A stretch of 59,524 bases of DNA. It comes from Treponema sp. (GTDB lineage: Bacteria > Spirochaetota > Spirochaetia > Treponematales > Breznakiellaceae). This document shows, one piece after another, positions 1 to 59,524 of the stretch (position 1 is the stretch's first letter; each line of letters starts with the position of its first letter). The position numbers and the translations under genes are program-made. The notes beneath the pieces are model-generated. The model ran no database searches. It was not told the origin of the DNA and saw only the letters and a list, made by a program, of their open reading frames with translations. Where the stretch lies: assembly GCA_009781475.1 (NCBI GenBank), contig WQYB01000008.1, positions 1 through 59,524 of the forward strand, written 5' to 3'.

Positions 1-83
1 ATAATGGTTCTTCCCGTTGGTACTTCACGAGGAACGGTAATACGGCGATCTGCCGGAATTTCTACAGTTTGCGTAATAGTCAT
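1..83 (-). CDS. antitoxin-like small protein, N-terminal part only
   Basis: The window cuts this minus-strand gene; only the first 27 codons are visible, starting at ATG 83-81. The visible protein begins MTITQTVEIPADRRITVPRE and continues VPTGRTI. This opening resembles short antitoxin-like or AbrB/DUF-type proteins that are frequent in treponemes, usually next to a toxin gene; that is recalled family knowledge, not a search. No toxin gene can be seen because it would lie outside the window. No good ribosome-binding site precedes the ATG. Start and frame are clear; the function is tentative. Confidence 0.5.
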   Translation of the reverse strand, partial: MTITQTVEIPADRRITVPREVPTGRTI

Positions 84-103
84 AGATTATATATAACATG
101 AAA

Positions 104-169
104 AAGAGCAAATTTCAAGAAGTAAGTCGTAAACCATGGAGAGTGCCGAAAGGCGCTCCCTTTTTTTTT
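104..169 (+). ncRNA. candidate short transcript ending in a strong terminator
   Basis: A sigma70-like pair, TTGCGT (69-74) and TATAAC (92-97) with 17 bp spacing, lies on the plus strand across the start of the antitoxin-like gene. About 40 bp further on is a strong Rho-independent terminator that serves no visible plus-strand gene. Together they would produce an RNA of roughly 65 nt running divergently from the small minus-strand gene. A 30-codon reading frame (98-190) overlaps but has no supporting features. Inferred from signals only. Confidence 0.25.
141..169 (+). terminator. Rho-independent terminator
   Basis: GAGTGCC and GGCGCTC form a 7-bp stem (one G-T pair) closed by a GAAA tetraloop and followed by nine T residues. 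It is the most canonical intrinsic terminator I see in the window. It points away from the minus-strand gene at 1-83 and no plus-strand gene lies directly before it. Confidence 0.7.
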
Positions 170-180
170 GGGAGAATGTC

Positions 181-207
181 CGCAGATTAACGCGGATTAA
201 ACGCGGA
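181..207. repeat. short tandem CGCAGATTAA-type repeat
   Basis: Three imperfect units in a row, CGCAGATTAA, CGCGGATTAAA and CGCGGAGGGA, lie just before a larger palindromic repeat. This is a separate motif from the CACGGAG family but has the same flavour of short, degenerate, dispersed module. No coding role is visible. Confidence 0.5.
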
Positions 208-230
208 GGGAGGAATTAAAAAATTTTCAT

Positions 231-340
231 CTCGCAGAGGCGCAGAGACTCAGAGGCGTAGTACGAAAACTTTTTATTTCTCCGTGAAGGCTTGTCCAGC
301 ACCTAAGTTTTAGGTGCTGGATGAATGTACTCCGTGGTTA
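231..340. repeat. CGCAGAG/CTCCGTG palindromic repeat with nested hairpin
   Basis: The left arm is built from CGCAGAGGCGCAGAGACTCAG and the right arm from CTCCGTGAA and TACTCCGTGGTTA, matching the dispersed repeat family of this window. The right arm is interrupted by a perfect 11-bp hairpin, CCAGCACCTAA (296-306) and TTAGGTGCTGG (310-320) with loop GTT. In the copy at 41331-41416 the corresponding site reads CTCCGTGAAACTCCGTGTAC without that hairpin. The copy therefore looks like one element that landed inside another. The whole stretch 84-535 is otherwise free of convincing genes. Confidence 0.75.
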
Positions 341-360
341 AAAATTTAAACGAATCAAAA

Positions 361-381
361 AAATGGTGACTGACACCATTT
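361..381. repeat. short REP-like hairpin
   Basis: AAATGGTG and CACCATTT form an 8-bp perfect stem around the loop ACTGA. A related hairpin, GGTGAC-A-GTCACC, lies at 49857-49869. Short GGTGNC/GNCACC palindromes of this kind recur in many bacterial genomes and may be mobilised by REP-associated tyrosine transposases; no such transposase is visible here. Confidence 0.5.
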
Positions 382-497
382 ACAAAATCATGTGTTCTTC
401 ATGTTCACCGTGAGCGCCGACAACTTCCTGAGTTACAGGGTTTACCAAGAAATCCATACTTTGACCATAAAAATACTTTTGCTTCTTCTTTTACTGA

Positions 498-526
498 TTG
501 TACAAAATGTTAAAAAATAATACAAT
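498..526 (+). promoter_or_regulatory. sigma70-like promoter of the signalling operon
   Basis: TTGTAC (498-503), a 17-bp spacer and TACAAT (521-526) precede the ATG at 536 by only nine bases. Transcription should start around 532-534, leaving two to four bases of leader and no room for a Shine-Dalgarno site, so the lipoprotein mRNA would be essentially leaderless. Confidence 0.55.
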
Positions 527-535
527 AAAACTTAG

Positions 536-1654
536 ATGAAAAGATTACTATTACTAATTTTCACTGTATTGATTATAATCTCCTGCTCTCCAATAAAGGA
601 ACAACAGCAGTACATTACCATAGGCGCGCTTTTGCCGCTTACAGGAGAATCGTCGGACGAAGGTATACGCGCTTTAAATGGAATGCAGCTTGCAAAACAA
701 AAAATAAATGAATCAGGCGGTATTTTGGGGAAAAAGCTGGATATCATTGTATTAAACGACAGAAGTGACGAGGATTATATTGTAAAACAATATAATCTTT
801 TAAAAGAAAAAGGCGTTGTCGCAATCATCGGTTCAAGTTATTCAGATGTTTCTATAGCACTTGCCAAAGCAGCCGAAAAAGACGGTATACCGATTATTTC
901 ACCTACCGCTTCAAATCCCGAATTAACAAGAAATCGTCCGAATGTATTCCGCGTGATTTTTATTGATGATTATCAGGCTGAAGCTATGGCATACTTTGCA
1001 TATAACATTTTAAATACCAGAAACGCATTAGTATTAAGAACCAGAAACTTCAGCGGCTATAAACGAGCAGCAGATGTATTTATTGAATTTTTTAATAAAC
1101 ACGGCGGAGATGTAAGCGTAGAGGATTTTTCATCCGAAGATGATATTTACAGGATTCTGTTAAACAATACAGTAAATAAACCTGATGTTATCTATTGCCC
1201 GGAAGATTATGTACTTGCAGCAAAAGCTATTAATACTGTTTATGAAATTGGTCTTGGCGGAACTTATGTACTGGGTAATGACGCTTATGATGGTATTTTA
1301 TCTTATGTGTCCAATCATGAAGCGATGAAAAATGTATTTTATTCATCACCTTTTTCTTATGACGACCAGGATATGGAAATAAGAAGTTTTGTAACAGATT
1401 ATCTTAACAACTTCTCTCAAATGCCCATGACGGGCGCTGCTACTGCTTATACTTGCGTATATATTTTGTCAGAAGCAATAAAAAAAGCAGGAAGTACAGA
1501 CAGAAACGCGATTATTTCCGCTATGAAAGAAAATGAAATGGATACAATATTAGGTAATATTAAATTTGATGAAAACAACAATCCGCATACAAATGTTTAT
1601 GTCATTCAGATAGAAGGCGGAATATATTCAACCTTTTTAAAATTTAAGTTATAA
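536..1654 (+). CDS. branched-chain amino acid-type substrate-binding lipoprotein
   Basis: A 372-residue lipoprotein with a signal peptide ending in IISC (lipidated Cys17). The mature part starts ITIGALLPLTGESSDEG and has the continuous type I periplasmic-binding fold expected of Leu/Ile/Val-binding relatives (Peripla_BP_6), including the GALLPLTG opening and the IIGSSYSDVS and SPTASNP ligand-cleft segments. No permease or ATPase gene follows. Instead a hybrid histidine kinase begins 14 bp downstream, so I infer that the protein works outside the inner membrane as a ligand-sensing partner of that kinase rather than as a transporter subunit. The ligand (amino acid, amide or other small molecule) cannot be told from sequence. 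A promoter sits almost on the start codon. Confidence 0.85.
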   Translation: MKRLLLLIFTVLIIISCSPIKEQQQYITIGALLPLTGESSDEGIRALNGMQLAKQKINESGGILGKKLDIIVLNDRSDEDYIVKQYNLLKEKGVVAIIGSSYSDVSIALAKAAEKDGIPIISPTASNPELTRNRPNVFRVIFIDDYQAEAMAYFAYNILNTRNALVLRTRNFSGYKRAADVFIEFFNKHGGDVSVEDFSSEDDIYRILLNNTVNKPDVIYCPEDYVLAAKAINTVYEIGLGGTYVLGNDAYDGILSYVSNHEAMKNVFYSSPFSYDDQDMEIRSFVTDYLNNFSQMPMTGAATAYTCVYILSEAIKKAGSTDRNAIISAMKENEMDTILGNIKFDENNNPHTNVYVIQIEGGIYSTFLKFKL

Positions 1655-1668
1655 TAACAGGGAAAACC

Positions 1669-4278
1669 ATGCTGCGAAATTTCAAAATAAAAACAAGGTT
1701 ATTAATATCATTTATGTTAATGGTATTTTTTACTTTGATTATTGGAATTACAGGTTACGTAAGCATTACTTCATTAAAATCACACACATCCAGAACAATT
1801 CAAAATGTAATAATTTTAACCGATATATACGATTACAACGCAATTATTAATGATAATCTGTTTAAAATGTTATATATCAGCGATATTAATTATGTTGATT
1901 ATGAAATGCAAACTGTTAAAGAACACGTAAAAATATTCCTGGAGCATCTTAACGATTATCTTGAAAATCAAAATCAGTTCGCCGAAATCTTTACACCCGG
2001 AGAAATGCAAAATTTATTAAATCTATTGGAAATGTATACCGATACTTATATTCCTGTAGTAAATGAAATATTAATCTTAACAGAACAAGATAAAAAAGAT
2101 GAAGCGCTTAGTGTTTACATAAACCGCTTTACTCCTATTTTTAATACATTTACATATTATATTAATGTCGGCTTTGAAAAAAATCTGGATTATTCACTGG
2201 ATGAATCAATAAGAATTAATGATTATACATCTTTAAACGCATATTTAATATTATTCTTAATTTTATTATCATTGGCTGTTTCAATTTTTCTGGCGCTGGC
2301 TGTTACAAAATCTATCGCCGCTCCTCTTTCTCAGTTGGGTATAGCGGCTGAAAAAATTGCGCTAGGAGAACTGGATGTCAAACTTGAACAATCTGAAAGT
2401 AATGATGAGATCGCGCATCTTTCACAGCGATTTAAAGATACAATACAGCAGTTAAATCAGAACCAGCAATTAAAAATGGAAGCCGTAAAAGCTCAGCTGG
2501 AAAAAGAAAAAGCGGAAGCTTCTACAAAATCAAAAAGCGATTTTCTTGCAAGAATGAGCCATGAAATCCGCACACCCATGAACGCCATTGTCGGAATGGC
2601 GGAATTACTTTTGCGAAACAACCTTTCAGATGAATCACGCAGTTATGCAATGGATATAAAACAAGCGGGCGGTAATTTAATTTCTATCATCAATGATATT
2701 CTTGACTTTTCAAAAATCGAATCAGGTAAATTGGAAATAATTCCTGTAAATTACCAACTAGCCTCGATTGTTAATGATACAGCCAGTATTATCCATACGC
2801 GGCTTTTGGAAAAACCAATTCAATTTTTTATTAATATAGAAGATTCCATTCCAAATAACCTTATAGGAGACGATGTACGGTTTCGTCAGATTCTTATAAA
2901 TCTTCTTTCCAATGCGGTAAAGTATACTGAAAAAGGACAAATAACTTTATCCATAAAAACAGAAAAACAGAATGATAAAACTATATGGCTAAAAATTTCT
3001 GTAACCGATACAGGTAAAGGGATTAAACCGGAAGACCAAATGAATTTATTTAACGAATTCTCTCAATTAGACGCGGTTAAAAATAGGGGTATCGAAGGCA
3101 CAGGTCTAGGTCTTGCGATAACAAAACGGTTATGTGTTGCAATGGGCGGAAACATCAGCGTAGAAAGCGAATACGGAAAAGGCACTAAATTTACAGTTTT
3201 TATCCCTCAGAATATTCATTCGGCTCAGCTTTTTGCAACAGAATATATCCGGGAAGGCAAACCGGAATTTGCAAATAATATGGAAAGTTCCGGCATTTCA
3301 ATATTCACTTATTCTGAAGTAAAAGTTTTACTTGTAGATGATATTTTATTAAATTTAAAAGTAGCTAAAGGACTTCTGACACCGTATAAGATGACAGTAG
3401 ATATATGTCAAAGCGGCGCTGAAGCAGTCGAAGCCGTAAAAAATAATAATTACGATTTAATTTTTATGGATCACATGATGCCTGAAATGGACGGCATCGA
3501 AACTACAAAATTAATACGTGAATGGGAAAATGAGCAGCATAAAAGTACGTTTGTTCCTATTGTAGCGCTGACTGCCAATGCAATTACCGGAATGCGGGAA
3601 ATGTTTATAGAAAAAGGTTTTAACGATTTTTTATCAAAACCCATAGATATTTACAAACTGGATGAAATTTTAAACAGCTGGATTCTTGAAGAAAAACGCA
3701 AGGATAAAATCGAAATCCAAATAAAGCCTGCCGCTGCCGCTGGTGCTATTGATCAAACGTTACAAAAAGCATTTTGTATCGATGCTCAAAACGCAATTAT
3801 CACATTAAAGGAATCATTTTCAGAAAATAACATCAAATTATTTACTGTTACCGCACATGCCATGAAATCCGCGCTGGCAAATATGGGAGAACATGATGCC
3901 TCTCAAACAGCGTTCGCATTTGAAAAAGCAGGTCAAAATTGTGACATTGATTTTATCAATATCAATATTGAAAACTTTTTAACATCTCTTGAAAATTTGA
4001 TAAAAAAACACGAAATACCGCAAAGCGTTATCGCAGATAATATAGATGAAGACACAGCGTACCTGACAGAGCAATTGCAGATTATTAAAACAGCCTGCAT
4101 AAATTACGATATTGACGCAGCATACGCTGCATTAGATAAATTAAAAGAAAAAACATGGAATACAAAAACCTATAATATGATTGAACAACTTCGGGACAAA
4201 CTGTTCATTTACAGTGATTTTGAAGGTGTTTTAAAACAGATAGATTTACCGGCAAATGATGAAATAGTAAAAAGTTAA
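1669..4278 (+). CDS. hybrid sensor histidine kinase (HAMP-HisKA-HATPase-REC-Hpt)
   Basis: An 869-residue membrane kinase. A first membrane helix at about 10-30 and a second at 191-213 bracket an extracytoplasmic helical sensor of about 160 residues, followed by HAMP (about 214-266). The HisKA motif SHEIRTPMNA gives phospho-accepting His298. The ATPase has an N box (NLLSNAVKY, about 408-420), a G1 box (VTDTGKGI, about 445-452) and GTGLGLAI near 478-485. A receiver domain follows with DD at 557-558 and phospho-Asp601 in FMDHMMPEMDG. An Hpt-like helical domain carries AHAMKSALANMGE (His730). All steps of a His-Asp-His relay are thus in one protein. It sits 14 bp after the substrate-binding lipoprotein, its likely ligand-sensing partner. 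No DNA-binding output is encoded nearby. Confidence 0.92.
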   Translation: MLRNFKIKTRLLISFMLMVFFTLIIGITGYVSITSLKSHTSRTIQNVIILTDIYDYNAIINDNLFKMLYISDINYVDYEMQTVKEHVKIFLEHLNDYLENQNQFAEIFTPGEMQNLLNLLEMYTDTYIPVVNEILILTEQDKKDEALSVYINRFTPIFNTFTYYINVGFEKNLDYSLDESIRINDYTSLNAYLILFLILLSLAVSIFLALAVTKSIAAPLSQLGIAAEKIALGELDVKLEQSESNDEIAHLSQRFKDTIQQLNQNQQLKMEAVKAQLEKEKAEASTKSKSDFLARMSHEIRTPMNAIVGMAELLLRNNLSDESRSYAMDIKQAGGNLISIINDILDFSKIESGKLEIIPVNYQLASIVNDTASIIHTRLLEKPIQFFINIEDSIPNNLIGDDVRFRQILINLLSNAVKYTEKGQITLSIKTEKQNDKTIWLKISVTDTGKGIKPEDQMNLFNEFSQLDAVKNRGIEGTGLGLAITKRLCVAMGGNISVESEYGKGTKFTVFIPQNIHSAQLFATEYIREGKPEFANNMESSGISIFTYSEVKVLLVDDILLNLKVAKGLLTPYKMTVDICQSGAEAVEAVKNNNYDLIFMDHMMPEMDGIETTKLIREWENEQHKSTFVPIVALTANAITGMREMFIEKGFNDFLSKPIDIYKLDEILNSWILEEKRKDKIEIQIKPAAAAGAIDQTLQKAFCIDAQNAIITLKESFSENNIKLFTVTAHAMKSALANMGEHDASQTAFAFEKAGQNCDIDFININIENFLTSLENLIKKHEIPQSVIADNIDEDTAYLTEQLQIIKTACINYDIDAAYAALDKLKEKTWNTKTYNMIEQLRDKLFIYSDFEGVLKQIDLPANDEIVKS

Positions 4279-4289
4279 CGTTTTACTAT
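4264..4289 (+). terminator. AT-rich hairpin at the end of the first kinase gene
   Basis: ATAGTAAAA (4264-4272) and TTTTACTAT (4281-4289) form a perfect 9-bp stem across the stop codon, with a run of six T at 4296-4301. The stem is AT-rich, so it may only attenuate. Its position fits with the next gene having its own TATAAT box. Confidence 0.4.
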
Positions 4290-4304
4290 TTCTGCCTTTT
4301 TTAG

Positions 4305-4334
4305 TGTATACAAGGAACACAAAAGTGATATAAT
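4305..4334 (+). promoter_or_regulatory. candidate promoter of the CheY-like gene
   Basis: A perfect TATAAT (4329-4334) with a weak TGTATA (4305-4310) 18 bp upstream lies nine bases before the ATG at 4344. The predicted start of transcription leaves two to four bases of leader and there is no Shine-Dalgarno sequence. Confidence 0.4.
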
Positions 4335-4343
4335 AGAATCAAT

Positions 4344-4706
4344 ATGAAAACAATTTTTGTTGTTGATGACAGCGCTACCAATCTTGTAGCAGCGAAGAAT
4401 GTACTTGCAGATAAATATAAAACATACACTTTACCGTCGGCTGCGAAAATGTTTTTATTTCTGGAAAAAATTACACCAGATTTAATTCTGCTTGATGTCG
4501 ATATGCCTGAAATGGATGGGTTTGAAGCCTTATCTATATTAAAATCAAACGATAAATTTAAAAAAATTCCAGTTATATTCCTTACAGGAATGAATGACAG
4601 TGAATCAGAAAAACGCGGCATACAAATTGGCGCAGTTGATTTTATAGTTAAACCTTTTTCTGCGCCGGAATTAATTAATCGTATTGAAAATCATACTAAA
4701 ATGTGA
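4344..4706 (+). CDS. single-domain response regulator (CheY-like)
   Basis: A 120-residue stand-alone receiver domain: FVVDDSATN for the acidic pocket, LILLDVDMPEMDG with phospho-Asp51, a Thr in PVIFLTGMND and the Lys of DFIVKPFSAPE. There is no output domain, so it should act by protein contact or as a phosphate shuttle. It lies between two hybrid kinases that each carry receiver and Hpt-like domains, which makes it a good candidate for linking their relays. Its end overlaps the longest reading frame of the next gene by 23 bases, or ends 16 bases before that gene's alternative start. Confidence 0.9.
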   Translation: MKTIFVVDDSATNLVAAKNVLADKYKTYTLPSAAKMFLFLEKITPDLILLDVDMPEMDGFEALSILKSNDKFKKIPVIFLTGMNDSESEKRGIQIGAVDFIVKPFSAPELINRIENHTKM

Positions 4707-7503
4707 TAAGACTATTGTAAACATGACAAGAAAAAAACAGCATGTATTAAACAGATTTATTATATTCTCTATTATTTTATTTTTGGTAATTCTTATTGTC
4801 GGCTGTTTTGCTTTTATTTTTTCCATGCGGCAGGTTATCAGAATGAGTAAAGGCGAAGAGCTTGCCCGAACGCTTGATTTAATGCGGATCGAACTTGAAA
4901 GTTCCGTAAACAGCAAAGTAATTGTTGCTGTTAAAATGGCTGAATCTCCGCTTATTATACGTTTCTTTTTAGACCCTACAAATAAAGAATTAGAGACAAT
5001 GGCTCTTGAAGAAATAGATTCGTATCACGAAACTCTTGCAGGTAATATATTCTGGGTAAACAATAATGATAAATTATTTTATTTTGACGATATTACTCCC
5101 TATATTCTAGATCCAAACCTGCCGGAAAATTACTGGTACAACATGACTTTATATGACACCGATGTTTATAATATTAATATTAATTATAATCCTGATTTAA
5201 ACATGACAAACTTATGGATCAATGCGCCTGTTTTTAATACAAACGGTATACCGCTTGGCATGGTTGGCAGCGGCATTGATATAACAGAGTTTATTACTTC
5301 TACCTATAAACATAACCTGGATAATATCGAATTATATTTTTTTAATTCTTTTGGAGAAATTACAGGTGCGACAAATACAGAATTAATTGTTAATAAAGAA
5401 CATATAGAAAATATACTTAATATAGACGGTTTGTTTGCAGATGCAAGCGGTTTAAAACCGGGAGAAACAAAAATTCTTGATTCTATTAACGGCAGAGCCG
5501 CAATTAGTACCGTTCCGCTTTTAAACTGGTATTCCATAGCAATTCTTCCCGACAGTATAGACGATTTTAAAAACCCTGTTTCAATTGTATTCATAATAAT
5601 GCTTGCGGTAATGGCTTTTGTTATTATTATTTTTAATGTATTCATCCGCAGGTTTCTAAAATCATTACGCGAAACTATGATATCTCTTGAACATGCCAAA
5701 AACGAAGCGGAAAGCGCAAACCAGAGCAAAAGCAGTTTTCTAGCTGTTATGTCACATGAAATCCGCACTCCGCTTAATGCGATTATCGGAATTGCACAAA
5801 TCGAAATGCAGGATAGAGGTTTACAAGACGGTCAAATGGCGGCGTATGAAAGGATATACAGTTCGGGGAACAGTTTGCTTGGAATTATAAATGACATTCT
5901 TGATATGTCTAAAATTGAAACCGGAAAAATCGATTTTAATCCGGTAGAATACGACGTACCCAGCCTTATAAATGACGCAGTTCAGCTTAACATGATACGC
6001 ATTGGTTCCAAACCAATAGAGTTTAAACTTGATATAAATGAAAACCTTCCGTCAAAACTTTACGGCGATGAATTAAGAATTAAACAAATTTTAAATAACC
6101 TTCTTTCCAATGCAATAAAATACACCGAAAAAGGATATGTAACACTGTCTGTAGACAATGAAACAACAGGCGGAGGCGTAATGCTGCGTTTTATCGTTGA
6201 AGATACCGGACAGGGATTTTTACCGGATGATAAAAAACGCATATTTTCCGAATATTTGCGTTTCAATGCCGTCGCAAACCGTTCTACAGAAGGAACAGGA
6301 CTTGGTTTAAATATAACAAAAAAACTTGTAGAAATGATGAACGGTAAAATTACAATTGAAAGCGAATACGGCAAAGGAAGCATATTTCATGTAACAATAA
6401 AACAAAAAGTTATGGACAATATGCCTATTGGCGCTGAACTTGCGCAAAGATTATGTAATTTTTCATTCACAGGCGCAAGACACAGAGGTAAAATCCAAAT
6501 CGTTTATGAACCTATGCCTTATGGAAATATACTGGTAGTAGATGATGTTGACACTAACCTTTTTGTAGCCGAAGGAATGCTTGCGTTTTATAAATTGAAT
6601 ATCGAAATGGCAGACAGCGGCTTTGCAGTTTTAGAAAAAATTAAAAGCGGCAAATCATACGACATTATATTCATGGATCACATGATGCCTTTAATGGACG
6701 GCATAGAAACTACAAAAAAACTGCGGCAAATGGGTTACACAGGTACGATTGTTGCATTGACAGCTAACGCTCTTGCCGGTAATGAAGAAATGTTTTCACA
6801 GAACGGTTTCAATGGATTTATTCCCAAACCGATTGACATTAAATTGCTTAATATAATATTAAACAGGTTTGTCCGTGACCGTTATCCGGAAGAAGCGAAA
6901 AAGTACAAACCGCAAAAGTCATTACAGCCTGATACAGAAATAATAAATCCAAAATTACTTCAGGTTTTCTGTAAAGACGCGCAAAAAGCAATTGTAACAC
7001 TAAAAGAAACATTAAATTCTGTCTGTACAAATGACAATATAAAATTATTTACATCAACCGCACATGCCATGAAATCGGCACTTGCGAATGTTGGCGAAAA
7101 GGAAGCGTCTGTTTTGGCATTTACGCTTGAAGAAGCCGGCTTAAAAGGCGATATTGATTTTATCAATAACAACATAGAAAAATTTATTAAATCCCTGGAA
7201 GAAGCAATAAATAAATCTTCATCAATTCATCTCCAGCAAAATAGCGGTAATGCTTCAGTGCCTTTACTCGATCCTCTGTCAGAAAATATTTCTTTTCTTA
7301 AAGAACAATTAAAAATTATAAAAGATGCCTGCGTAAATTACGACGACGATTCGGCGTACGCTTCATTAGACAGGTTAAAAGATGAAACATGGAGTGTAAA
7401 AACTGCCGGTATTCTTGAACAGCTTCGGGATATGCTGTACATATACACCGACTTTGACGGAGTAGTTCAACGTATAGATGAGCTATTATCAGATTATACT
7501 TGA
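4684..7503 (+). CDS. hybrid sensor histidine kinase with extracytoplasmic Cache-like sensor
   Basis: A 939-residue kinase if started at 4684; the ATG at 4723 (residue 40 bases on, MTRKKQHVLN) may be the real start because it lies after the CheY stop. Membrane helices at about 26-48 and 299-323 enclose a 250-residue Cache-like sensor (NNNDKLFYFDD, NYWYNMTLYD, GMVGSGIDIT). HisKA carries SHEIRTPLNA with His358, then N box NLLSNAIKYTEKGYV and GTGLGLNI. The receiver has phospho-Asp665 in FMDHMMPLMDG, and the C-terminus has an Hpt-like AHAMKSALANVGE. It is clearly paralogous to the kinase at 1669-4278 from HisKA to the end, while the sensors differ, pointing to duplication with sensor exchange. Confidence 0.9.
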   Translation: MKIILKCDKTIVNMTRKKQHVLNRFIIFSIILFLVILIVGCFAFIFSMRQVIRMSKGEELARTLDLMRIELESSVNSKVIVAVKMAESPLIIRFFLDPTNKELETMALEEIDSYHETLAGNIFWVNNNDKLFYFDDITPYILDPNLPENYWYNMTLYDTDVYNININYNPDLNMTNLWINAPVFNTNGIPLGMVGSGIDITEFITSTYKHNLDNIELYFFNSFGEITGATNTELIVNKEHIENILNIDGLFADASGLKPGETKILDSINGRAAISTVPLLNWYSIAILPDSIDDFKNPVSIVFIIMLAVMAFVIIIFNVFIRRFLKSLRETMISLEHAKNEAESANQSKSSFLAVMSHEIRTPLNAIIGIAQIEMQDRGLQDGQMAAYERIYSSGNSLLGIINDILDMSKIETGKIDFNPVEYDVPSLINDAVQLNMIRIGSKPIEFKLDINENLPSKLYGDELRIKQILNNLLSNAIKYTEKGYVTLSVDNETTGGGVMLRFIVEDTGQGFLPDDKKRIFSEYLRFNAVANRSTEGTGLGLNITKKLVEMMNGKITIESEYGKGSIFHVTIKQKVMDNMPIGAELAQRLCNFSFTGARHRGKIQIVYEPMPYGNILVVDDVDTNLFVAEGMLAFYKLNIEMADSGFAVLEKIKSGKSYDIIFMDHMMPLMDGIETTKKLRQMGYTGTIVALTANALAGNEEMFSQNGFNGFIPKPIDIKLLNIILNRFVRDRYPEEAKKYKPQKSLQPDTEIINPKLLQVFCKDAQKAIVTLKETLNSVCTNDNIKLFTSTAHAMKSALANVGEKEASVLAFTLEEAGLKGDIDFINNNIEKFIKSLEEAINKSSSIHLQQNSGNASVPLLDPLSENISFLKEQLKIIKDACVNYDDDSAYASLDRLKDETWSVKTAGILEQLRDMLYIYTDFDGVVQRIDELLSDYT

Positions 7504-7513
7504 TCGCAGTGTA

Positions 7514-7993
7514 TCAAAGAGCAGCATTATTTACATCAGCAGATGTGATGCTCAGCTTGCCGTCGGCTTTTCTTGTAGCAACTTTTTTAAAATATTCAAA
7601 GTATTTTTTATCCATTAACGCAATATGAGGTAAAACCCAGTCTTTTAAAAATCTTGTAAAAGAAGAAAGCGTCAGCCGTTTTCCCGCTTCATAATCTTTT
7701 ATATTTTCAACAACTGCAAGTACAAATGAATCGTGTTCTTTTTTATGTTCGGCATAACCGTCGAATTTGGTAGCAAGCATTAATTTTTCTTCTGTAGCAA
7801 AGTGTACTTTTACATACGAAACCGCATCATTTATAACCCTGTTAAAATAATTGTGTTCCTGAAGATCGTTACCGGTGACATGGTTAAACATTTCATTGAC
7901 CAAAGCTACCAATTCCTTGTGCTGATCATCTATTAGTTTAATCCCGCAAGAAAATTTATCCGACCATGTTATTAATTCGTTTTTTATATCCAT
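7514..7993 (-). CDS. bacteriohemerythrin
   Basis: A 159-residue hemerythrin-like oxygen-binding protein. All seven di-iron ligands are visible: His25 (DDQHKE), His64 and Glu68 (HFATE), His83 and His87 (HKKEH), His123 and Asp128 (HIALMD). In anaerobic or microaerophilic bacteria such proteins are thought to bind, deliver or scavenge oxygen. I start the gene at ATG 7993-7991, which has a GGAG site just upstream; a longer frame to 8044 would run into the tRNA. The gene is monocistronic, lies downstream of tRNA-Gln on the same strand and converges with the kinase operon. Confidence 0.93.
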   Translation of the reverse strand: MDIKNELITWSDKFSCGIKLIDDQHKELVALVNEMFNHVTGNDLQEHNYFNRVINDAVSYVKVHFATEEKLMLATKFDGYAEHKKEHDSFVLAVVENIKDYEAGKRLTLSSFTRFLKDWVLPHIALMDKKYFEYFKKVATRKADGKLSITSADVNNAAL

Positions 7994-8017
7994 AATTTCA
8001 CTCCAAAACAAGTTGTT

Positions 8018-8088
8018 TTCCCCAGGGAGGATTTGAACCCCCACAAGCAGATCCAGAGACTGCTGTGCTACCCTTACACAACCGGGGA
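8018..8088 (-). tRNA. tRNA-Gln (anticodon CUG)
   Basis: The minus strand folds into a 71-nt tRNA: acceptor TCCCCGG/CTGGGGA, D stem GTGT/GCAC, anticodon loop CTCTGGA (anticodon CTG) and T arm GGGGG-TTCAAAT-CCTCC, with discriminator A and no encoded CCA. The anticodon stem has a T-T mismatch next to the loop. A consensus-like promoter lies directly upstream. Confidence 0.88.
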
Positions 8089-8098
8089 TAGTAATTCC

Positions 8099-8127
8099 AT
8101 TTTATTAAAGCAAAATAAAAATGTCAA
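8099..8127 (-). promoter_or_regulatory. promoter of tRNA-Gln
   Basis: On the minus strand, TTGACA (8127-8122), a 17-bp spacer and TAAAAT (8104-8099) end about ten bases before the mature tRNA 5' end. This near-consensus pair supports standard sigma70 recognition in this organism. Confidence 0.75.
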
Positions 8128-8146
8128 TGTTAAAACACCCCTGGTG

Positions 8147-8890
8147 TTAAACCTGCTGATTACCTGCTTCCAGCTCTTCTTTTATTGCCGAATAAATCTT
8201 GCCGCAAAGAATGTGTTTGCGATCTTCAGTTGGAAGACTGGCAGTTTCTATTGGTTTTAAAAAGGATATTCTTACAGAGGTGCTTACGACACGTTTATTC
8301 TTTTCAAATATTACATAGCTGCCCTGTATAGCAACAGGAATAATCGGCGCTTCGGCTGATGTAGCTAGTTTTAATGAACCCGGGTGAAATGGAAGAAGTC
8401 CCCTGCCCTTTGAACGGTGACCTTCCGGGAAAATCAGCATTCCGCCGCCTGCCTTTATACGCTGAACACCTTTGTTAATCGTACGAATTGCTTTTCTGAT
8501 ATTGCTCCTGTCAATAAAAAGTCCGCCAAGCAGATAAATCCATATATTCAAAAATGGCACTAAAAGAAGCTCTTTTTTTGCAACAAAACCAAACGGACGG
8601 CCGCAGTAAGCAAGCAATAGAATTATATCAAAAAAACCGTCATGGTTACTGACAAAACAGACACTGCCTTTTTTAATTATATTTTCCCTGCCGCTAACCG
8701 TCACTTTACATCTGGCAATAAAAATAATCGAAAGCGCCCACCATTTGGCATAAAGGGACATTAAATGTCTCATGGGTTTTCTAAACCCAATAAGGTATAG
8801 AAATCCGGCAATTAACCCTAAAGGAGCCAATATAATCATAAAAATAACCAGAAAGCCAAAGCATAAAATTGTATTTATCATATTGTACAT
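8147..8890 (-). CDS. plsC: 1-acyl-sn-glycerol-3-phosphate acyltransferase
   Basis: A 247-residue member of the PlsC family, which acylates lysophosphatidic acid to phosphatidic acid in membrane lipid synthesis. The catalytic NHDGFFD block (His83, Asp88), the glycerophosphate-binding FPEGHRSKG (about 153-161) and an N-terminal hydrophobic stretch (about 5-36) are all present at family-typical spacing. It is transcribed alone. A perfect inverted repeat TTATTGG-N7-CCAATAA (8890-8910) touches the start codon on its upstream side and could be an operator or part of the promoter. A second in-frame ATG three codons in is possible as start. Confidence 0.9.
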   Translation of the reverse strand: MYNMINTILCFGFLVIFMIILAPLGLIAGFLYLIGFRKPMRHLMSLYAKWWALSIIFIARCKVTVSGRENIIKKGSVCFVSNHDGFFDIILLLAYCGRPFGFVAKKELLLVPFLNIWIYLLGGLFIDRSNIRKAIRTINKGVQRIKAGGGMLIFPEGHRSKGRGLLPFHPGSLKLATSAEAPIIPVAIQGSYVIFEKNKRVVSTSVRISFLKPIETASLPTEDRKHILCGKIYSAIKEELEAGNQQV

Positions 8891-8910
8891 TATTGGTTAT
8901 TATCCAATAA
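8890..8910 (-). promoter_or_regulatory. inverted repeat at the plsC start
   Basis: TTATTGG (8890-8896) and CCAATAA (8904-8910) form a perfect 7-bp inverted repeat separated by TTATTAT, abutting the plsC ATG. The 21-bp size and position suit a dimeric repressor site, but nothing in the window identifies the regulator. Confidence 0.35.
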
Positions 8911-8951
8911 ATTACAATGTAATTTTACATACCGCTTTCGCTCCTACCCCA

Positions 8952-8980
8952 TTGACTAAAATCTCTCATTGTAGTAGCTT
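8952..8980 (+). promoter_or_regulatory. promoter of the microprotein-rpsT-HU run
   Basis: TTGACT (8952-8957), a 17-bp spacer and TAGCTT (8975-8980) precede the first gene of the housekeeping run by 28 bp. The Shine-Dalgarno AGGAG follows at 8998-9002. Confidence 0.5.
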
Positions 8981-9008
8981 TACCCATATTACGTTTTAGG
9001 AGAAAATC

Positions 9009-9179
9009 ATGGGACAAGCCAGTAAAAACAGCCGTACTGCCAGCGCTACACAGAGATTTATGTGCGCCTGCGGCGGAGAAGTAAAGATGAAAACCCTCTT
9101 TGAAAGCGGAAAAGTTAAAAACATGGCAGAATGTGAAAAATGCAAACGCACAGAACGCCGCCCGTCAGATTTTAAATAA
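9009..9179 (+). CDS. 56-residue zinc-ribbon protein
   Basis: A short gene with a strong AGGAG ribosome-binding site and an ATG at 9009. The product is basic and holds a CxC pair (Cys19, Cys21, in CACGGE) and a CxxC pair (Cys42, Cys45, in CEKCKR), the layout of a small zinc ribbon like those of ribosomal proteins L31 to L36. It is followed 15 bp later by the S20 gene, so a ribosome-related role is a reasonable inference. I do not recognise a named family. Confidence 0.7.
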   Translation: MGQASKNSRTASATQRFMCACGGEVKMKTLFESGKVKNMAECEKCKRTERRPSDFK

Positions 9180-9194
9180 TTTTGGAGGAATCCT

Positions 9195-9467
9195 TTGGCT
9201 AAGAAAAAAAGTTCGGCAGAAAAAAGACACCGCAAAAGCGAAGAGCGCCGTCTGCGTAACAAATCCGCAAAAAGCGCTGTCAGAACAAGTGTGAAAAAGT
9301 TCGTATCTCTTACTCAGAAAAAAGACCCTGATGCAGATGCGGCATTAAAAGAAATGATCAAAAAACTTGATACAGCCGCCGGAAAAGGCATTATTACAAA
9401 AAACGCAGCAGCCCGTAAAAAATCCAGGATGCAGCGATATTATAACACAATGAAAGCCGCACAATAA
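9195..9467 (+). CDS. rpsT: 30S ribosomal protein S20
   Basis: A 90-residue, very basic protein starting AKKKSSAEKRHRKSEERR after the initiator and containing LDTAAGKGIITKNAAARKKS near the C-terminus, the hallmark of S20, which binds 16S rRNA in the body of the small subunit. It starts with TTG at 9195 behind a strong TTTGGAGGAA ribosome-binding site. Use of a rare start codon is typical for rpsT in several bacteria. The HU gene follows after 8 bp. Confidence 0.95.
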   Translation: MAKKKSSAEKRHRKSEERRLRNKSAKSAVRTSVKKFVSLTQKKDPDADAALKEMIKKLDTAAGKGIITKNAAARKKSRMQRYYNTMKAAQ

Positions 9468-9475
9468 TCTATTTT

Positions 9476-9811
9476 ATGGCAGCGGGAAAATTCACTAAAG
9501 CTGACATTATTGATGCTCTTTATGAAAAAACGGGAATGAGCCGCATTGAAATTCGAAATGCGGTTGATCTTTGTATAGATGAAATGAAAGAAGCTCTTAT
9601 CCGCCGCCAGATTATTGAACTGCGCGGGTTTGGCACTTTCGAAGTAAAGGTTCGTAAAGCCCGTCCAAGAGCGAGAAATCCAAGAACAGGCGAAAGTATC
9701 GTTATCCGTTCACATGGAGTAGTCGCTTTCCGTTCAGGACGGGAATTAAAACAAGCTGTTTGGGCTATTAATAATAATGATGATGACAATAAAGAAAAAC
9801 AGCCGACTTAA
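9476..9811 (+). CDS. HU/IHF-family DNA-binding protein
   Basis: A 111-residue HU-like protein: FTKADIIDALYEKTG helical base, FGTFEVKVRKARPRARNPRTGE beta arm with the DNA-bending ARNPRTGE segment, and VAFRSGRELKQAV near the end. It extends about 15 residues past the usual HU end with an Asn/Asp/Lys-rich tail. It lacks an obvious ribosome-binding site and lies 8 bp behind rpsT, so translation is probably coupled. Its 3' end overlaps the start of lnt by 35 bases. Confidence 0.9.
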   Translation: MAAGKFTKADIIDALYEKTGMSRIEIRNAVDLCIDEMKEALIRRQIIELRGFGTFEVKVRKARPRARNPRTGESIVIRSHGVVAFRSGRELKQAVWAINNNDDDNKEKQPT

Positions 9812-11510
9812 TTCTTTTTTAATCCACCTGGGATTAGTTTTATTATCTTCTCTGCTTTTTACATTATCTTTTCCGAATATTATTTTTGAACATGGTTTAC
9901 CCTTTCTTGCCTGGATTTGTTTGCTGCCGTTTCTGATAATAATTAATAAATATAGTTTATCGGCATGTATAGGATGGGGAGCGATTTATGGTTTTTTCAC
10001 TTACAGTTTATTTAATTATTGGCTTACAACATTTCATCCGACAGCAGGAATAACCACATACAGTATTTATCTTGTTTATCTTGCCGTTGTTTTCTTTTTC
10101 ATGAAACTGGCAGCTATTTTTTTTCCAAAGCGGGTCTATCTTGTTCAATGGGTTATTTGGCTTGCTTATGAATACCTGCGGACTTTAGGGTTTTTAGGTT
10201 ATTCATACGGTGTTATAGGTTATTCACAATGGCAAATAATACCGTTGATTCAAATCGCAAGTATCACAGGCGTTTGGGGAGTAAGCGCACTTGTAGCGTT
10301 CCCCTCCTTCTGGCTTAGCGCTGTATTTACAAAAGATTTCACACGGAGACACGGAGACACGGAGGACACGGGAAATAAAAAGAATAAGTTATCGCAAATT
10401 CAAACTTATATTAACTCCGTGCCTTTGTGCCTCCGTGCGTTAAATTTGAGGATCATTGCTAAGGAAAAATTAACAGCAATTGTTTGGTTGGTTGTGTTAA
10501 TTGGTTCGCTGGTTTTTGGGTTTATCAATATGAAGGATTTTTCGGGTTATCCTACAGTTCAAATCGCGCTTATCCAGCATAATACCGATCCATGGGAAGC
10601 ATCAAAAGCTCCTACACAAATGCAAAAAATCGAAGCGTATCGTAATGATTTGGTTAAATTAACAAGGCTTTCAAACGAGGCTTTGGCTTCAACTCCAAAA
10701 CCAGAACTGGTTGTTTGGCCTGAAACTGCATTTATTCCACGGATTTACTGGCATACTACATACCGGGATGAACAGGAATCCTGGCTGATTGTCAGAGATT
10801 TACTGGAATATCTTTCACATCAAGATGTTCCTTTTTTAATCGGAAATGATGATGCTCGAATGAATCCCGCAATCAATCCTGATGAATACAGAAAACACAG
10901 GGTGGATTATAACGCAGTTATGCTGTTTGAAAATGGAGAAAATACACAAACATACAGGAAAATTCATCTTGTTCCATTTACCGAACATTTTCCGTATAAA
11001 AAACAATTTCCGAAAATCTATGAAATGCTGGAAAATGCAGATACGCATTTTTGGGAAAAAGGTTTTGAAGAAACTGTTTTTACCGTTCCCGGATTTACGT
11101 TTTCCGCTCCGATTTGCTTTGAAGATACATTTGGCTATATTTCCAGAAATTTTGTTTTAAAAGGCGCTGATGTCCTTATCAATGTAACAAATGATGCATG
11201 GGCAAAAAGCCTATCCTCTCAAAACCAGCACCTTACTATGGCAGTTTTCAGATCCGTAGAAAATTTTCGCCCGATGGTACGCTCAACTTCTACAGGGCAA
11301 ACCTGTGCAATCAACCCAAACGGAAGAATTACAGAAATTGCAAAACCTTTCAGCGAAGCCTGGATTAATGCGGCGGTTCCAATTGTAAAAACCACTACAA
11401 TTTATACAATTTACGGTGATTATCTTGGGATTTTCTTTATTATAGCAGCGTTTATCATATTGCTATTCGGAGCATTGTGGTATACAATGAATAAACGAAA
11501 GAAATCTTAG
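9777..11510 (+). CDS. lnt: apolipoprotein N-acyltransferase with a repeat-encoded insertion
   Basis: A 577-residue inner-membrane enzyme that adds the third acyl chain to lipoproteins. N-terminal membrane helices are followed by a nitrilase domain with the triad Glu316 (VVWPETA), Lys395 (YRKIHLVPF) and Cys447 (PICFEDT). The Lys-to-Cys spacing of 52 equals that of the E. coli enzyme as I recall it. The protein is longer than the usual 500-540 residues. Residues about 187-224 (FTRRHGDTEDTG and NSVPLCLRALNL) are encoded by an in-frame copy of the dispersed palindromic repeat, placed before the last predicted membrane helix. Three consecutive ATG codons (9777, 9780, 9783) are possible starts within the HU gene. 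The insertion appears tolerated because the frame and all catalytic residues are intact. Confidence 0.92.
   Translation: MMMTIKKNSRLNSFLIHLGLVLLSSLLFTLSFPNIIFEHGLPFLAWICLLPFLIIINKYSLSACIGWGAIYGFFTYSLFNYWLTTFHPTAGITTYSIYLVYLAVVFFFMKLAAIFFPKRVYLVQWVIWLAYEYLRTLGFLGYSYGVIGYSQWQIIPLIQIASITGVWGVSALVAFPSFWLSAVFTKDFTRRHGDTEDTGNKKNKLSQIQTYINSVPLCLRALNLRIIAKEKLTAIVWLVVLIGSLVFGFINMKDFSGYPTVQIALIQHNTDPWEASKAPTQMQKIEAYRNDLVKLTRLSNEALASTPKPELVVWPETAFIPRIYWHTTYRDEQESWLIVRDLLEYLSHQDVPFLIGNDDARMNPAINPDEYRKHRVDYNAVMLFENGENTQTYRKIHLVPFTEHFPYKKQFPKIYEMLENADTHFWEKGFEETVFTVPGFTFSAPICFEDTFGYISRNFVLKGADVLINVTNDAWAKSLSSQNQHLTMAVFRSVENFRPMVRSTSTGQTCAINPNGRITEIAKPFSEAWINAAVPIVKTTTIYTIYGDYLGIFFIIAAFIILLFGALWYTMNKRKKS
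10338..10443. repeat. CACGGAG palindromic repeat inside lnt
   Basis: The left arm is ACACGGAGACACGGAGACAC followed by GGAGGACACGG; the right arm is AACTCCGTGCC, TTTGTGCC and TCCGTGCG. The reverse complement of the intergenic copy at 20132-20214 matches both arms nearly base for base and shares AAATAAAA next to the left arm. The copy is about 105 bp, with no stop codon in the lnt frame. Confidence 0.85.
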
Positions 11511-11519
11511 AGGAGCCAG

Positions 11520-12254
11520 ATGTCTATGGATACACAGAAAAAGATACTAATCGCTGATGATGAAACAATTAATCTGGATTTCTTTGAAGTAATGCTTTCA
11601 AAACTTGGGTTTGTTGTTGAAAAATGCGATGACGGCGGTGAGGTCATTGATAAAGTAAAGAAATTCCTTCCTGATTTAATTATTCTTGATAATATCATGC
11701 CCGGGATGACCGGCCGTGAAATCACAAAACACCTTAAAAGTGATCCTAATTTAAAAAATATTTCCATAATAATGCTGTCTGCTTTGGATGATGTAAAAGA
11801 TAAAGTCGCAGGTTTCGAAGCCGGAGTTGATGACTATATAACAAAACCGTTCAATTTTACAGAAGTTCTTGCACGTATTAACGCTGTACTGCGAAACCGC
11901 GCATTGTTTGATCAGATTAAAATGAGAGAAGCCCGCCTTGTCCTTGCCGAAGAATTAAATAAAGACTTAAAAGAAAATCTTTCTGTCTTTATAGATGGTA
12001 TCGACGACCTTGATAAGGCGATGAAAATAATTTGTGAAAATGCCGCAACAAACAACGCAAACCAGGAAACACTTAATAATCTTGTAAAACCTGTAAGTGA
12101 CAAAATATTAGCGGTACGCAAACACATCGCAGCTCTTGACGCAAGGATTGAAAAAACCATTAATGAATGGGATAATCTAAAAAAAGACGAAATAGGACTT
12201 TCGGTTCTTGAAAGCCATATACGAAAATTTTTACATCAGGAAGCTGATCACTAA
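11520..12254 (+). CDS. response regulator with helical C-terminal domain
   Basis: A 244-residue protein with an N-terminal receiver domain (LIADDETIN, phospho-Asp57 in IILDNIMPGMTG, and the Lys of DDYITKPFNF) and a C-terminal half of about 110 residues predicted to be helical and coiled (LVLAEELNKDLKENL, IAALDARIEKTINEW). There is no recognisable DNA-binding or enzymatic output, so it probably acts by protein contact. A good GAGGAG site precedes the ATG. The gene lies 9 bp after lnt and is followed by the bactofilin gene, suggesting co-transcription. Confidence 0.85.
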   Translation: MSMDTQKKILIADDETINLDFFEVMLSKLGFVVEKCDDGGEVIDKVKKFLPDLIILDNIMPGMTGREITKHLKSDPNLKNISIIMLSALDDVKDKVAGFEAGVDDYITKPFNFTEVLARINAVLRNRALFDQIKMREARLVLAEELNKDLKENLSVFIDGIDDLDKAMKIICENAATNNANQETLNNLVKPVSDKILAVRKHIAALDARIEKTINEWDNLKKDEIGLSVLESHIRKFLHQEADH

Positions 12255-12281
12255 TACTTAGTGACCGGATACGAGGTTAAA

Positions 12282-12710
12282 ATGCCCAAACGGGACGGAA
12301 GAAAAAAAGAGAAAACAGAAATAGTGGTACTTGGTAAAACAACAAGTTTTACAGGTTTTTTAAAATTTGCCACTACACTTCGCATACAGGGAAACTTCAG
12401 GGGAACAATAGATGCAACAGGGGATCTGATTGTCGATAAAGAAGCCGTCATTGAAGCAGATCACATAACAGTCAGTTCTCTTACAGTTTTCGGCAGTATT
12501 TCCGGCACTGTACATGCAAAAGATAAAGTTGATATGATGAGCGGCGCTAAAGTTCACGGCGATGTCAGCGCTGCAAGGCTTCGCATCGCTGACGGAGTAC
12601 TTTTTGACGGAAAATGCAAAATGACAAATGTAGAAAAAGACATTGAAATTTTCCACCGCCCTGCAGAAGAAATAAAAGCTGATTTACAGCGTTCCAACGC
12701 CAGATTATAA
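12282..12710 (+). CDS. bactofilin
   Basis: A 142-residue bactofilin (polymer-forming cytoskeletal family). The core TTSFTGFLKFATTLRIQGNF starts the parallel beta-helix; repeats such as GTIDATGDLIVDKEAVIEAD and GSISGTVHAKDKVDM follow, and short charged tails flank the core. Bactofilins form filaments on the membrane and organise cell-wall synthesis and cell shape. I place the start at ATG 12282, behind GAGG, rather than at the in-frame GTG 12261. The gene lies close behind a response regulator and before a CinA-domain gene. Confidence 0.88.
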   Translation: MPKRDGRKKEKTEIVVLGKTTSFTGFLKFATTLRIQGNFRGTIDATGDLIVDKEAVIEADHITVSSLTVFGSISGTVHAKDKVDMMSGAKVHGDVSAARLRIADGVLFDGKCKMTNVEKDIEIFHRPAEEIKADLQRSNARL

Positions 12711-12725
12711 TTCATATAAGAATTG

Positions 12726-13243
12726 ATGATTGATGATATAAATGATTTGAAAAATCATGCTGAAAAAACAGCAGATAAAGTTATAGAAAAGCTGAAAACG
12801 CTTTCGTTAAAACTAGCGTTAGCTGAATCTTGCACCGCGGGATTAATTTCCGGTTTACTGGCAAATAAAAGCGGAGCTTCCTGTGTACTTTGGGGTTCTT
12901 ATGTGTGTTATACGCAAGAAGCAAAAGTTTCGATGCTTGATATTGAAAGCGGTAAACTAAACGAGTATGGTCTTGTAAGCCGCCAGACTGCTTGTTCAAT
13001 GGCAGAAAAAGCATTGGAAAAAAGCACGGCAGATATAGCGGCTTCCGTACAGGGCTTGCAGGACCGCTTGGCGATGGCAGTGATGTCCCTGTTGGAACTG
13101 TATGGATTGCCGTCGCAAAAAAAAATGAAGCAATTTCGGTAAAAGAGTTTCATTTTTCAGCATCTTGTAAATATACACAAAGAAATATAGTACGATACCG
13201 TGCCGCAATTGCGGTTATGGAAGAAATATTAAACGTAATTTAA
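12726..13243 (+). pseudogene. CinA C-terminal domain (nicotinamide-nucleotide amidase) gene, frameshifted
   Basis: The first frame (12726 to about 13048) encodes the start of a stand-alone CinA-C domain: LALAESCTAGLISGLLANKS, YVCYTQEAK, YGLVSRQTA and TADIAASV. The family then expects TGxAGP; the plus-one-shifted frame supplies it as TGLAGPLGDGSDVPVGTVWI and runs to a stop at 13243. A single missing base around 13048 explains both halves. The junction GCTTCCGTACAGGG lacks a slippery heptamer, so programmed frameshifting is unlikely. Intact homologues deamidate nicotinamide mononucleotide. It is either a recent pseudogene or a sequencing error. Confidence 0.8.
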
Positions 13244-13267
13244 TACAAAATGGAATACAAAATGGAC

Positions 13268-13296
13268 TTGACATAAAATAAAAAAATCGTTAGATT
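13268..13296 (+). promoter_or_regulatory. promoter of rho
   Basis: A consensus TTGACA (13268-13273), a 17-bp spacer and TAGATT (13291-13296) precede rho by 84 bp. A leader of about 75 bases with a good AGGTGG ribosome-binding site follows, long enough for the Rho autoregulation known in other bacteria, although no specific leader element is visible. Confidence 0.75.
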
Positions 13297-13380
13297 AGGA
13301 GTATCCTTTCGATAAAAATGCTGTATCAAATTAAATTAAGTAATTCAAATCCGATAAAGAAAATCCATAGGTGGTAAAAA

Positions 13381-14874
13381 ATGGCAGTAGTAAAAAGAGG
13401 CAGAAAGCCGTCGGTTAACACAAACGGCGAACACTCAAATACTGAAGAAGAGGATTCAAAAAACCTCGAATCTGACAACAATGAAAATACCGAAGATCAA
13501 AGCAATGAAGAAGTTTCGATGTCATTGCCGAAATTGCCTTCCATGCCGAATCTGTACGGCAAACCTGTTCCTCGCCAGGATCAGGATAACGGCAAACCGC
13601 GTCTTACAATAAATGAATTAATCAGATTAAATATGAAAGATCTCCGTGAACTTGCCGGTTGCTATAGCATCACCCATGATGACATGGTTGTCTTAAAAAA
13701 ACAGGAAATCGTTTTTGCTATTTTAAAAGCGCACACAGAAAGAGGCGGCATAATTTACGCATACGGCTCTTTGGAAATACTGCCCGACAGTTACGGTTTT
13801 TTACGCAGTCCGCAAAACTCCTACCTGCCAGGTCCCGATGATATTTATATTAGCCCAAGCCAAATACGATTGTTTGCGCTTAAAACAGGCGACACGGTAT
13901 ACGGACAAATCCGCAGCCCGAAAGAAGGCGAGCGCTTTTTTGCAATGTTGAGGGTAGAAACAGTCAATTATGACGATCCTACTGTCGCTCAAAACCGTAT
14001 ACCTTTTGACAACCTTACCCCATTCTACCCCACCCGTAAACTGGATTTGGAAACAACAACTGAAGGCATCAGCGAAAGAATCATCAATTTATTTGTTCCT
14101 ATAGGTAAAGGTCAGAGGTCGCTTATTGTAGCTCCGCCCAGAACCGGTAAAACTATCATGATGCAGAAAATTGCAAATGCAATTACAAAAAATCATCCTG
14201 AAGTATATTTAATCGTTTTATTAATCGATGAACGCCCGGAAGAAGTTACCGACATGGAACGAACTGTACACGCCGAAGTTATTTCATCAACTTTTGACGA
14301 ACAAGCGACACGTCACGTTCAGGTAACAGAGATGGTATTGGAAAAAGCCAAACGCCTTGTCGAGCATAAAAGAGATGTTGTAATCCTTTTGGACTCTATT
14401 ACACGCCTTGCCCGCGCCTATAACCAGACAGTGCCGACATCGGGTAAAATCCTTTCCGGCGGTGTTGACTCCAATGCTTTACATAAACCCAAACGCTTTT
14501 TCGGCGCAGCCCGCAACATCGAAGAAGGCGGCAGTTTAACCATTATTTCTACAGCGCTTGTTGAAACCGGCAGCCGCATGGACGAAGTAATTTTTGAAGA
14601 GTTTAAAGGAACCGGCAACATGGAAATCAACCTTGACAGGCGCATATCCGACCGCCGCCTGTTTCCTGCCATCAATATCAAGAAATCCGGCACTCGCAAG
14701 GAAGAACTGCTTCTTTCGGAAGAAGAAATCCAAAAAATCTGGATTTTACGCAAGGTTATAAACCCTATGGATGACATCGAAATCATCGAATTGCTAGTTG
14801 ACAGAATGAAGAAAAGTAAGAATAATGAAGCATTCCTAAGATCCATGAATACTGGAACCGGTGGCATGGATTAA
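13381..14874 (+). CDS. rho: transcription termination factor Rho
   Basis: A 497-residue Rho hexamer subunit. An acidic, low-complexity N-terminal extension of about 75 residues ([20 protein letters not shown]) precedes the usual helical and cold-shock RNA-binding part ([26 protein letters not shown]). The ATPase has IAPPRTGKT near 250-258, [26 protein letters not shown] and the R loop region [10 protein letters not shown]. Charged N-terminal insertions are known from Rho of several phyla and can change RNA or bicyclomycin responses. It has its own strong promoter. Confidence 0.96.
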
Positions 14875-14904
14875 CAATCCCTTATACGGATTGACGTCCT
14901 TAAG

Positions 14905-14972
14905 TCTGACCACTTAATCTTGGGGTATTTAGTTAATTAAGTATAAATTAAATACAAGATTAAGTGGTCAGA
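14905..14972. repeat. 18-bp inverted repeat between rho and rpmE
   Basis: TCTGACCACTTAATCTTG (14905-14922) and its exact complement CAAGATTAAGTGGTCAGA (14955-14972) enclose 32 bases, including further complementary TATTTA/TAAATA. The stem is far longer than needed for a terminator and has no T-run. It ends 24 bases before the rpmE start and would form in any rho-rpmE read-through transcript. It could be a small mobile palindrome or a regulatory hairpin. Confidence 0.7.
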
Positions 14973-14996
14973 AGTTGGACAATTTTTGGAGGATAT

Positions 14997-15200
14997 ATGA
15001 GAAACGGAATTCATCCCAAGTATGAAATGACCAAAATTAGCTGCGCCTGCGGGAACGTCATAGAAACACGTTCAACCATCAAGGACATCAAAGTTGAAAT
15101 TTGTTCATCCTGCCACCCCTTCTTTACCGGTAAACAAAAACTTGTAGACACTGCCGGACGTATAGAAAGGTTCAGGAAGAAATATAATATAAAAGAGTAG
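14997..15200 (+). CDS. rpmE: 50S ribosomal protein L31 (zinc-containing form)
   Basis: A 67-residue L31 starting [20 protein letters not shown]. All four zinc-binding cysteines are present (Cys16, Cys18, Cys36, Cys39), followed by [20 protein letters not shown], so this is the zinc-dependent type that some bacteria replace under zinc limitation. I start at ATG 14997 behind GGAGG; an upstream in-frame ATG at 14964 would place the inverted repeat inside the gene. The rho-rpmE order is common in bacteria. Confidence 0.95.
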
Positions 15201-15204
15201 TTAA

Positions 15205-15230
15205 CGAAACTTTGCTAACGCAAAACTTCG
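15205..15230. repeat. imperfect hairpin after rpmE
   Basis: CGAAACTTTGC and GCAAAACTTCG pair except for two central positions, around a TAAC loop. It lies five bases after the rpmE stop. No T-run follows, so a terminator function is uncertain. Confidence 0.4.
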
Positions 15231-15256
15231 CCAACTGCCTAGGATAATATTATATA

Positions 15257-15709
15257 ATGAAAAACAAACTTGATAAGAATAATAGTAAAAGTATAAAATG
15301 TTTATTATTATTTTTGTCCGTCTTTTTTTTATATACTTCTTGTGCAAATACAGCAGACGAATATTCCAGATATAATATTCCTGAATCTGCTTCTAATGCA
15401 AATAATAACATTCTTAGATCGACTTCCAGAGTAGGTTTAGAAGTTTTATCCGGAACAGCCAGAGTAAAAATAGAACTAACAGAAAATAGAAGATACGGAG
15501 CAACGACAAAGACATCATTTATAAATATAGTTACAGGTGCAAGACATGATATAAATTTAACCAACGGTGATTTTGTTTGGTTAAATTTAATGTCTCAAGA
15601 TGGCAATGACGTTGTAATATCACTTTTTCAAAATGATCAGCATACACGGGATTTTAGGATAAGAGGTGATAATATGTTTGGTATTACTTTTAGAATTTCT
15701 AATGAATAA
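15257..15709 (+). CDS. hypothetical lipoprotein
   Basis: A 150-residue protein with a basic N-terminus, a hydrophobic stretch (LLLFLSVFFLYTSC) and a lipobox ending at Cys29. The mature part is short, probably beta-rich (VGLEVLSGTARVKIELTENR, DFVWLNLMSQDGNDVVISLF), and ends without a membrane anchor. I recognise no family. A TATAAT-like sequence overlaps the start codon, and no ribosome-binding site is seen. It stands alone between rpmE and a convergent nuclease-fold gene. Confidence 0.65.
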   Translation: MKNKLDKNNSKSIKCLLLFLSVFFLYTSCANTADEYSRYNIPESASNANNNILRSTSRVGLEVLSGTARVKIELTENRRYGATTKTSFINIVTGARHDINLTNGDFVWLNLMSQDGNDVVISLFQNDQHTRDFRIRGDNMFGITFRISNE

Positions 15710-15741
15710 TTACTTTAAAATTAAAAACACTTGATACCATA

Positions 15742-16311
15742 TCACCACTCTTTTGGTTTACCTGACGGAGCTGTGATATGGAAATCTTCGCCTGAGGGTT
15801 CTATAAAATAAAAACCATTGTCTAACGCGTATTGTTTTACTTCTGACGGCACTATAATTCCAGCGACTGCTCCTATAAATGAGCGTTTGTCGCCGCGTAA
15901 ATCGGCGTATTTTCGCATTTTTTCTATGCGATTTATATGTTCATTAATATATCTAATAGAAAGGTTTGTTTTTATTTCAACCAGCATAGCAACATCGCCA
16001 TTTTGCAAGAGAACATCAATTTCAAAATATATTTTATTTTTATGATCTTTTACTTCAAAATTTCTACACGCGGTCTGGAAATCCAGTCCCAAGTCAATAA
16101 ATTTATCCGTTAAATTGGGAGAAATCATATATTCAACAAACTCGCTAAAACGGTTATCCATATACCCAAAACGTTTATTGTATTCCTTATTTTGTCGATC
16201 AAATTCATTACGCATTTTATTCATTTGTTCCCGATCTTCCATTAAAGCAGCCCAGACTTGTTCAAAAGTAATACCTTTAGGATATGTTTGCTGTACTTGT
16301 GTATTTTCCAT
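15742..16311 (-). CDS. PD-(D/E)XK nuclease-fold protein (DUF3782-like)
   Basis: A 189-residue protein with a charged coiled-coil N-terminus (EDREQMNKMRNEFDRQNKEY) and a C-terminal half with the nuclease-fold signature FEIDVLLQNGDVAMLVEIKT, in which Asp and the E-x-K pair form the expected metal site. Such proteins are abundant in treponemes and cyanobacteria; their function is unknown and a housekeeping DNA-cutting role is unproven. A good GAGGG site precedes the ATG. It converges with the lipoprotein gene at 15257. Confidence 0.75.
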   Translation of the reverse strand: MENTQVQQTYPKGITFEQVWAALMEDREQMNKMRNEFDRQNKEYNKRFGYMDNRFSEFVEYMISPNLTDKFIDLGLDFQTACRNFEVKDHKNKIYFEIDVLLQNGDVAMLVEIKTNLSIRYINEHINRIEKMRKYADLRGDKRSFIGAVAGIIVPSEVKQYALDNGFYFIEPSGEDFHITAPSGKPKEW

Positions 16312-16398
16312 TTTTCCCTCTTATAATTAATATACTAATAAAAACCGATTTTGACCACATTTTTTTTACAATTATTTCGAAATTTTTCTAAATAGTTC

Positions 16399-16427
16399 TT
16401 GACAAAGTTTCCACCGTGCCATATATT
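16399..16427 (+). promoter_or_regulatory. promoter of the sdpRI-like pair
   Basis: TTGACA (16399-16404), a 17-bp spacer and TATATT (16422-16427) form a near-consensus promoter that ends four bases before an 18-bp palindrome. Confidence 0.75.
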
Positions 16428-16430
16428 GTA

Positions 16431-16448
16431 TTTAGAATATATTCTAAA
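16431..16448 (+). promoter_or_regulatory. palindromic operator at the transcription start
   Basis: TTTAGAATATATTCTAAA is a perfect 18-bp palindrome at about +1 of the promoter at 16399-16427. A related half site, TCTAAATAG, lies upstream at about 16387-16395 and recurs at the right edge of the palindrome. It is well placed for the ArsR-type repressor encoded directly downstream to block its own promoter. Confidence 0.7.
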
Positions 16449-16468
16449 TAGATAAGGATGAAAAAAAA

Positions 16469-16750
16469 TTGGGGTTCGCTGAAACATTTAAAGCTCTCTC
16501 AGACCCTGTAAGGCGTGAAATCCTTATTATGCTTAAAAAAGGCAGTAAAACAGCAGGGGATATCGGACAGCATTTTGATATGACAGGAGCTACGATCTCG
16601 TATCATCTATCACAATTAAAAAAAGCAAATCTTGTTTTTGAAACAAGGCAGAAAAATTTTATTATTTACGAGTTAAATGCGTCGGTTTTTGAAGAAGCGA
16701 TGCTTTGGTTAGCTCAATTTAAAGGAGAAAAAAATGACAACAGAAAATAA
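16469..16750 (+). CDS. ArsR-family autorepressor (SdpR-like)
   Basis: A 93-residue winged-helix regulator: FKALSDPVRREILIMLKKG, the recognition helix region MTGATISYHLSQLKKANLV and a C-terminal dimer helix. There are no metal-binding cysteines, which fits SdpR rather than metal-sensing ArsR proteins. It starts with TTG at 16469; an ATG 11 bases upstream is in another frame. Its end overlaps the membrane-protein gene by 17 bases. In Bacillus subtilis, SdpR represses an sdpRI operon and is titrated to the membrane by SdpI; the same arrangement is inferred here, with an operator visible. Confidence 0.88.
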   Translation: MGFAETFKALSDPVRREILIMLKKGSKTAGDIGQHFDMTGATISYHLSQLKKANLVFETRQKNFIIYELNASVFEEAMLWLAQFKGEKNDNRK

Positions 16751-17399
16751 AAAAGGTTTTCCAATTATTTTGATTATCACATCCATTATTTGTTTACTGC
16801 CAATTTGTTTGTCGCTTGCTATGTACAATGAATTACCTGAACAAGCTGTTATGCAATGGGGTATTGATGAAACTCCAAACTGGTACGCTCATAAAGCTGT
16901 CATCGCTTTTTTAATGCCGGTATTTTTTGTCGTGTTAAACGCTTTTATCTTTTTTATCGTTCGCGCCGATTCCATGAGGAAAAATATTTCAAGGGCAATG
17001 TTATTATTTGTAGATTTAATGATTCCGGTTCTTTCTTTAATAATTGTACCAATAATGTTATTTATGAATCTGGGTGTTAATTTGCCGATCAAAATTATTA
17101 TTTTTTGTTTAGTAGGTGTTATTTTTATATTTATTGGCAACTATCTGCCAAAAAACAGACAAAACGTTACCGCCGGTATAAGAATAACCTGGACATTAAA
17201 CAATGCCGAGAATTGGAATAAAACCCACAGGTTAGGTGGAGTTTTATTTATAATCGGAGGGTTGTTATTTATTGTTACGGCGTTTCTGCCTTTACCAAAT
17301 ATTATTGGTATTATAATTATTTTGGCAATTCTTTTAATAATGGTAATTACGCCAATTCTTTATTCTTTTATTCTTTATAAAAAAGAAAAAAATAATTAA
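16734..17399 (+). CDS. SdpI-family membrane protein
   Basis: A 221-residue protein with about seven membrane helices. A DUF1648-like opening (LPICLSLAMYNELPEQAVMQ) is followed by the SdpI-type block IGNYLPKNRQNVTAGIRITW and TLNNAENWNKTHRLGG. In Bacillus subtilis SdpI gives immunity to the secreted toxin SdpC and signals to SdpR. No toxin gene is near, so the protein may defend against a toxin of neighbours or have a different trigger. A strong AAAGGAG site sits inside the regulator gene. Confidence 0.85.
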   Translation: MTTENKKGFPIILIITSIICLLPICLSLAMYNELPEQAVMQWGIDETPNWYAHKAVIAFLMPVFFVVLNAFIFFIVRADSMRKNISRAMLLFVDLMIPVLSLIIVPIMLFMNLGVNLPIKIIIFCLVGVIFIFIGNYLPKNRQNVTAGIRITWTLNNAENWNKTHRLGGVLFIIGGLLFIVTAFLPLPNIIGIIIILAILLIMVITPILYSFILYKKEKNN

Positions 17400-17413
17400 C
17401 TGGTATAATTATT
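17391..17413. terminator. AT-rich hairpin between converging genes
   Basis: AATAATTA (17391-17398) and TAATTATT (17406-17413) form an 8-bp stem in the 12-bp gap between two converging genes. It could act weakly in both directions; no GC pairs support it. Confidence 0.3.
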
Positions 17414-18521
17414 AAATCGTGATTTTTCGATCTCGGGCGTTTATTTCCCAATTGTCTGTATGTTTTCCGTTTTTTATAACCAAAACATTTGGGTATAATA
17501 CCATTGTTGGACATATATGGGCTGGAATGATATATAGTACTGTTCCGATTGGAGGTACGCTTGTTTCATCGATACTCCAAACCCAGTGTTCTTCACTTTG
17601 GGAAACAGGTTTTGCTTGAGGCAAATCGGCGATTACACCTTTTAGTGGCTGCTCAATTGATGTATCGCAAGTTATGGCTTTGTAACCTGTGTCTAAGGTA
17701 AAAAAACCATTTTTGGGATGGCTTATAACGCGGCTTAAAATAGCAGCGCCTGGAGTAAAATCAAGATCAGGATATTTTGAATGATAGCCATAATCCTGGA
17801 CAAAAAAAGTTCCAGGTGACAAATAGACATCTGTTGTTTTTAAATGACAGGGAAAAGTTGGTGTCCCTCCCATAACAAGAACTGATATTTTATGTCCTTT
17901 TTCTTTTATAGCTTTTTTTATTTCTAAAAATTTTTGCGTAGCCGAATCAACAGATTTGCGGCGTTCATTTAAATCATTGTCTGTTATGTGACCATCATAA
18001 CAATGAAAGCCTTGTATACTAAGTCCTTCTATATTAACTGCTTTGTAATAAAATTCTTCAAGTAAATCAGGCAAAACCCCTGTTCTGTCCATACCTAAAT
18101 TCACATCAATAAGTGTGTTAATCGCATTTTTGTTTGTTTCGATTGCGGCTTTTCCAAGAAGTCTTAACTGTTCAAGATTATCGCCTATAACCCAAAAACA
18201 GCTATCGGGATATTTGATCAAAAGTTTTACAAAACGTCCGATGGCAGGTCCTACAAGCGGATAAGCGAGCATTACATGTTCGGCTCCCATCATCGCGCAA
18301 ACTTCAGCTTCGGCAATGGTAGCGCATTTAAAGCGTTTAATGCCCTGCTCTATTTGCAATTTAATAATGTTTTTTGTTTTATGAGTTTTTACATGCGGCC
18401 AAAGCCTGTGCGCTCCGCTTGCAAATTTAATTGCCTTTTTAATATTTTCTTCGATTATATCCTGATAAAAAATCAAAGAGGGTGAATCAACATTTTCTTC
18501 TCCGGTAAAATGATAATTCAC
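17412..18521 (-). CDS. PLP enzyme, D-serine dehydratase / D-threonine aldolase family
   Basis: A 369-residue fold-type III PLP enzyme. The cofactor lysine is Lys45 in PHVKTHKT; GFHCYDGH and MGGTPTFPCH follow, and the C-terminal domain has the metal site AHICPT (His335, Cys337) and NWEINARDRK, the pattern of the DSD1_C domain. In eukaryotic-type D-serine dehydratase, His and Cys at these positions bind zinc. D-serine dehydratase releases 2-aminoacrylate, and the gene just upstream (7 bp) encodes RidA, which destroys that product. I therefore prefer D-serine (or D-threonine) dehydratase over aldolase. Confidence 0.78.
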   Translation of the reverse strand: MNYHFTGEENVDSPSLIFYQDIIEENIKKAIKFASGAHRLWPHVKTHKTKNIIKLQIEQGIKRFKCATIAEAEVCAMMGAEHVMLAYPLVGPAIGRFVKLLIKYPDSCFWVIGDNLEQLRLLGKAAIETNKNAINTLIDVNLGMDRTGVLPDLLEEFYYKAVNIEGLSIQGFHCYDGHITDNDLNERRKSVDSATQKFLEIKKAIKEKGHKISVLVMGGTPTFPCHLKTTDVYLSPGTFFVQDYGYHSKYPDLDFTPGAAILSRVISHPKNGFFTLDTGYKAITCDTSIEQPLKGVIADLPQAKPVSQSEEHWVWSIDETSVPPIGTVLYIIPAHICPTMVLYPNVLVIKNGKHTDNWEINARDRKITI

Positions 18522-18528
18522 AATACAC

Positions 18529-18996
18529 CTAATTTAATTCAACTAACATTTCGATTTCTACAGGAGCATTTAAAGGCAGAGCGTTTACACCAATTGCAGA
18601 GCGAGCGCCTCGTCCGATTTCTTCACCGAATATGTCTATAAAAAGCTGGCTTGCGCCATTTGCAACTTTTGGATGATCATAAAAAGTGTCGGTTCCCGCT
18701 ACAAAGACAGTTATTTTTACAATTCTTTTTATTTTTTCCAAACTGCCGTACTTTAATTGCAAATTTGCTATAAGATTAAGTGCACACATGCGAGCCGCTT
18801 CCTGACCCTGTTCAACGTTTATTTCCTTTCCAAGTTTTCCTGTCATGCACATTACACCGTCAAAACATGGGATACACCCGGATAAAAAGCAAAAATTGTC
18901 TCCGAATTCTTTTACAGGTTCATAAATGCCTGCTACTTTGGGAGGCTGAGGCATGGTCAGTCCGTATTTTTTTAAAACTTCGTCTATGTTATTCAT
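18529..18996 (-). CDS. RidA-family enamine/imine deaminase
   Basis: A 155-residue RidA (YjgF/YER057c) protein, the longer form with an N-terminal extension. It has the RGARSAIGVNALPLNAPVEIEM-like end; the family arginine is in GARSAIG and the final Glu in VEIEMLVEL. RidA hydrolyses reactive enamines such as 2-aminoacrylate that PLP enzymes release, preventing cofactor damage. It is the first gene of a two-gene unit with the PLP enzyme at 17412-18521, which supports a shared pathway. Confidence 0.88.
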   Translation of the reverse strand: MNNIDEVLKKYGLTMPQPPKVAGIYEPVKEFGDNFCFLSGCIPCFDGVMCMTGKLGKEINVEQGQEAARMCALNLIANLQLKYGSLEKIKRIVKITVFVAGTDTFYDHPKVANGASQLFIDIFGEEIGRGARSAIGVNALPLNAPVEIEMLVELN

Positions 18997-19027
18997 GGAT
19001 ATATTTTATTATGTAATAAAAATAAAA

Positions 19028-20113
19028 TCAAGATTTTTCAATTAAAAATGCTTTCGGGATTTTTTTGCCTTTGAAGTCTTCGTCTATTATTTTACTTTCC
19101 AAATCAGTTACCTTAACGTTTTTAAATTCTGTTTCCAATTCTGCTATTGTTGGCACATGACGGCGTAAGTTAATACTAAGATATATTTTGCCGCCGGGCA
19201 AAAGCAATTTTAAACACTTATTAACCAATTCTATTAAATCTCGGTTTAAGTCAAATGTGTCTATCATTTTTTTTGAATTGGAAAAAGCCGGCGGGTCTAA
19301 AATGATCATATCCCAATACATCTTTGCTGTGATTGATTTTTCTAAAAACTCAATCACATCGGCTCTAACGAGTAAATTAAAACTTTCATTTTCTTCCCTT
19401 TGCGCCTTTGCGCCTCCGCGAGATTTTTTTTCTAAAAAGTTCCAAATTTGTATTATATCTGCCTGCATTCCATTTAACGTAAAATTATCTTTTGCCCAGT
19501 TTAAATAAGTATTTGAAAGATCGACTGAATCAATAGAGGCGGCTCCACCTGCGGCAGCATACACAGAAAAGGAACCTGTATAAGAAAACAGATTTAACAC
19601 TTTTTTACCATTTGCTTCTTTGCGTATAACTTCCCGCAAGAGCCGTCTGTCAGGAAAAAGCCCTGTATCAAGGTAATCTGACAAATTAACTTTGAACTTT
19701 AATCCGCTTTCGTTTACGATTTTTTCAAAACGTGTTTTGCTAATTTTTTCATATTGAGAAACACCTTTTTGTTTTTGACGCATTTTTATAAATATATGTT
19801 GTTGGTTTATTCCCAATGCAGTTGCGGCGCTTTCTTTCATAACAGTTAGCCACTGTTCTTCCTCTTTTTCGTCTTTTTCGTAAGGACGTTTATAAAGAGC
19901 GCCACAAAGAGCCGCGTTTTGTAAATCATCGCAATTGCCGTAAAAATCCAAAACAAGGGGAATCTCGGGAATATCTCGATCATAGAGCCTGAAAGCGCCC
20001 GTATTTGTTCTTAGAGCCCACTTTTTTAAGTGGCGAAAACGTTTTTGTAAACGATTAGCGAACATCAGTGCCTGCTCAGCAGTTTTATCATACATACTTT
20101 TATATATTAACAT
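19028..20113 (-). CDS. class I SAM-dependent rRNA methyltransferase (RlmI/RlmK-like)
   Basis: A 361-residue methyltransferase. The N-terminal part includes LRTNTGAFRLYDRDIP and an RNA-binding region. The SAM-binding motif is VLNLFSYTGSFSVYAAAGGA, then DSVDLSNTYLNWAKDN, and the catalytic-site motif is IILDPPAFSNSK. Homologues methylate C5 or N7 positions of 23S rRNA. Residues about 231-241 (SRGGAKAQREE) lie between two conserved motifs and are encoded by one arm of the dispersed repeat. Start at ATG 20113. It stands alone, divergent from a radical SAM gene, with a repeat in between. Confidence 0.85.
   Translation of the reverse strand: MLIYKSMYDKTAEQALMFANRLQKRFRHLKKWALRTNTGAFRLYDRDIPEIPLVLDFYGNCDDLQNAALCGALYKRPYEKDEKEEEQWLTVMKESAATALGINQQHIFIKMRQKQKGVSQYEKISKTRFEKIVNESGLKFKVNLSDYLDTGLFPDRRLLREVIRKEANGKKVLNLFSYTGSFSVYAAAGGAASIDSVDLSNTYLNWAKDNFTLNGMQADIIQIWNFLEKKSRGGAKAQREENESFNLLVRADVIEFLEKSITAKMYWDMIILDPPAFSNSKKMIDTFDLNRDLIELVNKCLKLLLPGGKIYLSINLRRHVPTIAELETEFKNVKVTDLESKIIDEDFKGKKIPKAFLIEKS
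19395..19424. repeat. single repeat arm inside the methyltransferase gene
   Basis: Read on the minus strand the sequence is TCTCGCGGAGGCGCAAAGG followed by CGCAAAGGGAA, matching the CGCAGAGGCGCAGAG-type arms at 231-340 and 46695-46774. No complementary second arm lies nearby. The translation SRGGAKAQ has the same reading frame as SHRGTEAQ from the copy in the ECF ATPase gene. Confidence 0.65.
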
Positions 20114-20131
20114 AAATTTTTTGATAATTCA

Positions 20132-20214
20132 TCACACAGAGGCACAAAGGCACGGAGTTATAATTCGTTTTATTTTCCGTGTCCTCCGTGCCCCCGTGTC
20201 TCCGTGTGAAATTC
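20132..20214. repeat. CACAGAG/CACGGAG palindromic repeat, intergenic
   Basis: The left arm CACACAGAGGCACAAAGGC and right arm GTGTCCTCCGTG, CCCCCGTGTCTCCGTGTG flank a core AGTTATAATTCGTT. It fills the 143-bp divergent intergenic space between the methyltransferase and the radical SAM gene. Its reverse complement closely matches the copy inside lnt, and its core is shared with the copy at 46695-46774. Confidence 0.85.
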
Positions 20215-20256
20215 TTTAGCTCTAGATTTTTTATTAAATTCTGATTAAATTAAATT

Positions 20257-21099
20257 ATGGCGTTAAAAATTACTCCTGTTACTAACCATCGAGAGAGAGA
20301 AAAAGGTTTTCTTGTGTACCCCGTATATTCACGGCGAAGTGCAGGGCTTTCCATTGGTATTAACCTTTACCCCAACAAAAAAAGCTGTCTGTTTAACTGC
20401 CCTTACTGCGAAGTATTTCCTTTTGCAAGTAATGCACAATTTTGTCTTGAACAAATGGAAGAAGATTTGCGTTCTGTTATAATATCATCGCAAGAACAAA
20501 ATATTCCGATAAAAGACATTTGTTTTTCCGGCAATGGAGAACCTACTCTTTCTCCGTTTTTCGGTGAAGCATTAAATCTTGCAGAAAATATACGCTCACA
20601 ATTGGCTCCTTTGGCAAAACTTGTTGTCATCACAAACGGCACTGGACTTTTACAGCCAAATATTTTTACCATGTTAAAAAATGAAGCAGAAGCAAATCCA
20701 TCTCTTGATATTTGGCTTAAAGTTGACGCGGGAACCCCGCAGTGGTATGAAAAAATAAATCGCTCTAATGTTTCTTTTGACGAACTTACAAACATAAAAA
20801 AAGAGTTTATAACAAGCGCTCCTGTAACAATACAAACGATGCTCTGCGCGATAAACGGACAGCCGCAGCCGCAAACAGAAATAAAAGCGTGGGAAGAACT
20901 TGTTTGCCAATTAGCTAAAAATATTCTGAACGGTAAAAGTAATGTCCGCAAAGTACAAATCTACGGTAAAGCCAGAAGCGCACCGGAAGATCCATTGGCA
21001 ACAGAACTTCCTGCAGAATACCTTGAAAAGCGGGCTGCGTCACTTCGATCCGCATTTTCCGAATACGGCATAACATCGATTGTGGAAATTTACTTATGA
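20257..21099 (+). CDS. radical SAM protein
   Basis: A 280-residue radical SAM enzyme. The iron-sulfur motif is Cys44-x3-Cys48-x2-Cys51 (CLFNCPYC), followed by the GNGEPTLSP glycine-rich SAM motif typical of small radical SAM proteins that act as activators or rRNA/tRNA modifiers, and VVITNGTGL. The C-terminus has a YGKARSAPEDP segment. There is no extra cysteine cluster. Substrate unknown. No ribosome-binding site is visible at the ATG; the AT-rich sequence just upstream follows the repeat at 20132-20214. Confidence 0.85.
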   Translation: MALKITPVTNHREREKGFLVYPVYSRRSAGLSIGINLYPNKKSCLFNCPYCEVFPFASNAQFCLEQMEEDLRSVIISSQEQNIPIKDICFSGNGEPTLSPFFGEALNLAENIRSQLAPLAKLVVITNGTGLLQPNIFTMLKNEAEANPSLDIWLKVDAGTPQWYEKINRSNVSFDELTNIKKEFITSAPVTIQTMLCAINGQPQPQTEIKAWEELVCQLAKNILNGKSNVRKVQIYGKARSAPEDPLATELPAEYLEKRAASLRSAFSEYGITSIVEIYL

Positions 21100-21136
21100 T
21101 AATTTTATCAATATATTATAATCGGATAAAATAAAT

Positions 21137-22588
21137 ATGTTAAAAAAAGTAAGATTTATTGAACCGGGAAATTATTCACCTTATAAAAAATCAATTTCAA
21201 ATATACTAACCTATAATAAATTTATCAGAAACCCGTCAACCGGATTAATTATGCTTGCAACTATCGTTAAAAAACATGTAAATGATACTCTAATGTACAG
21301 TGAATCTATTTCAAAAATATTATGGAATGATATTTATGACGCTGATATTATATTTATCGGAATTAATACATTTAATGCTGTAAGAGGTTATTCGATATCA
21401 GAACAAATCCGCCAAAATTCATCGGCATTATTGGTTTTCGGCGGTATGCACGCTTCATTAAATTACCCGGAAACAATCGAATACTGCGATTACATTTTAA
21501 CCGGTGATGGTGATGAATCAATAATAGATTTTATTGATTATTATAAACAAAATTTAATAAATAACAAACAGAACATAAAATTCCCGGGAGTGATTTATAA
21601 ACAAAACGATCTTATAATAAATACCGGTAAAAGAGAACAGCCGGAAAATATTGATACTATACCTGATAGAAATTTAGTTTACCAATATTCATATATGGCA
21701 AAACGCTACGATACTCTTTGGGCGCAGGTTCACGCTTCCAGAGGCTGCACGTTTAATTGCGCTTATTGTACTGTTATTCAGCATTTCGGTCAAAAAATAC
21801 GGAAAAGGACTGCGGAAAATATTGTTCAGGATATAAAAGAAGCAATAATTTTTCATAAAAGAAAAGTAATTCCTCGTTTTAATAATTTTGTCTGGATAAC
21901 CGATGATAATTTTGCTCAAGATCGGGAATGGGCAATTTCGGTATTGCAATGTATAATAAAAAATAAAATTAAATATAATTTTTCCATTCAAGCTCGTTTT
22001 GAAATTGGATTTGATGATGAGATGCTTATACTGCTGCGAAAAGCCGGATTTATAGATTTGGCGTTAGGTATAGAGTTTTTAGACGACAATTCATTCGCAG
22101 AATATAACAAAATAAGTAATTATTCTGATATTCTTCGCGCTGTTAAAAATATTCAAAAACATGATATAAATGTCCGCGGACTTTTTATTGTAGGAACAGA
22201 TAATGATACAAAAGGAATAGGTATTAAAATTGCGCAATATGTAATAGAAAATAAAATTAAAGGCGCTCTAATTCAATCATTATTTTTTACGCCAGGGACT
22301 CCGTTTTTTGATAAATATAAAAAAATATTAATACATCAAAATTGGGATAAATACAACGGGAATGTAGTACACTTTCCGAAAAATATAACGCCGGATGATT
22401 TACAGGAAGAAATAATAATTGCCAGTAAGAAAATATATTCATTTAAGAGATTGTTATATGCTGTTTTTCATTATAAATGGATTAATAAAATACTTTTTAT
22501 AGGTGAATATTTTTGGCAAAAAAGCATGAGAAATGATTTATACAAGGAAATTGAATATTTAAAAACGGCAAGATTAAATCAAAACTAA
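21137..22588 (+). CDS. cobalamin-binding-domain radical SAM protein
   Basis: A 483-residue protein with an N-terminal B12-binding-like fold (ADIIFIGINTFNAVRGYSIS, VFGGMHASLNYPETIEYCDY and GDGDESI) and a radical SAM domain with Cys204-x3-Cys208-x2-Cys211 (CTFNCAYC), FVWITDDNFA and GIEFLDDNS. The layout matches class B methyltransferases or BchE-like enzymes acting on lipids, pigments or natural products. The canonical His of B12 binding (DxHxxG) is not evident, so cobalamin may not be used or may bind base-off. No partner gene is nearby. A TATAAT box lies 15 bp before the ATG. Confidence 0.82.
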   Translation: MLKKVRFIEPGNYSPYKKSISNILTYNKFIRNPSTGLIMLATIVKKHVNDTLMYSESISKILWNDIYDADIIFIGINTFNAVRGYSISEQIRQNSSALLVFGGMHASLNYPETIEYCDYILTGDGDESIIDFIDYYKQNLINNKQNIKFPGVIYKQNDLIINTGKREQPENIDTIPDRNLVYQYSYMAKRYDTLWAQVHASRGCTFNCAYCTVIQHFGQKIRKRTAENIVQDIKEAIIFHKRKVIPRFNNFVWITDDNFAQDREWAISVLQCIIKNKIKYNFSIQARFEIGFDDEMLILLRKAGFIDLALGIEFLDDNSFAEYNKISNYSDILRAVKNIQKHDINVRGLFIVGTDNDTKGIGIKIAQYVIENKIKGALIQSLFFTPGTPFFDKYKKILIHQNWDKYNGNVVHFPKNITPDDLQEEIIIASKKIYSFKRLLYAVFHYKWINKILFIGEYFWQKSMRNDLYKEIEYLKTARLNQN

Positions 22589-22660
22589 AATTAGCTTCTT
22601 TAAAAAGCTCTATTCTAAGTTTTTTTTTCATGATATGATTTATTCATTAAGGAGAAAAAT

Positions 22661-24346
22661 ATGGAAGCTCTTAAGAAAAACCCGGCATGGAAAAGCAGGA
22701 GAGGTCCTGTATTACTCGTCATCATGGATGGTGTCGGTTATGGTAAATATATAGAAGGCGACGCTGTTGTTAATTCAAATATGAGTAACTTAACAGAACT
22801 GACAGAAAATAATCCTCATACAAGGCTAAAAGCGCACGGAACTGCAGTTGGTCTTCCTTCCGATGAAGACATGGGTAATAGCGAAGTCGGTCATAACGCA
22901 ATTGGCTGCGGACGTGTTTTTAACCAGGGCGCTGCTTTAGTTTCCAAGTCTATCGAAACAGGCGCAATGTTTGAAGGTTCAGCATGGAAAGAGATTGTCA
23001 GCAATGTGAAAAACGGAACAAGCAACTGCCCTACTTTGCACTTTATCGGGCTTTTTTCTGACGGTAATGTTCACAGTCATCTTGATCATTTAAAAGCGAT
23101 GATAGTTCAGGCAAAAAAAGAAAGTGTAAAATGCGTCAGAATTCACGTGCTTTTTGACGGACGTGATGTCGGCGAAACCAGCGCTCTTGAATATCTCGAT
23201 CCATTTGAAACCTTTTTAAAAGATTTAAATAACGAAAACTTTGATGCTAAAATAGGCTCGGGCGGCGGGCGTATGTGGATCACAATGGATCGCTACGGCG
23301 CTGATTGGTCGATGGTCGACCGCGGATGGCAGACTCATATTCTTGGCAAAGCCAGGCAGTTTTCTTCGGCTCGTGAAGCAGTTGAAACATACCGCAAAGA
23401 AATACCGGGCATTATCGATCAGGATTTAAAAGAATTTGTTGTAGCTGAAGGCGGAAAACCAATCGCCGCAATAGAAGACGGCGATTCTGTTATATACTTT
23501 AACTTTAGAGGCGATCGCGCCTTGGAAATAACTTCCGCCTTTGAAGACGACAACTTTGACAAATTCGATCGCATACGCAGACCTAAAGTTTGTTATGCAG
23601 GCATGATGGAATATGACGGCGATTTACATGTACCAAAACGCTACCTTGTAAGCCCTCCTTCGATTGACAAAACAATGGGTGAGTACCTTGCGGCAAGCGG
23701 CGTGCGCACACTTGCAATTTCTGAAACTCAAAAATACGGACATGTCACCTACTTTTTTAACGGTAACCGCACAGGCAAGTTCGATGAAAAACTTGAAGAA
23801 TATACCGAAATAAAAAGTGATGTAATTCCATTTGAACAAAAACCTTTAATGAAATGCAAAGAAATAACTGATAAAGTAGTTGAAGCAATCGGAAGCGGCA
23901 AGTATGATTTTATCAGATTAAATTATCCTAACGGCGACATGGTAGGTCACACAGGCGTATACAAAGCTGTAATTGAATCGATGGAAGGCATGGACATCCA
24001 GCTTGGAAGATTAAAAAAAGCAGCAGAAGAAGCCGGAGCTATAATGTTAATAACAGCAGATCACGGCAACAGTGATGATATGTTTGAACACGATAAAAAA
24101 ACAGGAGCTGTTTCTTTAAAAGAAGACGGCACACCAAAAGCAAAAACAAGCCACAGTCTTAATCCGGTTCCATGTATCATTTATGATCCGCAGTACAAAG
24201 GCGAATATGCAAATGAACCAAAAGAAAACTGCCTTAATGAAGGTTTAGGAATAAGTTCAATCGCTTCTACTTGTATGCAGCTATTGGGTTTTATTCCTCC
24301 AGATGATTATGACAAAGCAGTATTAAAAATGCAGCGTAACGCTTAA
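22661..24346 (+). CDS. gpmI: 2,3-bisphosphoglycerate-independent phosphoglycerate mutase
   Basis: A 561-residue two-manganese phosphoglycerate mutase that interconverts 3- and 2-phosphoglycerate in glycolysis. Motifs: VLLVIMDGVGYG metal site, DMGNSEVGHNAIG with catalytic Ser74, LFDGRDVGETSALEYL, FNFRGDRALEI and ITADHGNSDDM for the second metal site. It is about 50 residues longer than the Bacillus enzyme, as in other long-form GpmI. A good AAGGAG site precedes the ATG. Its end overlaps the end of the converging hypothetical gene by four bases. Confidence 0.95.
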   Translation: MEALKKNPAWKSRRGPVLLVIMDGVGYGKYIEGDAVVNSNMSNLTELTENNPHTRLKAHGTAVGLPSDEDMGNSEVGHNAIGCGRVFNQGAALVSKSIETGAMFEGSAWKEIVSNVKNGTSNCPTLHFIGLFSDGNVHSHLDHLKAMIVQAKKESVKCVRIHVLFDGRDVGETSALEYLDPFETFLKDLNNENFDAKIGSGGGRMWITMDRYGADWSMVDRGWQTHILGKARQFSSAREAVETYRKEIPGIIDQDLKEFVVAEGGKPIAAIEDGDSVIYFNFRGDRALEITSAFEDDNFDKFDRIRRPKVCYAGMMEYDGDLHVPKRYLVSPPSIDKTMGEYLAASGVRTLAISETQKYGHVTYFFNGNRTGKFDEKLEEYTEIKSDVIPFEQKPLMKCKEITDKVVEAIGSGKYDFIRLNYPNGDMVGHTGVYKAVIESMEGMDIQLGRLKKAAEEAGAIMLITADHGNSDDMFEHDKKTGAVSLKEDGTPKAKTSHSLNPVPCIIYDPQYKGEYANEPKENCLNEGLGISSIASTCMQLLGFIPPDDYDKAVLKMQRNA

Positions 24347-24819
24347 TGAAAATACGCTTTTAAAATAGGCAAGGTATCTATTTCGCACCATCGCTGAATG
24401 GCGAAAATACCCCAATCAGCTGAATTCATAACATTTTTGAAAATATTATAATATGGGTTTGATGTAATGTCATACCTTAGATAAATTATACCTGAATCCA
24501 ATGTTACACACTTTTCTTTTAAAAGGTCATTGTAGGTTATCCAGCCGCCTGTTTTTGTTATACTGTTCCAATTCCATGAAAAAGCGTTTTCATGATGTTT
24601 TTGTCCATGGATATCATAATTTAATATAATATCTATACCGCCTAATATACCCACTCTTTCGATATCTTCTGCGCAAAGAGCCAGAACAAAAAACTTTATA
24701 GACCCATTTGATACTTTTGTTCTTGTTTCTTCATCCAATAACCAGCCTCTTTGTGACTTTGGTTCCAATTCATTTACCCAGGTAAATTCACCAAGATCAT
24801 AAGCTATATTTTTTTTCAT
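24343..24819 (-). CDS. hypothetical cytoplasmic protein
   Basis: A 158-residue protein with no signal peptide or membrane helix. It is rich in Trp and Tyr (FSWNWNSITKTGGWITYNDL) and ends EIDTLPILKAYFH. I recognise no family or motif. An AGAAG ribosome-binding site precedes the ATG. It is transcribed toward gpmI and overlaps its end by four bases. Confidence 0.6.
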   Translation of the reverse strand: MKKNIAYDLGEFTWVNELEPKSQRGWLLDEETRTKVSNGSIKFFVLALCAEDIERVGILGGIDIILNYDIHGQKHHENAFSWNWNSITKTGGWITYNDLLKEKCVTLDSGIIYLRYDITSNPYYNIFKNVMNSADWGIFAIQRWCEIDTLPILKAYFH

Positions 24820-24904
24820 ATTTCTTCTCTATTTAATAATATACGGCAAAATAAGCTATAAAATAACCATTTCAAAACATTATTTTTGTATTATCCAACG
24901 ACTG

Positions 24905-24933
24905 TTGACAAAAAACAACCATTTTGTTATCTT
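24905..24933 (+). promoter_or_regulatory. promoter of tRNA-Pro
   Basis: TTGACA (24905-24910), a 17-bp spacer and TATCTT (24928-24933) end 21 bases before the mature tRNA 5' end. Confidence 0.7.
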
Positions 24934-24954
24934 TTTACAATCAGGTTTATCTGA

Positions 24955-25029
24955 CGGGCAATAGCGCAGTTGGTTTAGCGTACAAGTCTGGGGGACTTGG
25001 GGTCCCCGGTTCAAATCCGGGTTGCCCGA
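24955..25029 (+). tRNA. tRNA-Pro (anticodon GGG)
   Basis: A 75-nt tRNA: acceptor CGGGCAA/TTGCCCG, D stem GCGC/GCGT, anticodon stem CAAGT/ACTTG with loop CTGGGGG (anticodon GGG), and T arm CCCGG-TTCAAAT-CCGGG, discriminator A, no encoded CCA. Its last 17 bases plus two following ones are repeated exactly 208 bp downstream. Confidence 0.93.
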
Positions 25030-25031
25030 TA
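25013..25031. repeat. direct repeat copy 1 (tRNA-Pro 3' end)
   Basis: AAATCCGGGTTGCCCGATA covers the T-loop to discriminator part of tRNA-Pro and recurs exactly at 25221-25239. A perfect 19-bp copy of a tRNA 3' end is what integration of an element at a tRNA leaves behind. Confidence 0.75.
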
Positions 25032-25104
25032 CATTTAAATTAAACATAATTTAAAATTTTAGAGAAAAATGTAGCATAACTAAATAATTCGGATTTGAAA
25101 CGTA

Positions 25105-25172
25105 GTGCTCCTGTAAAAATGATAAGGCGTAAGCCTTAACAAAATATGCGGCGCAGGACGCGCCGGGAGCAC
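25105..25172. other. 68-bp structured element (closing stem with two hairpins)
   Basis: A closing stem GTGCTCC (25105-25111) / GGAGCAC (25166-25172) encloses two hairpins: TAAGGC-GTAA-GCCTTA (25123-25138, a GNRA loop in RNA form) and CGGCGC-AGGAC-GCGCCG (25149-25165). The fold is a three-way junction of 19 pairs in 68 bases. It is markedly GC-rich compared with its surroundings and lies between the two copies of the tRNA-Pro 3' end. It may be a small RNA, a mobile palindrome or a site used by a lost element. No reading frame is convincing here. Confidence 0.5.
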
Positions 25173-25220
25173 GCAGATGGGGGTAAAGGGAGCTAACAGG
25201 AAGTCAGCGACCGGAACCCC

Positions 25221-25239
25221 AAATCCGGGTTGCCCGATA
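25221..25239. repeat. direct repeat copy 2 (att-like)
   Basis: An exact copy of AAATCCGGGTTGCCCGATA from the tRNA-Pro gene, preceded by CCGGAACCCC, which also resembles the GGTCCCCGG of the tRNA. It lies 85 bp before the HEPN gene and marks a likely former integration junction. Confidence 0.7.
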
Positions 25240-25323
25240 AATTAAAATTTTCAATAAAAATCTGGGTTATTCGACATAATAATTTAGCTTGTTTTATCAA
25301 ATAAATTATGATACCATTAAAAT

Positions 25324-25716
25324 ATGACGATCGAAGAAAAGATAAATTATTGGATAAATTTGTCAAACAGCGATTTTTTGGTTGCGGAAACATTATTAAA
25401 AAATGAACATAATCTATATTCAGGGTTTATGTGCCATCAAGCTGTAGAAAAATTATTTAAAGCCTATTATACAAAAGTAAAAAACGATACCCCTCCGTAC
25501 AAACATGATTTAGAATACCTTGCACAGCAATCCGGGATTTATAGTTTTTTAAGTGATGAGCAAATAGCGTTTATTGAAATATTGAATCCACTTAACATAG
25601 AAGCACGTTATCCAGATTATAAAAATAAATTAGTTCAATATTTAACAAACGATAGAATAGGTAGTATATATACTAAAACAAAGGAATTATTACAATGGAT
25701 AAAAGAGAAGATATAA
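25324..25716 (+). CDS. HEPN-domain protein
   Basis: A 130-residue helical HEPN protein of the Pfam PF05168 type: WINLSNSDFLVAETLLKNE, FMCHQAVEKLFKAYY, the PPYKHDLEYLA segment and EARYPDYKN. HEPN proteins are often RNases or toxins paired with a minimal nucleotidyltransferase, and the next gene, overlapping by 22 bases, encodes exactly that. The strict R-x4-H catalytic motif of toxic HEPN proteins is not seen, so activity is uncertain. A TTGTTT/TACCAT pair (25289-25317) would start transcription at the ATG. The pair sits beside an att-like duplication of tRNA-Pro. Confidence 0.85.
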   Translation: MTIEEKINYWINLSNSDFLVAETLLKNEHNLYSGFMCHQAVEKLFKAYYTKVKNDTPPYKHDLEYLAQQSGIYSFLSDEQIAFIEILNPLNIEARYPDYKNKLVQYLTNDRIGSIYTKTKELLQWIKEKI

Positions 25717-26018
25717 TATCTATTGCAAAAAAATACCTGGAATTGGTAAAAGAAAGCAGTTTTCCAATGCAAATTAATAAAGCATATCTCTTTGGTTCGT
25801 TCGCAAATGATTGCCCAGAAAAAGACAGCGATATAGATATTGCACTTATTGTTGACGAATGGATTGGCGATTATGAAGAAGCTATTGTACTAATTTGGCG
25901 TCTTAGAAAAAAAATTGATTTTAGAATTGAACCGCATATAATTGTACCGAATGAGGATTATGCAGATTTTCTTCCTGAGATTCAAAGAACAGGTATAGAA
26001 ATTAAATTAGCTGGATAA
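25695..26018 (+). CDS. minimal nucleotidyltransferase (MNT), antitoxin-like
   Basis: A 107-residue nucleotidyltransferase with the signature GSFA (34-37) followed by DSDIDIAL, giving Asp46 and Asp48 as metal ligands. In HEPN/MNT toxin-antitoxin modules such proteins neutralise the HEPN partner, in some cases by attaching AMP residues. It overlaps the HEPN gene by 22 bases, so the two are translated together. It starts ATG 25695 with GGAATTATTAC upstream. Confidence 0.87.
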   Translation: MDKREDIISIAKKYLELVKESSFPMQINKAYLFGSFANDCPEKDSDIDIALIVDEWIGDYEEAIVLIWRLRKKIDFRIEPHIIVPNEDYADFLPEIQRTGIEIKLAG

Positions 26019-26170
26019 TATTTTAACCAGGGATTTTAAAATAATGACATTCTTGGCAGGAAATGATTTGATAAAATAGGAGAGGTTATGTCTGTTAATT
26101 TAAAGAAAAATGAATAAAAATGATATTTTTTACTTAATGTCTGTTAGGGTATCAATTTATGACGCTCTAA

Positions 26171-26857
26171 TCACTCCATTTCCTGTTTGTTCAATGTTGT
26201 TTTAATTTTTCTCCAATCAGGCATATATTTATCCAAATATGATTTAAACCGCGCGTTATGCCCTCTTTCTGCAAAGTGAATAAGTTCATGCAGGATAATA
26301 TAATCAAGACATCGCGGATCATACTTCGCAAGCCTCACGTTTAAACAAATTTTTCTTTGTTTCGGTTTGCAGGAACCCCACTTTGTTTTCATATACTTTG
26401 TCTGCAAGATTGCGGTTTTTAAACCTGTTTTATTTTCCCACTTTGGCAATACTGATTCAATTTCTGTTATTAATAATTTTTTATACCAATCACGGATATA
26501 TTTTTCACGTTTTTCGTTTGTGATTCCTTTTTTAACAGTAAACACGGCATTATCATCGGAAAGTACAATCGAATTTCTTTTGCCGTTTTTTATTTGAAGC
26601 AAATATTGCTGCCCCCAAACATATATACTTTCTCCTGAAACATATTTTCTATCTGATGGAAGTTTTAATTTTTTATATTTATCTACATGTTGTTTTATCC
26701 AGTCAGCTTTGGAATGAACAAAACTTTCAATTTCGTAATTCATCATGGAAAGCGGCGCTGTTACAAGGACTTTACCGTCCGGCGGTTTTACATAAAGACG
26801 CATGTTTTTGACATTTTTTTTGCAAACCTCGACAGGTATACCGGAAATAATTAACAT
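26171..26857 (-). CDS. YgjP-type zinc metallopeptidase-like protein (DUF45)
   Basis: A 228-residue protein of the YgjP/DUF45 family with HELIH (His190, Glu191, His194) and a third likely ligand, His201, in RGHNARF. The middle holds KTKWGSCKPKQRKICLNVRL, a family signature. It is often found beside restriction-modification or other mobile genes; here it is alone between the HEPN/MNT pair and the lipoprotein operon. The biochemical role is unsettled. Start ATG 26857. Confidence 0.82.
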   Translation of the reverse strand: MLIISGIPVEVCKKNVKNMRLYVKPPDGKVLVTAPLSMMNYEIESFVHSKADWIKQHVDKYKKLKLPSDRKYVSGESIYVWGQQYLLQIKNGKRNSIVLSDDNAVFTVKKGITNEKREKYIRDWYKKLLITEIESVLPKWENKTGLKTAILQTKYMKTKWGSCKPKQRKICLNVRLAKYDPRCLDYIILHELIHFAERGHNARFKSYLDKYMPDWRKIKTTLNKQEME

Positions 26858-26949
26858 GGTTAAATTAAGTATATCATAGAATGTAGTTGGAATACATAGG
26901 AAATATTTGAAATTATTACCAGAGATTATAGGATTTTAAATATAAATCA

Positions 26950-27993
26950 TTAATAAAAACTATAAGAAATATCGACTTTTATTTCATTTGGTAAAACACA
27001 GTCACTGATAGTAATCAGTGTTGTTCCTATCCTATCAGGAGAAAAATAATAACAATATCCGGTTTTTATACCATAAATAAATCGAATATCTTGATATTCA
27101 TAATTTAAAATATTTAAATGATCATGACTAAAAAAAAGATGCGTTGTGCTCTGCATTTGTTTCATTTTTTCAAACATACCAAAATTTTTAGCACCCCTGC
27201 CGCCTACTTCTTCCCGAAAATATTCTGCAGCAAGCGGCGGATTAGTAACTTTTAATTCATCATACAAGGATGATGTTTCAGGTAATGGTATATGAAAAAA
27301 TGACATACTTGGAATAGGTTTATCATTTAAATTATAGTATTGATCATATTTTAAATTGTTTATTCCTGCAATAAACCACTCATACCAATCTACTTGCATT
27401 TTTGTAAAATATCCTCTTGAATTATCCATTAAAATCAAGCTGTAAATTAATAACCCTTCATCGTTAAGAATATTAATTCCGTAATTTCCTGCTCCAAGAT
27501 TAGCCGGTCCTCTTTGAAAAAGAGAATAAAGTCCGTTTTTATATATATTAGCAATAACTTCTTTACTATTATCATCTTCAGTCCAAAAATAACCATATCC
27601 ATCATGATTTCCCATCACTAATGCGTAAGGTATTTTAAAACTATCTAAAAACATTATCAAACGCTGCGCTGCACTTGAATTTACAAAACCGCCGCCGCTT
27701 ATATTATCTCCCAGCAAAATTATTAAGTCAGGTTTATGTTTTAATATTTCATTTTCTATTAATTCAAAGGTTTGTGAAATAGCTGTAAAACTTTCAAAAT
27801 GAAATTCTAATTGTGTATCAGCTAAAAGTAAAATCTTGAATTCTTCATCAGTTTTTTTTAGAACAGGATAAACATTAAAATCAAAATTATCGTTTTTAAA
27901 CCAATAATTACTAAATAAGTTCATATCAATATTACATGAAAAAAAATAAAAAGCTAGAAATAAAATAAGCATTGTTTTAATTTTTATAATCAT
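26950..27993 (-). CDS. calcineurin-like phosphoesterase lipoprotein
   Basis: A 347-residue metallophosphoesterase with a lipoprotein signal (FFSC, Cys20). Metal-site motifs: LLLADTQLE (Asp59; the usual DxH is DxQ here), GDN at 95-97 (Asp96), GNHD at 128-131, FFHIPLP and FSHDHLN. It resembles phosphatidylinositol-phosphatase or Siz/PPDM-like secreted phosphoesterases and should act outside the inner membrane on nucleotides or phosphate esters. It is the second gene of a two-gene operon, starting 2 bp after a predicted beta-barrel protein. The DxQ change may alter metal choice. Confidence 0.83.
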   Translation of the reverse strand: MIIKIKTMLILFLAFYFFSCNIDMNLFSNYWFKNDNFDFNVYPVLKKTDEEFKILLLADTQLEFHFESFTAISQTFELIENEILKHKPDLIILLGDNISGGGFVNSSAAQRLIMFLDSFKIPYALVMGNHDGYGYFWTEDDNSKEVIANIYKNGLYSLFQRGPANLGAGNYGINILNDEGLLIYSLILMDNSRGYFTKMQVDWYEWFIAGINNLKYDQYYNLNDKPIPSMSFFHIPLPETSSLYDELKVTNPPLAAEYFREEVGGRGAKNFGMFEKMKQMQSTTHLFFSHDHLNILNYEYQDIRFIYGIKTGYCYYFSPDRIGTTLITISDCVLPNEIKVDISYSFY

Positions 27994-27995
27994 AT

Positions 27996-28628
27996 TTAAA
28001 AAGAAAAACCTAAAGGTAAACTGATATATAATCCCGGAATTATTAATTCTGAAAGTGACATCAATGACCAGGGAGCTAGATATTTATCACCTGAATAAAC
28101 AGCCCATCCAATATATACTTCTGCAAAAAAACGGCTTTTTATATTAAATCTATAACCCAATGCAGAACCAATAGAAAGCATAAAATTGCTTTGATAAGGT
28201 GAATGATGCCAAAGACCTCCCAAGTTATAATCAAAAAATAATCCTTTTGGTAAAGAAAATAAATAGTAACGTCCGTGTATTGTAATATTTAACGAATTAA
28301 ATCCGGCATCATATAATGGAAAATTCATAAAAGTATATTTTATATCACCTCCTATACTAAAAGCTGTTGTTAATAATCTTTCGTAATTAACTCCGAAACC
28401 AAAAGCTGTATTATTTTTTTCGTATTGCGAAGAAATATTTATAATAGTAAAACTTGTAATTAATGGTCCAAAATCAACTGAAATAAAATTTTTTGGTGTT
28501 GTTTCATCATCAATTTGAGCAAAAGAAAATCTTGCAGTCAAGAAGAAAATAATAAATATTAGAATTATCGTTACAAACGTAATAATTTCTTTAGAAAAAA
28601 TATAATTCTTTGTTAATTTCTTCATCAT
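27996..28628 (-). CDS. predicted outer-membrane beta-barrel protein
   Basis: A 210-residue protein with a long hydrophobic signal region (about 15-38, ending FSFAQ) and alternating beta segments (FISVDFGPLITSF, AFGFGVNYERLL, FSIGGDIKYTF, SLNITIHGRYYLFS, FFAEVYIGWAVYS). It ends in LPLGFSF, the terminal aromatic expected of a protein inserted by BamA. Transcribed before the phosphoesterase from a promoter under an XRE-type operator. No specific function is recognised. Confidence 0.7.
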   Translation of the reverse strand: MMKKLTKNYIFSKEIITFVTIILIFIIFFLTARFSFAQIDDETTPKNFISVDFGPLITSFTIINISSQYEKNNTAFGFGVNYERLLTTAFSIGGDIKYTFMNFPLYDAGFNSLNITIHGRYYLFSLPKGLFFDYNLGGLWHHSPYQSNFMLSIGSALGYRFNIKSRFFAEVYIGWAVYSGDKYLAPWSLMSLSELIIPGLYISLPLGFSF

Positions 28629-28662
28629 TTTAATTAATCCAACAATTTAGCTAGAACTATCT

Positions 28663-28679
28663 CTTCTATACTATAGAAG
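28663..28679. promoter_or_regulatory. palindromic operator between XRE gene and barrel operon
   Basis: CTTCTATACTATAGAAG is a perfect palindrome (8-bp arms, central C). It covers the -10 box of a strong minus-strand promoter (28668-28696). It lies 78 bp upstream of the divergent XRE regulator gene, the obvious candidate to bind it. Confidence 0.65.
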
Positions 28680-28696
28680 TATGACTTGTTTGTCAA
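28668..28696 (-). promoter_or_regulatory. promoter of the barrel-phosphoesterase operon
   Basis: On the minus strand, TTGACA (28696-28691), a 17-bp spacer and TAGTAT (28673-28668) lie 40 bp before the ATG at 28628. The -10 box is inside the palindrome at 28663-28679, so binding there would block transcription. Confidence 0.6.
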
Positions 28697-28757
28697 TAGA
28701 TTAAAAGAACTTTTTAATATAATTAATGAAAAAGGAGCAAAAGCAGTTATATAAGGT

Positions 28758-29081
28758 ATGGAAGAACAAGATTTAAGAAAGATTTTAGGTAAAAACATCA
28801 AATTCCTGCGATTTCGCAGACAACTCTCGCAACTTGACCTTGCCGAAGAAGCTGGTATTTCTGTTACTTTTTTATCTAATATTGAGCGTGGGAATAACTT
28901 TCCTCAAGCCAAAACTCTTTGCAACCTGGCTTACGCTTTAAAAGTTGAAGTTTGGGAGCTTTTTAAAGGTGAAGGAGTTTCAAATAAAGAAGAAATTTCT
29001 ATTGTTGACCGCATTTCAAACGATTTTACAAAACAAGTAATTAATACAATAGAAACAATACGTCAGCAATATAAAAATTAA
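28758..29081 (+). CDS. XRE-family transcriptional regulator
   Basis: A 107-residue protein with a Cro/CI-type helix-turn-helix: LGKNIKFLRFRRQLSQLDLA, EEAGISVTFLSNIERGNNFP, then LCNLAYALKVEVWELF, and a short C-terminal helix that could form dimers. A TAAGG site precedes the ATG at 28758. It diverges from the barrel-phosphoesterase operon and probably controls it and itself through the palindrome at 28663-28679. Confidence 0.87.
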   Translation: MEEQDLRKILGKNIKFLRFRRQLSQLDLAEEAGISVTFLSNIERGNNFPQAKTLCNLAYALKVEVWELFKGEGVSNKEEISIVDRISNDFTKQVINTIETIRQQYKN

Positions 29082-29109
29082 AACCGGTCTTTAAAAAAGA
29101 AAAATAAAA

Positions 29110-30375
29110 TTAAGGCATTATCACAATTGTTTCAACGCGGGGATTGCGCAGCTGACTGACAGCGCGATCGTACCACTCTCCTGCCTGAGGCTGTGACGCT
29201 AAAAACTCCCAAATTGAACGAGAAACAGCTGTTTTACCGTTTCTAAAAAGGCTGGCTGCAAGATAATAAGTGGTTTTGTAATATTCAACTTCTTCCATGT
29301 ATGATAACAAAAGCTGGTTTCTGTTAATTTCACGAGCTAAATCCTGCAAGTTTGTATATGTAAAATCAAATTGCCGCCTTCTTACTTCCTCAATTATTAT
29401 CGTATTTTGAATAAGGAAAGCAAACATAAGATGATCTTCTGCAGAAGGACGGCCTGAAATAACCAGGTGTAAACCTAAAAGCCTGTGCGCCTGTTCTACT
29501 GTATTATTATTGTAACGGTACATTTCCAAAAAGCGGTTAATACCATGATTTGTTAATGTTGATGTCATTGCAGTCCTTGCAAACGAAGCCGATGCCTGTT
29601 GGTAAGACGGACGCAGCGCTTCTCCTCTTGATCCGGTTTGTGTATTGGCGGCTGCTCTGGCATCTGCCCATAATGTATCTTTATCAGCAATTATTGATTC
29701 TAAAACAATTATCATTTCATCAAACTCTTGTCTTGTTCTTAAAATACTTGCGATTTTATATTGCAATGTCGTACTAAAATTGGGATCTTCCAAATTGGCA
29801 CGCATGGAAAGAGCTCTGCGGTATTGAGACAGCGCAAGAGATAACTCTCCTTCGATGCGGTAAATTTCTCCAATCCAGTATTCCGCTTCGGGATAATCTT
29901 TTAATTTGCCAAGAGCGGTAAGAGCGGCAAGAGCGGAGTTATTAAGGCTTGCTTTAGGAACACGGTAGTATAATTCTTCCAAAGCAGCGGATGCAGCAGT
30001 ATAGTGGCGATCATTTGAAAAGCGTTCTACCCTGTCAAGATAATCTCCTAACCTGCGTACGTCGTTAAGCGAAAGCAAGTTTATTAAATCACGTTCCATT
30101 TGTTCGTACATTGCACGTCTGTTACGCCTTGCATCTTCGAATAACATCAAAGCAGTGCCATAGTCTTGCGAGCGAAACCTTTGTTTGCCGTTTTCAAGTG
30201 AAAGCCACCAGGGAGGATTCGCACCCTGTGCGAAAAGATCTATCGATAGAAATAATAGAAGGATAATCAACCACAAACCACACGAACTCCACGAACCCTT
30301 ACTTCGATATCTTATTATTTTTCGTGTTGGTTCGTGTTGGTTCGTGGTAAAATTTTTGGTATCTTTTTCTTTCAT
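29110..30375 (-). CDS. exported tetratricopeptide-repeat protein
   Basis: A 421-residue exported protein with helical TPR-like repeats (YGTALMLFEDARRNRRAMYE, AEYWIGEIYRIEGELSLALS, QYRRALSMRANLEDPNF). The predicted signal peptide (GLWLIILLLFLSIDLFAQG) is preceded by about 30 residues derived from a dispersed repeat (NQHEPTRK, SWSSCGLW). The start overlaps the ispG stop by four bases (ATGA), so it is translated with ispG. Cleavage probably follows FAQ. TPR proteins of this type in treponemes work as envelope scaffolds; no specific partner is known. Confidence 0.8.
   Translation of the reverse strand: MKEKDTKNFTTNQHEPTRKIIRYRSKGSWSSCGLWLIILLLFLSIDLFAQGANPPWWLSLENGKQRFRSQDYGTALMLFEDARRNRRAMYEQMERDLINLLSLNDVRRLGDYLDRVERFSNDRHYTAASAALEELYYRVPKASLNNSALAALTALGKLKDYPEAEYWIGEIYRIEGELSLALSQYRRALSMRANLEDPNFSTTLQYKIASILRTRQEFDEMIIVLESIIADKDTLWADARAAANTQTGSRGEALRPSYQQASASFARTAMTSTLTNHGINRFLEMYRYNNNTVEQAHRLLGLHLVISGRPSAEDHLMFAFLIQNTIIIEEVRRRQFDFTYTNLQDLAREINRNQLLLSYMEEVEYYKTTYYLAASLFRNGKTAVSRSIWEFLASQPQAGEWYDRAVSQLRNPRVETIVIMP
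30269..30349. repeat. CACGAAC/TTCGTG palindromic repeat at a signal peptide
   Basis: The left arm is AACCACAAACCACACGAAC and the right arm TTCGTGTTGGTTCGTGTTGG plus TTCGTGGTAAAATTTTT. The element spans codons about 9 to 36 of the TPR gene at 29110-30375, forming its positively charged start and the beginning of the hydrophobic signal core. A sister copy has the same position in the gene at 44293. Confidence 0.8.
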
Positions 30376-31499
30376 AATTTTTCTAATTCCTCATTAAATA
30401 TTTTATCAGCACTATCTGCTGTTATTGTTTTTATCACTTTTCCATGTTTAAAAATCAACACTTTATCTCCAACTCCTGTAATGCCAAGATGTGCATGTTT
30501 TGCCTCTATAGGACCGTTTACTTCGCAGCCCATTATGGCAATTGTCATATCCTTATCAATCGAATACAACCTGTTTTCCCAGCGATTTGTAAAACCGTGG
30601 GTATCAAAACCGTACCTGCCGCAGCGAGGACAAGAAATTATCTTTACCCCTGTACGTTTTAACCGTTTAAAATGTTCACTCCCCTGCGATAATTCGCAAG
30701 CTGCCGCTATAATTTCCCTTGCGGCAATTATTTCATTTTCCATTGTATCCGAAAGGGATACCCTGATTGTATCGCCGATTCCCTCTGTTAAAAGGGTTAA
30801 GAGTGCAGCTGTATTCCTTGCCGCTCCTGCTGCTAAAGGACCTGCCTCTGTAACACCAATATGCAAAGGTGCATCGGTTACCTGTGAAATAATACGGTTA
30901 GCTTCTATATTATCGGCAATTCCGCTGGCTTTCATTGATACCAGAAAATTAGTAAATCCAAATTCCTTAAATAAAGCCAATTCTCTTTGCGCAGCTTTAA
31001 CTAAAGCAGAACTAACGTTTAAACCATCCTGTACCTCCTTACAAAGGTCAGAAGGCAGGCTTCCTGCGTTTATACCAATTCTAATGGGGATATTTCCCGC
31101 TGCGGCTTTTTCAAGAACGGCACAGACTTTATCTTTGCTGCCAATATTCCCCGGATTAATGCGAATTTTTGCGACAGGGAAATCCATACATCTAAGAGCT
31201 ATTTTATAATCAAAGTGAATATCCGCTACAAGCGGCATTTTTACCATTTGAGCGAGGTTTCCGAGTGTTTCTGCGGATTTTATATCAGGAACGGCAAAAC
31301 GTAAAATTTGGCAGCCTAAAGCTGCAAGATTATCAATTTTTTGAGCCGTATTTTGTAAATCCTCAAATGAAAGATGGTTTGAAAAACGATCTTTCCACAT
31401 GGTTTGAATAACTATAGGATTATCAGCGCCAATGCAGACACTGTTTATATGAGAAAAGCCGCCGATTTTAACAACTTTAGTAGTTCTTCCTTGTTTCAT
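30372..31499 (-). CDS. ispG: 4-hydroxy-3-methylbut-2-enyl diphosphate synthase
   Basis: A 375-residue IspG (GcpE), the iron-sulfur enzyme of the MEP isoprenoid pathway that converts MEcPP to HMBPP. The N-terminal TIM-barrel part includes NPIVIQTMWKDRF, VADIHFDYKIALRC and KIRINPGNIG; the cluster cysteines are in ISCPRCGRYGF and IMGCEVNGPIEAK, with GITGVGDKV at the end. IspH, which takes the next step, is at 36859-37731. Overlaps the TPR gene by four bases. An AGGA site precedes the ATG. Confidence 0.96.
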   Translation of the reverse strand: MKQGRTTKVVKIGGFSHINSVCIGADNPIVIQTMWKDRFSNHLSFEDLQNTAQKIDNLAALGCQILRFAVPDIKSAETLGNLAQMVKMPLVADIHFDYKIALRCMDFPVAKIRINPGNIGSKDKVCAVLEKAAAGNIPIRIGINAGSLPSDLCKEVQDGLNVSSALVKAAQRELALFKEFGFTNFLVSMKASGIADNIEANRIISQVTDAPLHIGVTEAGPLAAGAARNTAALLTLLTEGIGDTIRVSLSDTMENEIIAAREIIAAACELSQGSEHFKRLKRTGVKIISCPRCGRYGFDTHGFTNRWENRLYSIDKDMTIAIMGCEVNGPIEAKHAHLGITGVGDKVLIFKHGKVIKTITADSADKIFNEELEKL

Positions 31500-31531
31500 T
31501 AAACGTTCCTATAATATAATATAGTATACAT

Positions 31532-32104
31532 ATGGAATTTACCATTACAACCAAAGAACAGGAAATTTTATTATCTCAGGCGCGGGAATCAATTACCGCA
31601 GAACTTGAAAAGCGAATGCCAAAATGGAATACGTTTGAATATGATGAAACTTCAAACCTTAACACCCCTTGCGGCGCTTTTGTAACATTACATATTAATA
31701 GCGACAGGGGACGAAGTTTGCGAGGCTGTATCGGCAGAATGACTGCTAACCTTGCACTTATAGAAACTGTGCGCCAGATGGCAAGGGAAGCCGCTTTTGG
31801 TGATCCGCGTTTTCCTCCGTTAAAAAAAGATGAACTATCAAAACTCCATATCGAAATTTCGGCTCTTTCACCAATGTCACCATGCCTCGATTATAATGAA
31901 GTAAAAGTCGGCGTTCACGGATTATTATTGACAGGTCAAGGACGATCCGGTGTATTACTTCCGCAAGTTCCTGTTGAACAGGGCTGGAACCAAAAAGAAT
32001 ACCTTGATTATATTTGCGTAAAAGCAGGTTTACCGCCAAATTCTTATAAAGCTCCTGTTAATCAACTTTATACTTTTACTGCAGTAGTTTTTTCGGAGGA
32101 ATAA
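31532..32104 (+). CDS. AMMECR1-domain protein (AmmeMemoRadiSam system protein A)
   Basis: A 190-residue protein of the AMMECR1 family: FVTLHINSDRGRSLRGCIGR with the conserved LRGCIG motif, ETVRQMAREAAFGDPRFPPL, KLHIEISALSPM and LLLTGQGRSGVLLPQVPVEQ. In many bacteria it is fused to or next to a Memo-like protein and a radical SAM enzyme, and the function is unknown; neither partner is visible next to it here. TATAAT boxes lie 11-16 bp before the ATG, giving a very short leader. MurE follows nine bases later, so the two are probably co-transcribed. Confidence 0.9.
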   Translation: MEFTITTKEQEILLSQARESITAELEKRMPKWNTFEYDETSNLNTPCGAFVTLHINSDRGRSLRGCIGRMTANLALIETVRQMAREAAFGDPRFPPLKKDELSKLHIEISALSPMSPCLDYNEVKVGVHGLLLTGQGRSGVLLPQVPVEQGWNQKEYLDYICVKAGLPPNSYKAPVNQLYTFTAVVFSEE

Positions 32105-32112
32105 ATAAAAAA

Positions 32113-33714
32113 GTGGAACAGCATCTTTCACAATTTTTTACAGAAGAAACCGCTAAAAAAGCAGGGTTTACAGGGAATATAGTAATTCAGGAAAATCTTG
32201 ATCCTTTGATAACCTCTTTAGAATATGATTCACGAAATGTAAAATCTAAAAGTCTTTTTTTCGCATTACCGGGTTTGCATACAGACGGAAGTTTATATAT
32301 AAATGACGCAATTAATAATGGAGCTTCTGTTATTGTTCATGAAAATGAAATTAATAAAAATGATAAAAAAGAAAATGTTATTTATTTAAAAGTAAAAAAC
32401 GCGCGATTTGCAATGTCTCCCATTTCTGCCGCCTTTTACGATTTTCCGTCACAGCAATTACTGGTAATCGGCGTTACCGGAACTGAAGGAAAAAGCACAA
32501 CTGTTTATCTAATTTGGCAGTTACTAAAACTTTTAAATAAAAAAACGGGTTTTATTTCTACGGTTCAGCATTGTCTTGGCGATGACATTCAATGGAATAT
32601 AGAGCACCAAACCACGCCAGAAGCACCTGTTGTACAGCGGCTATTAAGAGAAATGGCAGATAACGGCTGTGAGTATGTTGTATTGGAATCAAGTTCTCAT
32701 GGTCTTTCGCCAAAGACAAACCGCCTTGGAGATGTTAATTTCTGCTGCGGCGTTCTTACCAACTTAACTCATGAACATCTTGAATTTCACGGAACATGGG
32801 AGCAATACAGGGACGACAAGGCAAATCTTTTCAGAACATTGGATAAATACCGCATTAAACAAAAAAAGAATAAAAACCTGGAACAGATTCCATTTAGTGT
32901 AATAAACGCCGATGATAAAAGCGCAAAATATTTTATTAAAGCGGCAAAATGCAGAGCTTATAAATACAGCCCTGCAGGAAGGGACGGAGATATAATCCTT
33001 GAAGCAATCGAAAGCGGTACTTTGGGAAACTGGTATATTATTTATATACCTTCTTTAAACGAGCGTTTAAATTTCCGGGACAGGCTCCCCGGCGCTTTTA
33101 ATTCAGCTAATGTACTTGCCGCAATTCTTACTGTTTCCAATTTATTAAATCTTCCAATAAAAGAAATTGTTCCATTGGTAAAAGAATTAAAACCTGTAAA
33201 AGGCAGAATGACAACTATCGAAAAAGGACAGCCTTTTGAAGTTGTAATTGATTATGCTCATACTCCTTCATCCTTTCAGGCAATTTTTCCGCCGCTTAGA
33301 GAAAGACTGGATAAAACGGGAGGGAAAATAATAAGTCTTTTTGGATCGGCAGGAGAAAGAGACACCAAAAAACGAAGTGAGCAGGGACAGATGGCCGCCG
33401 CTTTTTCGGATATAATTATTTTAACAGATGAAGACCCAAGAAAAGAAAACCCTATGGACATCCTTGAAGAAATTTCCAAAGGTGTAATACAGGAACAAAA
33501 TAAAACCATTTTCAGCCGTAATGAAAATCTTTTTTTAATACCAAATAGGCCTTTGGCAATCCGCACTGCTTTAGGTTTGGCAAAAAAAGGAGATCTTGTA
33601 ATTCTTTTGGGTAAAGGGCATGAAAATTCAATTATATATGCCGATCATACCGTTCAGTTTGATGAAATTTCCGAAACGGAAAAAGCGTTAGGCGAAATGG
33701 GTTTCGGCAATTAA
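32113..33714 (+). CDS. murE: UDP-N-acetylmuramoyl-tripeptide synthetase
   Basis: A 533-residue Mur ligase adding the third amino acid of the peptidoglycan stem. Motifs: SLFFALPGLHTDGSLYINDA, ATP loop GVTGTEGKSTT, TTPEAP, ESSSHGL, LTHEHLEFHGTWEQYRDDKA, VIDYAHTPSS and LGKGHE. The substrate-selecting motif that reads DNPR in diaminopimelate-adding enzymes is EDPR here (residues 440-443), so the added residue (ornithine, as known for treponemes, or lysine or diaminopimelate) cannot be settled from sequence. I start at GTG 32113, 14 bases behind GGAGG, with no better candidate. Confidence 0.92.
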   Translation: MEQHLSQFFTEETAKKAGFTGNIVIQENLDPLITSLEYDSRNVKSKSLFFALPGLHTDGSLYINDAINNGASVIVHENEINKNDKKENVIYLKVKNARFAMSPISAAFYDFPSQQLLVIGVTGTEGKSTTVYLIWQLLKLLNKKTGFISTVQHCLGDDIQWNIEHQTTPEAPVVQRLLREMADNGCEYVVLESSSHGLSPKTNRLGDVNFCCGVLTNLTHEHLEFHGTWEQYRDDKANLFRTLDKYRIKQKKNKNLEQIPFSVINADDKSAKYFIKAAKCRAYKYSPAGRDGDIILEAIESGTLGNWYIIYIPSLNERLNFRDRLPGAFNSANVLAAILTVSNLLNLPIKEIVPLVKELKPVKGRMTTIEKGQPFEVVIDYAHTPSSFQAIFPPLRERLDKTGGKIISLFGSAGERDTKKRSEQGQMAAAFSDIIILTDEDPRKENPMDILEEISKGVIQEQNKTIFSRNENLFLIPNRPLAIRTALGLAKKGDLVILLGKGHENSIIYADHTVQFDEISETEKALGEMGFGN

Positions 33715-33725
33715 AACAAACAGTT

Positions 33726-35882
33726 TTATTCGTCTATTATTACAGTTTCCGGTTTGTATTTTGCAGCTTCCTGCGGATTTCTGTCACGGATAAATTTGTT
33801 TAATATATTGTTTAAAAGCCTTATATCTATCGGTTTTGGTATAAATCCGTCAAACTCATTTTGTACAAACATCTCTTCATTACCGGCAAGGGCGTTAGCT
33901 GTCAATGCTACAATCGGGATGCGTTTATAATCCTTTTTAATTCCGCTTTGTTCGGCTTCCCATTCACGGATTTTTTTTACAGCTTCTATTCCGTTCATAA
34001 CAGGCATCATGTGATCCATTAAAATTAAATCATAATTTTTTCCGTTTTTTATATTATCAATTGCCGCAAAACCGTTCGTGACAGTCTCAATATAAAGTTT
34101 ATAAGGTCTTAATAAACCTGCTGCTACATAAAGATTTGTTTCAACATCGTCAACAATTAATACGCTTCCATAAGGCATTGGATCACGGATAATTTTTAAT
34201 TTTACAGCCTGTTGTTCGTTATTAAAAGTAAAATTGCACAGCTTTTGCGCAGTATCTATGCCGATTGGAGTATATTCTGTAATATCCTGCGTATAACTTA
34301 CTTTTTGTTTTACAACTACTGTAAATACACTGCCTTTTTTATATTCGCTTTGTACATTGATTTTACCATCCATCATTTTTACAAGTTTTTTAGTGATGTT
34401 TAAACCTAAACCTGTTCCTTCTGTATAACGGTTGGCATCAATATTAAATCGAAGATATTTTGTGAATAACCTTTCTATATCTTCGTTTTTCATACCCTGT
34501 CCTGTATCTTCAACAGAAAAAATCAAGTTAATATAATTTTGCTCTATTTCGTGCCTGACAGATAATTTTACATATCCTTTTTCTGTGTATTTAATCGCAT
34601 TTGAAAGCAGGTTATTTAATATTTGTTTAAGACGTAATTCATCTCCGTATAAATTAAGAGGAAGATCCTCTTTTACATCAAGTATAAATTCTATAGGTTT
34701 TGATCCGATTCTTATCATATTTAATTGAACTGTATCATTTATAAGACTTGTTATATCATATTCATTGCTTATAAACTCCAGTTTACCTGTTTCAATTTTA
34801 GACATATCCAGAATATCATTGATAATTCCAAGAAGGCTTTTTCCTGAAGAAAATATTTTTTCCTGCGCTATTGTATATTTTTCCGGCAGGCTGCTGTCTT
34901 CCAGCTGGATTTGGGCAATTCCCATAATCGCATTAAGCGGGGTTCGTATTTCGTGCGACATCATTGCCAAAAATTCACTCTTTGATCTGGTAGCTGCTTC
35001 AGCAGTCCGCTGCGATTCAATTATCGGCGTTATTTCTACACAATCAAAAAAACGCGCAATTCCATTTGCACCCATCGGTATGGAATGAAGCATAAAACTG
35101 CGGATAACAGGAGATTGTCCATCGTCATTAGTAATAATATCAAAAGATGTTTCTATAGTATCATTGCGTTCTAAAAGCTCGCCGAAAAAGTATTTTAATT
35201 CAATGTAAGGAAATAAATCAACAAACGGCAAATTTATCGCATATTCCTGTTTTTCAAAATCAAGAATTCTAGCAAATGATTTACTTATATATTCAACACG
35301 CGCTTCATTATTTACAATTACAATTAAACCCGATGATTCATCCAAAACCTTGTCAAAAGTCTGTCCGGTTTTCTGTGAACGACTGAGCATCCCTACAGAA
35401 TGTTTTCCGATTATTAAAACTATTATATAAATAAAAGTCAGTCCAAAAAAATAAAATAATTCATCATTAAAGGTATAATTTGAACCCATAAGCCGGATAT
35501 TGCACACAAATAATAAAAAAGCTACTGCTACCCATGTAAAGATAGCCGTTATAAATAAACTTTTAACATTAATATAAATTAAACCAACAAGCGAACAACC
35601 TATTAAAAAAATATATATTATACGGTTTCCGTCCGTAAAAAAAGAAGCGGTTACAATTTCTACGGCAGATACTGATAACGGCAGAATTAAAGAAAGGAGC
35701 TGTATTGATAAGGTTTTAATATTAGTAAAAATCAGTACGATAACAATTAATAAAATACTGGCGATAATACGCTGAAGTGAATAGTTAAGGTCAAAAATTA
35801 TAAAAATTAATGCTTGCGTAATAGCGTGCATGATTATTATATATCTGATAGGCGTTTTTGTAGTTTTAATCAGGTTTTTCAT
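33726..35882 (-). CDS. hybrid sensor histidine kinase with PAS domain
   Basis: A 718-residue kinase. Six or seven membrane helices (about 10-160) are followed by a PAS domain (SGLIVIVNNEARVEYISKSF), a HisKA domain with SHEIRTPLNA (His310), ATPase boxes NLLSNAIKYTEKGYV and GTGLGLNITKKL, and a receiver with phospho-Asp623 in LMDHMMPVMNG. There is no Hpt domain. The kinase and receiver parts are close paralogues of the pair at 1669-7503, but the sensor is different. It overlaps the DAG kinase-like gene by four bases (ATGA). Confidence 0.9.
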   Translation of the reverse strand: MKNLIKTTKTPIRYIIIMHAITQALIFIIFDLNYSLQRIIASILLIVIVLIFTNIKTLSIQLLSLILPLSVSAVEIVTASFFTDGNRIIYIFLIGCSLVGLIYINVKSLFITAIFTWVAVAFLLFVCNIRLMGSNYTFNDELFYFFGLTFIYIIVLIIGKHSVGMLSRSQKTGQTFDKVLDESSGLIVIVNNEARVEYISKSFARILDFEKQEYAINLPFVDLFPYIELKYFFGELLERNDTIETSFDIITNDDGQSPVIRSFMLHSIPMGANGIARFFDCVEITPIIESQRTAEAATRSKSEFLAMMSHEIRTPLNAIMGIAQIQLEDSSLPEKYTIAQEKIFSSGKSLLGIINDILDMSKIETGKLEFISNEYDITSLINDTVQLNMIRIGSKPIEFILDVKEDLPLNLYGDELRLKQILNNLLSNAIKYTEKGYVKLSVRHEIEQNYINLIFSVEDTGQGMKNEDIERLFTKYLRFNIDANRYTEGTGLGLNITKKLVKMMDGKINVQSEYKKGSVFTVVVKQKVSYTQDITEYTPIGIDTAQKLCNFTFNNEQQAVKLKIIRDPMPYGSVLIVDDVETNLYVAAGLLRPYKLYIETVTNGFAAIDNIKNGKNYDLILMDHMMPVMNGIEAVKKIREWEAEQSGIKKDYKRIPIVALTANALAGNEEMFVQNEFDGFIPKPIDIRLLNNILNKFIRDRNPQEAAKYKPETVIIDE

Positions 35883-36844
35883 GTACGCAATCCTTCTTTG
35901 GGGTTGCCGTATATAAGCGGTAATTTTGCAAGATCAACTTCATTTGGACATACAAAATTAATCGCTTTAGGAATTAATTCATATTCAATTGAAGTGCCGT
36001 ATAAAGTTTGTCCGTCTATACTCATACACATAACTTTATCTGAATAAAGTTTTATCTTTTTAGCCTTGTAATAAGAAATTACATCCGGTATTTTACGATA
36101 TCCGCCCGATGTATAAACAGGAATATTTAATAACTGTCTTCGCCTGGATGTATTTTTCAATAAATAAACATCTAATCTTCCGCTGTCAGGATGCGCGTCA
36201 ACTGCAGGATACATATTTTTTCCGTAACAGGGCGCGTTCGCAGCCAATATTGATAAAAAATCGCCTTCTATTTTTTCATCATCAATTTCTATAAAATATT
36301 TTTGGGTAATTTTTCCTCTAAAAAAATAGTATACCGCAGCTGCCATATAAGCTATATCTTCCGGCATTCCTTTTGCAATCCATTCGTCGCCTTTCATATT
36401 TACAAAAGCTTCCATTCCAGACAATGCAAAACCAACGCCATAGTTAGTACCGCATCGGATAATATCCAAAGAAACGGTTTTATCAAAAACCTGACTCTTT
36501 AATGAAAGAAAATGTTTTTGATTTTTGGAGCCGAAATATCTTAAAAAAGCATTAGCGCTGCCGTAAGGATGTGCCGCAACCTGCGCATTTTCCAACCCTA
36601 CAATGCTGTTTACTATTTCATAAAGCGTGCCGTTTCCTCCAATTGAATGTATGCGGAAAGTTTCGTCTTTATCGGTTATATAACGGCGTATAAATGTAAG
36701 AGAATCACGACACCATCTTGATTCAAAAATATCAAAATGCAAATCAGGATATTCCTTAAAAAATGAATGGATCATTTCTTTAAGTTTTTTTGTTTTTCCT
36801 TTTATCCCTTTTGCGACAGGGTTAATTATAAACAAATGTTTCAT
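35879..36844 (-). CDS. diacylglycerol kinase-family lipid kinase
   Basis: A 321-residue protein of the DAGK catalytic family (DgkB/YegS/sphingosine-kinase-like). Motifs: FIINPVAKG at the N-terminus, the nucleotide-binding IHSIGGNGTLYEIVNS (canonical GGDGT is GGNGT here), AHPYGSANAF and NAPCYGKNMYPAVDAHPDSG with LDVYLL. The loss of the Asp in GGDGT may affect catalysis. It is co-transcribed with the downstream hybrid kinase and follows ispH by 14 bp. Confidence 0.83.
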   Translation of the reverse strand: MKHLFIINPVAKGIKGKTKKLKEMIHSFFKEYPDLHFDIFESRWCRDSLTFIRRYITDKDETFRIHSIGGNGTLYEIVNSIVGLENAQVAAHPYGSANAFLRYFGSKNQKHFLSLKSQVFDKTVSLDIIRCGTNYGVGFALSGMEAFVNMKGDEWIAKGMPEDIAYMAAAVYYFFRGKITQKYFIEIDDEKIEGDFLSILAANAPCYGKNMYPAVDAHPDSGRLDVYLLKNTSRRRQLLNIPVYTSGGYRKIPDVISYYKAKKIKLYSDKVMCMSIDGQTLYGTSIEYELIPKAINFVCPNEVDLAKLPLIYGNPKEGLRT

Positions 36845-36858
36845 TTATGCATTTTCCA

Positions 36859-37731
36859 TTATTTTAATAATTCCTTTTCTATATCATCTATAATAGTATC
36901 AGGAGTAGACGCTCCGGCGCAAAGACCTACTGTGTTAAAGGCAAAAAATGATTGCGGTATATCCGCTTTACTTTCAGCAAGAACACCTGGTTTGCCGTAT
37001 TTTTGCGCAATCGCAAGTAATCTGCGTGTATTTGCCGAATTTTTTCCGCCGGCAATAACTACAGCGTCAACATGATTTAATAAATCACGCAGCGCATTTT
37101 GACGTTCTTTTGTAGCGGCGCAGATAGTTTGTATTATAACCAGATTTGGAAAAAATAACCCAACAGCTTCTCCTATTTCGGTATATTCTTCTTCAGAAAG
37201 TGTTGTTTGTCCTAGTAAAGCAGTTCTTGCGTCATTATTTATGCTGTAAAGTTTTTTAGCTTCTCTTCTGGCTTCTATAGTATTTCCTACTACCTTGCAA
37301 AAACTCGTATTACTGGATTGCATATAACCCATAATGCCTACGATTTCGGCATGATTGGCTTCTCCCGCTATAAAAAGACAATAACCTGCCTGAAAAAGCT
37401 CTTCCGCTTTTATCTGACTTGCTTTTACATTTGGACAGGTAGCATCTATAATATTTATTCCTTTACTGTAAAGTTCATTTTCGATATGCGGTTCAATTCC
37501 GTGCGCGCGTATTATAACAGAACAATTTTTATCTAATTGCGTAAGCTCATCAATAACATGAACTCCCATTTTTTTGAGATTTTCTAAAACTTTTGGATTA
37601 TGGATTAATGGACCAATAGTATAAACAGAAGAGCCGCTTGCCAAAGCGCGGCGAGCTTCAGCTTCTGCGAGCTCAACAGCCCTGCGCACTCCCATGCAAA
37701 ATCCCAGAACCCTTGCTCTTATAACTTTCAT
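36859..37731 (-). CDS. ispH: 4-hydroxy-3-methylbut-2-enyl diphosphate reductase
   Basis: A 290-residue IspH (LytB), last enzyme of the MEP pathway, making IPP and DMAPP. Cluster cysteines are visible in GFCMGVRRAVELA, DATCPNVKASQ and TICAATKERQNALRDL; other signatures are YTIGPLIHNPKV, IRAHGI and VVIAGGKNSANTRRLL. It pairs functionally with ispG in this window. It is followed by the DAG kinase-like gene and the hybrid kinase on the same strand. Confidence 0.96.
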   Translation of the reverse strand: MKVIRARVLGFCMGVRRAVELAEAEARRALASGSSVYTIGPLIHNPKVLENLKKMGVHVIDELTQLDKNCSVIIRAHGIEPHIENELYSKGINIIDATCPNVKASQIKAEELFQAGYCLFIAGEANHAEIVGIMGYMQSSNTSFCKVVGNTIEARREAKKLYSINNDARTALLGQTTLSEEEYTEIGEAVGLFFPNLVIIQTICAATKERQNALRDLLNHVDAVVIAGGKNSANTRRLLAIAQKYGKPGVLAESKADIPQSFFAFNTVGLCAGASTPDTIIDDIEKELLK

Positions 37732-37744
37732 AATAATTTATATA

Positions 37745-37811
37745 ATACATCACACCAAACATATAAACACGGAGATGTACAAATTACATCCCCATGTTAT
37801 TTGTGTGAATA
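37745..37811. repeat. degenerate CACGGAG-type repeat
   Basis: ATCACACCAAACATATAAACACGGAG-like sequence (split here as ATCACACC, AACACGGAG) and the right part TTATTTGTGTGAAT are loosely complementary, with a GATGTA/TACATC hairpin between. It lies in the ispH-secF gap and appears to be a decayed member of the family. Confidence 0.4.
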
Positions 37812-37820
37812 TATTCTATT

Positions 37821-39044
37821 TTACTTCGAGGCAAGTTTTAATCTTTCACGTTTTAACTTTTGATTTTGCCAGAAGTTTACAAAACCTGAAACGATGAAAA
37901 GTGTTGTAAATACGCCGGAAGTCATACCAACCAACAGAGCCAATGCGAAATCCTTCATTGAACCGGATGTAAAAACAAATAATGCCAATACAGCGAGCAT
38001 CGTCGTTGCCGTTGTTATAATGGTACGCCCTAATATCCCTGTTAATGAAATATTTAAAATATCAATAAAGGAATGATCGGGATAGACACGCAGATTTTCC
38101 CTTACACGGTCAAAGAAAATAATTGTGTTATTTGTAGAATAACCAAGTATTGTAAGAATTGCCGCAATACTTAATGTTGTAAATTCCATTCGTGTCCAAA
38201 CCATAAAAGCTACAATAATAATAACATCATACATGATGGCAATTACCGCTCCGACTGCGTATTGCAGTTTAAAACGTATTGTCGAATAAATTAAAACCAA
38301 AAGCAAAGTAAGAGAAATAAGTATTCCAGCCTGATCGGTTAAATCTCTTGAAAAACGCGATCCTACATAATCCGAACGAATTACTGCGATACAGCCTTTG
38401 CCGAAATATGTACTAAAATAATTATCCAGTATTTGTACGATTTCAGCAGAACTGACACGTCCTTCATCTTTATCTTCGACGCGGATCATAAAATGACGAT
38501 CCGCAGAAGAACCTACGTTTTGCACCGCAACACCATGACTGAAACCAGCCATTGCATTTCTAACTTCGGAAATATCAATTGCAGCTGCATTGGGTTCCAG
38601 ATAATGAATTACATAGGCATTTTCACTGTCCAATGACGGATTACTTAGAGTATTAAAAATCAAATACTGAGAATTAATCCCTTGATTTGCATTTACGGTA
38701 ACTTCTAAATCTTCAAGCTGCTGTCTCATTGCATTTGCAAGCGACCCAATTGTATTGTATTCGCTATACGAAAATTGATGTGACCTGATATCCACACCCA
38801 AGCCTGAAATATTAATAAAAACATTTGAACTATTGTATGAAACAGATGCAGTTTCTGTTCCATTCCAGCGTAAACTGAAAGCAGTAGGTGCAATTTTTAT
38901 TTCCTGGATCAAACCGGCTTGAAAATCAACACCTAAAGCGAATCCGTCGTTAAAGATATAACCAAATACGCCAAAAGCGACAAGTATAATGGAAATTATT
39001 GCTGCAGGTATAAAGAATTTTGAAAAACGAAGTATTTTTTTCAT
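37821..39044 (-). CDS. secF: protein translocase subunit SecF
   Basis: A 407-residue SecF: an N-terminal helix (FIPAAIISIILVAFGVFGYI), a FALGVDFQAGL motif, a periplasmic domain and the C-terminal transporter core (VGSRFSRDLTDQAGIL, AILTILGYSTNNTIIFFDRV, GRTIITTATTMLAVLALF). It is about 100 residues longer than the E. coli subunit because of an enlarged periplasmic domain. With SecD it pulls exported proteins across the membrane using the proton or sodium gradient. Overlaps secD by four bases. Confidence 0.94.
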   Translation of the reverse strand: MKKILRFSKFFIPAAIISIILVAFGVFGYIFNDGFALGVDFQAGLIQEIKIAPTAFSLRWNGTETASVSYNSSNVFINISGLGVDIRSHQFSYSEYNTIGSLANAMRQQLEDLEVTVNANQGINSQYLIFNTLSNPSLDSENAYVIHYLEPNAAAIDISEVRNAMAGFSHGVAVQNVGSSADRHFMIRVEDKDEGRVSSAEIVQILDNYFSTYFGKGCIAVIRSDYVGSRFSRDLTDQAGILISLTLLLVLIYSTIRFKLQYAVGAVIAIMYDVIIIVAFMVWTRMEFTTLSIAAILTILGYSTNNTIIFFDRVRENLRVYPDHSFIDILNISLTGILGRTIITTATTMLAVLALFVFTSGSMKDFALALLVGMTSGVFTTLFIVSGFVNFWQNQKLKRERLKLASK

Positions 39045-40801
39045 AAACTAACCGCCTTTGCGCGGAATGTATCATTACTTTCCTGTATTTTGGTAGTCCA
39101 GCTTACAGCTAATTTTTTACTGCGCATAACATCAGTGCCGAAGTCGAAGATAAGCCGGGATACAAAAAGAGCTGTAAAGACTGACGAGAAAACACCGATT
39201 GAAAGACTTACAGCAAATCCTCTGATTGGACCTGAACCAAGCTGTGAAAGGAAAAGCGCTGCAATAAATGTAGTTATGTTAGAGTCCATAATTGCCCAAA
39301 ATGCTTTGCTAAAACCGGCTTCTATTACGGCTTTTCTGGATTTACCAAGACGCATTTCTTCTTTCATTCGTTCAAAAATAATTACGTTAGCGTCTGTCGC
39401 CATACCGATTGTCAGAATAAATCCCGCAATAGCAGGTAATGTCAAAGTAAAACCAAGAGCGGAAAGCACACTGAACATTATATAAAAATTTAATAACTGA
39501 GCGACAACGGCGTTAATCCCTGCTGTTCTGTAATAAATAAGCATGAAAATTAAAACTGCGACAATGCCGCCGAGTAAAGCATAAAGCCCTTGTCTGATTG
39601 TATCTGCTCCCAATGAAGGACCGATACTTTGCTGACTTGCAACATCAAGTTCAACAGGTAAAGCAGCGTTTCTTAATATAAGAGCCAGACTTTCCGCACT
39701 TTCCTGATCAAAACCGGAAATTGATCCTCTGTCACCAATAGCTGATTGAATTGTAGGACTTGACCTGACCCTGCCATCCATTACAATAGCAAGATTTCTG
39801 CCGATGTTAGCTGATGTAAGATTGTTAAATCTTTTACCGCCTTCTTCATTTAATCTGAAAATAACTTCCGGTTTACCTGTGATGTGGTTTCGATCTACCG
39901 ATGCTTGTTCAATATAATTGCCGTCCAAACCTACGTCTCTTTCAACTACAATATATTTATAAGTACCGTCAGTATTCCTGTCATGTTCATCCAACCCGTA
40001 TCTGTCTTTTATATAAACACCAAGAAGCATTGTATGAGGCGGAATGATGGAAGTGTTTTCCAGATTTCCGCTTGCGTTAAATGTAGTATCCGGATTTGCT
40101 CTGTAATATCTGTAAAACGCGGTAGTCGCATCAGTATCTTCAAGATGGAATGTAAGGCTGCCTTTTCCCATTATGATGTCATTAATCCTTTCCGGATCGG
40201 CGTTACCTGGAATTTCAATATATATTTGACTTGTTCCCTGTCTTCTTATAATAGGTTCTGTCAGTCCAAACTGGTCAATACGGCTGTTTAAAAATCCCAA
40301 AGTACGATTCATTGCATCAACCGGATCATCATTTGTTAATGTGCGGCCTACCTCTAAAACAATACTTATACCGCCTGAAAGATCCAAACCAAGTTTAACA
40401 GCGCCGTTTTGCAGATCTTTAAGAGAAAAAATTTCATCACGGTATTTTTGTTCGATTGTATCCAGCGCTTCTCTTCTGTTAAAGAAGGATTCAAGGACTG
40501 CCCTTGCTGTCCATTGCTGCGGAAGCGGTTTATTATTGGCTTTATAATTCTTTCTTGCGACAGGAATTAAAAATTCCAGTCCTTCAGGAACATCACCGCC
40601 GACACCGGCTGCATCGATTATCCGCCTTAAATCTGCCTGAGCAGCCTGAGATGAATATGTTCTAATGTACTGTCTTGATTCCAGTGCCAGAGCCTGCTGT
40701 TCTCTTGGAATAAAAAAATACCAGCGTATTGTAGGCCACAGGAATAAAAAACAAACTCCAAGCACAATAAGCAGAATGATAAATCTGTAACGTTTACTCA
40801 T
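39041..40801 (-). CDS. secD: protein translocase subunit SecD
   Basis: A 586-residue SecD: N-terminal helix, LGLDLSGGISIVLEV, the periplasmic domain with YIEIPGNADPERINDIIMGK, and the six-helix core with IMDSNITTFIAALFLSQLGSGPIRGFA. It lies between yajC (2 bp upstream) and secF (4-bp overlap), the standard gene order for the Sec accessory complex. Confidence 0.95.
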   Translation of the reverse strand: MSKRYRFIILLIVLGVCFLFLWPTIRWYFFIPREQQALALESRQYIRTYSSQAAQADLRRIIDAAGVGGDVPEGLEFLIPVARKNYKANNKPLPQQWTARAVLESFFNRREALDTIEQKYRDEIFSLKDLQNGAVKLGLDLSGGISIVLEVGRTLTNDDPVDAMNRTLGFLNSRIDQFGLTEPIIRRQGTSQIYIEIPGNADPERINDIIMGKGSLTFHLEDTDATTAFYRYYRANPDTTFNASGNLENTSIIPPHTMLLGVYIKDRYGLDEHDRNTDGTYKYIVVERDVGLDGNYIEQASVDRNHITGKPEVIFRLNEEGGKRFNNLTSANIGRNLAIVMDGRVRSSPTIQSAIGDRGSISGFDQESAESLALILRNAALPVELDVASQQSIGPSLGADTIRQGLYALLGGIVAVLIFMLIYYRTAGINAVVAQLLNFYIMFSVLSALGFTLTLPAIAGFILTIGMATDANVIIFERMKEEMRLGKSRKAVIEAGFSKAFWAIMDSNITTFIAALFLSQLGSGPIRGFAVSLSIGVFSSVFTALFVSRLIFDFGTDVMRSKKLAVSWTTKIQESNDTFRAKAVSL

Positions 40802-40803
40802 AT

Positions 40804-41253
40804 CTATCTATTCTCCGCAGATGAATTATCGTTTGTTGATCCTCCATCTCCGATTTTATAATCATCTTCTTTGATTTTATATTCATCATCTTTTGATGAA
40901 TCATCTCTTGATGATGATTGGCTTACAACACTGGAAATTGCGCTGCGCATAAATTCCAATTTAACATTATCATCTGCTTTAATGATAACTGTTGTATCTC
41001 TAACGCTTTGAATTGTTCCGTAAAGCCCGCCAATAGTGACAATCCTGTCGCCTTTTTTAAGACCGGCGTGCATTTTTTCGGCTTCTTTACGTTTTTTGCT
41101 TTGCGGTCTGATTAATAAGAAATAAAAAATCAGAATCATCGGGATAATAAATATGAAAGTGCTTAAAAAGTCACCCCCTGTCCCTCCTGCAGCATCTCCA
41201 CCCTGCGGAGCTCCCATTAAAAGTGGAAGAAAAAATGTATACATGAAAAACAT
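40804..41253 (-). CDS. yajC: Sec translocase accessory protein YajC
   Basis: A 149-residue YajC: one membrane helix (STFIFIIPMILIFYFLLIRPQ), QSKKRKEAEKMHAGLKKGDRIVTIGG-like cytoplasmic part (LKKGDRIVTIGGLYGTI), and a longer than usual low-complexity Asp/Ser-rich tail. It is the first gene of the yajC-secD-secF operon. The start at ATG 41253 allows two more in-frame residues upstream of none; the choice is secure. Confidence 0.92.
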   Translation of the reverse strand: MFFMYTFFLPLLMGAPQGGDAAGGTGGDFLSTFIFIIPMILIFYFLLIRPQSKKRKEAEKMHAGLKKGDRIVTIGGLYGTIQSVRDTTVIIKADDNVKLEFMRSAISSVVSQSSSRDDSSKDDEYKIKEDDYKIGDGGSTNDNSSAENR

Positions 41254-41330
41254 CCTTAAAATATAGTATTATTGATAACACTAGCATAAAAAGGACATCT
41301 TATTCAAGTAGAATTATAAGAAGAATAAGT

Positions 41331-41416
41331 AACCACAGAGGACACGGAGGAACACAGAGGTTTTAGTACAAAAACTCTACCTACTCCGTGAAACTCCGTG
41401 TACTCCGTGGTAAATT
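41331..41416. repeat. CACAGAG/CACGGAG palindromic repeat, intergenic
   Basis: AACCACAGAGGACACGGAGG and the complementary CTCCGTGTACTCCGTGGT flank ACAAAAACTCTACC. It lies in the gap upstream of yajC and downstream of the TPR lipoprotein gene. It is the clearest uninterrupted member of the AACCACAGAG subtype. Confidence 0.85.
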
Positions 41417-41427
41417 CTTAATTTTAA

Positions 41428-43137
41428 TTAATTTCTTTCCAGTAAAGGGGCATATTCCCTCATATATGGGCGTAACCGCGGATGATCGGGTGAAATGGCG
41501 AGCGCCTGCCTTAAATAATGAACAGCACGGCGTTCTTCCCGGCGTACATGGTATATTTCAAACATGGAAATAATAGCGTCAAGGTTTCTGGGGTCTTCAA
41601 AAAGACTTGAGCGCAGATCATTTAACGCCGAATCCTGATTTGTCTGCAGCCGGCTGCGCAAAAAGTAATAACGGCTCATTACCTGACCGCCGCTTACAGA
41701 AGCCAGGCGGCTTTCTACCAAACGGGAGGCTTCATCCCGCCTGCCATTATCGATTAATGCAGAAATATAAATAATCGTATATTCATTGTTTGAATTATCT
41801 CTTTCGTATAATTCGCGGGCATAGTTAAACGCACGGGTATTATTTCTCAGATTATGTTCAATATAGTAGCCGTCAATTAAATCCTGATCGGTGCGGCGAA
41901 CAGTAAAAATCCTGTTTAAAAAACCCATCGCTTCCTGCCAGCTTTCCCTTTGGATGGCATCCCTAAGGCTTAAACTTAACACATCTATGGAAGACCCGGA
42001 TGTTAGCCTTAAACGTTCCAACAACTCTCTTCCTTCTGCCTGATCCGCAGGACGTGACGATTCCATTAATAAAGTACTTGCGTAAGTCATAGCTTCGACA
42101 TCATTTGGACTGGAGCGTAAAATTGAACGCAGATAATTTAAAGCAGAATCACGGTTTCGATTTCCTTCTGCTTGTACTCTGGCACGCAAAAAAAGATATG
42201 TTCTGTTGTTTGGATTGATGGATGCGTAACTGTCCAATGAAATATTCGCCTGTGAAAAAAGCCCTTGTTCAATTAAAATTGATGCTCTTAATAAAAGAAA
42301 ATCGCCGTCTCTGGGTTCCATACGCAAAATTTCATCTACCGATGAAAGCGCTCTTGACCAGTCTCTGTTTACAAAGTATGAAATCGCAAGTTCTCTTCTT
42401 ATTAAATTGCTGTCAGGGAAATGAATAGCTAAATCAGAAAAAACATCTATTGCCTCATTTGCATTACCTGTAAATCTTTTAATTCTGCCAATGCCAATTT
42501 GAGCAGGATAACATCTGTTTGAAATATTATACGCTCTTCTATACGCCACTTCCGCCTCATTATACCTGCCCTCCCGTTCAAGAATTAAACCGGTAAAATA
42601 TAATGGAAGAACAGAAGATGGCTGCAAAGAAACGGCTTTATTTAAATCCCTTAAAGCGTTAGACAAAACATTTGATCCGGTTTGTTCGTTTATCGCCAAA
42701 AAAGGTAAAATATGTTCAAAAAAATCGACAGACGCAGATGCCGGTGATATATAATTGCCTCTTTGTGCTTCTCTTATAATATGTGAATAATTTGACGCTA
42801 ACGGAAGATCAATCATAGGCAGCGTTGCCACAGAATCAGGATAAACCAGTCTTATTAACAAGACATTAATTCCGGTCATCATACGCCCAAATTCGGTAGC
42901 GCTTATGTCTCTATTTCTAATCAATTCAAGAGCATCCAGCATGGAAGATAAAATTCCGGTTTCTGTTAAAGTCCGTATTTCTTCAGCAATTCCGCCTTGA
43001 AACTGCCGTACAACCGGTTCATCATTATCATGCGGTACTTCGGGAGAAGAGCCGCATGAATAAATCACCAGCGTTAAGAAATAGAAAATAAATACAAATT
43101 TTCGAATATTTATAACCATTTTAAGATATTCCATCAT
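41428..43137 (-). CDS. TPR lipoprotein
   Basis: A 569-residue lipoprotein (lipobox VIYSC near residue 28) made mostly of TPR units, for example LPLYFTGLILEREGRYNEAE, VAYRRAYNISNRCYPAQIGI, FTGNANEAIDVFSDLAIHFP, and DAIISMFEIYHVRREERRAV. Such proteins assemble complexes on the inner face of the outer membrane or in the periplasm. It diverges from another TPR-type lipoprotein gene at 43208, and the two may act on the same envelope process. Start taken at the first of two ATG codons. Confidence 0.82.
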   Translation of the reverse strand: MMEYLKMVINIRKFVFIFYFLTLVIYSCGSSPEVPHDNDEPVVRQFQGGIAEEIRTLTETGILSSMLDALELIRNRDISATEFGRMMTGINVLLIRLVYPDSVATLPMIDLPLASNYSHIIREAQRGNYISPASASVDFFEHILPFLAINEQTGSNVLSNALRDLNKAVSLQPSSVLPLYFTGLILEREGRYNEAEVAYRRAYNISNRCYPAQIGIGRIKRFTGNANEAIDVFSDLAIHFPDSNLIRRELAISYFVNRDWSRALSSVDEILRMEPRDGDFLLLRASILIEQGLFSQANISLDSYASINPNNRTYLFLRARVQAEGNRNRDSALNYLRSILRSSPNDVEAMTYASTLLMESSRPADQAEGRELLERLRLTSGSSIDVLSLSLRDAIQRESWQEAMGFLNRIFTVRRTDQDLIDGYYIEHNLRNNTRAFNYARELYERDNSNNEYTIIYISALIDNGRRDEASRLVESRLASVSGGQVMSRYYFLRSRLQTNQDSALNDLRSSLFEDPRNLDAIISMFEIYHVRREERRAVHYLRQALAISPDHPRLRPYMREYAPLLERN

Positions 43138-43170
43138 AAATTTTAATAAAATAATGCTAAATCAAACACA

Positions 43171-43199
43171 TGTACAAAATCATAACATAATGATACTAT
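43171..43199 (+). promoter_or_regulatory. candidate leaderless promoter
   Basis: TGTACA (43171-43176), a 17-bp spacer and TACTAT (43194-43199) are followed by the ATG at 43208 after eight bases. The predicted start of transcription is at 43206-43207, and no Shine-Dalgarno sequence is present. Confidence 0.5.
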
Positions 43200-43207
43200 T
43201 ATAAACA

Positions 43208-44293
43208 ATGGAAAACCGCGGAAAATACAAGAATTTTGCTATTTTCATATTTTTTTTATTAATCTTAATTATACCTGTATCATGTTTTTTATTTCAAAGA
43301 GAAGACACATCCGGGATTGACGTTTATTATTTAACGGGTACAAAAGAACAAAGAAGTGAATTACTTGAATTATTCCGCCTTTTGGAACAGGAATTACCGG
43401 GCAGCGAAGGTGAATTTGCCGTTACAAGAGAAATAGCCGCTAATTACGCCAGAATGAAAGATTACGACAGGTTAATTCATTTTTTAAACGCAAGAACCAT
43501 CGATAATCCGGCAAATCCATATAACGGTTTTTATTTTTTAATGGTTGCTCATTCATTTATTCAGCAGGATTCAAAACCAATTGCCGCATTATATTTTGAT
43601 ATGATCGTAAAAAATTACCCTGATTTGATAATAAATGATGAATCCATACATCTAGTATGCCTGCGCAATTTAATTGATTTAAACATGAACCCTGAACGCG
43701 AGGTTTGGTATTACAAGGAATTAATATCCAGGTTTCCGGATAAAATTGAATCAGGTATTGCATATTTTATGCTCGGTCAAGCATGTGAAAAAGTCGGTGA
43801 CTGGAATGGCGCAATTCAGGCATATACCAATTATCTGCCTTATACAGGGACAATTATTCCCGGTTTCTCAAATGCCGATCAATACGCAAAACAACAGGTT
43901 GATTTCAGCAGATCACAAAAAGACTGGACTTTTGAAAGTTTACCTGCATTAAGAAGAGCTGTTGAAGATGCTTTAACAGACGGGAACGCAAGGGTTCTTT
44001 CTCAATATCAGGCAAAAGTAAATTTTTTCGCCCGTTCCTGGGAACAAATAGAAACTGATGATATGGGTATGACAAGGTTTAATCTTTCTCAGTTTATGTA
44101 CGGCAATCAAATTAGATTTGCTACTACACTGGATGCGTCTTCTAACGCCAATGAAGCGTTTTTAAGAACGACAGGCTGGTCATTAACATTAAATACCTGG
44201 TATCTGTATTTCAGAAAGATATACTTCCCGCAGGATCCTGAGATTCACGGCAGATGGGAATGGGCAGGTATATACTACGGAGAGAAATTCTAG
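43208..44293 (+). CDS. TPR-like lipoprotein upstream of lytic transglycosylase
   Basis: A 361-residue lipoprotein (lipobox PVSC, Cys26) with helical repeats (NPYNGFYFLMVAHSFIQQDS, GIAYFMLGQACEKVGDWNGA, IQAYTNYLPYTG). The C-terminal third is different (NFFARSWEQIETDDMGMTRF, NTWYLYFRKIYFP). It ends in TAG, and the next gene's GTG overlaps that stop (TAGTG), so it forms an operon with a LysM transglycosylase. A role in guiding or regulating wall remodelling is an inference from this coupling. Confidence 0.78.
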   Translation: MENRGKYKNFAIFIFFLLILIIPVSCFLFQREDTSGIDVYYLTGTKEQRSELLELFRLLEQELPGSEGEFAVTREIAANYARMKDYDRLIHFLNARTIDNPANPYNGFYFLMVAHSFIQQDSKPIAALYFDMIVKNYPDLIINDESIHLVCLRNLIDLNMNPEREVWYYKELISRFPDKIESGIAYFMLGQACEKVGDWNGAIQAYTNYLPYTGTIIPGFSNADQYAKQQVDFSRSQKDWTFESLPALRRAVEDALTDGNARVLSQYQAKVNFFARSWEQIETDDMGMTRFNLSQFMYGNQIRFATTLDASSNANEAFLRTTGWSLTLNTWYLYFRKIYFPQDPEIHGRWEWAGIYYGEKF

Positions 44294-45687
44294 TGCAAAA
44301 ATATTTTACAATTATTAACCACGAACCATCACGAACCATCACGAAAATCAAGAAGATTTCGAATACCAAGTTCGTGTGCGTACCGCAGGTACGTTTCGTG
44401 TGGTTTGTGGTAAAATTTCTATTATTAATCAATGTAAATATAGTTTTTGCGCAAGAGGAAGAAAGGCCGATGCGGACAGAAGCGCCGAATGCACGCCAAA
44501 CGGCACAAATAACTAGATCTTCCTTTAACATATCACAGCCTGCGGCTAATTCACTGCTTACAGAAAAAGCATTAGAACAGGCTTTAACACAGCATTACAT
44601 CGAACAATATTCAAGTGCACGGGGTATTGCAAATTTAAATGTAATTATGGATCGTGCAAGCATTTATATGCCTTTTATAAGAGAAGAAGTTAAAAAACGC
44701 GGTTTACCGCCTGAATTAATTTATCTTCCCATTATTGAATCCGGGTTCCAAATAACCGCAAGAAGCCGCTCGGGAGCGATGGGTTTATGGCAATTTATGA
44801 TGAATAGTATCGCTCCTTATGACATGAAGGTAACTGATTTAATTGATGAACGCCGTGATTTTATTAAATCAACAAGAGGTGCGCTTCAAAAACTTGAAGA
44901 TGAATATGGCAGACTTGGCTGCTGGGAATTAACACTGGCTGCATATAACTCAGGGCTTGGAGCTGTAACCCGTACCATTCAAAGAACAGGAAGAGATTGT
45001 TATTGGGAATTAAGCAATAGAAGGGAATTAAGAGCAGAAACCATAAATTTTGTACCAAGATTAATTGCTGTTTCTTATGTAATGTCTAAACCCAGAAAAT
45101 ACGGAATTAATATTTGGCATGAAAGGTTCGAATGGGTTGCAATTCCATTGGAACGTCAGGTTTCTATCGATATTATCGCAGATGAAATAGGCATTGACAG
45201 GGCTTTAATGCGTCAATTAAACGCCGAACTATTGCACGGGATAAGCCCTTTAGGTACGGGTCATTTATTAAAAATCCCGGCAGAGTATCATGATCTAACT
45301 GTCAGTGTCCTTGAAAGAGACGATTTGCCTTTGATTCGTTATCATTACCATGTTGTCCGCCAGGGGGATACGCTTTGGTCTATGTCAAGAAATTACGGCG
45401 CTTCTTTGAGCATGATAGAACAGCATAACCCCGGCATTTCTGACCGCTATCTTAGAATCGGCGAAACAGTTGTAACACCGGCATATCCCGGCGTTTCCGC
45501 TCCTTCAAGTTCAACCCCTGCGGTAAATCAGGCAAATAGCGGCACTCATGTGGTTCAAAGAGGCGAAACTTTCTGGTCTATAGGCAGAAGATACGGTATT
45601 GATCCGCAAGCTATAGCTGAAGCCAATGGCATGAAATTAGATGATATTCTGCATGCAGGAAGAACCCTAAGATTGCCGATAAGATAA
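44293..45687 (+). CDS. LysM-containing lytic transglycosylase (MltD-like)
   Basis: A 464-residue exported enzyme if started at GTG 44293, which overlaps the previous stop and follows a GGAGAG site. The SLT domain has ELIYLPIIESGFQITARSRS with the catalytic Glu, GAMGLWQFM and LAAYNSGLGAV. Two LysM repeats follow (HVVRQGDTLWSMSRNYGASL, HVVQRGETFWSIGRRYGIDP). The first 45 or so residues come from a dispersed repeat: INHEPSRTITK and RFVWFVVKF, with RFVWFVVKFLLLINVNIVFAQ serving as the signal core. It cleaves peptidoglycan glycan strands in the periplasm. Confidence 0.9.
   Translation: MQKYFTIINHEPSRTITKIKKISNTKFVCVPQVRFVWFVVKFLLLINVNIVFAQEEERPMRTEAPNARQTAQITRSSFNISQPAANSLLTEKALEQALTQHYIEQYSSARGIANLNVIMDRASIYMPFIREEVKKRGLPPELIYLPIIESGFQITARSRSGAMGLWQFMMNSIAPYDMKVTDLIDERRDFIKSTRGALQKLEDEYGRLGCWELTLAAYNSGLGAVTRTIQRTGRDCYWELSNRRELRAETINFVPRLIAVSYVMSKPRKYGINIWHERFEWVAIPLERQVSIDIIADEIGIDRALMRQLNAELLHGISPLGTGHLLKIPAEYHDLTVSVLERDDLPLIRYHYHVVRQGDTLWSMSRNYGASLSMIEQHNPGISDRYLRIGETVVTPAYPGVSAPSSSTPAVNQANSGTHVVQRGETFWSIGRRYGIDPQAIAEANGMKLDDILHAGRTLRLPIR
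44315..44416. repeat. CACGAAC palindromic repeat at a signal peptide, with nested hairpin
   Basis: The left arm is TTAACCACGAACCATCACG and the right arm TTTCGTGTGGTTTGTGGT. Near the right arm, CGTACC-GCA-GGTACG, an extra small palindrome, interrupts the expected TTCGTG series. The element lies fully inside the transglycosylase gene and codes for the N-terminal region and part of the signal core, as in the copy at 30269-30349. Confidence 0.78.
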
Positions 45688-45705
45688 GTAGAATATAAGA
45701 ATTTT

Positions 45706-45792
45706 AAACCACAGAGGACACGGAGTTTCACAGAGTTTTTTCTTCGAATATTCTTCCTTCCTCCGTGTTACTCCGTGTACTCCGTGGTTATT
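45706..45792. repeat. CACAGAG/CACGGAG palindromic repeat, intergenic
   Basis: AACCACAGAGGACACGGAG and the right part CTCCGTGTTACTCCGTGTAC plus TCCGTGGTTA surround TTTCACAGAGTTTTTTCTTC. It fills the 125-bp gap between the transglycosylase and the exported protein at 45813. Confidence 0.85.
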
Positions 45793-45812
45793 TAATATAA
45801 GGAAATGTAATA

Positions 45813-46691
45813 ATGAGGTATTTAATTTTAATAGTATTAGTATTTTTTGTCGCAACTGGGGTATTTGCACAGCCAAAAACGACTATTTCCAGCACTATTG
45901 AATGGGATACAATGAGTGTAAATTCGGCTGTTTCTCTTGATTTGGCTTCGGCGGGTTTAAGGCTTCCGGCTGGCAGAAACCAGGCTGAGGCGATTTTAAA
46001 CGATGACTTTATTTCGTTAGTACAGCCAAGTCTTTTGCAACTACAGGTTGATTCTTCAACCACTATCGCAGACCTTATACAAAGAGGTGAGCTTAGTCTT
46101 CATGAACTTGATGTTATCACACTTAGAGCTAATTCTGTGGCTCCCGCTCTCTCGCCTGATATGCGCCAAATTTCCGCAAGACATTCCATTTCACTTGTAA
46201 ATTTAAGCACGGCTCTTTTGCGAAACGACCGGCCATCTCCCATAGTAAGAGTTTTAAATCCTGTTTCGACAGTGCCGTACACAGGGATTTTAATTATTGC
46301 ATCAGACAGCCTTCCCCAGCATGGTATGAGAAGTTCAGCTTTTCCTGTTCCCTGCCTTTTTCCAAAGATTTGGGACAGTGAAATGAATCTTATTTACGAA
46401 CGCAATATGCTTGAATCCCGTGATAAAACAATGGTACGTTATTCGGCATTGCAAAATATTTTTCTTAATAATCCTTCCGGGCTTTCAGCTGAATTACAGG
46501 ATGTTGTAGGAGACAGACCGCTTCGTATTTTTGCCCGCGGCGTATTCGGCATAGTACCCACAGATTTAATAATAGAAAGATCTGATGCGCTTTTAATTAT
46601 TTCTTCGGAAGAAAACCGCCGCTTGTTATCGCAGGGCAAGGTTGCCTTTATTTTAAATGATTCTGTTTTAAGATATAATTTTGAAGAATGA
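45813..46691 (+). CDS. hypothetical exported protein
   Basis: A 292-residue protein with a clear cleavable signal peptide (LILIVLVFFVATGVFAQ). The mature part has no recognised domain: SSTIEWDTMSVNSAVSLDLA, PAGRNQAEAILNDDFISLVQ, TVPYTGILIIASDSLPQHGM and a C-terminal SEENRRLLSQGKVAFILNDS. The sequence may belong to a treponemal family of periplasmic proteins. An AAGGAA site precedes the ATG. It may be co-transcribed with the transglycosylase, as only a repeat separates them. Confidence 0.68.
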   Translation: MRYLILIVLVFFVATGVFAQPKTTISSTIEWDTMSVNSAVSLDLASAGLRLPAGRNQAEAILNDDFISLVQPSLLQLQVDSSTTIADLIQRGELSLHELDVITLRANSVAPALSPDMRQISARHSISLVNLSTALLRNDRPSPIVRVLNPVSTVPYTGILIIASDSLPQHGMRSSAFPVPCLFPKIWDSEMNLIYERNMLESRDKTMVRYSALQNIFLNNPSGLSAELQDVVGDRPLRIFARGVFGIVPTDLIIERSDALLIISSEENRRLLSQGKVAFILNDSVLRYNFEE

Positions 46692-46694
46692 AGA

Positions 46695-46774
46695 CCTCTC
46701 GCAAAGGCGCAGAGACGCAGAGTTATAATTCGTTATCTTTACTTTGTGTTCTCCGTGTACTCCGTGTTTAAATT
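46695..46774. repeat. CGCAGAG/CACGGAG palindromic repeat between converging genes
   Basis: The left arm CTCGCAAAGGCGCAGAGACGC and the right CTCCGTGTACTCCGTGTTTA flank AGTTATAATTCGTT, a core also found at 20132-20214. The right part lies inside the 3' end of the transporter gene at 46739, whose last residues NTEYTENTK it encodes. Confidence 0.82.
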
Positions 46775-47641
46775 CTTATTTTTTTCATCTTTCTTTTTGA
46801 TCATTACTTTTCCCATGATAGCGGCTATTATCTGCTGAAAAACAATACAAAGCAATGTAGGTAAAGCTGTAGCTTCCGGAAAAAATGCGACAGCAATCGT
46901 TAAAACTGCGCTGAAATTTCTTAAACCGCCTGCAAAAAAAAGCGATATACTTTTTTCTTCACCGGATTTTGAAACTATACCTGTAAGTTTTGAAAGTAAA
47001 AAACCAGTAACTGTCAATACAATGCACAAAAGCGCTATTTTCCATATAAGAAGATTATCAAAGCGTATGTTAGGCGCAACTACCGCTGAATTGGCGGCAA
47101 TAACAAGAATAAGGCAAATTTTTGCAAAAGGATCCAAGCCCGGGCATATAACTTTCGGGATTTTACCCTTACTGGTTTCGTTAATTAAAACACCGATGAT
47201 TGTAGGAATTACAACCATGAACAATAGAGAAATAGCTATACCGCTCATGTCCAATACTACTTTTTCGCCGATTAAAATTGAAAGAGTAAACGGAACAATC
47301 AATGGAGCCAAAAGAGTGCTTAAAAGAATAAGTGTTAACCCGAGAGCTTTATCGCCTTTATAAATAGAAACCCAGATAAAACCTGAAACTGCTGTAGGAC
47401 CTGCAAACAATAAAACAAATCCTGTTACAAGATCAAGGTCGGCAAAAAAAAGCGAAGATGAAAACAATGCAATTAAAGGCATAATAACATGGCTTGTAAA
47501 AAAGAAAAATAAGATAGCTATAGGGCTTCGTACCGCAATTCCCAATTCTTTGGCTGTCAGTTTTAAAGCGCCGGAAAAAGTCATAATGCCAAAAAGCAGT
47601 ATAACAAACGGCCTTAAATGTATAAAAAAACCTGGCAGCAA
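46739..47641 (-). CDS. bile acid:sodium symporter (BASS) family transporter
   Basis: A 300-residue membrane protein with eight or more helices, of the BASS/SBF type (IMTFSGALKLTAKELGIAVR, FAGPTAVSGFIWVSIYKGDK, FFAGGLRNFSAVLTIAVAFF), which moves organic anions with sodium. The listed start is TTG 47641, but the same frame continues upstream to 47725 with NRFFPLATAVAVALGLLLP-like sequence that completes a first helix; no ATG, GTG or TTG lies there, only ATC or ATT just behind the upstream stop. Either a rare start is used or the first helix is missing. The last nine residues come from a repeat. Likely coupled to the OmpA-like gene upstream. Confidence 0.82.
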   Translation of the reverse strand: MLPGFFIHLRPFVILLFGIMTFSGALKLTAKELGIAVRSPIAILFFFFTSHVIMPLIALFSSSLFFADLDLVTGFVLLFAGPTAVSGFIWVSIYKGDKALGLTLILLSTLLAPLIVPFTLSILIGEKVVLDMSGIAISLLFMVVIPTIIGVLINETSKGKIPKVICPGLDPFAKICLILVIAANSAVVAPNIRFDNLLIWKIALLCIVLTVTGFLLSKLTGIVSKSGEEKSISLFFAGGLRNFSAVLTIAVAFFPEATALPTLLCIVFQQIIAAIMGKVMIKKKDEKNKNLNTEYTENTK

Positions 47642-47726
47642 TAAACCAAGAGCGACAGCGACAGCGGTGGCAAGGGGGAAAAAACGGTCGAGATTTTTAT
47701 TTATAACAAACAGGGTATTTTCGATC

Positions 47727-48962
47727 CTAATTCTCCAAAATTGTAATTTCTACCCTTCGATTTCTTCTCATACCTTCTTCTGTGCTGTTATCTGCAACAG
47801 GTCTTTCCGCGCCGTATCCGCGAGTCACAATTCGATCGGCAGTGCGCACATTTCTGGAAAGTAAATAGTCCGCTACAGCTCTTGCCCGATCCTGAGAAAG
47901 CCTCATTAAATAATCTCTTGAACCTGCCAAAGCAGCATGACCGCTTACCAGTATATCTCTGTCAGGATAGCGTAATAAAATTTCTGCGATTAAATCAAGT
48001 TTTTCCTGTTCTCCGGGAAGCATTCTGTTTGAATCGGGATAAAATCTTATATCATCAAGGCTTAAAGAAATTCCTTCATCTACAGCACTGACATTAACAT
48101 CAGTTAAACCAAGACTGTTAATTTGGTCGATTATTTCTGCAACTAATTGCTCTTTATCCATATATTCAGCATCAATTAATTCAGCGTACGCAGTACCGCG
48201 GTATTCGATTATTCTTCCGTCTGACATATGAAAAGTAATCCGGAATTCTTCTTCGTAAGCTGCTTCTTTTCCAAGCGTACGATCCCAATATACAAGCTGA
48301 TTAAATGTTCCGGTTATGCGCACAGGATAAAGACGCCCGCGTACAGGCTGCGGTCTTGTATCGACATTATAATTTACAGAAAAAGCAGGATATGTTTTTT
48401 CCTTCCATTGTCTTTCACCCAAATATTCATAAAACGCATTAAACGGAATCCGGTATGGTTCTTCTATTCCAAAAGCATCACGAAAATCATGTACTTCGTG
48501 TGCCGGAGCATTCCATCTGTCGCCGATTTGCAATTCCCTGTCAGGGAATGTAGGAACATTACGAACTACCGGCATATAATACTGCGGGGCAATCGTAAGA
48601 TTACCAAGTTTATCACGTAAAAAGATAGTTTCGTATTCTCTTGACCATTGATATCCTGCAACTCCTGTTTGCATTCCTACAATGGGGTCATATAATAAAC
48701 GTTCAGAAGTTTGAAAAGTCGCTTTATGCTCCCCTGCTCCATCTTCTACATTTGTAACTTCTACGGCAATACGGTTTAAAATTTCCGCACGATGGACAAA
48801 AACGCCGTTGACCAAAACAACTTCATCTACAACAGAGATTATCCTGTATTGGGCTCCAGGAACATGCCTGAATTCGAACCTTTCTGCAGCGGCATTTACG
48901 CAAACAAGTAATAAAAAAGCAAGAAAAAGCGTAAAAGTGAATGATTTTTTTAACTTAGCCAT
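47727..48962 (-). CDS. OmpA-domain envelope protein
   Basis: A 411-residue exported protein starting at MAKLKKSFTF (ATG 48962) with signal peptide ending VNAAAE. The C-terminal OmpA-like peptidoglycan-binding domain is clear: DIRFYPDSNRMLPGEQEKLD, ILVSGHAALAGSRDYLMRLS, QDRARAVADYLLSRNV, RGYGAERPVADNSTEEGMRR and NRRVEI. The N-terminal 280 residues are a beta-rich domain not recognised by me. Such proteins anchor the outer membrane to the wall. A longer frame to 49046 exists but would precede the signal peptide with an unlikely extension. Confidence 0.85.
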   Translation of the reverse strand: MAKLKKSFTFTLFLAFLLLVCVNAAAERFEFRHVPGAQYRIISVVDEVVLVNGVFVHRAEILNRIAVEVTNVEDGAGEHKATFQTSERLLYDPIVGMQTGVAGYQWSREYETIFLRDKLGNLTIAPQYYMPVVRNVPTFPDRELQIGDRWNAPAHEVHDFRDAFGIEEPYRIPFNAFYEYLGERQWKEKTYPAFSVNYNVDTRPQPVRGRLYPVRITGTFNQLVYWDRTLGKEAAYEEEFRITFHMSDGRIIEYRGTAYAELIDAEYMDKEQLVAEIIDQINSLGLTDVNVSAVDEGISLSLDDIRFYPDSNRMLPGEQEKLDLIAEILLRYPDRDILVSGHAALAGSRDYLMRLSQDRARAVADYLLSRNVRTADRIVTRGYGAERPVADNSTEEGMRRNRRVEITILEN

Positions 48963-49171
48963 ATAATAATTATAACACTTTTTTAATGAAATTATTACAG
49001 TAAAAAGCGGTATAAAATGAAGAGTTTGCCAAAATATACCTATCATAAATCTGGTTTTATTTATGTGAGATCGTACAATATTTTTAGTTGTTTGCAGTTC
49101 ATTTTTTAACTAATTGACAAAACAAATGGTTTATATAACATTATAGTTAAATATGATTTTTGGAGGTTTAT

Positions 49172-49420
49172 ATGCTGGTAACGGTTCAAGGATATTTTGA
49201 CTCTGGACGCTTTATAACCGAAACTCCTATACAAATCCCTGAAAGAAAAAAAACTATTGTAACTGTATTGGATGAAGCAGCTGATGAGTTTAAAGAAGAA
49301 GCAAGACAGGTAAAATTATGGGGAGAAATATTTAACGAAATTGAAAATTGTGATGAAGTTCTTATTGGAAAACCTGAAAGCATATGCTTTCGTACTCCTG
49401 ATGAAATTGATAAATTATGA
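49172..49420 (+). CDS. antitoxin of a VapBC-type pair
   Basis: An 82-residue protein starting at ATG 49172 behind a strong GGAGG site. It opens MLVTVQGYFDSGRFITETPI, a beta-rich start seen in small antitoxins, and ends with an acidic helix region (FNEIENCDEVLIGKPES). Its end overlaps the PIN-domain gene by four bases (ATGA), the usual arrangement for a VapBC module. No DNA-binding fold is obvious, so repression is not shown. Confidence 0.78.
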   Translation: MLVTVQGYFDSGRFITETPIQIPERKKTIVTVLDEAADEFKEEARQVKLWGEIFNEIENCDEVLIGKPESICFRTPDEIDKL

Positions 49421-49815
49421 TTATTTATGCGCTTGATACTAATATAGTTTCATATTTTCTGAAAGAAGATAAAAAAACAATTGAAAGAATGAAATCTGAA
49501 AGAGATAAAGGGAATAATTTTATAATTCCTCCAACAGTATATTTTGAAATTCAAAATTGGCTGCTTGTAAACAATTCTAGAAAAAAAATGTTAATTTTCG
49601 AAAAGATGTATTCATCTCAAGGAGTTGACGTAATTGATAAGAGCATTTTAGATATTGCATCTAAAATTAAAATAAAATTACGAAGTAAAGGTATTACTAT
49701 TGGAGATGATGTGCTTATTGCTGCTTATTGTATTAAAAATAATTTACATCTTATTACAAATAATTCAAGACATTTTAAGGATATTGAAGAGTTAAAAATA
49801 ATCGAATGGAATTAG
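49417..49815 (+). CDS. PIN-domain toxin (VapC-like)
   Basis: A 132-residue PIN-domain RNase. Acidic metal-site residues are visible: Asp7 in YALDTNIVSYF, Glu in PTVYFEIQNW, Asp in TIGDDVLIAA and the Asn-rich ITNNSRHF. VapC toxins cut tRNA or rRNA. It overlaps the antitoxin gene by four bases and is followed by a 213-bp gene-free space. Confidence 0.88.
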   Translation: MIIYALDTNIVSYFLKEDKKTIERMKSERDKGNNFIIPPTVYFEIQNWLLVNNSRKKMLIFEKMYSSQGVDVIDKSILDIASKIKIKLRSKGITIGDDVLIAAYCIKNNLHLITNNSRHFKDIEELKIIEWN

Positions 49816-49856
49816 AAACACATATAAATTTTGTATGAACACGAAATTATGAAAAA

Positions 49857-49936
49857 GGTGACAGTCACCGCCGTCTTACCTGACTTGGAATTGTTATGGG
49901 AAGTACAGTGACTGAATGCGTTAGAACCAACTAACG
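49857..49936. repeat. two short hairpins downstream of the toxin gene
   Basis: GGTGAC-A-GTCACC (49857-49869) and CGTTAG-AACCAA-CTAACG (49919-49936) lie in the gap after vapC. The first is of the same type as 361-381. Neither is followed by a T-run. The rest of 49816-50028 shows no gene; a 14-codon frame around 49958 looks like decayed sequence. Confidence 0.4.
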
Positions 49937-50028
49937 TAAGCGAATTAGGAAAAACAATGGAAGCCAATGATGTATTATTTCTAAAAGCATCGTCTTGAAT
50001 TACGGTATAATGATAATATTACACAGAT

Positions 50029-50850
50029 TTAAAAAACTATCAAGATATTTTTAATATTCTTGCCAAAAATTTGTTCTTTTTCTTCTTCAGTAAAACCGCT
50101 TTTTTCTATATCATCAAAATATCGCGAAGGATTTAACAGCGGAAAATCGCTTCCAAAAATAATTTTATCGCATAAATCTAATGTTTTTATAACATTGTAT
50201 ATTTTTTTATCGTAAAGAAAAGGAGATGCGGCTGTATCATAATAAACATTACAAAACTTTTCTTTTAACTCCTTCATTAATTCGTAAAATAAAAGACCGC
50301 CGCCAAAATGCGCAAGAATAATTTTTAATTCCGGATTATTTGTAATAAAGTTTTCCAATTGTTTAAGCGAAACATTGGTTTTTCCCGGATAATTATGTCC
50401 GACACTTTCATTAACATGAAGCAAAATAGGAAGATTTAATTTTACGCATGTGTCACATATTTCTTGCCAGGTTTCTGATTCATTAAATAATGGGAATAAT
50501 TCTCCTACTCCAACTAAACCTGCGTTATGACACCTAATTATTTCTTTTGCGGCTCCTTCGCAAGGCGGAACGACTGCAAAGCCAATTAATTTATCCGGAA
50601 ACTGTTTTACTTTTTCTATTACATAATCGTTAACATAACGGCAAAGTTTTATATCACGAAAAGCAAAACCAAAAATAACAGATTTTTCGATGCCGTTTTT
50701 TTCCATTGATGTTATTACATCTTCGGCTGCAGTAAACTTGTTATTTTTAGCATTTGATAATACGGAAAAGTGCGGCTCGTTTTTTGCATATTTTTCCCAG
50801 TTAGCAATTATATCCGGAGGTGTTACATGAACATGACAGTCAACTTTCAT
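50029..50850 (-). CDS. amidohydrolase-family metal-dependent hydrolase
   Basis: A 273-residue TIM-barrel hydrolase of the Amidohydro_2 group: the metal pair HVH (residues 6-8, CHVHVTPPD), LPILLHVNESVGHNYPG, IILAHFGGGLL and IIFGSDFPLLNPSRYFD with the last Asp. Members decarboxylate or hydrolyse aromatic or ring compounds. It is the last gene of an ECF transporter operon and overlaps the S-component gene by 11 bases, so it may act on the imported vitamin or its breakdown product. Confidence 0.83.
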   Translation of the reverse strand: MKVDCHVHVTPPDIIANWEKYAKNEPHFSVLSNAKNNKFTAAEDVITSMEKNGIEKSVIFGFAFRDIKLCRYVNDYVIEKVKQFPDKLIGFAVVPPCEGAAKEIIRCHNAGLVGVGELFPLFNESETWQEICDTCVKLNLPILLHVNESVGHNYPGKTNVSLKQLENFITNNPELKIILAHFGGGLLFYELMKELKEKFCNVYYDTAASPFLYDKKIYNVIKTLDLCDKIIFGSDFPLLNPSRYFDDIEKSGFTEEEKEQIFGKNIKNILIVF

Positions 50851-51598
50851 TATTTATTTCATCATCTTCAATTTGCAAACCTGCTTTAATACCTATTTTT
50901 CTTAAACCTGCAAGAAGCGGTACTCCTACAAGCGCAGCGCCCAACGCAAAAATCATCCGTTCAATAGGTGAAATAATTATAAGCCCAACCCAAATATCCG
51001 CCGGTGTTTTTCTAATAACAAGGCTGAAGAAGTTTCCTATAGTGGCTCCGGCTATTAGCCCTCCGTATGCGAATAACCAAAGCGCTATAAAATTAAATAT
51101 ACGTTCTTTGGTTTTATACATTTGCCTTGCAAATAAAATTGCGGTTATCGCTATAATAAAACCTGAACCGTATACAATAACCGGATATAAAATAACATTT
51201 CTGCCAATTTCCTGTGTAAACCAAAGAATTGTACCAATGATATAAACAATAATTGCTCCGTTAAAAACAAAATTTCCGTCTTCTCTTATTGAAACAGGAG
51301 GCCATTTTCCCCAAGCTATACAGCCTGTTACAAATGCAGTTACAGTTCCCGGGATAAAAGTTCCAAAACCTATCCATGCTGTGTGCGGCGCAATAATAGA
51401 ACCGATAAAACCGCCGACTGCCGAACATAAAGCGCCTATTATAGGTCCGAATAAAATTCCTGATAATGGATTAAGTATATTTGCAAACGAGAATGAACCT
51501 CCTCCCAATATTGGAAAAGTAGGTATTAAATATCCCGAGGCTACAACAGCTGCCCATACAGCCATTACAGCAGGGTGTACATTAAATTTTTTACTCAT
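50840..51598 (-). CDS. ECF transporter S component
   Basis: A 252-residue membrane protein with about six helices, with SFSFANILNPLSGILFGPII and GALCSAVGGFIGSI, the small-residue-rich pattern of ECF substrate-binding subunits. Its place after the ATPase and T-component genes fixes the role. The vitamin or ion bound is unknown. A C-terminal acidic tail (QIEDDEINNES) is unusual. Start ATG 51598 overlaps the end of the ATPase gene by eight bases. Confidence 0.8.
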   Translation of the reverse strand: MSKKFNVHPAVMAVWAAVVASGYLIPTFPILGGGSFSFANILNPLSGILFGPIIGALCSAVGGFIGSIIAPHTAWIGFGTFIPGTVTAFVTGCIAWGKWPPVSIREDGNFVFNGAIIVYIIGTILWFTQEIGRNVILYPVIVYGSGFIIAITAILFARQMYKTKERIFNFIALWLFAYGGLIAGATIGNFFSLVIRKTPADIWVGLIIISPIERMIFALGAALVGVPLLAGLRKIGIKAGLQIEDDEINNES

Positions 51599-53096
51599 AC
51601 TGCTTCCTTGTATCTGATATTATTCCGGTTTTATCCAGTCTAATTACTCTGTGCGCAAAATCGTCTACTAAGAACATATTATGCGTAACAAAAATAATTG
51701 TAAAGCCCTTTTTATGAAGATCATTTGTTATACTCATAATTTCCAGACATCCGCGGTAATCATTTCCAACATCAACTTCATCAAATATAATTATTTTACA
51801 ACCCATCGCAAGAACACATGCGATTACAATTTTTGTCCGTTCTGTTTTACATAAAGCAAATGGAAAATCCTCTGGTTTAGATAAACCCACAGTATCAAGG
51901 GCTTCTTCTACACGTTTTTTTATCTCCATTTTCGGCAGACGTTTATTTTTAAGAGCAAAAGCCACTTCGTTATAAACAGAATCGGTAAAAAGCTGTGTGT
52001 CGGGATTTTGCATAACAAAACCTACTTCTTTGGAAATATCACCAATTGTCATTTCTTTTATATTCCTGCCGTGCAGAAAAATATCTCCGCTGCATGGGCG
52101 CAAAAGCCCTGTAATATTTTTTAGAAGTGTTGTTTTCCCGCAGCCGTTCTTTCCTGTAATTGCTATAAAGTCATTTTCGTAAATTGCCAGATTAATATTT
52201 TCGATACCACCGCCATTTGGATACATATAACACAAATTACTCACACGGAGACACGGAGACACGGTGGACACGGAGGTAGAAGAAGAATTATTTAAAAAAC
52301 TCTGTGCCTCTGTGCCTCTGTGTGAATTTCTTCTGTTTATTGGTCTAATACCGGTGGATTCCAGTAATTCGCTATTTTCAAAAATATTTTTTGCAGTGTC
52401 TAACGCTGCGATGCGTCCCTGCTTTAAAATACAAACCCTGTCTGCGTATTCTGCCATTTTTTCACTTTCATGTGCCGCCATTATTACAGTTATTTGATAT
52501 TTTTCCTTTAATCTTTTTAATACTGATAAAAATTCATCAGCGCCGTCAGGATCAAGGCGGCAAAGCGGTTCATCCAAAACAATTATTTTACTTTTCATAG
52601 CAATAATAGCAGCTATGCAAAGACGCTGCTTTTCGCCGCCGGAAAGGGTAACAGGAGATCTGTCTTCAAAACCTGTAAGTCCTGTAACAGAAAGAGCATA
52701 TTCCACCCTGTCAATTATTTCCTGTACAGGCAATAATAAGTTTTCAGGACCAAAAGCAGCTTCGTCTCTTACTGTCGAAGTAAATAACTGAACATCAGGA
52801 TCATCAAAAACCATCCCAGCCTTATGCGCCAGCTTCGCCACTGTAGATTCTTTTGTACATATACCGTCAACCGTAATACTTCCTGTAAGTTTACCGCCGT
52901 AAAAATGGGGAATAATTCCATTAATAAGTTTACATAAAGTTGTTTTACCACAGCCGTTTTCTCCCATTATTGCAATAAATTCGCCGCTGTAAACGCAAAA
53001 ACTTATTTCTTTAAGAGCATTTACTTCTGTGTCCGGATATTTATAGCTTATATTATTGAAATTAATTATATTTATTAATCCATTTTCTTCATTCAT
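51591..53096 (-). CDS. ecfA: fused ECF transporter ATPase (EcfA-EcfA')
   Basis: A 501-residue protein with two ABC domains. The first (1-245) is complete: GENGCGKTT (Lys51), LSGGEKQRL (about 149-157), IIVLDEP. The second (290-501) has GKNGCGKTT (Lys321) and MQNPDTQLF, but the signature region reads LCKTERTK (about 414-421) instead of LSGGQ and the Walker B is IIIFDEVDVGND, so one of the two ATP sites should lack a proper signature. The linker (about 256-286) is encoded by a dispersed repeat: SHRGTEAQ and VSTVSPCLRV. Confidence 0.9.
   Translation of the reverse strand: MNEENGLINIINFNNISYKYPDTEVNALKEISFCVYSGEFIAIMGENGCGKTTLCKLINGIIPHFYGGKLTGSITVDGICTKESTVAKLAHKAGMVFDDPDVQLFTSTVRDEAAFGPENLLLPVQEIIDRVEYALSVTGLTGFEDRSPVTLSGGEKQRLCIAAIIAMKSKIIVLDEPLCRLDPDGADEFLSVLKRLKEKYQITVIMAAHESEKMAEYADRVCILKQGRIAALDTAKNIFENSELLESTGIRPINRRNSHRGTEAQSFLNNSSSTSVSTVSPCLRVSNLCYMYPNGGGIENINLAIYENDFIAITGKNGCGKTTLLKNITGLLRPCSGDIFLHGRNIKEMTIGDISKEVGFVMQNPDTQLFTDSVYNEVAFALKNKRLPKMEIKKRVEEALDTVGLSKPEDFPFALCKTERTKIVIACVLAMGCKIIIFDEVDVGNDYRGCLEIMSITNDLHKKGFTIIFVTHNMFLVDDFAHRVIRLDKTGIISDTRKQYE
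52241..52330. repeat. CACGGAG/CACAGAG palindromic repeat inside ecfA
   Basis: TCACACGGAGACACGGAGAC, CACGGTGGACACGGAGG on the left and CTCTGTGCCTCTGTGCCTC plus TGTGTGAAT on the right. It sits exactly in the linker between the two ATPase domains and stays open in the gene's frame. It closely matches the copies in lnt (10338-10443) and at 20132-20214. Confidence 0.85.
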
Positions 53097-53119
53097 TTTT
53101 CATTACTCTCGGCGCTGTG

Positions 53120-53908
53120 TTATCTGTAATTTAAAAATATCATAAAAATAAAAAAAACAATACCGCCGGATACTGCATAAATATCGCATATACTGAATAC
53201 AGGTTTATTTATCCATGTTCTTTTTTTATAAATGCCGAATGCTCTAGAATCCATCGCAGCTGAAGAAACTTGCGCTTTTCGCATTGCGCATAACAAAAGC
53301 GGTACTAAAAGACCTGTGTATGCCTTAAAAACAGAGATAAATGAACGTTTTTTATTTTTTTGTCCTGTTCTTTCAAAAGCGTACATTCCGCGTAATTTCT
53401 GCGTATCCATATAAATTAATGCTTCATTTTTAAAAACATGAATTAGATTAAACGCAGTCGTTATTATAAAAGAAATCCGGTAATTTAAACCCAATGCGCA
53501 TAAACCGCCGGCAATTTTGGCTGGAGCTGTAGTCTCTGTAAAAACAGGTAAAAACACCATTAATGAAGCTATTCGGCAGACAATTACGATACCAAGAACA
53601 AGCCCTTCAAATTTTACAGAACCTTTTCCTCCCAAAAACGGGAATGATGCCGGAAATATGGGGTTCACTATGTAAGAATTTCCGGGACCAAAAACGCTTT
53701 GAATCAGTATAATAAAAAACGCTAACAATGTAAGATTTTTCAGTAATGTGACGCTGCTTATTGGTATTTTAGCAGCTAATCTAATAAAAATTGTAACTAA
53801 CAGTAAGCTGACAGCAATATAAAGTTTGTCAACTAAGAAAATCAGAATAGTAAACAGCATAACAAAAAACAGTTTAGTCCGAACATCCAGTTTATAAAAA
53901 ATTGACAT
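53120..53908 (-). CDS. ecfT: ECF transporter T component
   Basis: A 262-residue membrane protein of the EcfT family. The coupling-helix motifs are AMRKAQVSSAAMDSRAFG, the Ala-Arg-Gly/Ser-type signature, and a second AFERTGQKNKKRS region; five or six membrane helices surround them. It is the first gene of the operon (ecfT, fused ecfA, S component, amidohydrolase). An AAGG site precedes the ATG at 53908 and a TATAAT box lies about 30 bp upstream of the start. Confidence 0.88.
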   Translation of the reverse strand: MSIFYKLDVRTKLFFVMLFTILIFLVDKLYIAVSLLLVTIFIRLAAKIPISSVTLLKNLTLLAFFIILIQSVFGPGNSYIVNPIFPASFPFLGGKGSVKFEGLVLGIVIVCRIASLMVFLPVFTETTAPAKIAGGLCALGLNYRISFIITTAFNLIHVFKNEALIYMDTQKLRGMYAFERTGQKNKKRSFISVFKAYTGLLVPLLLCAMRKAQVSSAAMDSRAFGIYKKRTWINKPVFSICDIYAVSGGIVFFIFMIFLNYR

Positions 53909-54005
53909 AAATTACCTTAAAATAAAAATATCTGATTATACTATATACAAAATAAGAATAATGTGCTATATTCATTAATAATATCAGACAAAAAGGAGTG
54001 AGTTA

Positions 54006-54341
54006 ATGACTGACGCAAAAACGCGCTTAGCAAACAGAGAGAGACAGAGAAAATATCGTGAGGCGCACAGAGATGAAATCAATGAACAGCGAAAAGAAAG
54101 GTACAATGCCCGCATAGCAAAAGGGAAATGCCCCAGATGCGGAGGCAAAGTAAAAAAGGGTTATACTCTTTGTACAGATTGCTGCGATTATCAAGCCAAC
54201 TTAAACCGAAAATACGCAAAACAAAAGAAAAAATCCCCGGCAGCAAAAAAAAGCGGCAAAACCGCATCAAAAAAACCTGCAGCTAAAAAGTCAACTGCCA
54301 AAAAATCAACAGCTAAAGCAAAACCAAAAGCTAAAAAGTAA
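54006..54341 (+). CDS. basic zinc-ribbon protein with lysine/alanine-rich tail
   Basis: A 111-residue, highly basic protein. Residues 1-38 form a charged helix (RERQRKYREAHRDEINEQRK), residues 42-60 a zinc ribbon (CPRCGGK and CTDCCDYQ; Cys42, 45, 56, 59, 60), and residues 75-111 a histone H1-like tail of repeated AAKKS, KKPAAKK and AKKST units. The tail implies nucleic-acid binding. A strong AAGGAG site precedes the ATG. It stands alone between the ECF operon and prs. No named family is recognised. Confidence 0.75.
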   Translation: MTDAKTRLANRERQRKYREAHRDEINEQRKERYNARIAKGKCPRCGGKVKKGYTLCTDCCDYQANLNRKYAKQKKKSPAAKKSGKTASKKPAAKKSTAKKSTAKAKPKAKK

Positions 54342-54346
54342 TCAAT

Positions 54347-54370
54347 AAAAATCTTTTATTTAAGATTTTT
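54347..54370 (+). terminator. AT-rich terminator-like hairpin
   Basis: AAAAATCTT (54347-54355) and AAGATTTTT (54362-54370) form a 9-bp stem with loop TTATTT, the right arm ending in five T. It lies just after the zinc-ribbon gene and directly before a dispersed repeat. Confidence 0.45.
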
Positions 54371-54452
54371 ACCATAGAGGAACACGGAAGTTTAATAGCT
54401 TTCCGCAGTTATTGGTAAATAACTATTTCTTCCGTGAAACTCTGTGGTTAAT
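54371..54452. repeat. CATAGAG/CACGGAA palindromic repeat, intergenic
   Basis: ACCATAGAGGAACACGGAAG and TTCCGTGAAACTCTGTGGTT are complementary arms around a TTATTGGTAAATAA core. It lies between the basic zinc-ribbon gene and prs. Confidence 0.78.
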
Positions 54453-54472
54453 TCATCAATAAAACAAAATAA

Positions 54473-55750
54473 TTAACTATCTGTATTTTCAACAAAGGGC
54501 AGTTCATGCTGCGATTCTGCTGTCATTGTTTGAGAAAGCAGGCGGTTAATGATCCCTGCATTATCAAGAAGGCTCGATACAGATTGATTCTGATGAAGAC
54601 GCGAAATTACATGCGCAAACAACCGCGATATATTTACATTGATATACCATTCACGTTTTACTACTTCTTCCTGGTGTACGGCATTGGTTCCGATTATTCT
54701 GTAAAAAAGCCCTTCATTATACGCTTCGTCAAAATGTGCGATTGCGTTACCGGAAAAAAGCGGAAGGCTTATTGCGCAAATAATTCTGCGTGCGCCGTTT
54801 TCTTTTAACAGTTTCATTCCTTTTATTAAAGTGCCGCCGGTTCCTAACATGTCATCCGCCATAAAAACTGTTTTATCCTGTACATTACCCAAAAGACGTA
54901 TCTGAGAAATATTTGACTGTGAAGCGTCTTTGCTTACTTTGGAATAATCTCTTTCTTTATATAAAAGCGCAAGCGGTTTTTTTAACGAGGAAGCGTAAAA
55001 TTTATTTCTGTCAACAGCGCCTGTATCGGGAGAAACTACGACAAAATCATCGTTTAAAATATCATCCATTTTGGTAAGTGCCTGTATAATCTGATAACTT
55101 GCATGGAGGTTTTCAAGGCGCATTTTATTAAACGCGTTTATTATATCCCTTGAATGAATATCCAGTGTGATAATATGATTTACACCAAGGCTTTCGAATA
55201 TTTTTCCGATGCGGCTTGCCGTAAGACCTTCCCTTCCCTTTGCCTTGTGCTGACGTGAATACGGATAATTAGGGATTACAAGAGTTATCCTTTCGGCTCC
55301 TGCCTGTTTTGCCGCATCAACAGTGACAAAAATTGTCATTAAATGATCGTTAGTTGAAAGATTTGTTTTTATGCCGCTTGAAAACTTTACGGGAAACCTG
55401 TTTTCCACATCCTGGAAAATGTAAACATCCTTGCCGCGGATTGATTCTTCTATTTCGGATTTTATTTCTCCGTTTGGAAAAAGCGTAAATTTTACAGGGA
55501 CTTTAAAATTTACATTGTTTATATTGTTACCGCTTTGTGAAGACGTTCCCCTTACGGTAATTTTATTTATAAGGTCTATTTGTAAAGCCGCCTGCACAGG
55601 ATCGATGGCATATTTTTGGGAAATATTGTCGATAACTTGCTTGCGGCTATGACGGTATTTATGGCGTAAATGTTCAATTACTTCATCGGCAAAAATATCT
55701 CCGCCCGGGCAGGCGATAACAGCTAAATTCGCAGGGTTGAAGTATTTCAT
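54473..55750 (-). CDS. prs: ribose-phosphate pyrophosphokinase
   Basis: A 425-residue PRPP synthase, about 100 residues longer than the classic form. Recognisable are ITLVIPNYPYSRQHKAKGRE, ITLDIHSRDIINAF, VVVSPDTGAVDRN and the PRPP loop VFMADDMLGTGGTLIKG. Extra sequence lies at both ends (a long N-terminal lead before VKFTLFPNGEI and a Gln/Ser-rich C-terminal tail). It makes the activated ribose used for nucleotides, histidine and NAD. Transcribed alone. Confidence 0.9.
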   Translation of the reverse strand: MKYFNPANLAVIACPGGDIFADEVIEHLRHKYRHSRKQVIDNISQKYAIDPVQAALQIDLINKITVRGTSSQSGNNINNVNFKVPVKFTLFPNGEIKSEIEESIRGKDVYIFQDVENRFPVKFSSGIKTNLSTNDHLMTIFVTVDAAKQAGAERITLVIPNYPYSRQHKAKGREGLTASRIGKIFESLGVNHIITLDIHSRDIINAFNKMRLENLHASYQIIQALTKMDDILNDDFVVVSPDTGAVDRNKFYASSLKKPLALLYKERDYSKVSKDASQSNISQIRLLGNVQDKTVFMADDMLGTGGTLIKGMKLLKENGARRIICAISLPLFSGNAIAHFDEAYNEGLFYRIIGTNAVHQEEVVKREWYINVNISRLFAHVISRLHQNQSVSSLLDNAGIINRLLSQTMTAESQHELPFVENTDS

Positions 55751-55794
55751 GGCTTAATTGTTTGTACAAAATTCCAAAAGATTAATCAAGAGGT

Positions 55795-55826
55795 TTTACC
55801 ACGAACCACACGAACCATCACGAAAT
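55795..55826. repeat. single CACGAAC repeat arm
   Basis: TTTTACCACGAACCACACGA followed by ACCATCACGAAA matches the left arm of the CACGAAC subtype. The expected right arm is absent; only GGTAAAG follows about 25 bases later. It lies between prs and the glpK end. Confidence 0.65.
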
Positions 55827-55853
55827 TGTAAAGAAAAATGCGGTAAAGTTTCT

Positions 55854-57359
55854 TTATTCTGCCCAGGAGAGGCTGCGGTTTACGGCTTTGTGCCAGCCTG
55901 CAACCAGTTTACCGCGTTTTTCATTGTCCATTTGCGGATTAAATTCCATGTCCCTCTGCCAGCGGCTTTTTACTTCGTTTATATCCTTCCAAAAACCTAC
56001 AGTAATTCCTGCAAGACATGCAGCACCAAGCGCTGTGGTCTCTCTTACAACAGGGCGTATAATAGAAGACTGGCAAACATCCGCCTGAAACTGCATAAGA
56101 AATTTGTCTTTACTGGCTCCTCCGTCAACTTTTAATTCCTTCATTTTTATACCGCTGCCGTTATTTGCCAAATCTGTTTCCATTGCTTTTAAAAGATCCA
56201 TTACCTGATACGCGATTGATTCCTGCGCAGCTCTTATAATATGAGCGCGTTTTGTTCCGCGGGTAATTCCGATGATGCAGCCGCGTGCGTACATATCCCA
56301 ATAAGGTGCGCCAAGTCCTGTGAATGCAGGAACAAGATATACGCCGCCTGTGTCATTAACTTTGCCTGCAAAATATTCACTGTCGGCGCTGTCTGTTATA
56401 ATGTGCATCTCGTCTCTAAGCCACTGGATTACAGCGCCTCCTGTAAAAACTGCTCCTTCCAATGCGTATTGTAAATTTGTTTTTCCTTCGATACTTGCAG
56501 CGATTGTTGTTAAAAGTCCGTTTGCGCTTTTTACTGCCTGCTCTCCTGTATTCATTAATAAAAAACAGCCAGTGCCGTAAGTGCATTTTACATCGCCTTT
56601 GTCAAAACAGCATTGTCCGAAAAGCGCCGCTTGCTGATCTCCTGCGTTACCTGTTATTGGAATTTTTACATCATTTATATTTGCATAAGCAAATATAGAA
56701 CCGGAAGGTTTTACCTGCGGCAGCATAATACGCGGAATGTCAAGAATATCAAGAAGTTTATCGTCCCAATCAAGTTTATGAATATCAAAAATCATAGTGC
56801 GGCTTGCGTTTGTATAATCTGTAACATGAGACTGCCCTCCTGATAACTTCCAGATAAGCCAGGAGTCGACAGTGCCAAAAAGTATTTCGCCGTTTTTTGC
56901 TCTTTGGCGAAGTCCTTCTACATTATCTAAAATCCATTTAATTTTTGTTCCTGAAAAATAAGCGTCGGGAATGAGTCCTGTTGTTTTTGTAATGTAATCG
57001 CCAAAGCCGTCATTTTTAAGTGAATCTACAATACCGGAAGTCCTCCTGCACTGCCATACAATCGCATTGTATACAGGCTGCCCTGTATTTTTATCCCACA
57101 AAATTGTTGTTTCGCGCTGGTTTGTAATTCCGATGGCGGCAATTTCCTGAAGTTTAATGCCTGTCTTGTTTATAAGATCTGTCATTACGGTAAACTGCGA
57201 AGAAATGATTTCCATTGGATCGTGTTCTACCCATGCTTCTTTTGGATAAATTTGTGTAAATTCCTTTTGTTGGATTCCCCTTATATTCATCTCGTGATCA
57301 AAAAGAATAGCTCTTGAACTTGTTGTTCCCTGATCCAGTGATAAAATGTATTTCTTCAA
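55854..57359 (-). CDS. glpK: glycerol kinase
   Basis: A 501-residue glycerol kinase of the FGGY family: [80 protein letters not shown] and [17 protein letters not shown]. It phosphorylates glycerol to glycerol 3-phosphate, feeding lipids and glycolysis. It starts with TTG 57359 behind AAGGGG. No facilitator or dehydrogenase is seen next to it. Confidence 0.95.
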
Positions 57360-57369
57360 TTTAATCCCC

Positions 57370-57397
57370 TTGTATAAATTGTTTTATTATGTACTAT
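57370..57397 (+). promoter_or_regulatory. candidate leaderless promoter of the GH26 gene
   Basis: TTGTAT (57370-57375), a 16-bp spacer and TACTAT (57392-57397) precede the ATG at 57404 by six bases, so transcription should start on or next to it. It overlaps the upstream region of the divergent glpK. Confidence 0.45.
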
Positions 57398-57403
57398 TAT
57401 ACC

Positions 57404-58363
57404 ATGAATAATTATAAACCTTGCAACCCAAATGCTTCACAGGAAGCTCGTAATTTATTGGATTATCTAAGTAATCTTCGCGGAAAAGGAATCCTTTTAG
57501 GACAGCATACACAGACAATGGCTCAGGAAGAACTTGTTTATATTCACGAAGTAACGGGAAAAGCTCCCGCGCTTTGCGGCTTCGAACTTTTGGCGTATTC
57601 GCCGAATATTAACTACAGCGAAAGCGATGAAGAATGTCTTACCGAAGTTAACGAAAATAAAAATACTTTGGAAAAAGCGATGGAATGGGCACAACGCAAG
57701 GGGATTATAACTTTTACATGGCATTGGTTTTCGCCATTGTACGGCAAACATAAAACATTTTATCAGGCAAATACCTCATTTGACGCCCGCCTTGCTTTAC
57801 AGGAAGGCACTGAGGAGCGAGCGGCATTTATAAGCGACATGGACAAAATGGCAGAACTGCTTAAACCTTTCTGCGAAAAAAAAATACCTATACTTTGGAG
57901 GCCTTTCCATGAAGCCGAAGGTCACTGGTTTTGGTGGGGTTTTCACGGACCAAAAACAGCTATCGGTTTATTCCGCGATATGTATGAAAGGTACGTTAAT
58001 TTTCATAAATTAAACAATTTAATCTGGGTATGGAACTCTCCAGTGCCGGAAGGTTATGTAGGTGATGATTTTTGCGATGTAATTTCACGCGATATGTATA
58101 TGCCTGAATTTATGTACAGCGATTACAAAGAAGGACATGACGAGCTTGTAAGAATAACAAAGGCTAATAAAATTACTGCGCTTGGAGAAACCGGACCTCT
58201 TCCTAGCATGGAAATGCTTTTACAAACAAGAATTCCCTGGACATGGTTTATGACCTGGAGCAAAAGAATGGTTGGCGAAGAAGTAACAAGCAAACGGGAA
58301 TTAATTGCAGCTTACAACAGTGAATACGGAATTACATTGGATAAACTGCCGAAATTGTATTAA
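57404..58363 (+). CDS. glycoside hydrolase family 26-like enzyme (beta-mannanase type)
   Basis: A 319-residue GH26-type barrel enzyme (start at ATG 57404; five more codons to 57389 are possible). LGQHTQTMAQEELVYIHEVT opens the domain, TFTWHWFSPL follows, and the two catalytic acids are Glu170 (WRPFHEAEGHWFWWG) and Glu262 (ALGETGPLPS). Family members cleave beta-mannans. There is no signal peptide, so it should act in the cytoplasm on imported oligosaccharides. Its stop overlaps the stop of the converging partial glycosidase gene by four bases. Confidence 0.87.
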   Translation: MNNYKPCNPNASQEARNLLDYLSNLRGKGILLGQHTQTMAQEELVYIHEVTGKAPALCGFELLAYSPNINYSESDEECLTEVNENKNTLEKAMEWAQRKGIITFTWHWFSPLYGKHKTFYQANTSFDARLALQEGTEERAAFISDMDKMAELLKPFCEKKIPILWRPFHEAEGHWFWWGFHGPKTAIGLFRDMYERYVNFHKLNNLIWVWNSPVPEGYVGDDFCDVISRDMYMPEFMYSDYKEGHDELVRITKANKITALGETGPLPSMEMLLQTRIPWTWFMTWSKRMVGEEVTSKRELIAAYNSEYGITLDKLPKLY

Positions 58364-59524
58364 TCAATTCTAAGCAGAATTGGAGTAAAAGGTTTTAGTT
58401 CTATATTGGCGCTGTTAACGATATTACCTGTAATTAAATCGACTGCATTTCCTGCAGGTCTTCCGTTTACGGATATACTGATATTTTTATCGCTCCATTC
58501 ATAATTACAAATATTAATATGTAATCTTCCGTTATATGTAACACTTTGATAACTCACACCGTAAACAGGTTCAAAAGAATTCCTTTCTGTTAATATTACT
58601 CTGCGCAAACCTCTCTCTGTTATAATATTTCTTATTGCAGTATTAATTTCTGATTCTGTAAGAGCATTCGCGCCATTAAGCACTGTAGAATTTCTAATAA
58701 TAAAATCACTATCACTGCCTGTAATTGTTCTGCTGTAATGATCTTTGGAAAGAGAATCTTCGCCTATTATTAATACCCTGCCTCCCCTAGTAATAAAATT
58801 TCTTATAACAGCCAATGTTTGCGGCATTATATGTTCGGCAGCAGGGATAATAATTAAACTGTAATTTGCAAATTCTCCCGCAGCAAGCTGCTTTTCTGTA
58901 ATAAAACCTGTCTTTTGCCCATTGTAAATTAAACTGTTATAAACTTTATCTATTGTGTTTAAATAAAACCTGTCGTATATCCTTGCAGGATTTGAATATA
59001 AAATTGCAGCTCTTGGACTTTCATTTTGAAAAGCGGTAATTTCGTGTGAAAGCCTGTTTAAATCAAGATTTGTTTTTCCGATTACAGAAACTACATCAGG
59101 ACGATGCAGAACACTTCCTGCAAAATCACTGTTTCTGTCATGTGTTCTTTCCCAAACCCAAATAATAGATGCTCCTCTTCCATGTATGGCTCCCTGCCAA
59201 AGATCAACTCTTGTATGATTTACCTGCTGGGGAATATAACTTAACGCTCTGTCTTCTATTATATGATCTTCAGAATTAAATACCGGCATTCTTTTAAAGG
59301 ACATTAAAAGATCGTACCATTTTGTTTTTGTGGTAATTGTTGCATCATTACTGAATAAATAATTATACGAATCGTTTCCGCTTAATTGACTGAACTGCGC
59401 AAAACGTTCAGGATCAATTCCCATCCGCAAAGAGGTTCTGCCTCCTGTTGTTAAAAGAACATAGTCCATTATTTTTGAATGAACAGGAACATTAGGCGCT
59501 GTCTTTTTTACAAGACCTGCCATC
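58360..59524 (-). CDS. GH-A clan glycosidase-like protein, C-terminal part
   Basis: The window cuts this gene; 388 C-terminal residues are seen. MPVFNSEDHIIEDRALSYIP looks like the nucleophile strand of a beta-galactosidase-like barrel, followed by VDLWQGAIHGRGASIIWVWE. A Rossmann-like trimerisation-type domain (SLIIIPAAEHIMPQTLAVIR, RGGRVLIIGEDSLSKD) and a C-terminal beta domain (RLHINICNYEWSDKNISISV) complete a GH42-like order. I infer a beta-galactosidase-type or related enzyme; the specificity is unknown. It converges on the GH26 gene. Confidence 0.65.
   Translation of the reverse strand, partial: MAGLVKKTAPNVPVHSKIMDYVLLTTGGRTSLRMGIDPERFAQFSQLSGNDSYNYLFSNDATITTKTKWYDLLMSFKRMPVFNSEDHIIEDRALSYIPQQVNHTRVDLWQGAIHGRGASIIWVWERTHDRNSDFAGSVLHRPDVVSVIGKTNLDLNRLSHEITAFQNESPRAAILYSNPARIYDRFYLNTIDKVYNSLIYNGQKTGFITEKQLAAGEFANYSLIIIPAAEHIMPQTLAVIRNFITRGGRVLIIGEDSLSKDHYSRTITGSDSDFIIRNSTVLNGANALTESEINTAIRNIITERGLRRVILTERNSFEPVYGVSYQSVTYNGRLHINICNYEWSDKNISISVNGRPAGNAVDLITGNIVNSANIELKPFTPILLRID

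Follow-up and report, generated by a model that had tools for sequence, protein, structure and literature searches.

The window, that is, the whole 59,524-nt stretch of Treponema sp. contig WQYB01000008.1 that was analysed, carries an lnt gene whose 577-aa product is encoded without internal stops (open reading frame 9777-11510) and was identified in a profile search by its match to TIGR00546 (308 bits, the cut-off being 133). The gene contains an in-frame near-palindrome, relatives of which are found elsewhere in the window:

9777..11510, plus strand: lnt, apolipoprotein N-acyltransferase, 577 aa, LNT_N and CN_hydrolase domains, triad E316/K395/C447
10338..10443, plus strand: in-frame palindromic element, 106 nt, coding for approximately Lnt residues 188-222
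10339..10372, plus strand: left arm of the lnt element, TCACACGGAGACACGGAGACACGGAGGACACGGG, tandem octamers
10414..10437, minus strand: right arm of the lnt element, inverted tandem octamers, reading ACTCCGTGCCTTTGTGCCTCCGTG on the plus strand
20132..20214, no strand assigned: intergenic copy closest to the lnt element, inverted, 91% identity over 55 nt (20163-20217)
230..340, no strand assigned: diverged copy, CGCAGAG left arm, right end CTCCGTGG
41333..41409, no strand assigned: intergenic copy, AACCAC-ended subtype, missing from the syntenic site in related species G017
45709..45786, no strand assigned: intergenic copy, AACCAC-ended subtype
46697..46768, no strand assigned: hybrid copy, CGCAAAG-type left arm and CACGGAG-type right arm
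51594..53099, minus strand: open frame of an ECF-type double ATPase, holding the second in-frame copy
52241..52325, minus strand: second copy read in frame, located where a linker joins the domains of the ECF-type double ATPase, common to G017 and in frame there

A palindromic insert in a variable loop of Lnt

The lnt element reads TTCACACGGAGACACGGAGACACGGAGGACACGGG...AACTCCGTGCCTTTGTGCCTCCGTGCGTTAA, and the segment that it contributes to Lnt includes the FTRRHGDTEDTGNK region. Its folding energy is -35.0 kcal/mol (z = -4.7), a stability reached by none of 200 shuffled sequences. A known RNA family was considered for the element and rejected, the only Rfam matches being sub-threshold plant miRNA hairpins that were taken as chance.

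Because the element keeps the frame and adds no in-frame stop, both the Lnt frame and the catalytic triad are preserved. An earlier note, made from sequence alone, had described an in-frame palindromic repeat inside lnt, an intact Glu316-Lys395-Cys447 triad and a 52-residue Lys-Cys spacing, all of which held; its placement of the insert before the last membrane helix held only in part, as helix 232-250, which follows the insert, is the last of the N-terminal membrane domain and a further helix spans residues 550-568. The topology of E. coli Lnt implies that the insert-bearing loop should be cytoplasmic. From the sequence alone it is inferred that the cell probably produces Lnt with some 36 additional residues and that this enzyme may be active. 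The alternative of a pseudogenic or chimerically assembled lnt, with an untranslated insert, draws on the fragmentation of the assembly (216 contigs) and is very unlikely; against it stand the unbroken 577-codon frame, the intact triad, the lack of any other lnt copy in a search of this genome (93% complete) and two other proteins in which an insert of this kind stays in frame in two species. The pseudogene with an intact second copy that the earlier note had named as a refutation is thus not what was found.

Lnt was compared with its orthologues, the earlier note having proposed this as a check for an exactly matching gap: at the insertion point, the loop of many genus members is short and free of repeats, and loop length ranges from ~18 to 61 aa, too variable for the exact gap to be resolved. 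Five species, the source included, have tandem repeat units in this loop; the remaining 33.5 kb of the compared lnt genes contain none. Three of the four congeners with loop repeats carry clearly other types or independent ones. The unit is CACGGAG in the source and in L041 (there of the AACCAC-ended subtype), CACGAACC in L034 and CGCAAAG in L037; the loop of L033 also matched the tandem-unit search, and this match was not inspected. That some other species have different repeats here suggests that insertion has happened more than once, and not that the loop was inherited from an ancestor. Orthologues sharing the loop with unrelated codons, the other stated refutation, were not met in that simple form; some species instead carry their own, different repeats.

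Growth of the loop in place by octamer slippage, yielding a hairpin without any mobile element, would account for the tandem-octamer arms and for the variable loop length across the genus. It is nevertheless very unlikely, given that the right arm is inverted, that the element strongly resembles dispersed copies such as 20163-20217, and that the same loop holds different repeat types in other species.

A dispersed repeat family with in-frame copies

That the lnt element belongs to a repeat family is shown by the recurrence of the motif CTCCGTGNCTCCGTG, found 11 times in the window (with up to 2 mismatches) against 0.02 occurrences expected by chance. A genome search for the repeat lists 72 matches, and a census restricted to the window and twenty 20-kb stretches, not the whole genome, counted 28 paired copies in 459.5 kb. 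Many copies are shorter (~75-100 nt) than the 106-nt lnt element, and half copies and hybrid arms are common. The nearest sister of the lnt element is the inverted intergenic copy at 20132-20214, as the earlier note had stated. The family meets the criterion of dispersed palindromes (~100-150 bp) for elements like the Rickettsia palindromic elements (RPEs) and that of terminal inverted repeats for miniature inverted-repeat elements (MITEs).

Insertion in frame within conserved protein genes, a further criterion, is also met. Seven of the 28 paired copies lie in frame inside open reading frames, counting only those flanked on each side by 50 or more codons: in lnt, an ECF ATPase fusion, a dehydrogenase E2 subunit, a QueH-TcdA fusion, an N-acetylmuramoyl-L-alanine amidase (the least secure of the seven, its insert being near the N-terminus), an ATP-grasp protein and a glycosyltransferase-methyltransferase. 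Apart from Lnt, these names rest on sequence inspection without a family search. Several of the copies occupy inter-domain linkers, and the elements have on average 3.4 of 6 frames open, compared with 1.8 of 6 after shuffling. G017, a species ~75% identical to the source (G000), has the QueH-TcdA and ECF inserts as well, and they remain in frame there despite indels, so that in-frame reading and conservation are shown for these two proteins; the retention of the frame in two species is indirect support, by inference, for a translated insert. The shared elements are 94-96% identical between the two genomes, the flanking coding DNA 77-86%. In the QueH-TcdA linker of another congener, G006, a different insert, of the CGCCAAGG type, is found at the same place. 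With many short-loop orthologues, no second lnt and six further in-frame copies, the interpretation of the lnt repeat as an RPE-like, protein-invading palindrome is supported; the second in-frame case in the window had been overlooked by the earlier note, as had the gene cassettes described below, the likely parents of the repeats.

Short palindromes with an intergenic bias could also be read as REP sequences that owe their spread to a tyrosine transposase of the RAYT type, and REPs inside genes are known (PMC3733652). This reading was rejected as very unlikely, since Y1_Tnp was not found in the ~93% complete genome by a search that was positive in 5 of 14 control genomes.

Several separate observations concern the family and its relatives. 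At window 52241-52325 and at L179 1138-1213, the elements are more conserved than the surrounding coding DNA in the G000/G017 comparison. A second repeat family, CACGAACC, is present in the window at 30281-30346, 44320-44336 and 55800-55815. The same intergenic sites hold different palindrome types in two related species (L177 6119, L180 17886 and L189 17468, each compared with G017). At L189 18199-18399 and in L315 of G017, arms flank the C-terminal part of an apparent TruB; both arms and the interior differ between the two (CACGGAG versus CGCAAAG), and the outer flanks are ~88% identical.

GxxExxY cassettes and their decay

The genome search returned a single GxxExxY gene (PF13366/TIGR04256), placed exactly between TTCACACGGAGGCACAGAGACACGGAGG and an inverted counterpart, and the arms of the lnt element match these flanking arms, which satisfies the criterion for membership in the proposed GxxExxY cassette family. 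An AlphaFold2 model of the GxxExxY protein (pLDDT 96, built from 38 sequences) has a PD-(D/E)XK fold, with invariant D67, E77 and K79; the D...ExK motif is intact, and membership of PF13366/TIGR04256 is met. The best structural match of the model is Cas4 SSO0001, followed by restriction enzymes and Holliday-junction resolvases, and the Z values, which come from a predicted structure, indicate a shared fold only.

The cassette anatomy is shown by a comparison across phyla, in which arms were scored as matched when the upstream and downstream flanks formed inverted repeats with a score of at least 18. Matched inverted arms surround 67% of 76 GxxExxY genes, as opposed to 1.8% of 569 other open reading frames at the same loci, and 6% reach the arm score in a mismatched-flank control; the loci were ranked by similarity to the query and weighted to Bacteroidota, so that the figure of 67% is not unbiased. 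Within the genus, the type of arm goes with the clade of the nuclease (CACGGAG or CGCAGAG, CACGAACC, CACGGATT and AACCACAGAG). Across phyla, arms resemble one another more where nuclease identity is higher (Mantel r = 0.43, p ≤ 0.0005), shared genome ancestry not having been factored out. Arm-only relatives lie near some cassettes (for example L115 16720-16822); further arm copies within ~10 kb are seen at only 18 of 72 cassette loci, compared with 8% for random pieces. Repeats of the CACGAACC type are present in G000, although the search there returned no GxxExxY gene from the corresponding clade. No GxxExxY match was obtained among the phages searched; one was obtained among viral contigs and six among plasmids, all of the latter predicted to be non-mobilizable.

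Three side observations were made on individual cassettes. The CACGAACC arms correspond to those of another GxxExxY clade, seen in congeners. The GxxExxY gene of the viral contig L169 has inverted tandem arms of the CGGAATAAA type. Cassettes L107, L115, L134, L161 and L165 start at, or no more than ~20 bases from, the stop codon of the upstream gene, and in L134, L161 and L165 the arm overlaps the upstream TAA.

Decay of a cassette is shown at a Nostoc locus with well-conserved flanks, which was read in 40 species. The nuclease gene between the arms is intact in 26 of these and evolves under purifying selection (omega ~0.13), while L357, L371 and L374 have internal deletions, L365 and L373 are reduced to arm-only hairpins and L363 to a minimal remnant; in the more distant species L375 and L392, which served as outgroups, the arms are missing. 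This series establishes that hairpins can arise from cassettes, an origin in situ that demonstrates derivation and not mobility, and that does not cover the lnt copy itself. In L360, also from Nostoc, most of the nuclease gene between the arms has given way to an open-reading-frame fragment that resembles a transposon gene (TnpB, by eye).

Insertion junctions were less informative. In Hymenobacter the cassette is present in some genomes and absent from others, with intergenic DNA too diverged for a readable junction, and the closest G000/G017 pair (L008, flanks ~95%) also differs beside the element; neither the Hymenobacter nor the G000/G017 comparisons resolved a clean empty site or a target-site duplication.

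Origin of the hairpins and relation to known systems

The lnt element is best explained as, and in our view is likely to be, a MITE-like, non-autonomous hairpin of the GxxExxY-cassette family in a permissive loop, its mobilisation by the nuclease being inferred. The cassette consists of one small PD-(D/E)XK nuclease gene between terminal inverted repeats made of tandem octamers (CACGGAGN), and in the proposed mechanism the lnt hairpin would represent the two cassette arms without that gene, having entered a length-variable and probably cytoplasmic loop of Lnt. The cassette nuclease would spread such arm-only hairpins in trans by binding or cutting the arms, an inference for which there are no binding or cutting data; the arms may be extruded as a hairpin or cruciform, and repair or recombination, perhaps provoked by the nuclease, would copy the element to new sites.

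The main rival, which remains possible, is that the repeats are RPE-like selfish palindromes moved by unknown or host machinery, with GxxExxY and PF05635 genes as passengers that are trapped by the arms or benefit from them. It is favoured by the same arm anatomy around two unrelated small proteins, GxxExxY and PF05635, by arm types for which no matching nuclease was found in the same genome, and by the frequency of half copies and hybrid arms. Against it, by the frequencies and correlation given above, possession of the arms is a specific feature of GxxExxY genes and the arm sequence varies together with that of the nuclease, and the nuclease gene is under purifying selection in Nostoc.

A bolder extension of the preferred, nuclease-based reading is that GxxExxY genes and their tandem-octamer arms form a widespread, so far undescribed class of mobile element with a single PD-(D/E)XK nuclease gene and without a known transposase, spawning arm-only hairpins that enter proteins in frame and reshape inter-domain linkers, and paralleled by a class built on the PF05635 four-helix protein; we offer it tentatively, the balance of evidence falling a little short of it.

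Protein-invading palindromes as such are known. The RPEs of Rickettsia and their Wolbachia counterparts (WPEs) are dispersed hairpins of 100-150 bp, some of them in frame in conserved proteins, and, as with the repeats described here, inserts recur in orthologues at identical or neighbouring positions (PMC2229807, PMC3767692). They differ in that the arms here are tandem octamers equal to the ends of nuclease cassettes, and no parent gene of the cassette kind is described for RPEs in the relevant sections of PMC2229807 and PMC3767692. Fusions of MITEs or other repeats with proteins are also known from Neisseria, enterobacteria and archaea (PMC2229807, PMC3767692, PMC3733652); the citation of Rickettsia alone as precedent in the earlier note was accordingly incomplete, Wolbachia and these other groups providing further cases (PMC2229807). 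The REP/RAYT system (REPtron) likewise combines small palindromes, including copies inside genes, with an enzyme gene flanked by related repeats (PMC3733652), but the enzyme here is a PD-(D/E)XK nuclease instead of a tyrosine transposase of the HUH class. Bacterial MITEs (Correia/NEMIS, ERIC, RU-2) share a length of ~100-200 bp, long stem-loops and in-frame fusions to open reading frames (PMC2229807), whereas the junctions examined here did not resolve a target-site duplication and the search did not turn up a parent transposase; the GxxExxY cassette is the candidate for the parental role.

Within the literature searched, from which most subscription journals fell outside the scope, no link between GxxExxY and repeats was found, and the connection to a nuclease thus appears undescribed. 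The mover of bacterial protein-coding palindromes is left open in the literature examined; because the repeats look like stripped-down versions of the GxxExxY cassettes of many phyla, GxxExxY is a concrete suspect for their spread and a testable candidate. If this is true, a common gene of unknown role becomes part of a mobile system. The repeated entry of such elements into conserved proteins at the same linkers makes them a recurrent source of new protein segments.

A known parallel to the cassette is the intervening-sequence ORF of 23S rRNA (PF05635), also a small ORF between inverted arms, which differs in belonging to another protein family and in having heptamer rather than octamer arms; in Coxiella, the intervening sequence with its S23p ORF has been termed a selfish element (PMC4990558). 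In several congeners (L397-L400), genes for PF05635 four-helix (23S IVP) proteins are bracketed by tandem heptamers in inverted orientation, for example GGGGAGT repeats. Because these genes have analogous arms, the cassette protein could be cargo, with the arms moving by other means; the comparison was small and partly by eye, the automatic search for PF05635 open reading frames having missed 6 of 11 loci. Separately, short tandem repeats that resemble the PF05635 heptamer arms were seen in Lnt (L042) and the E2 subunit (L278) of the congener G016.
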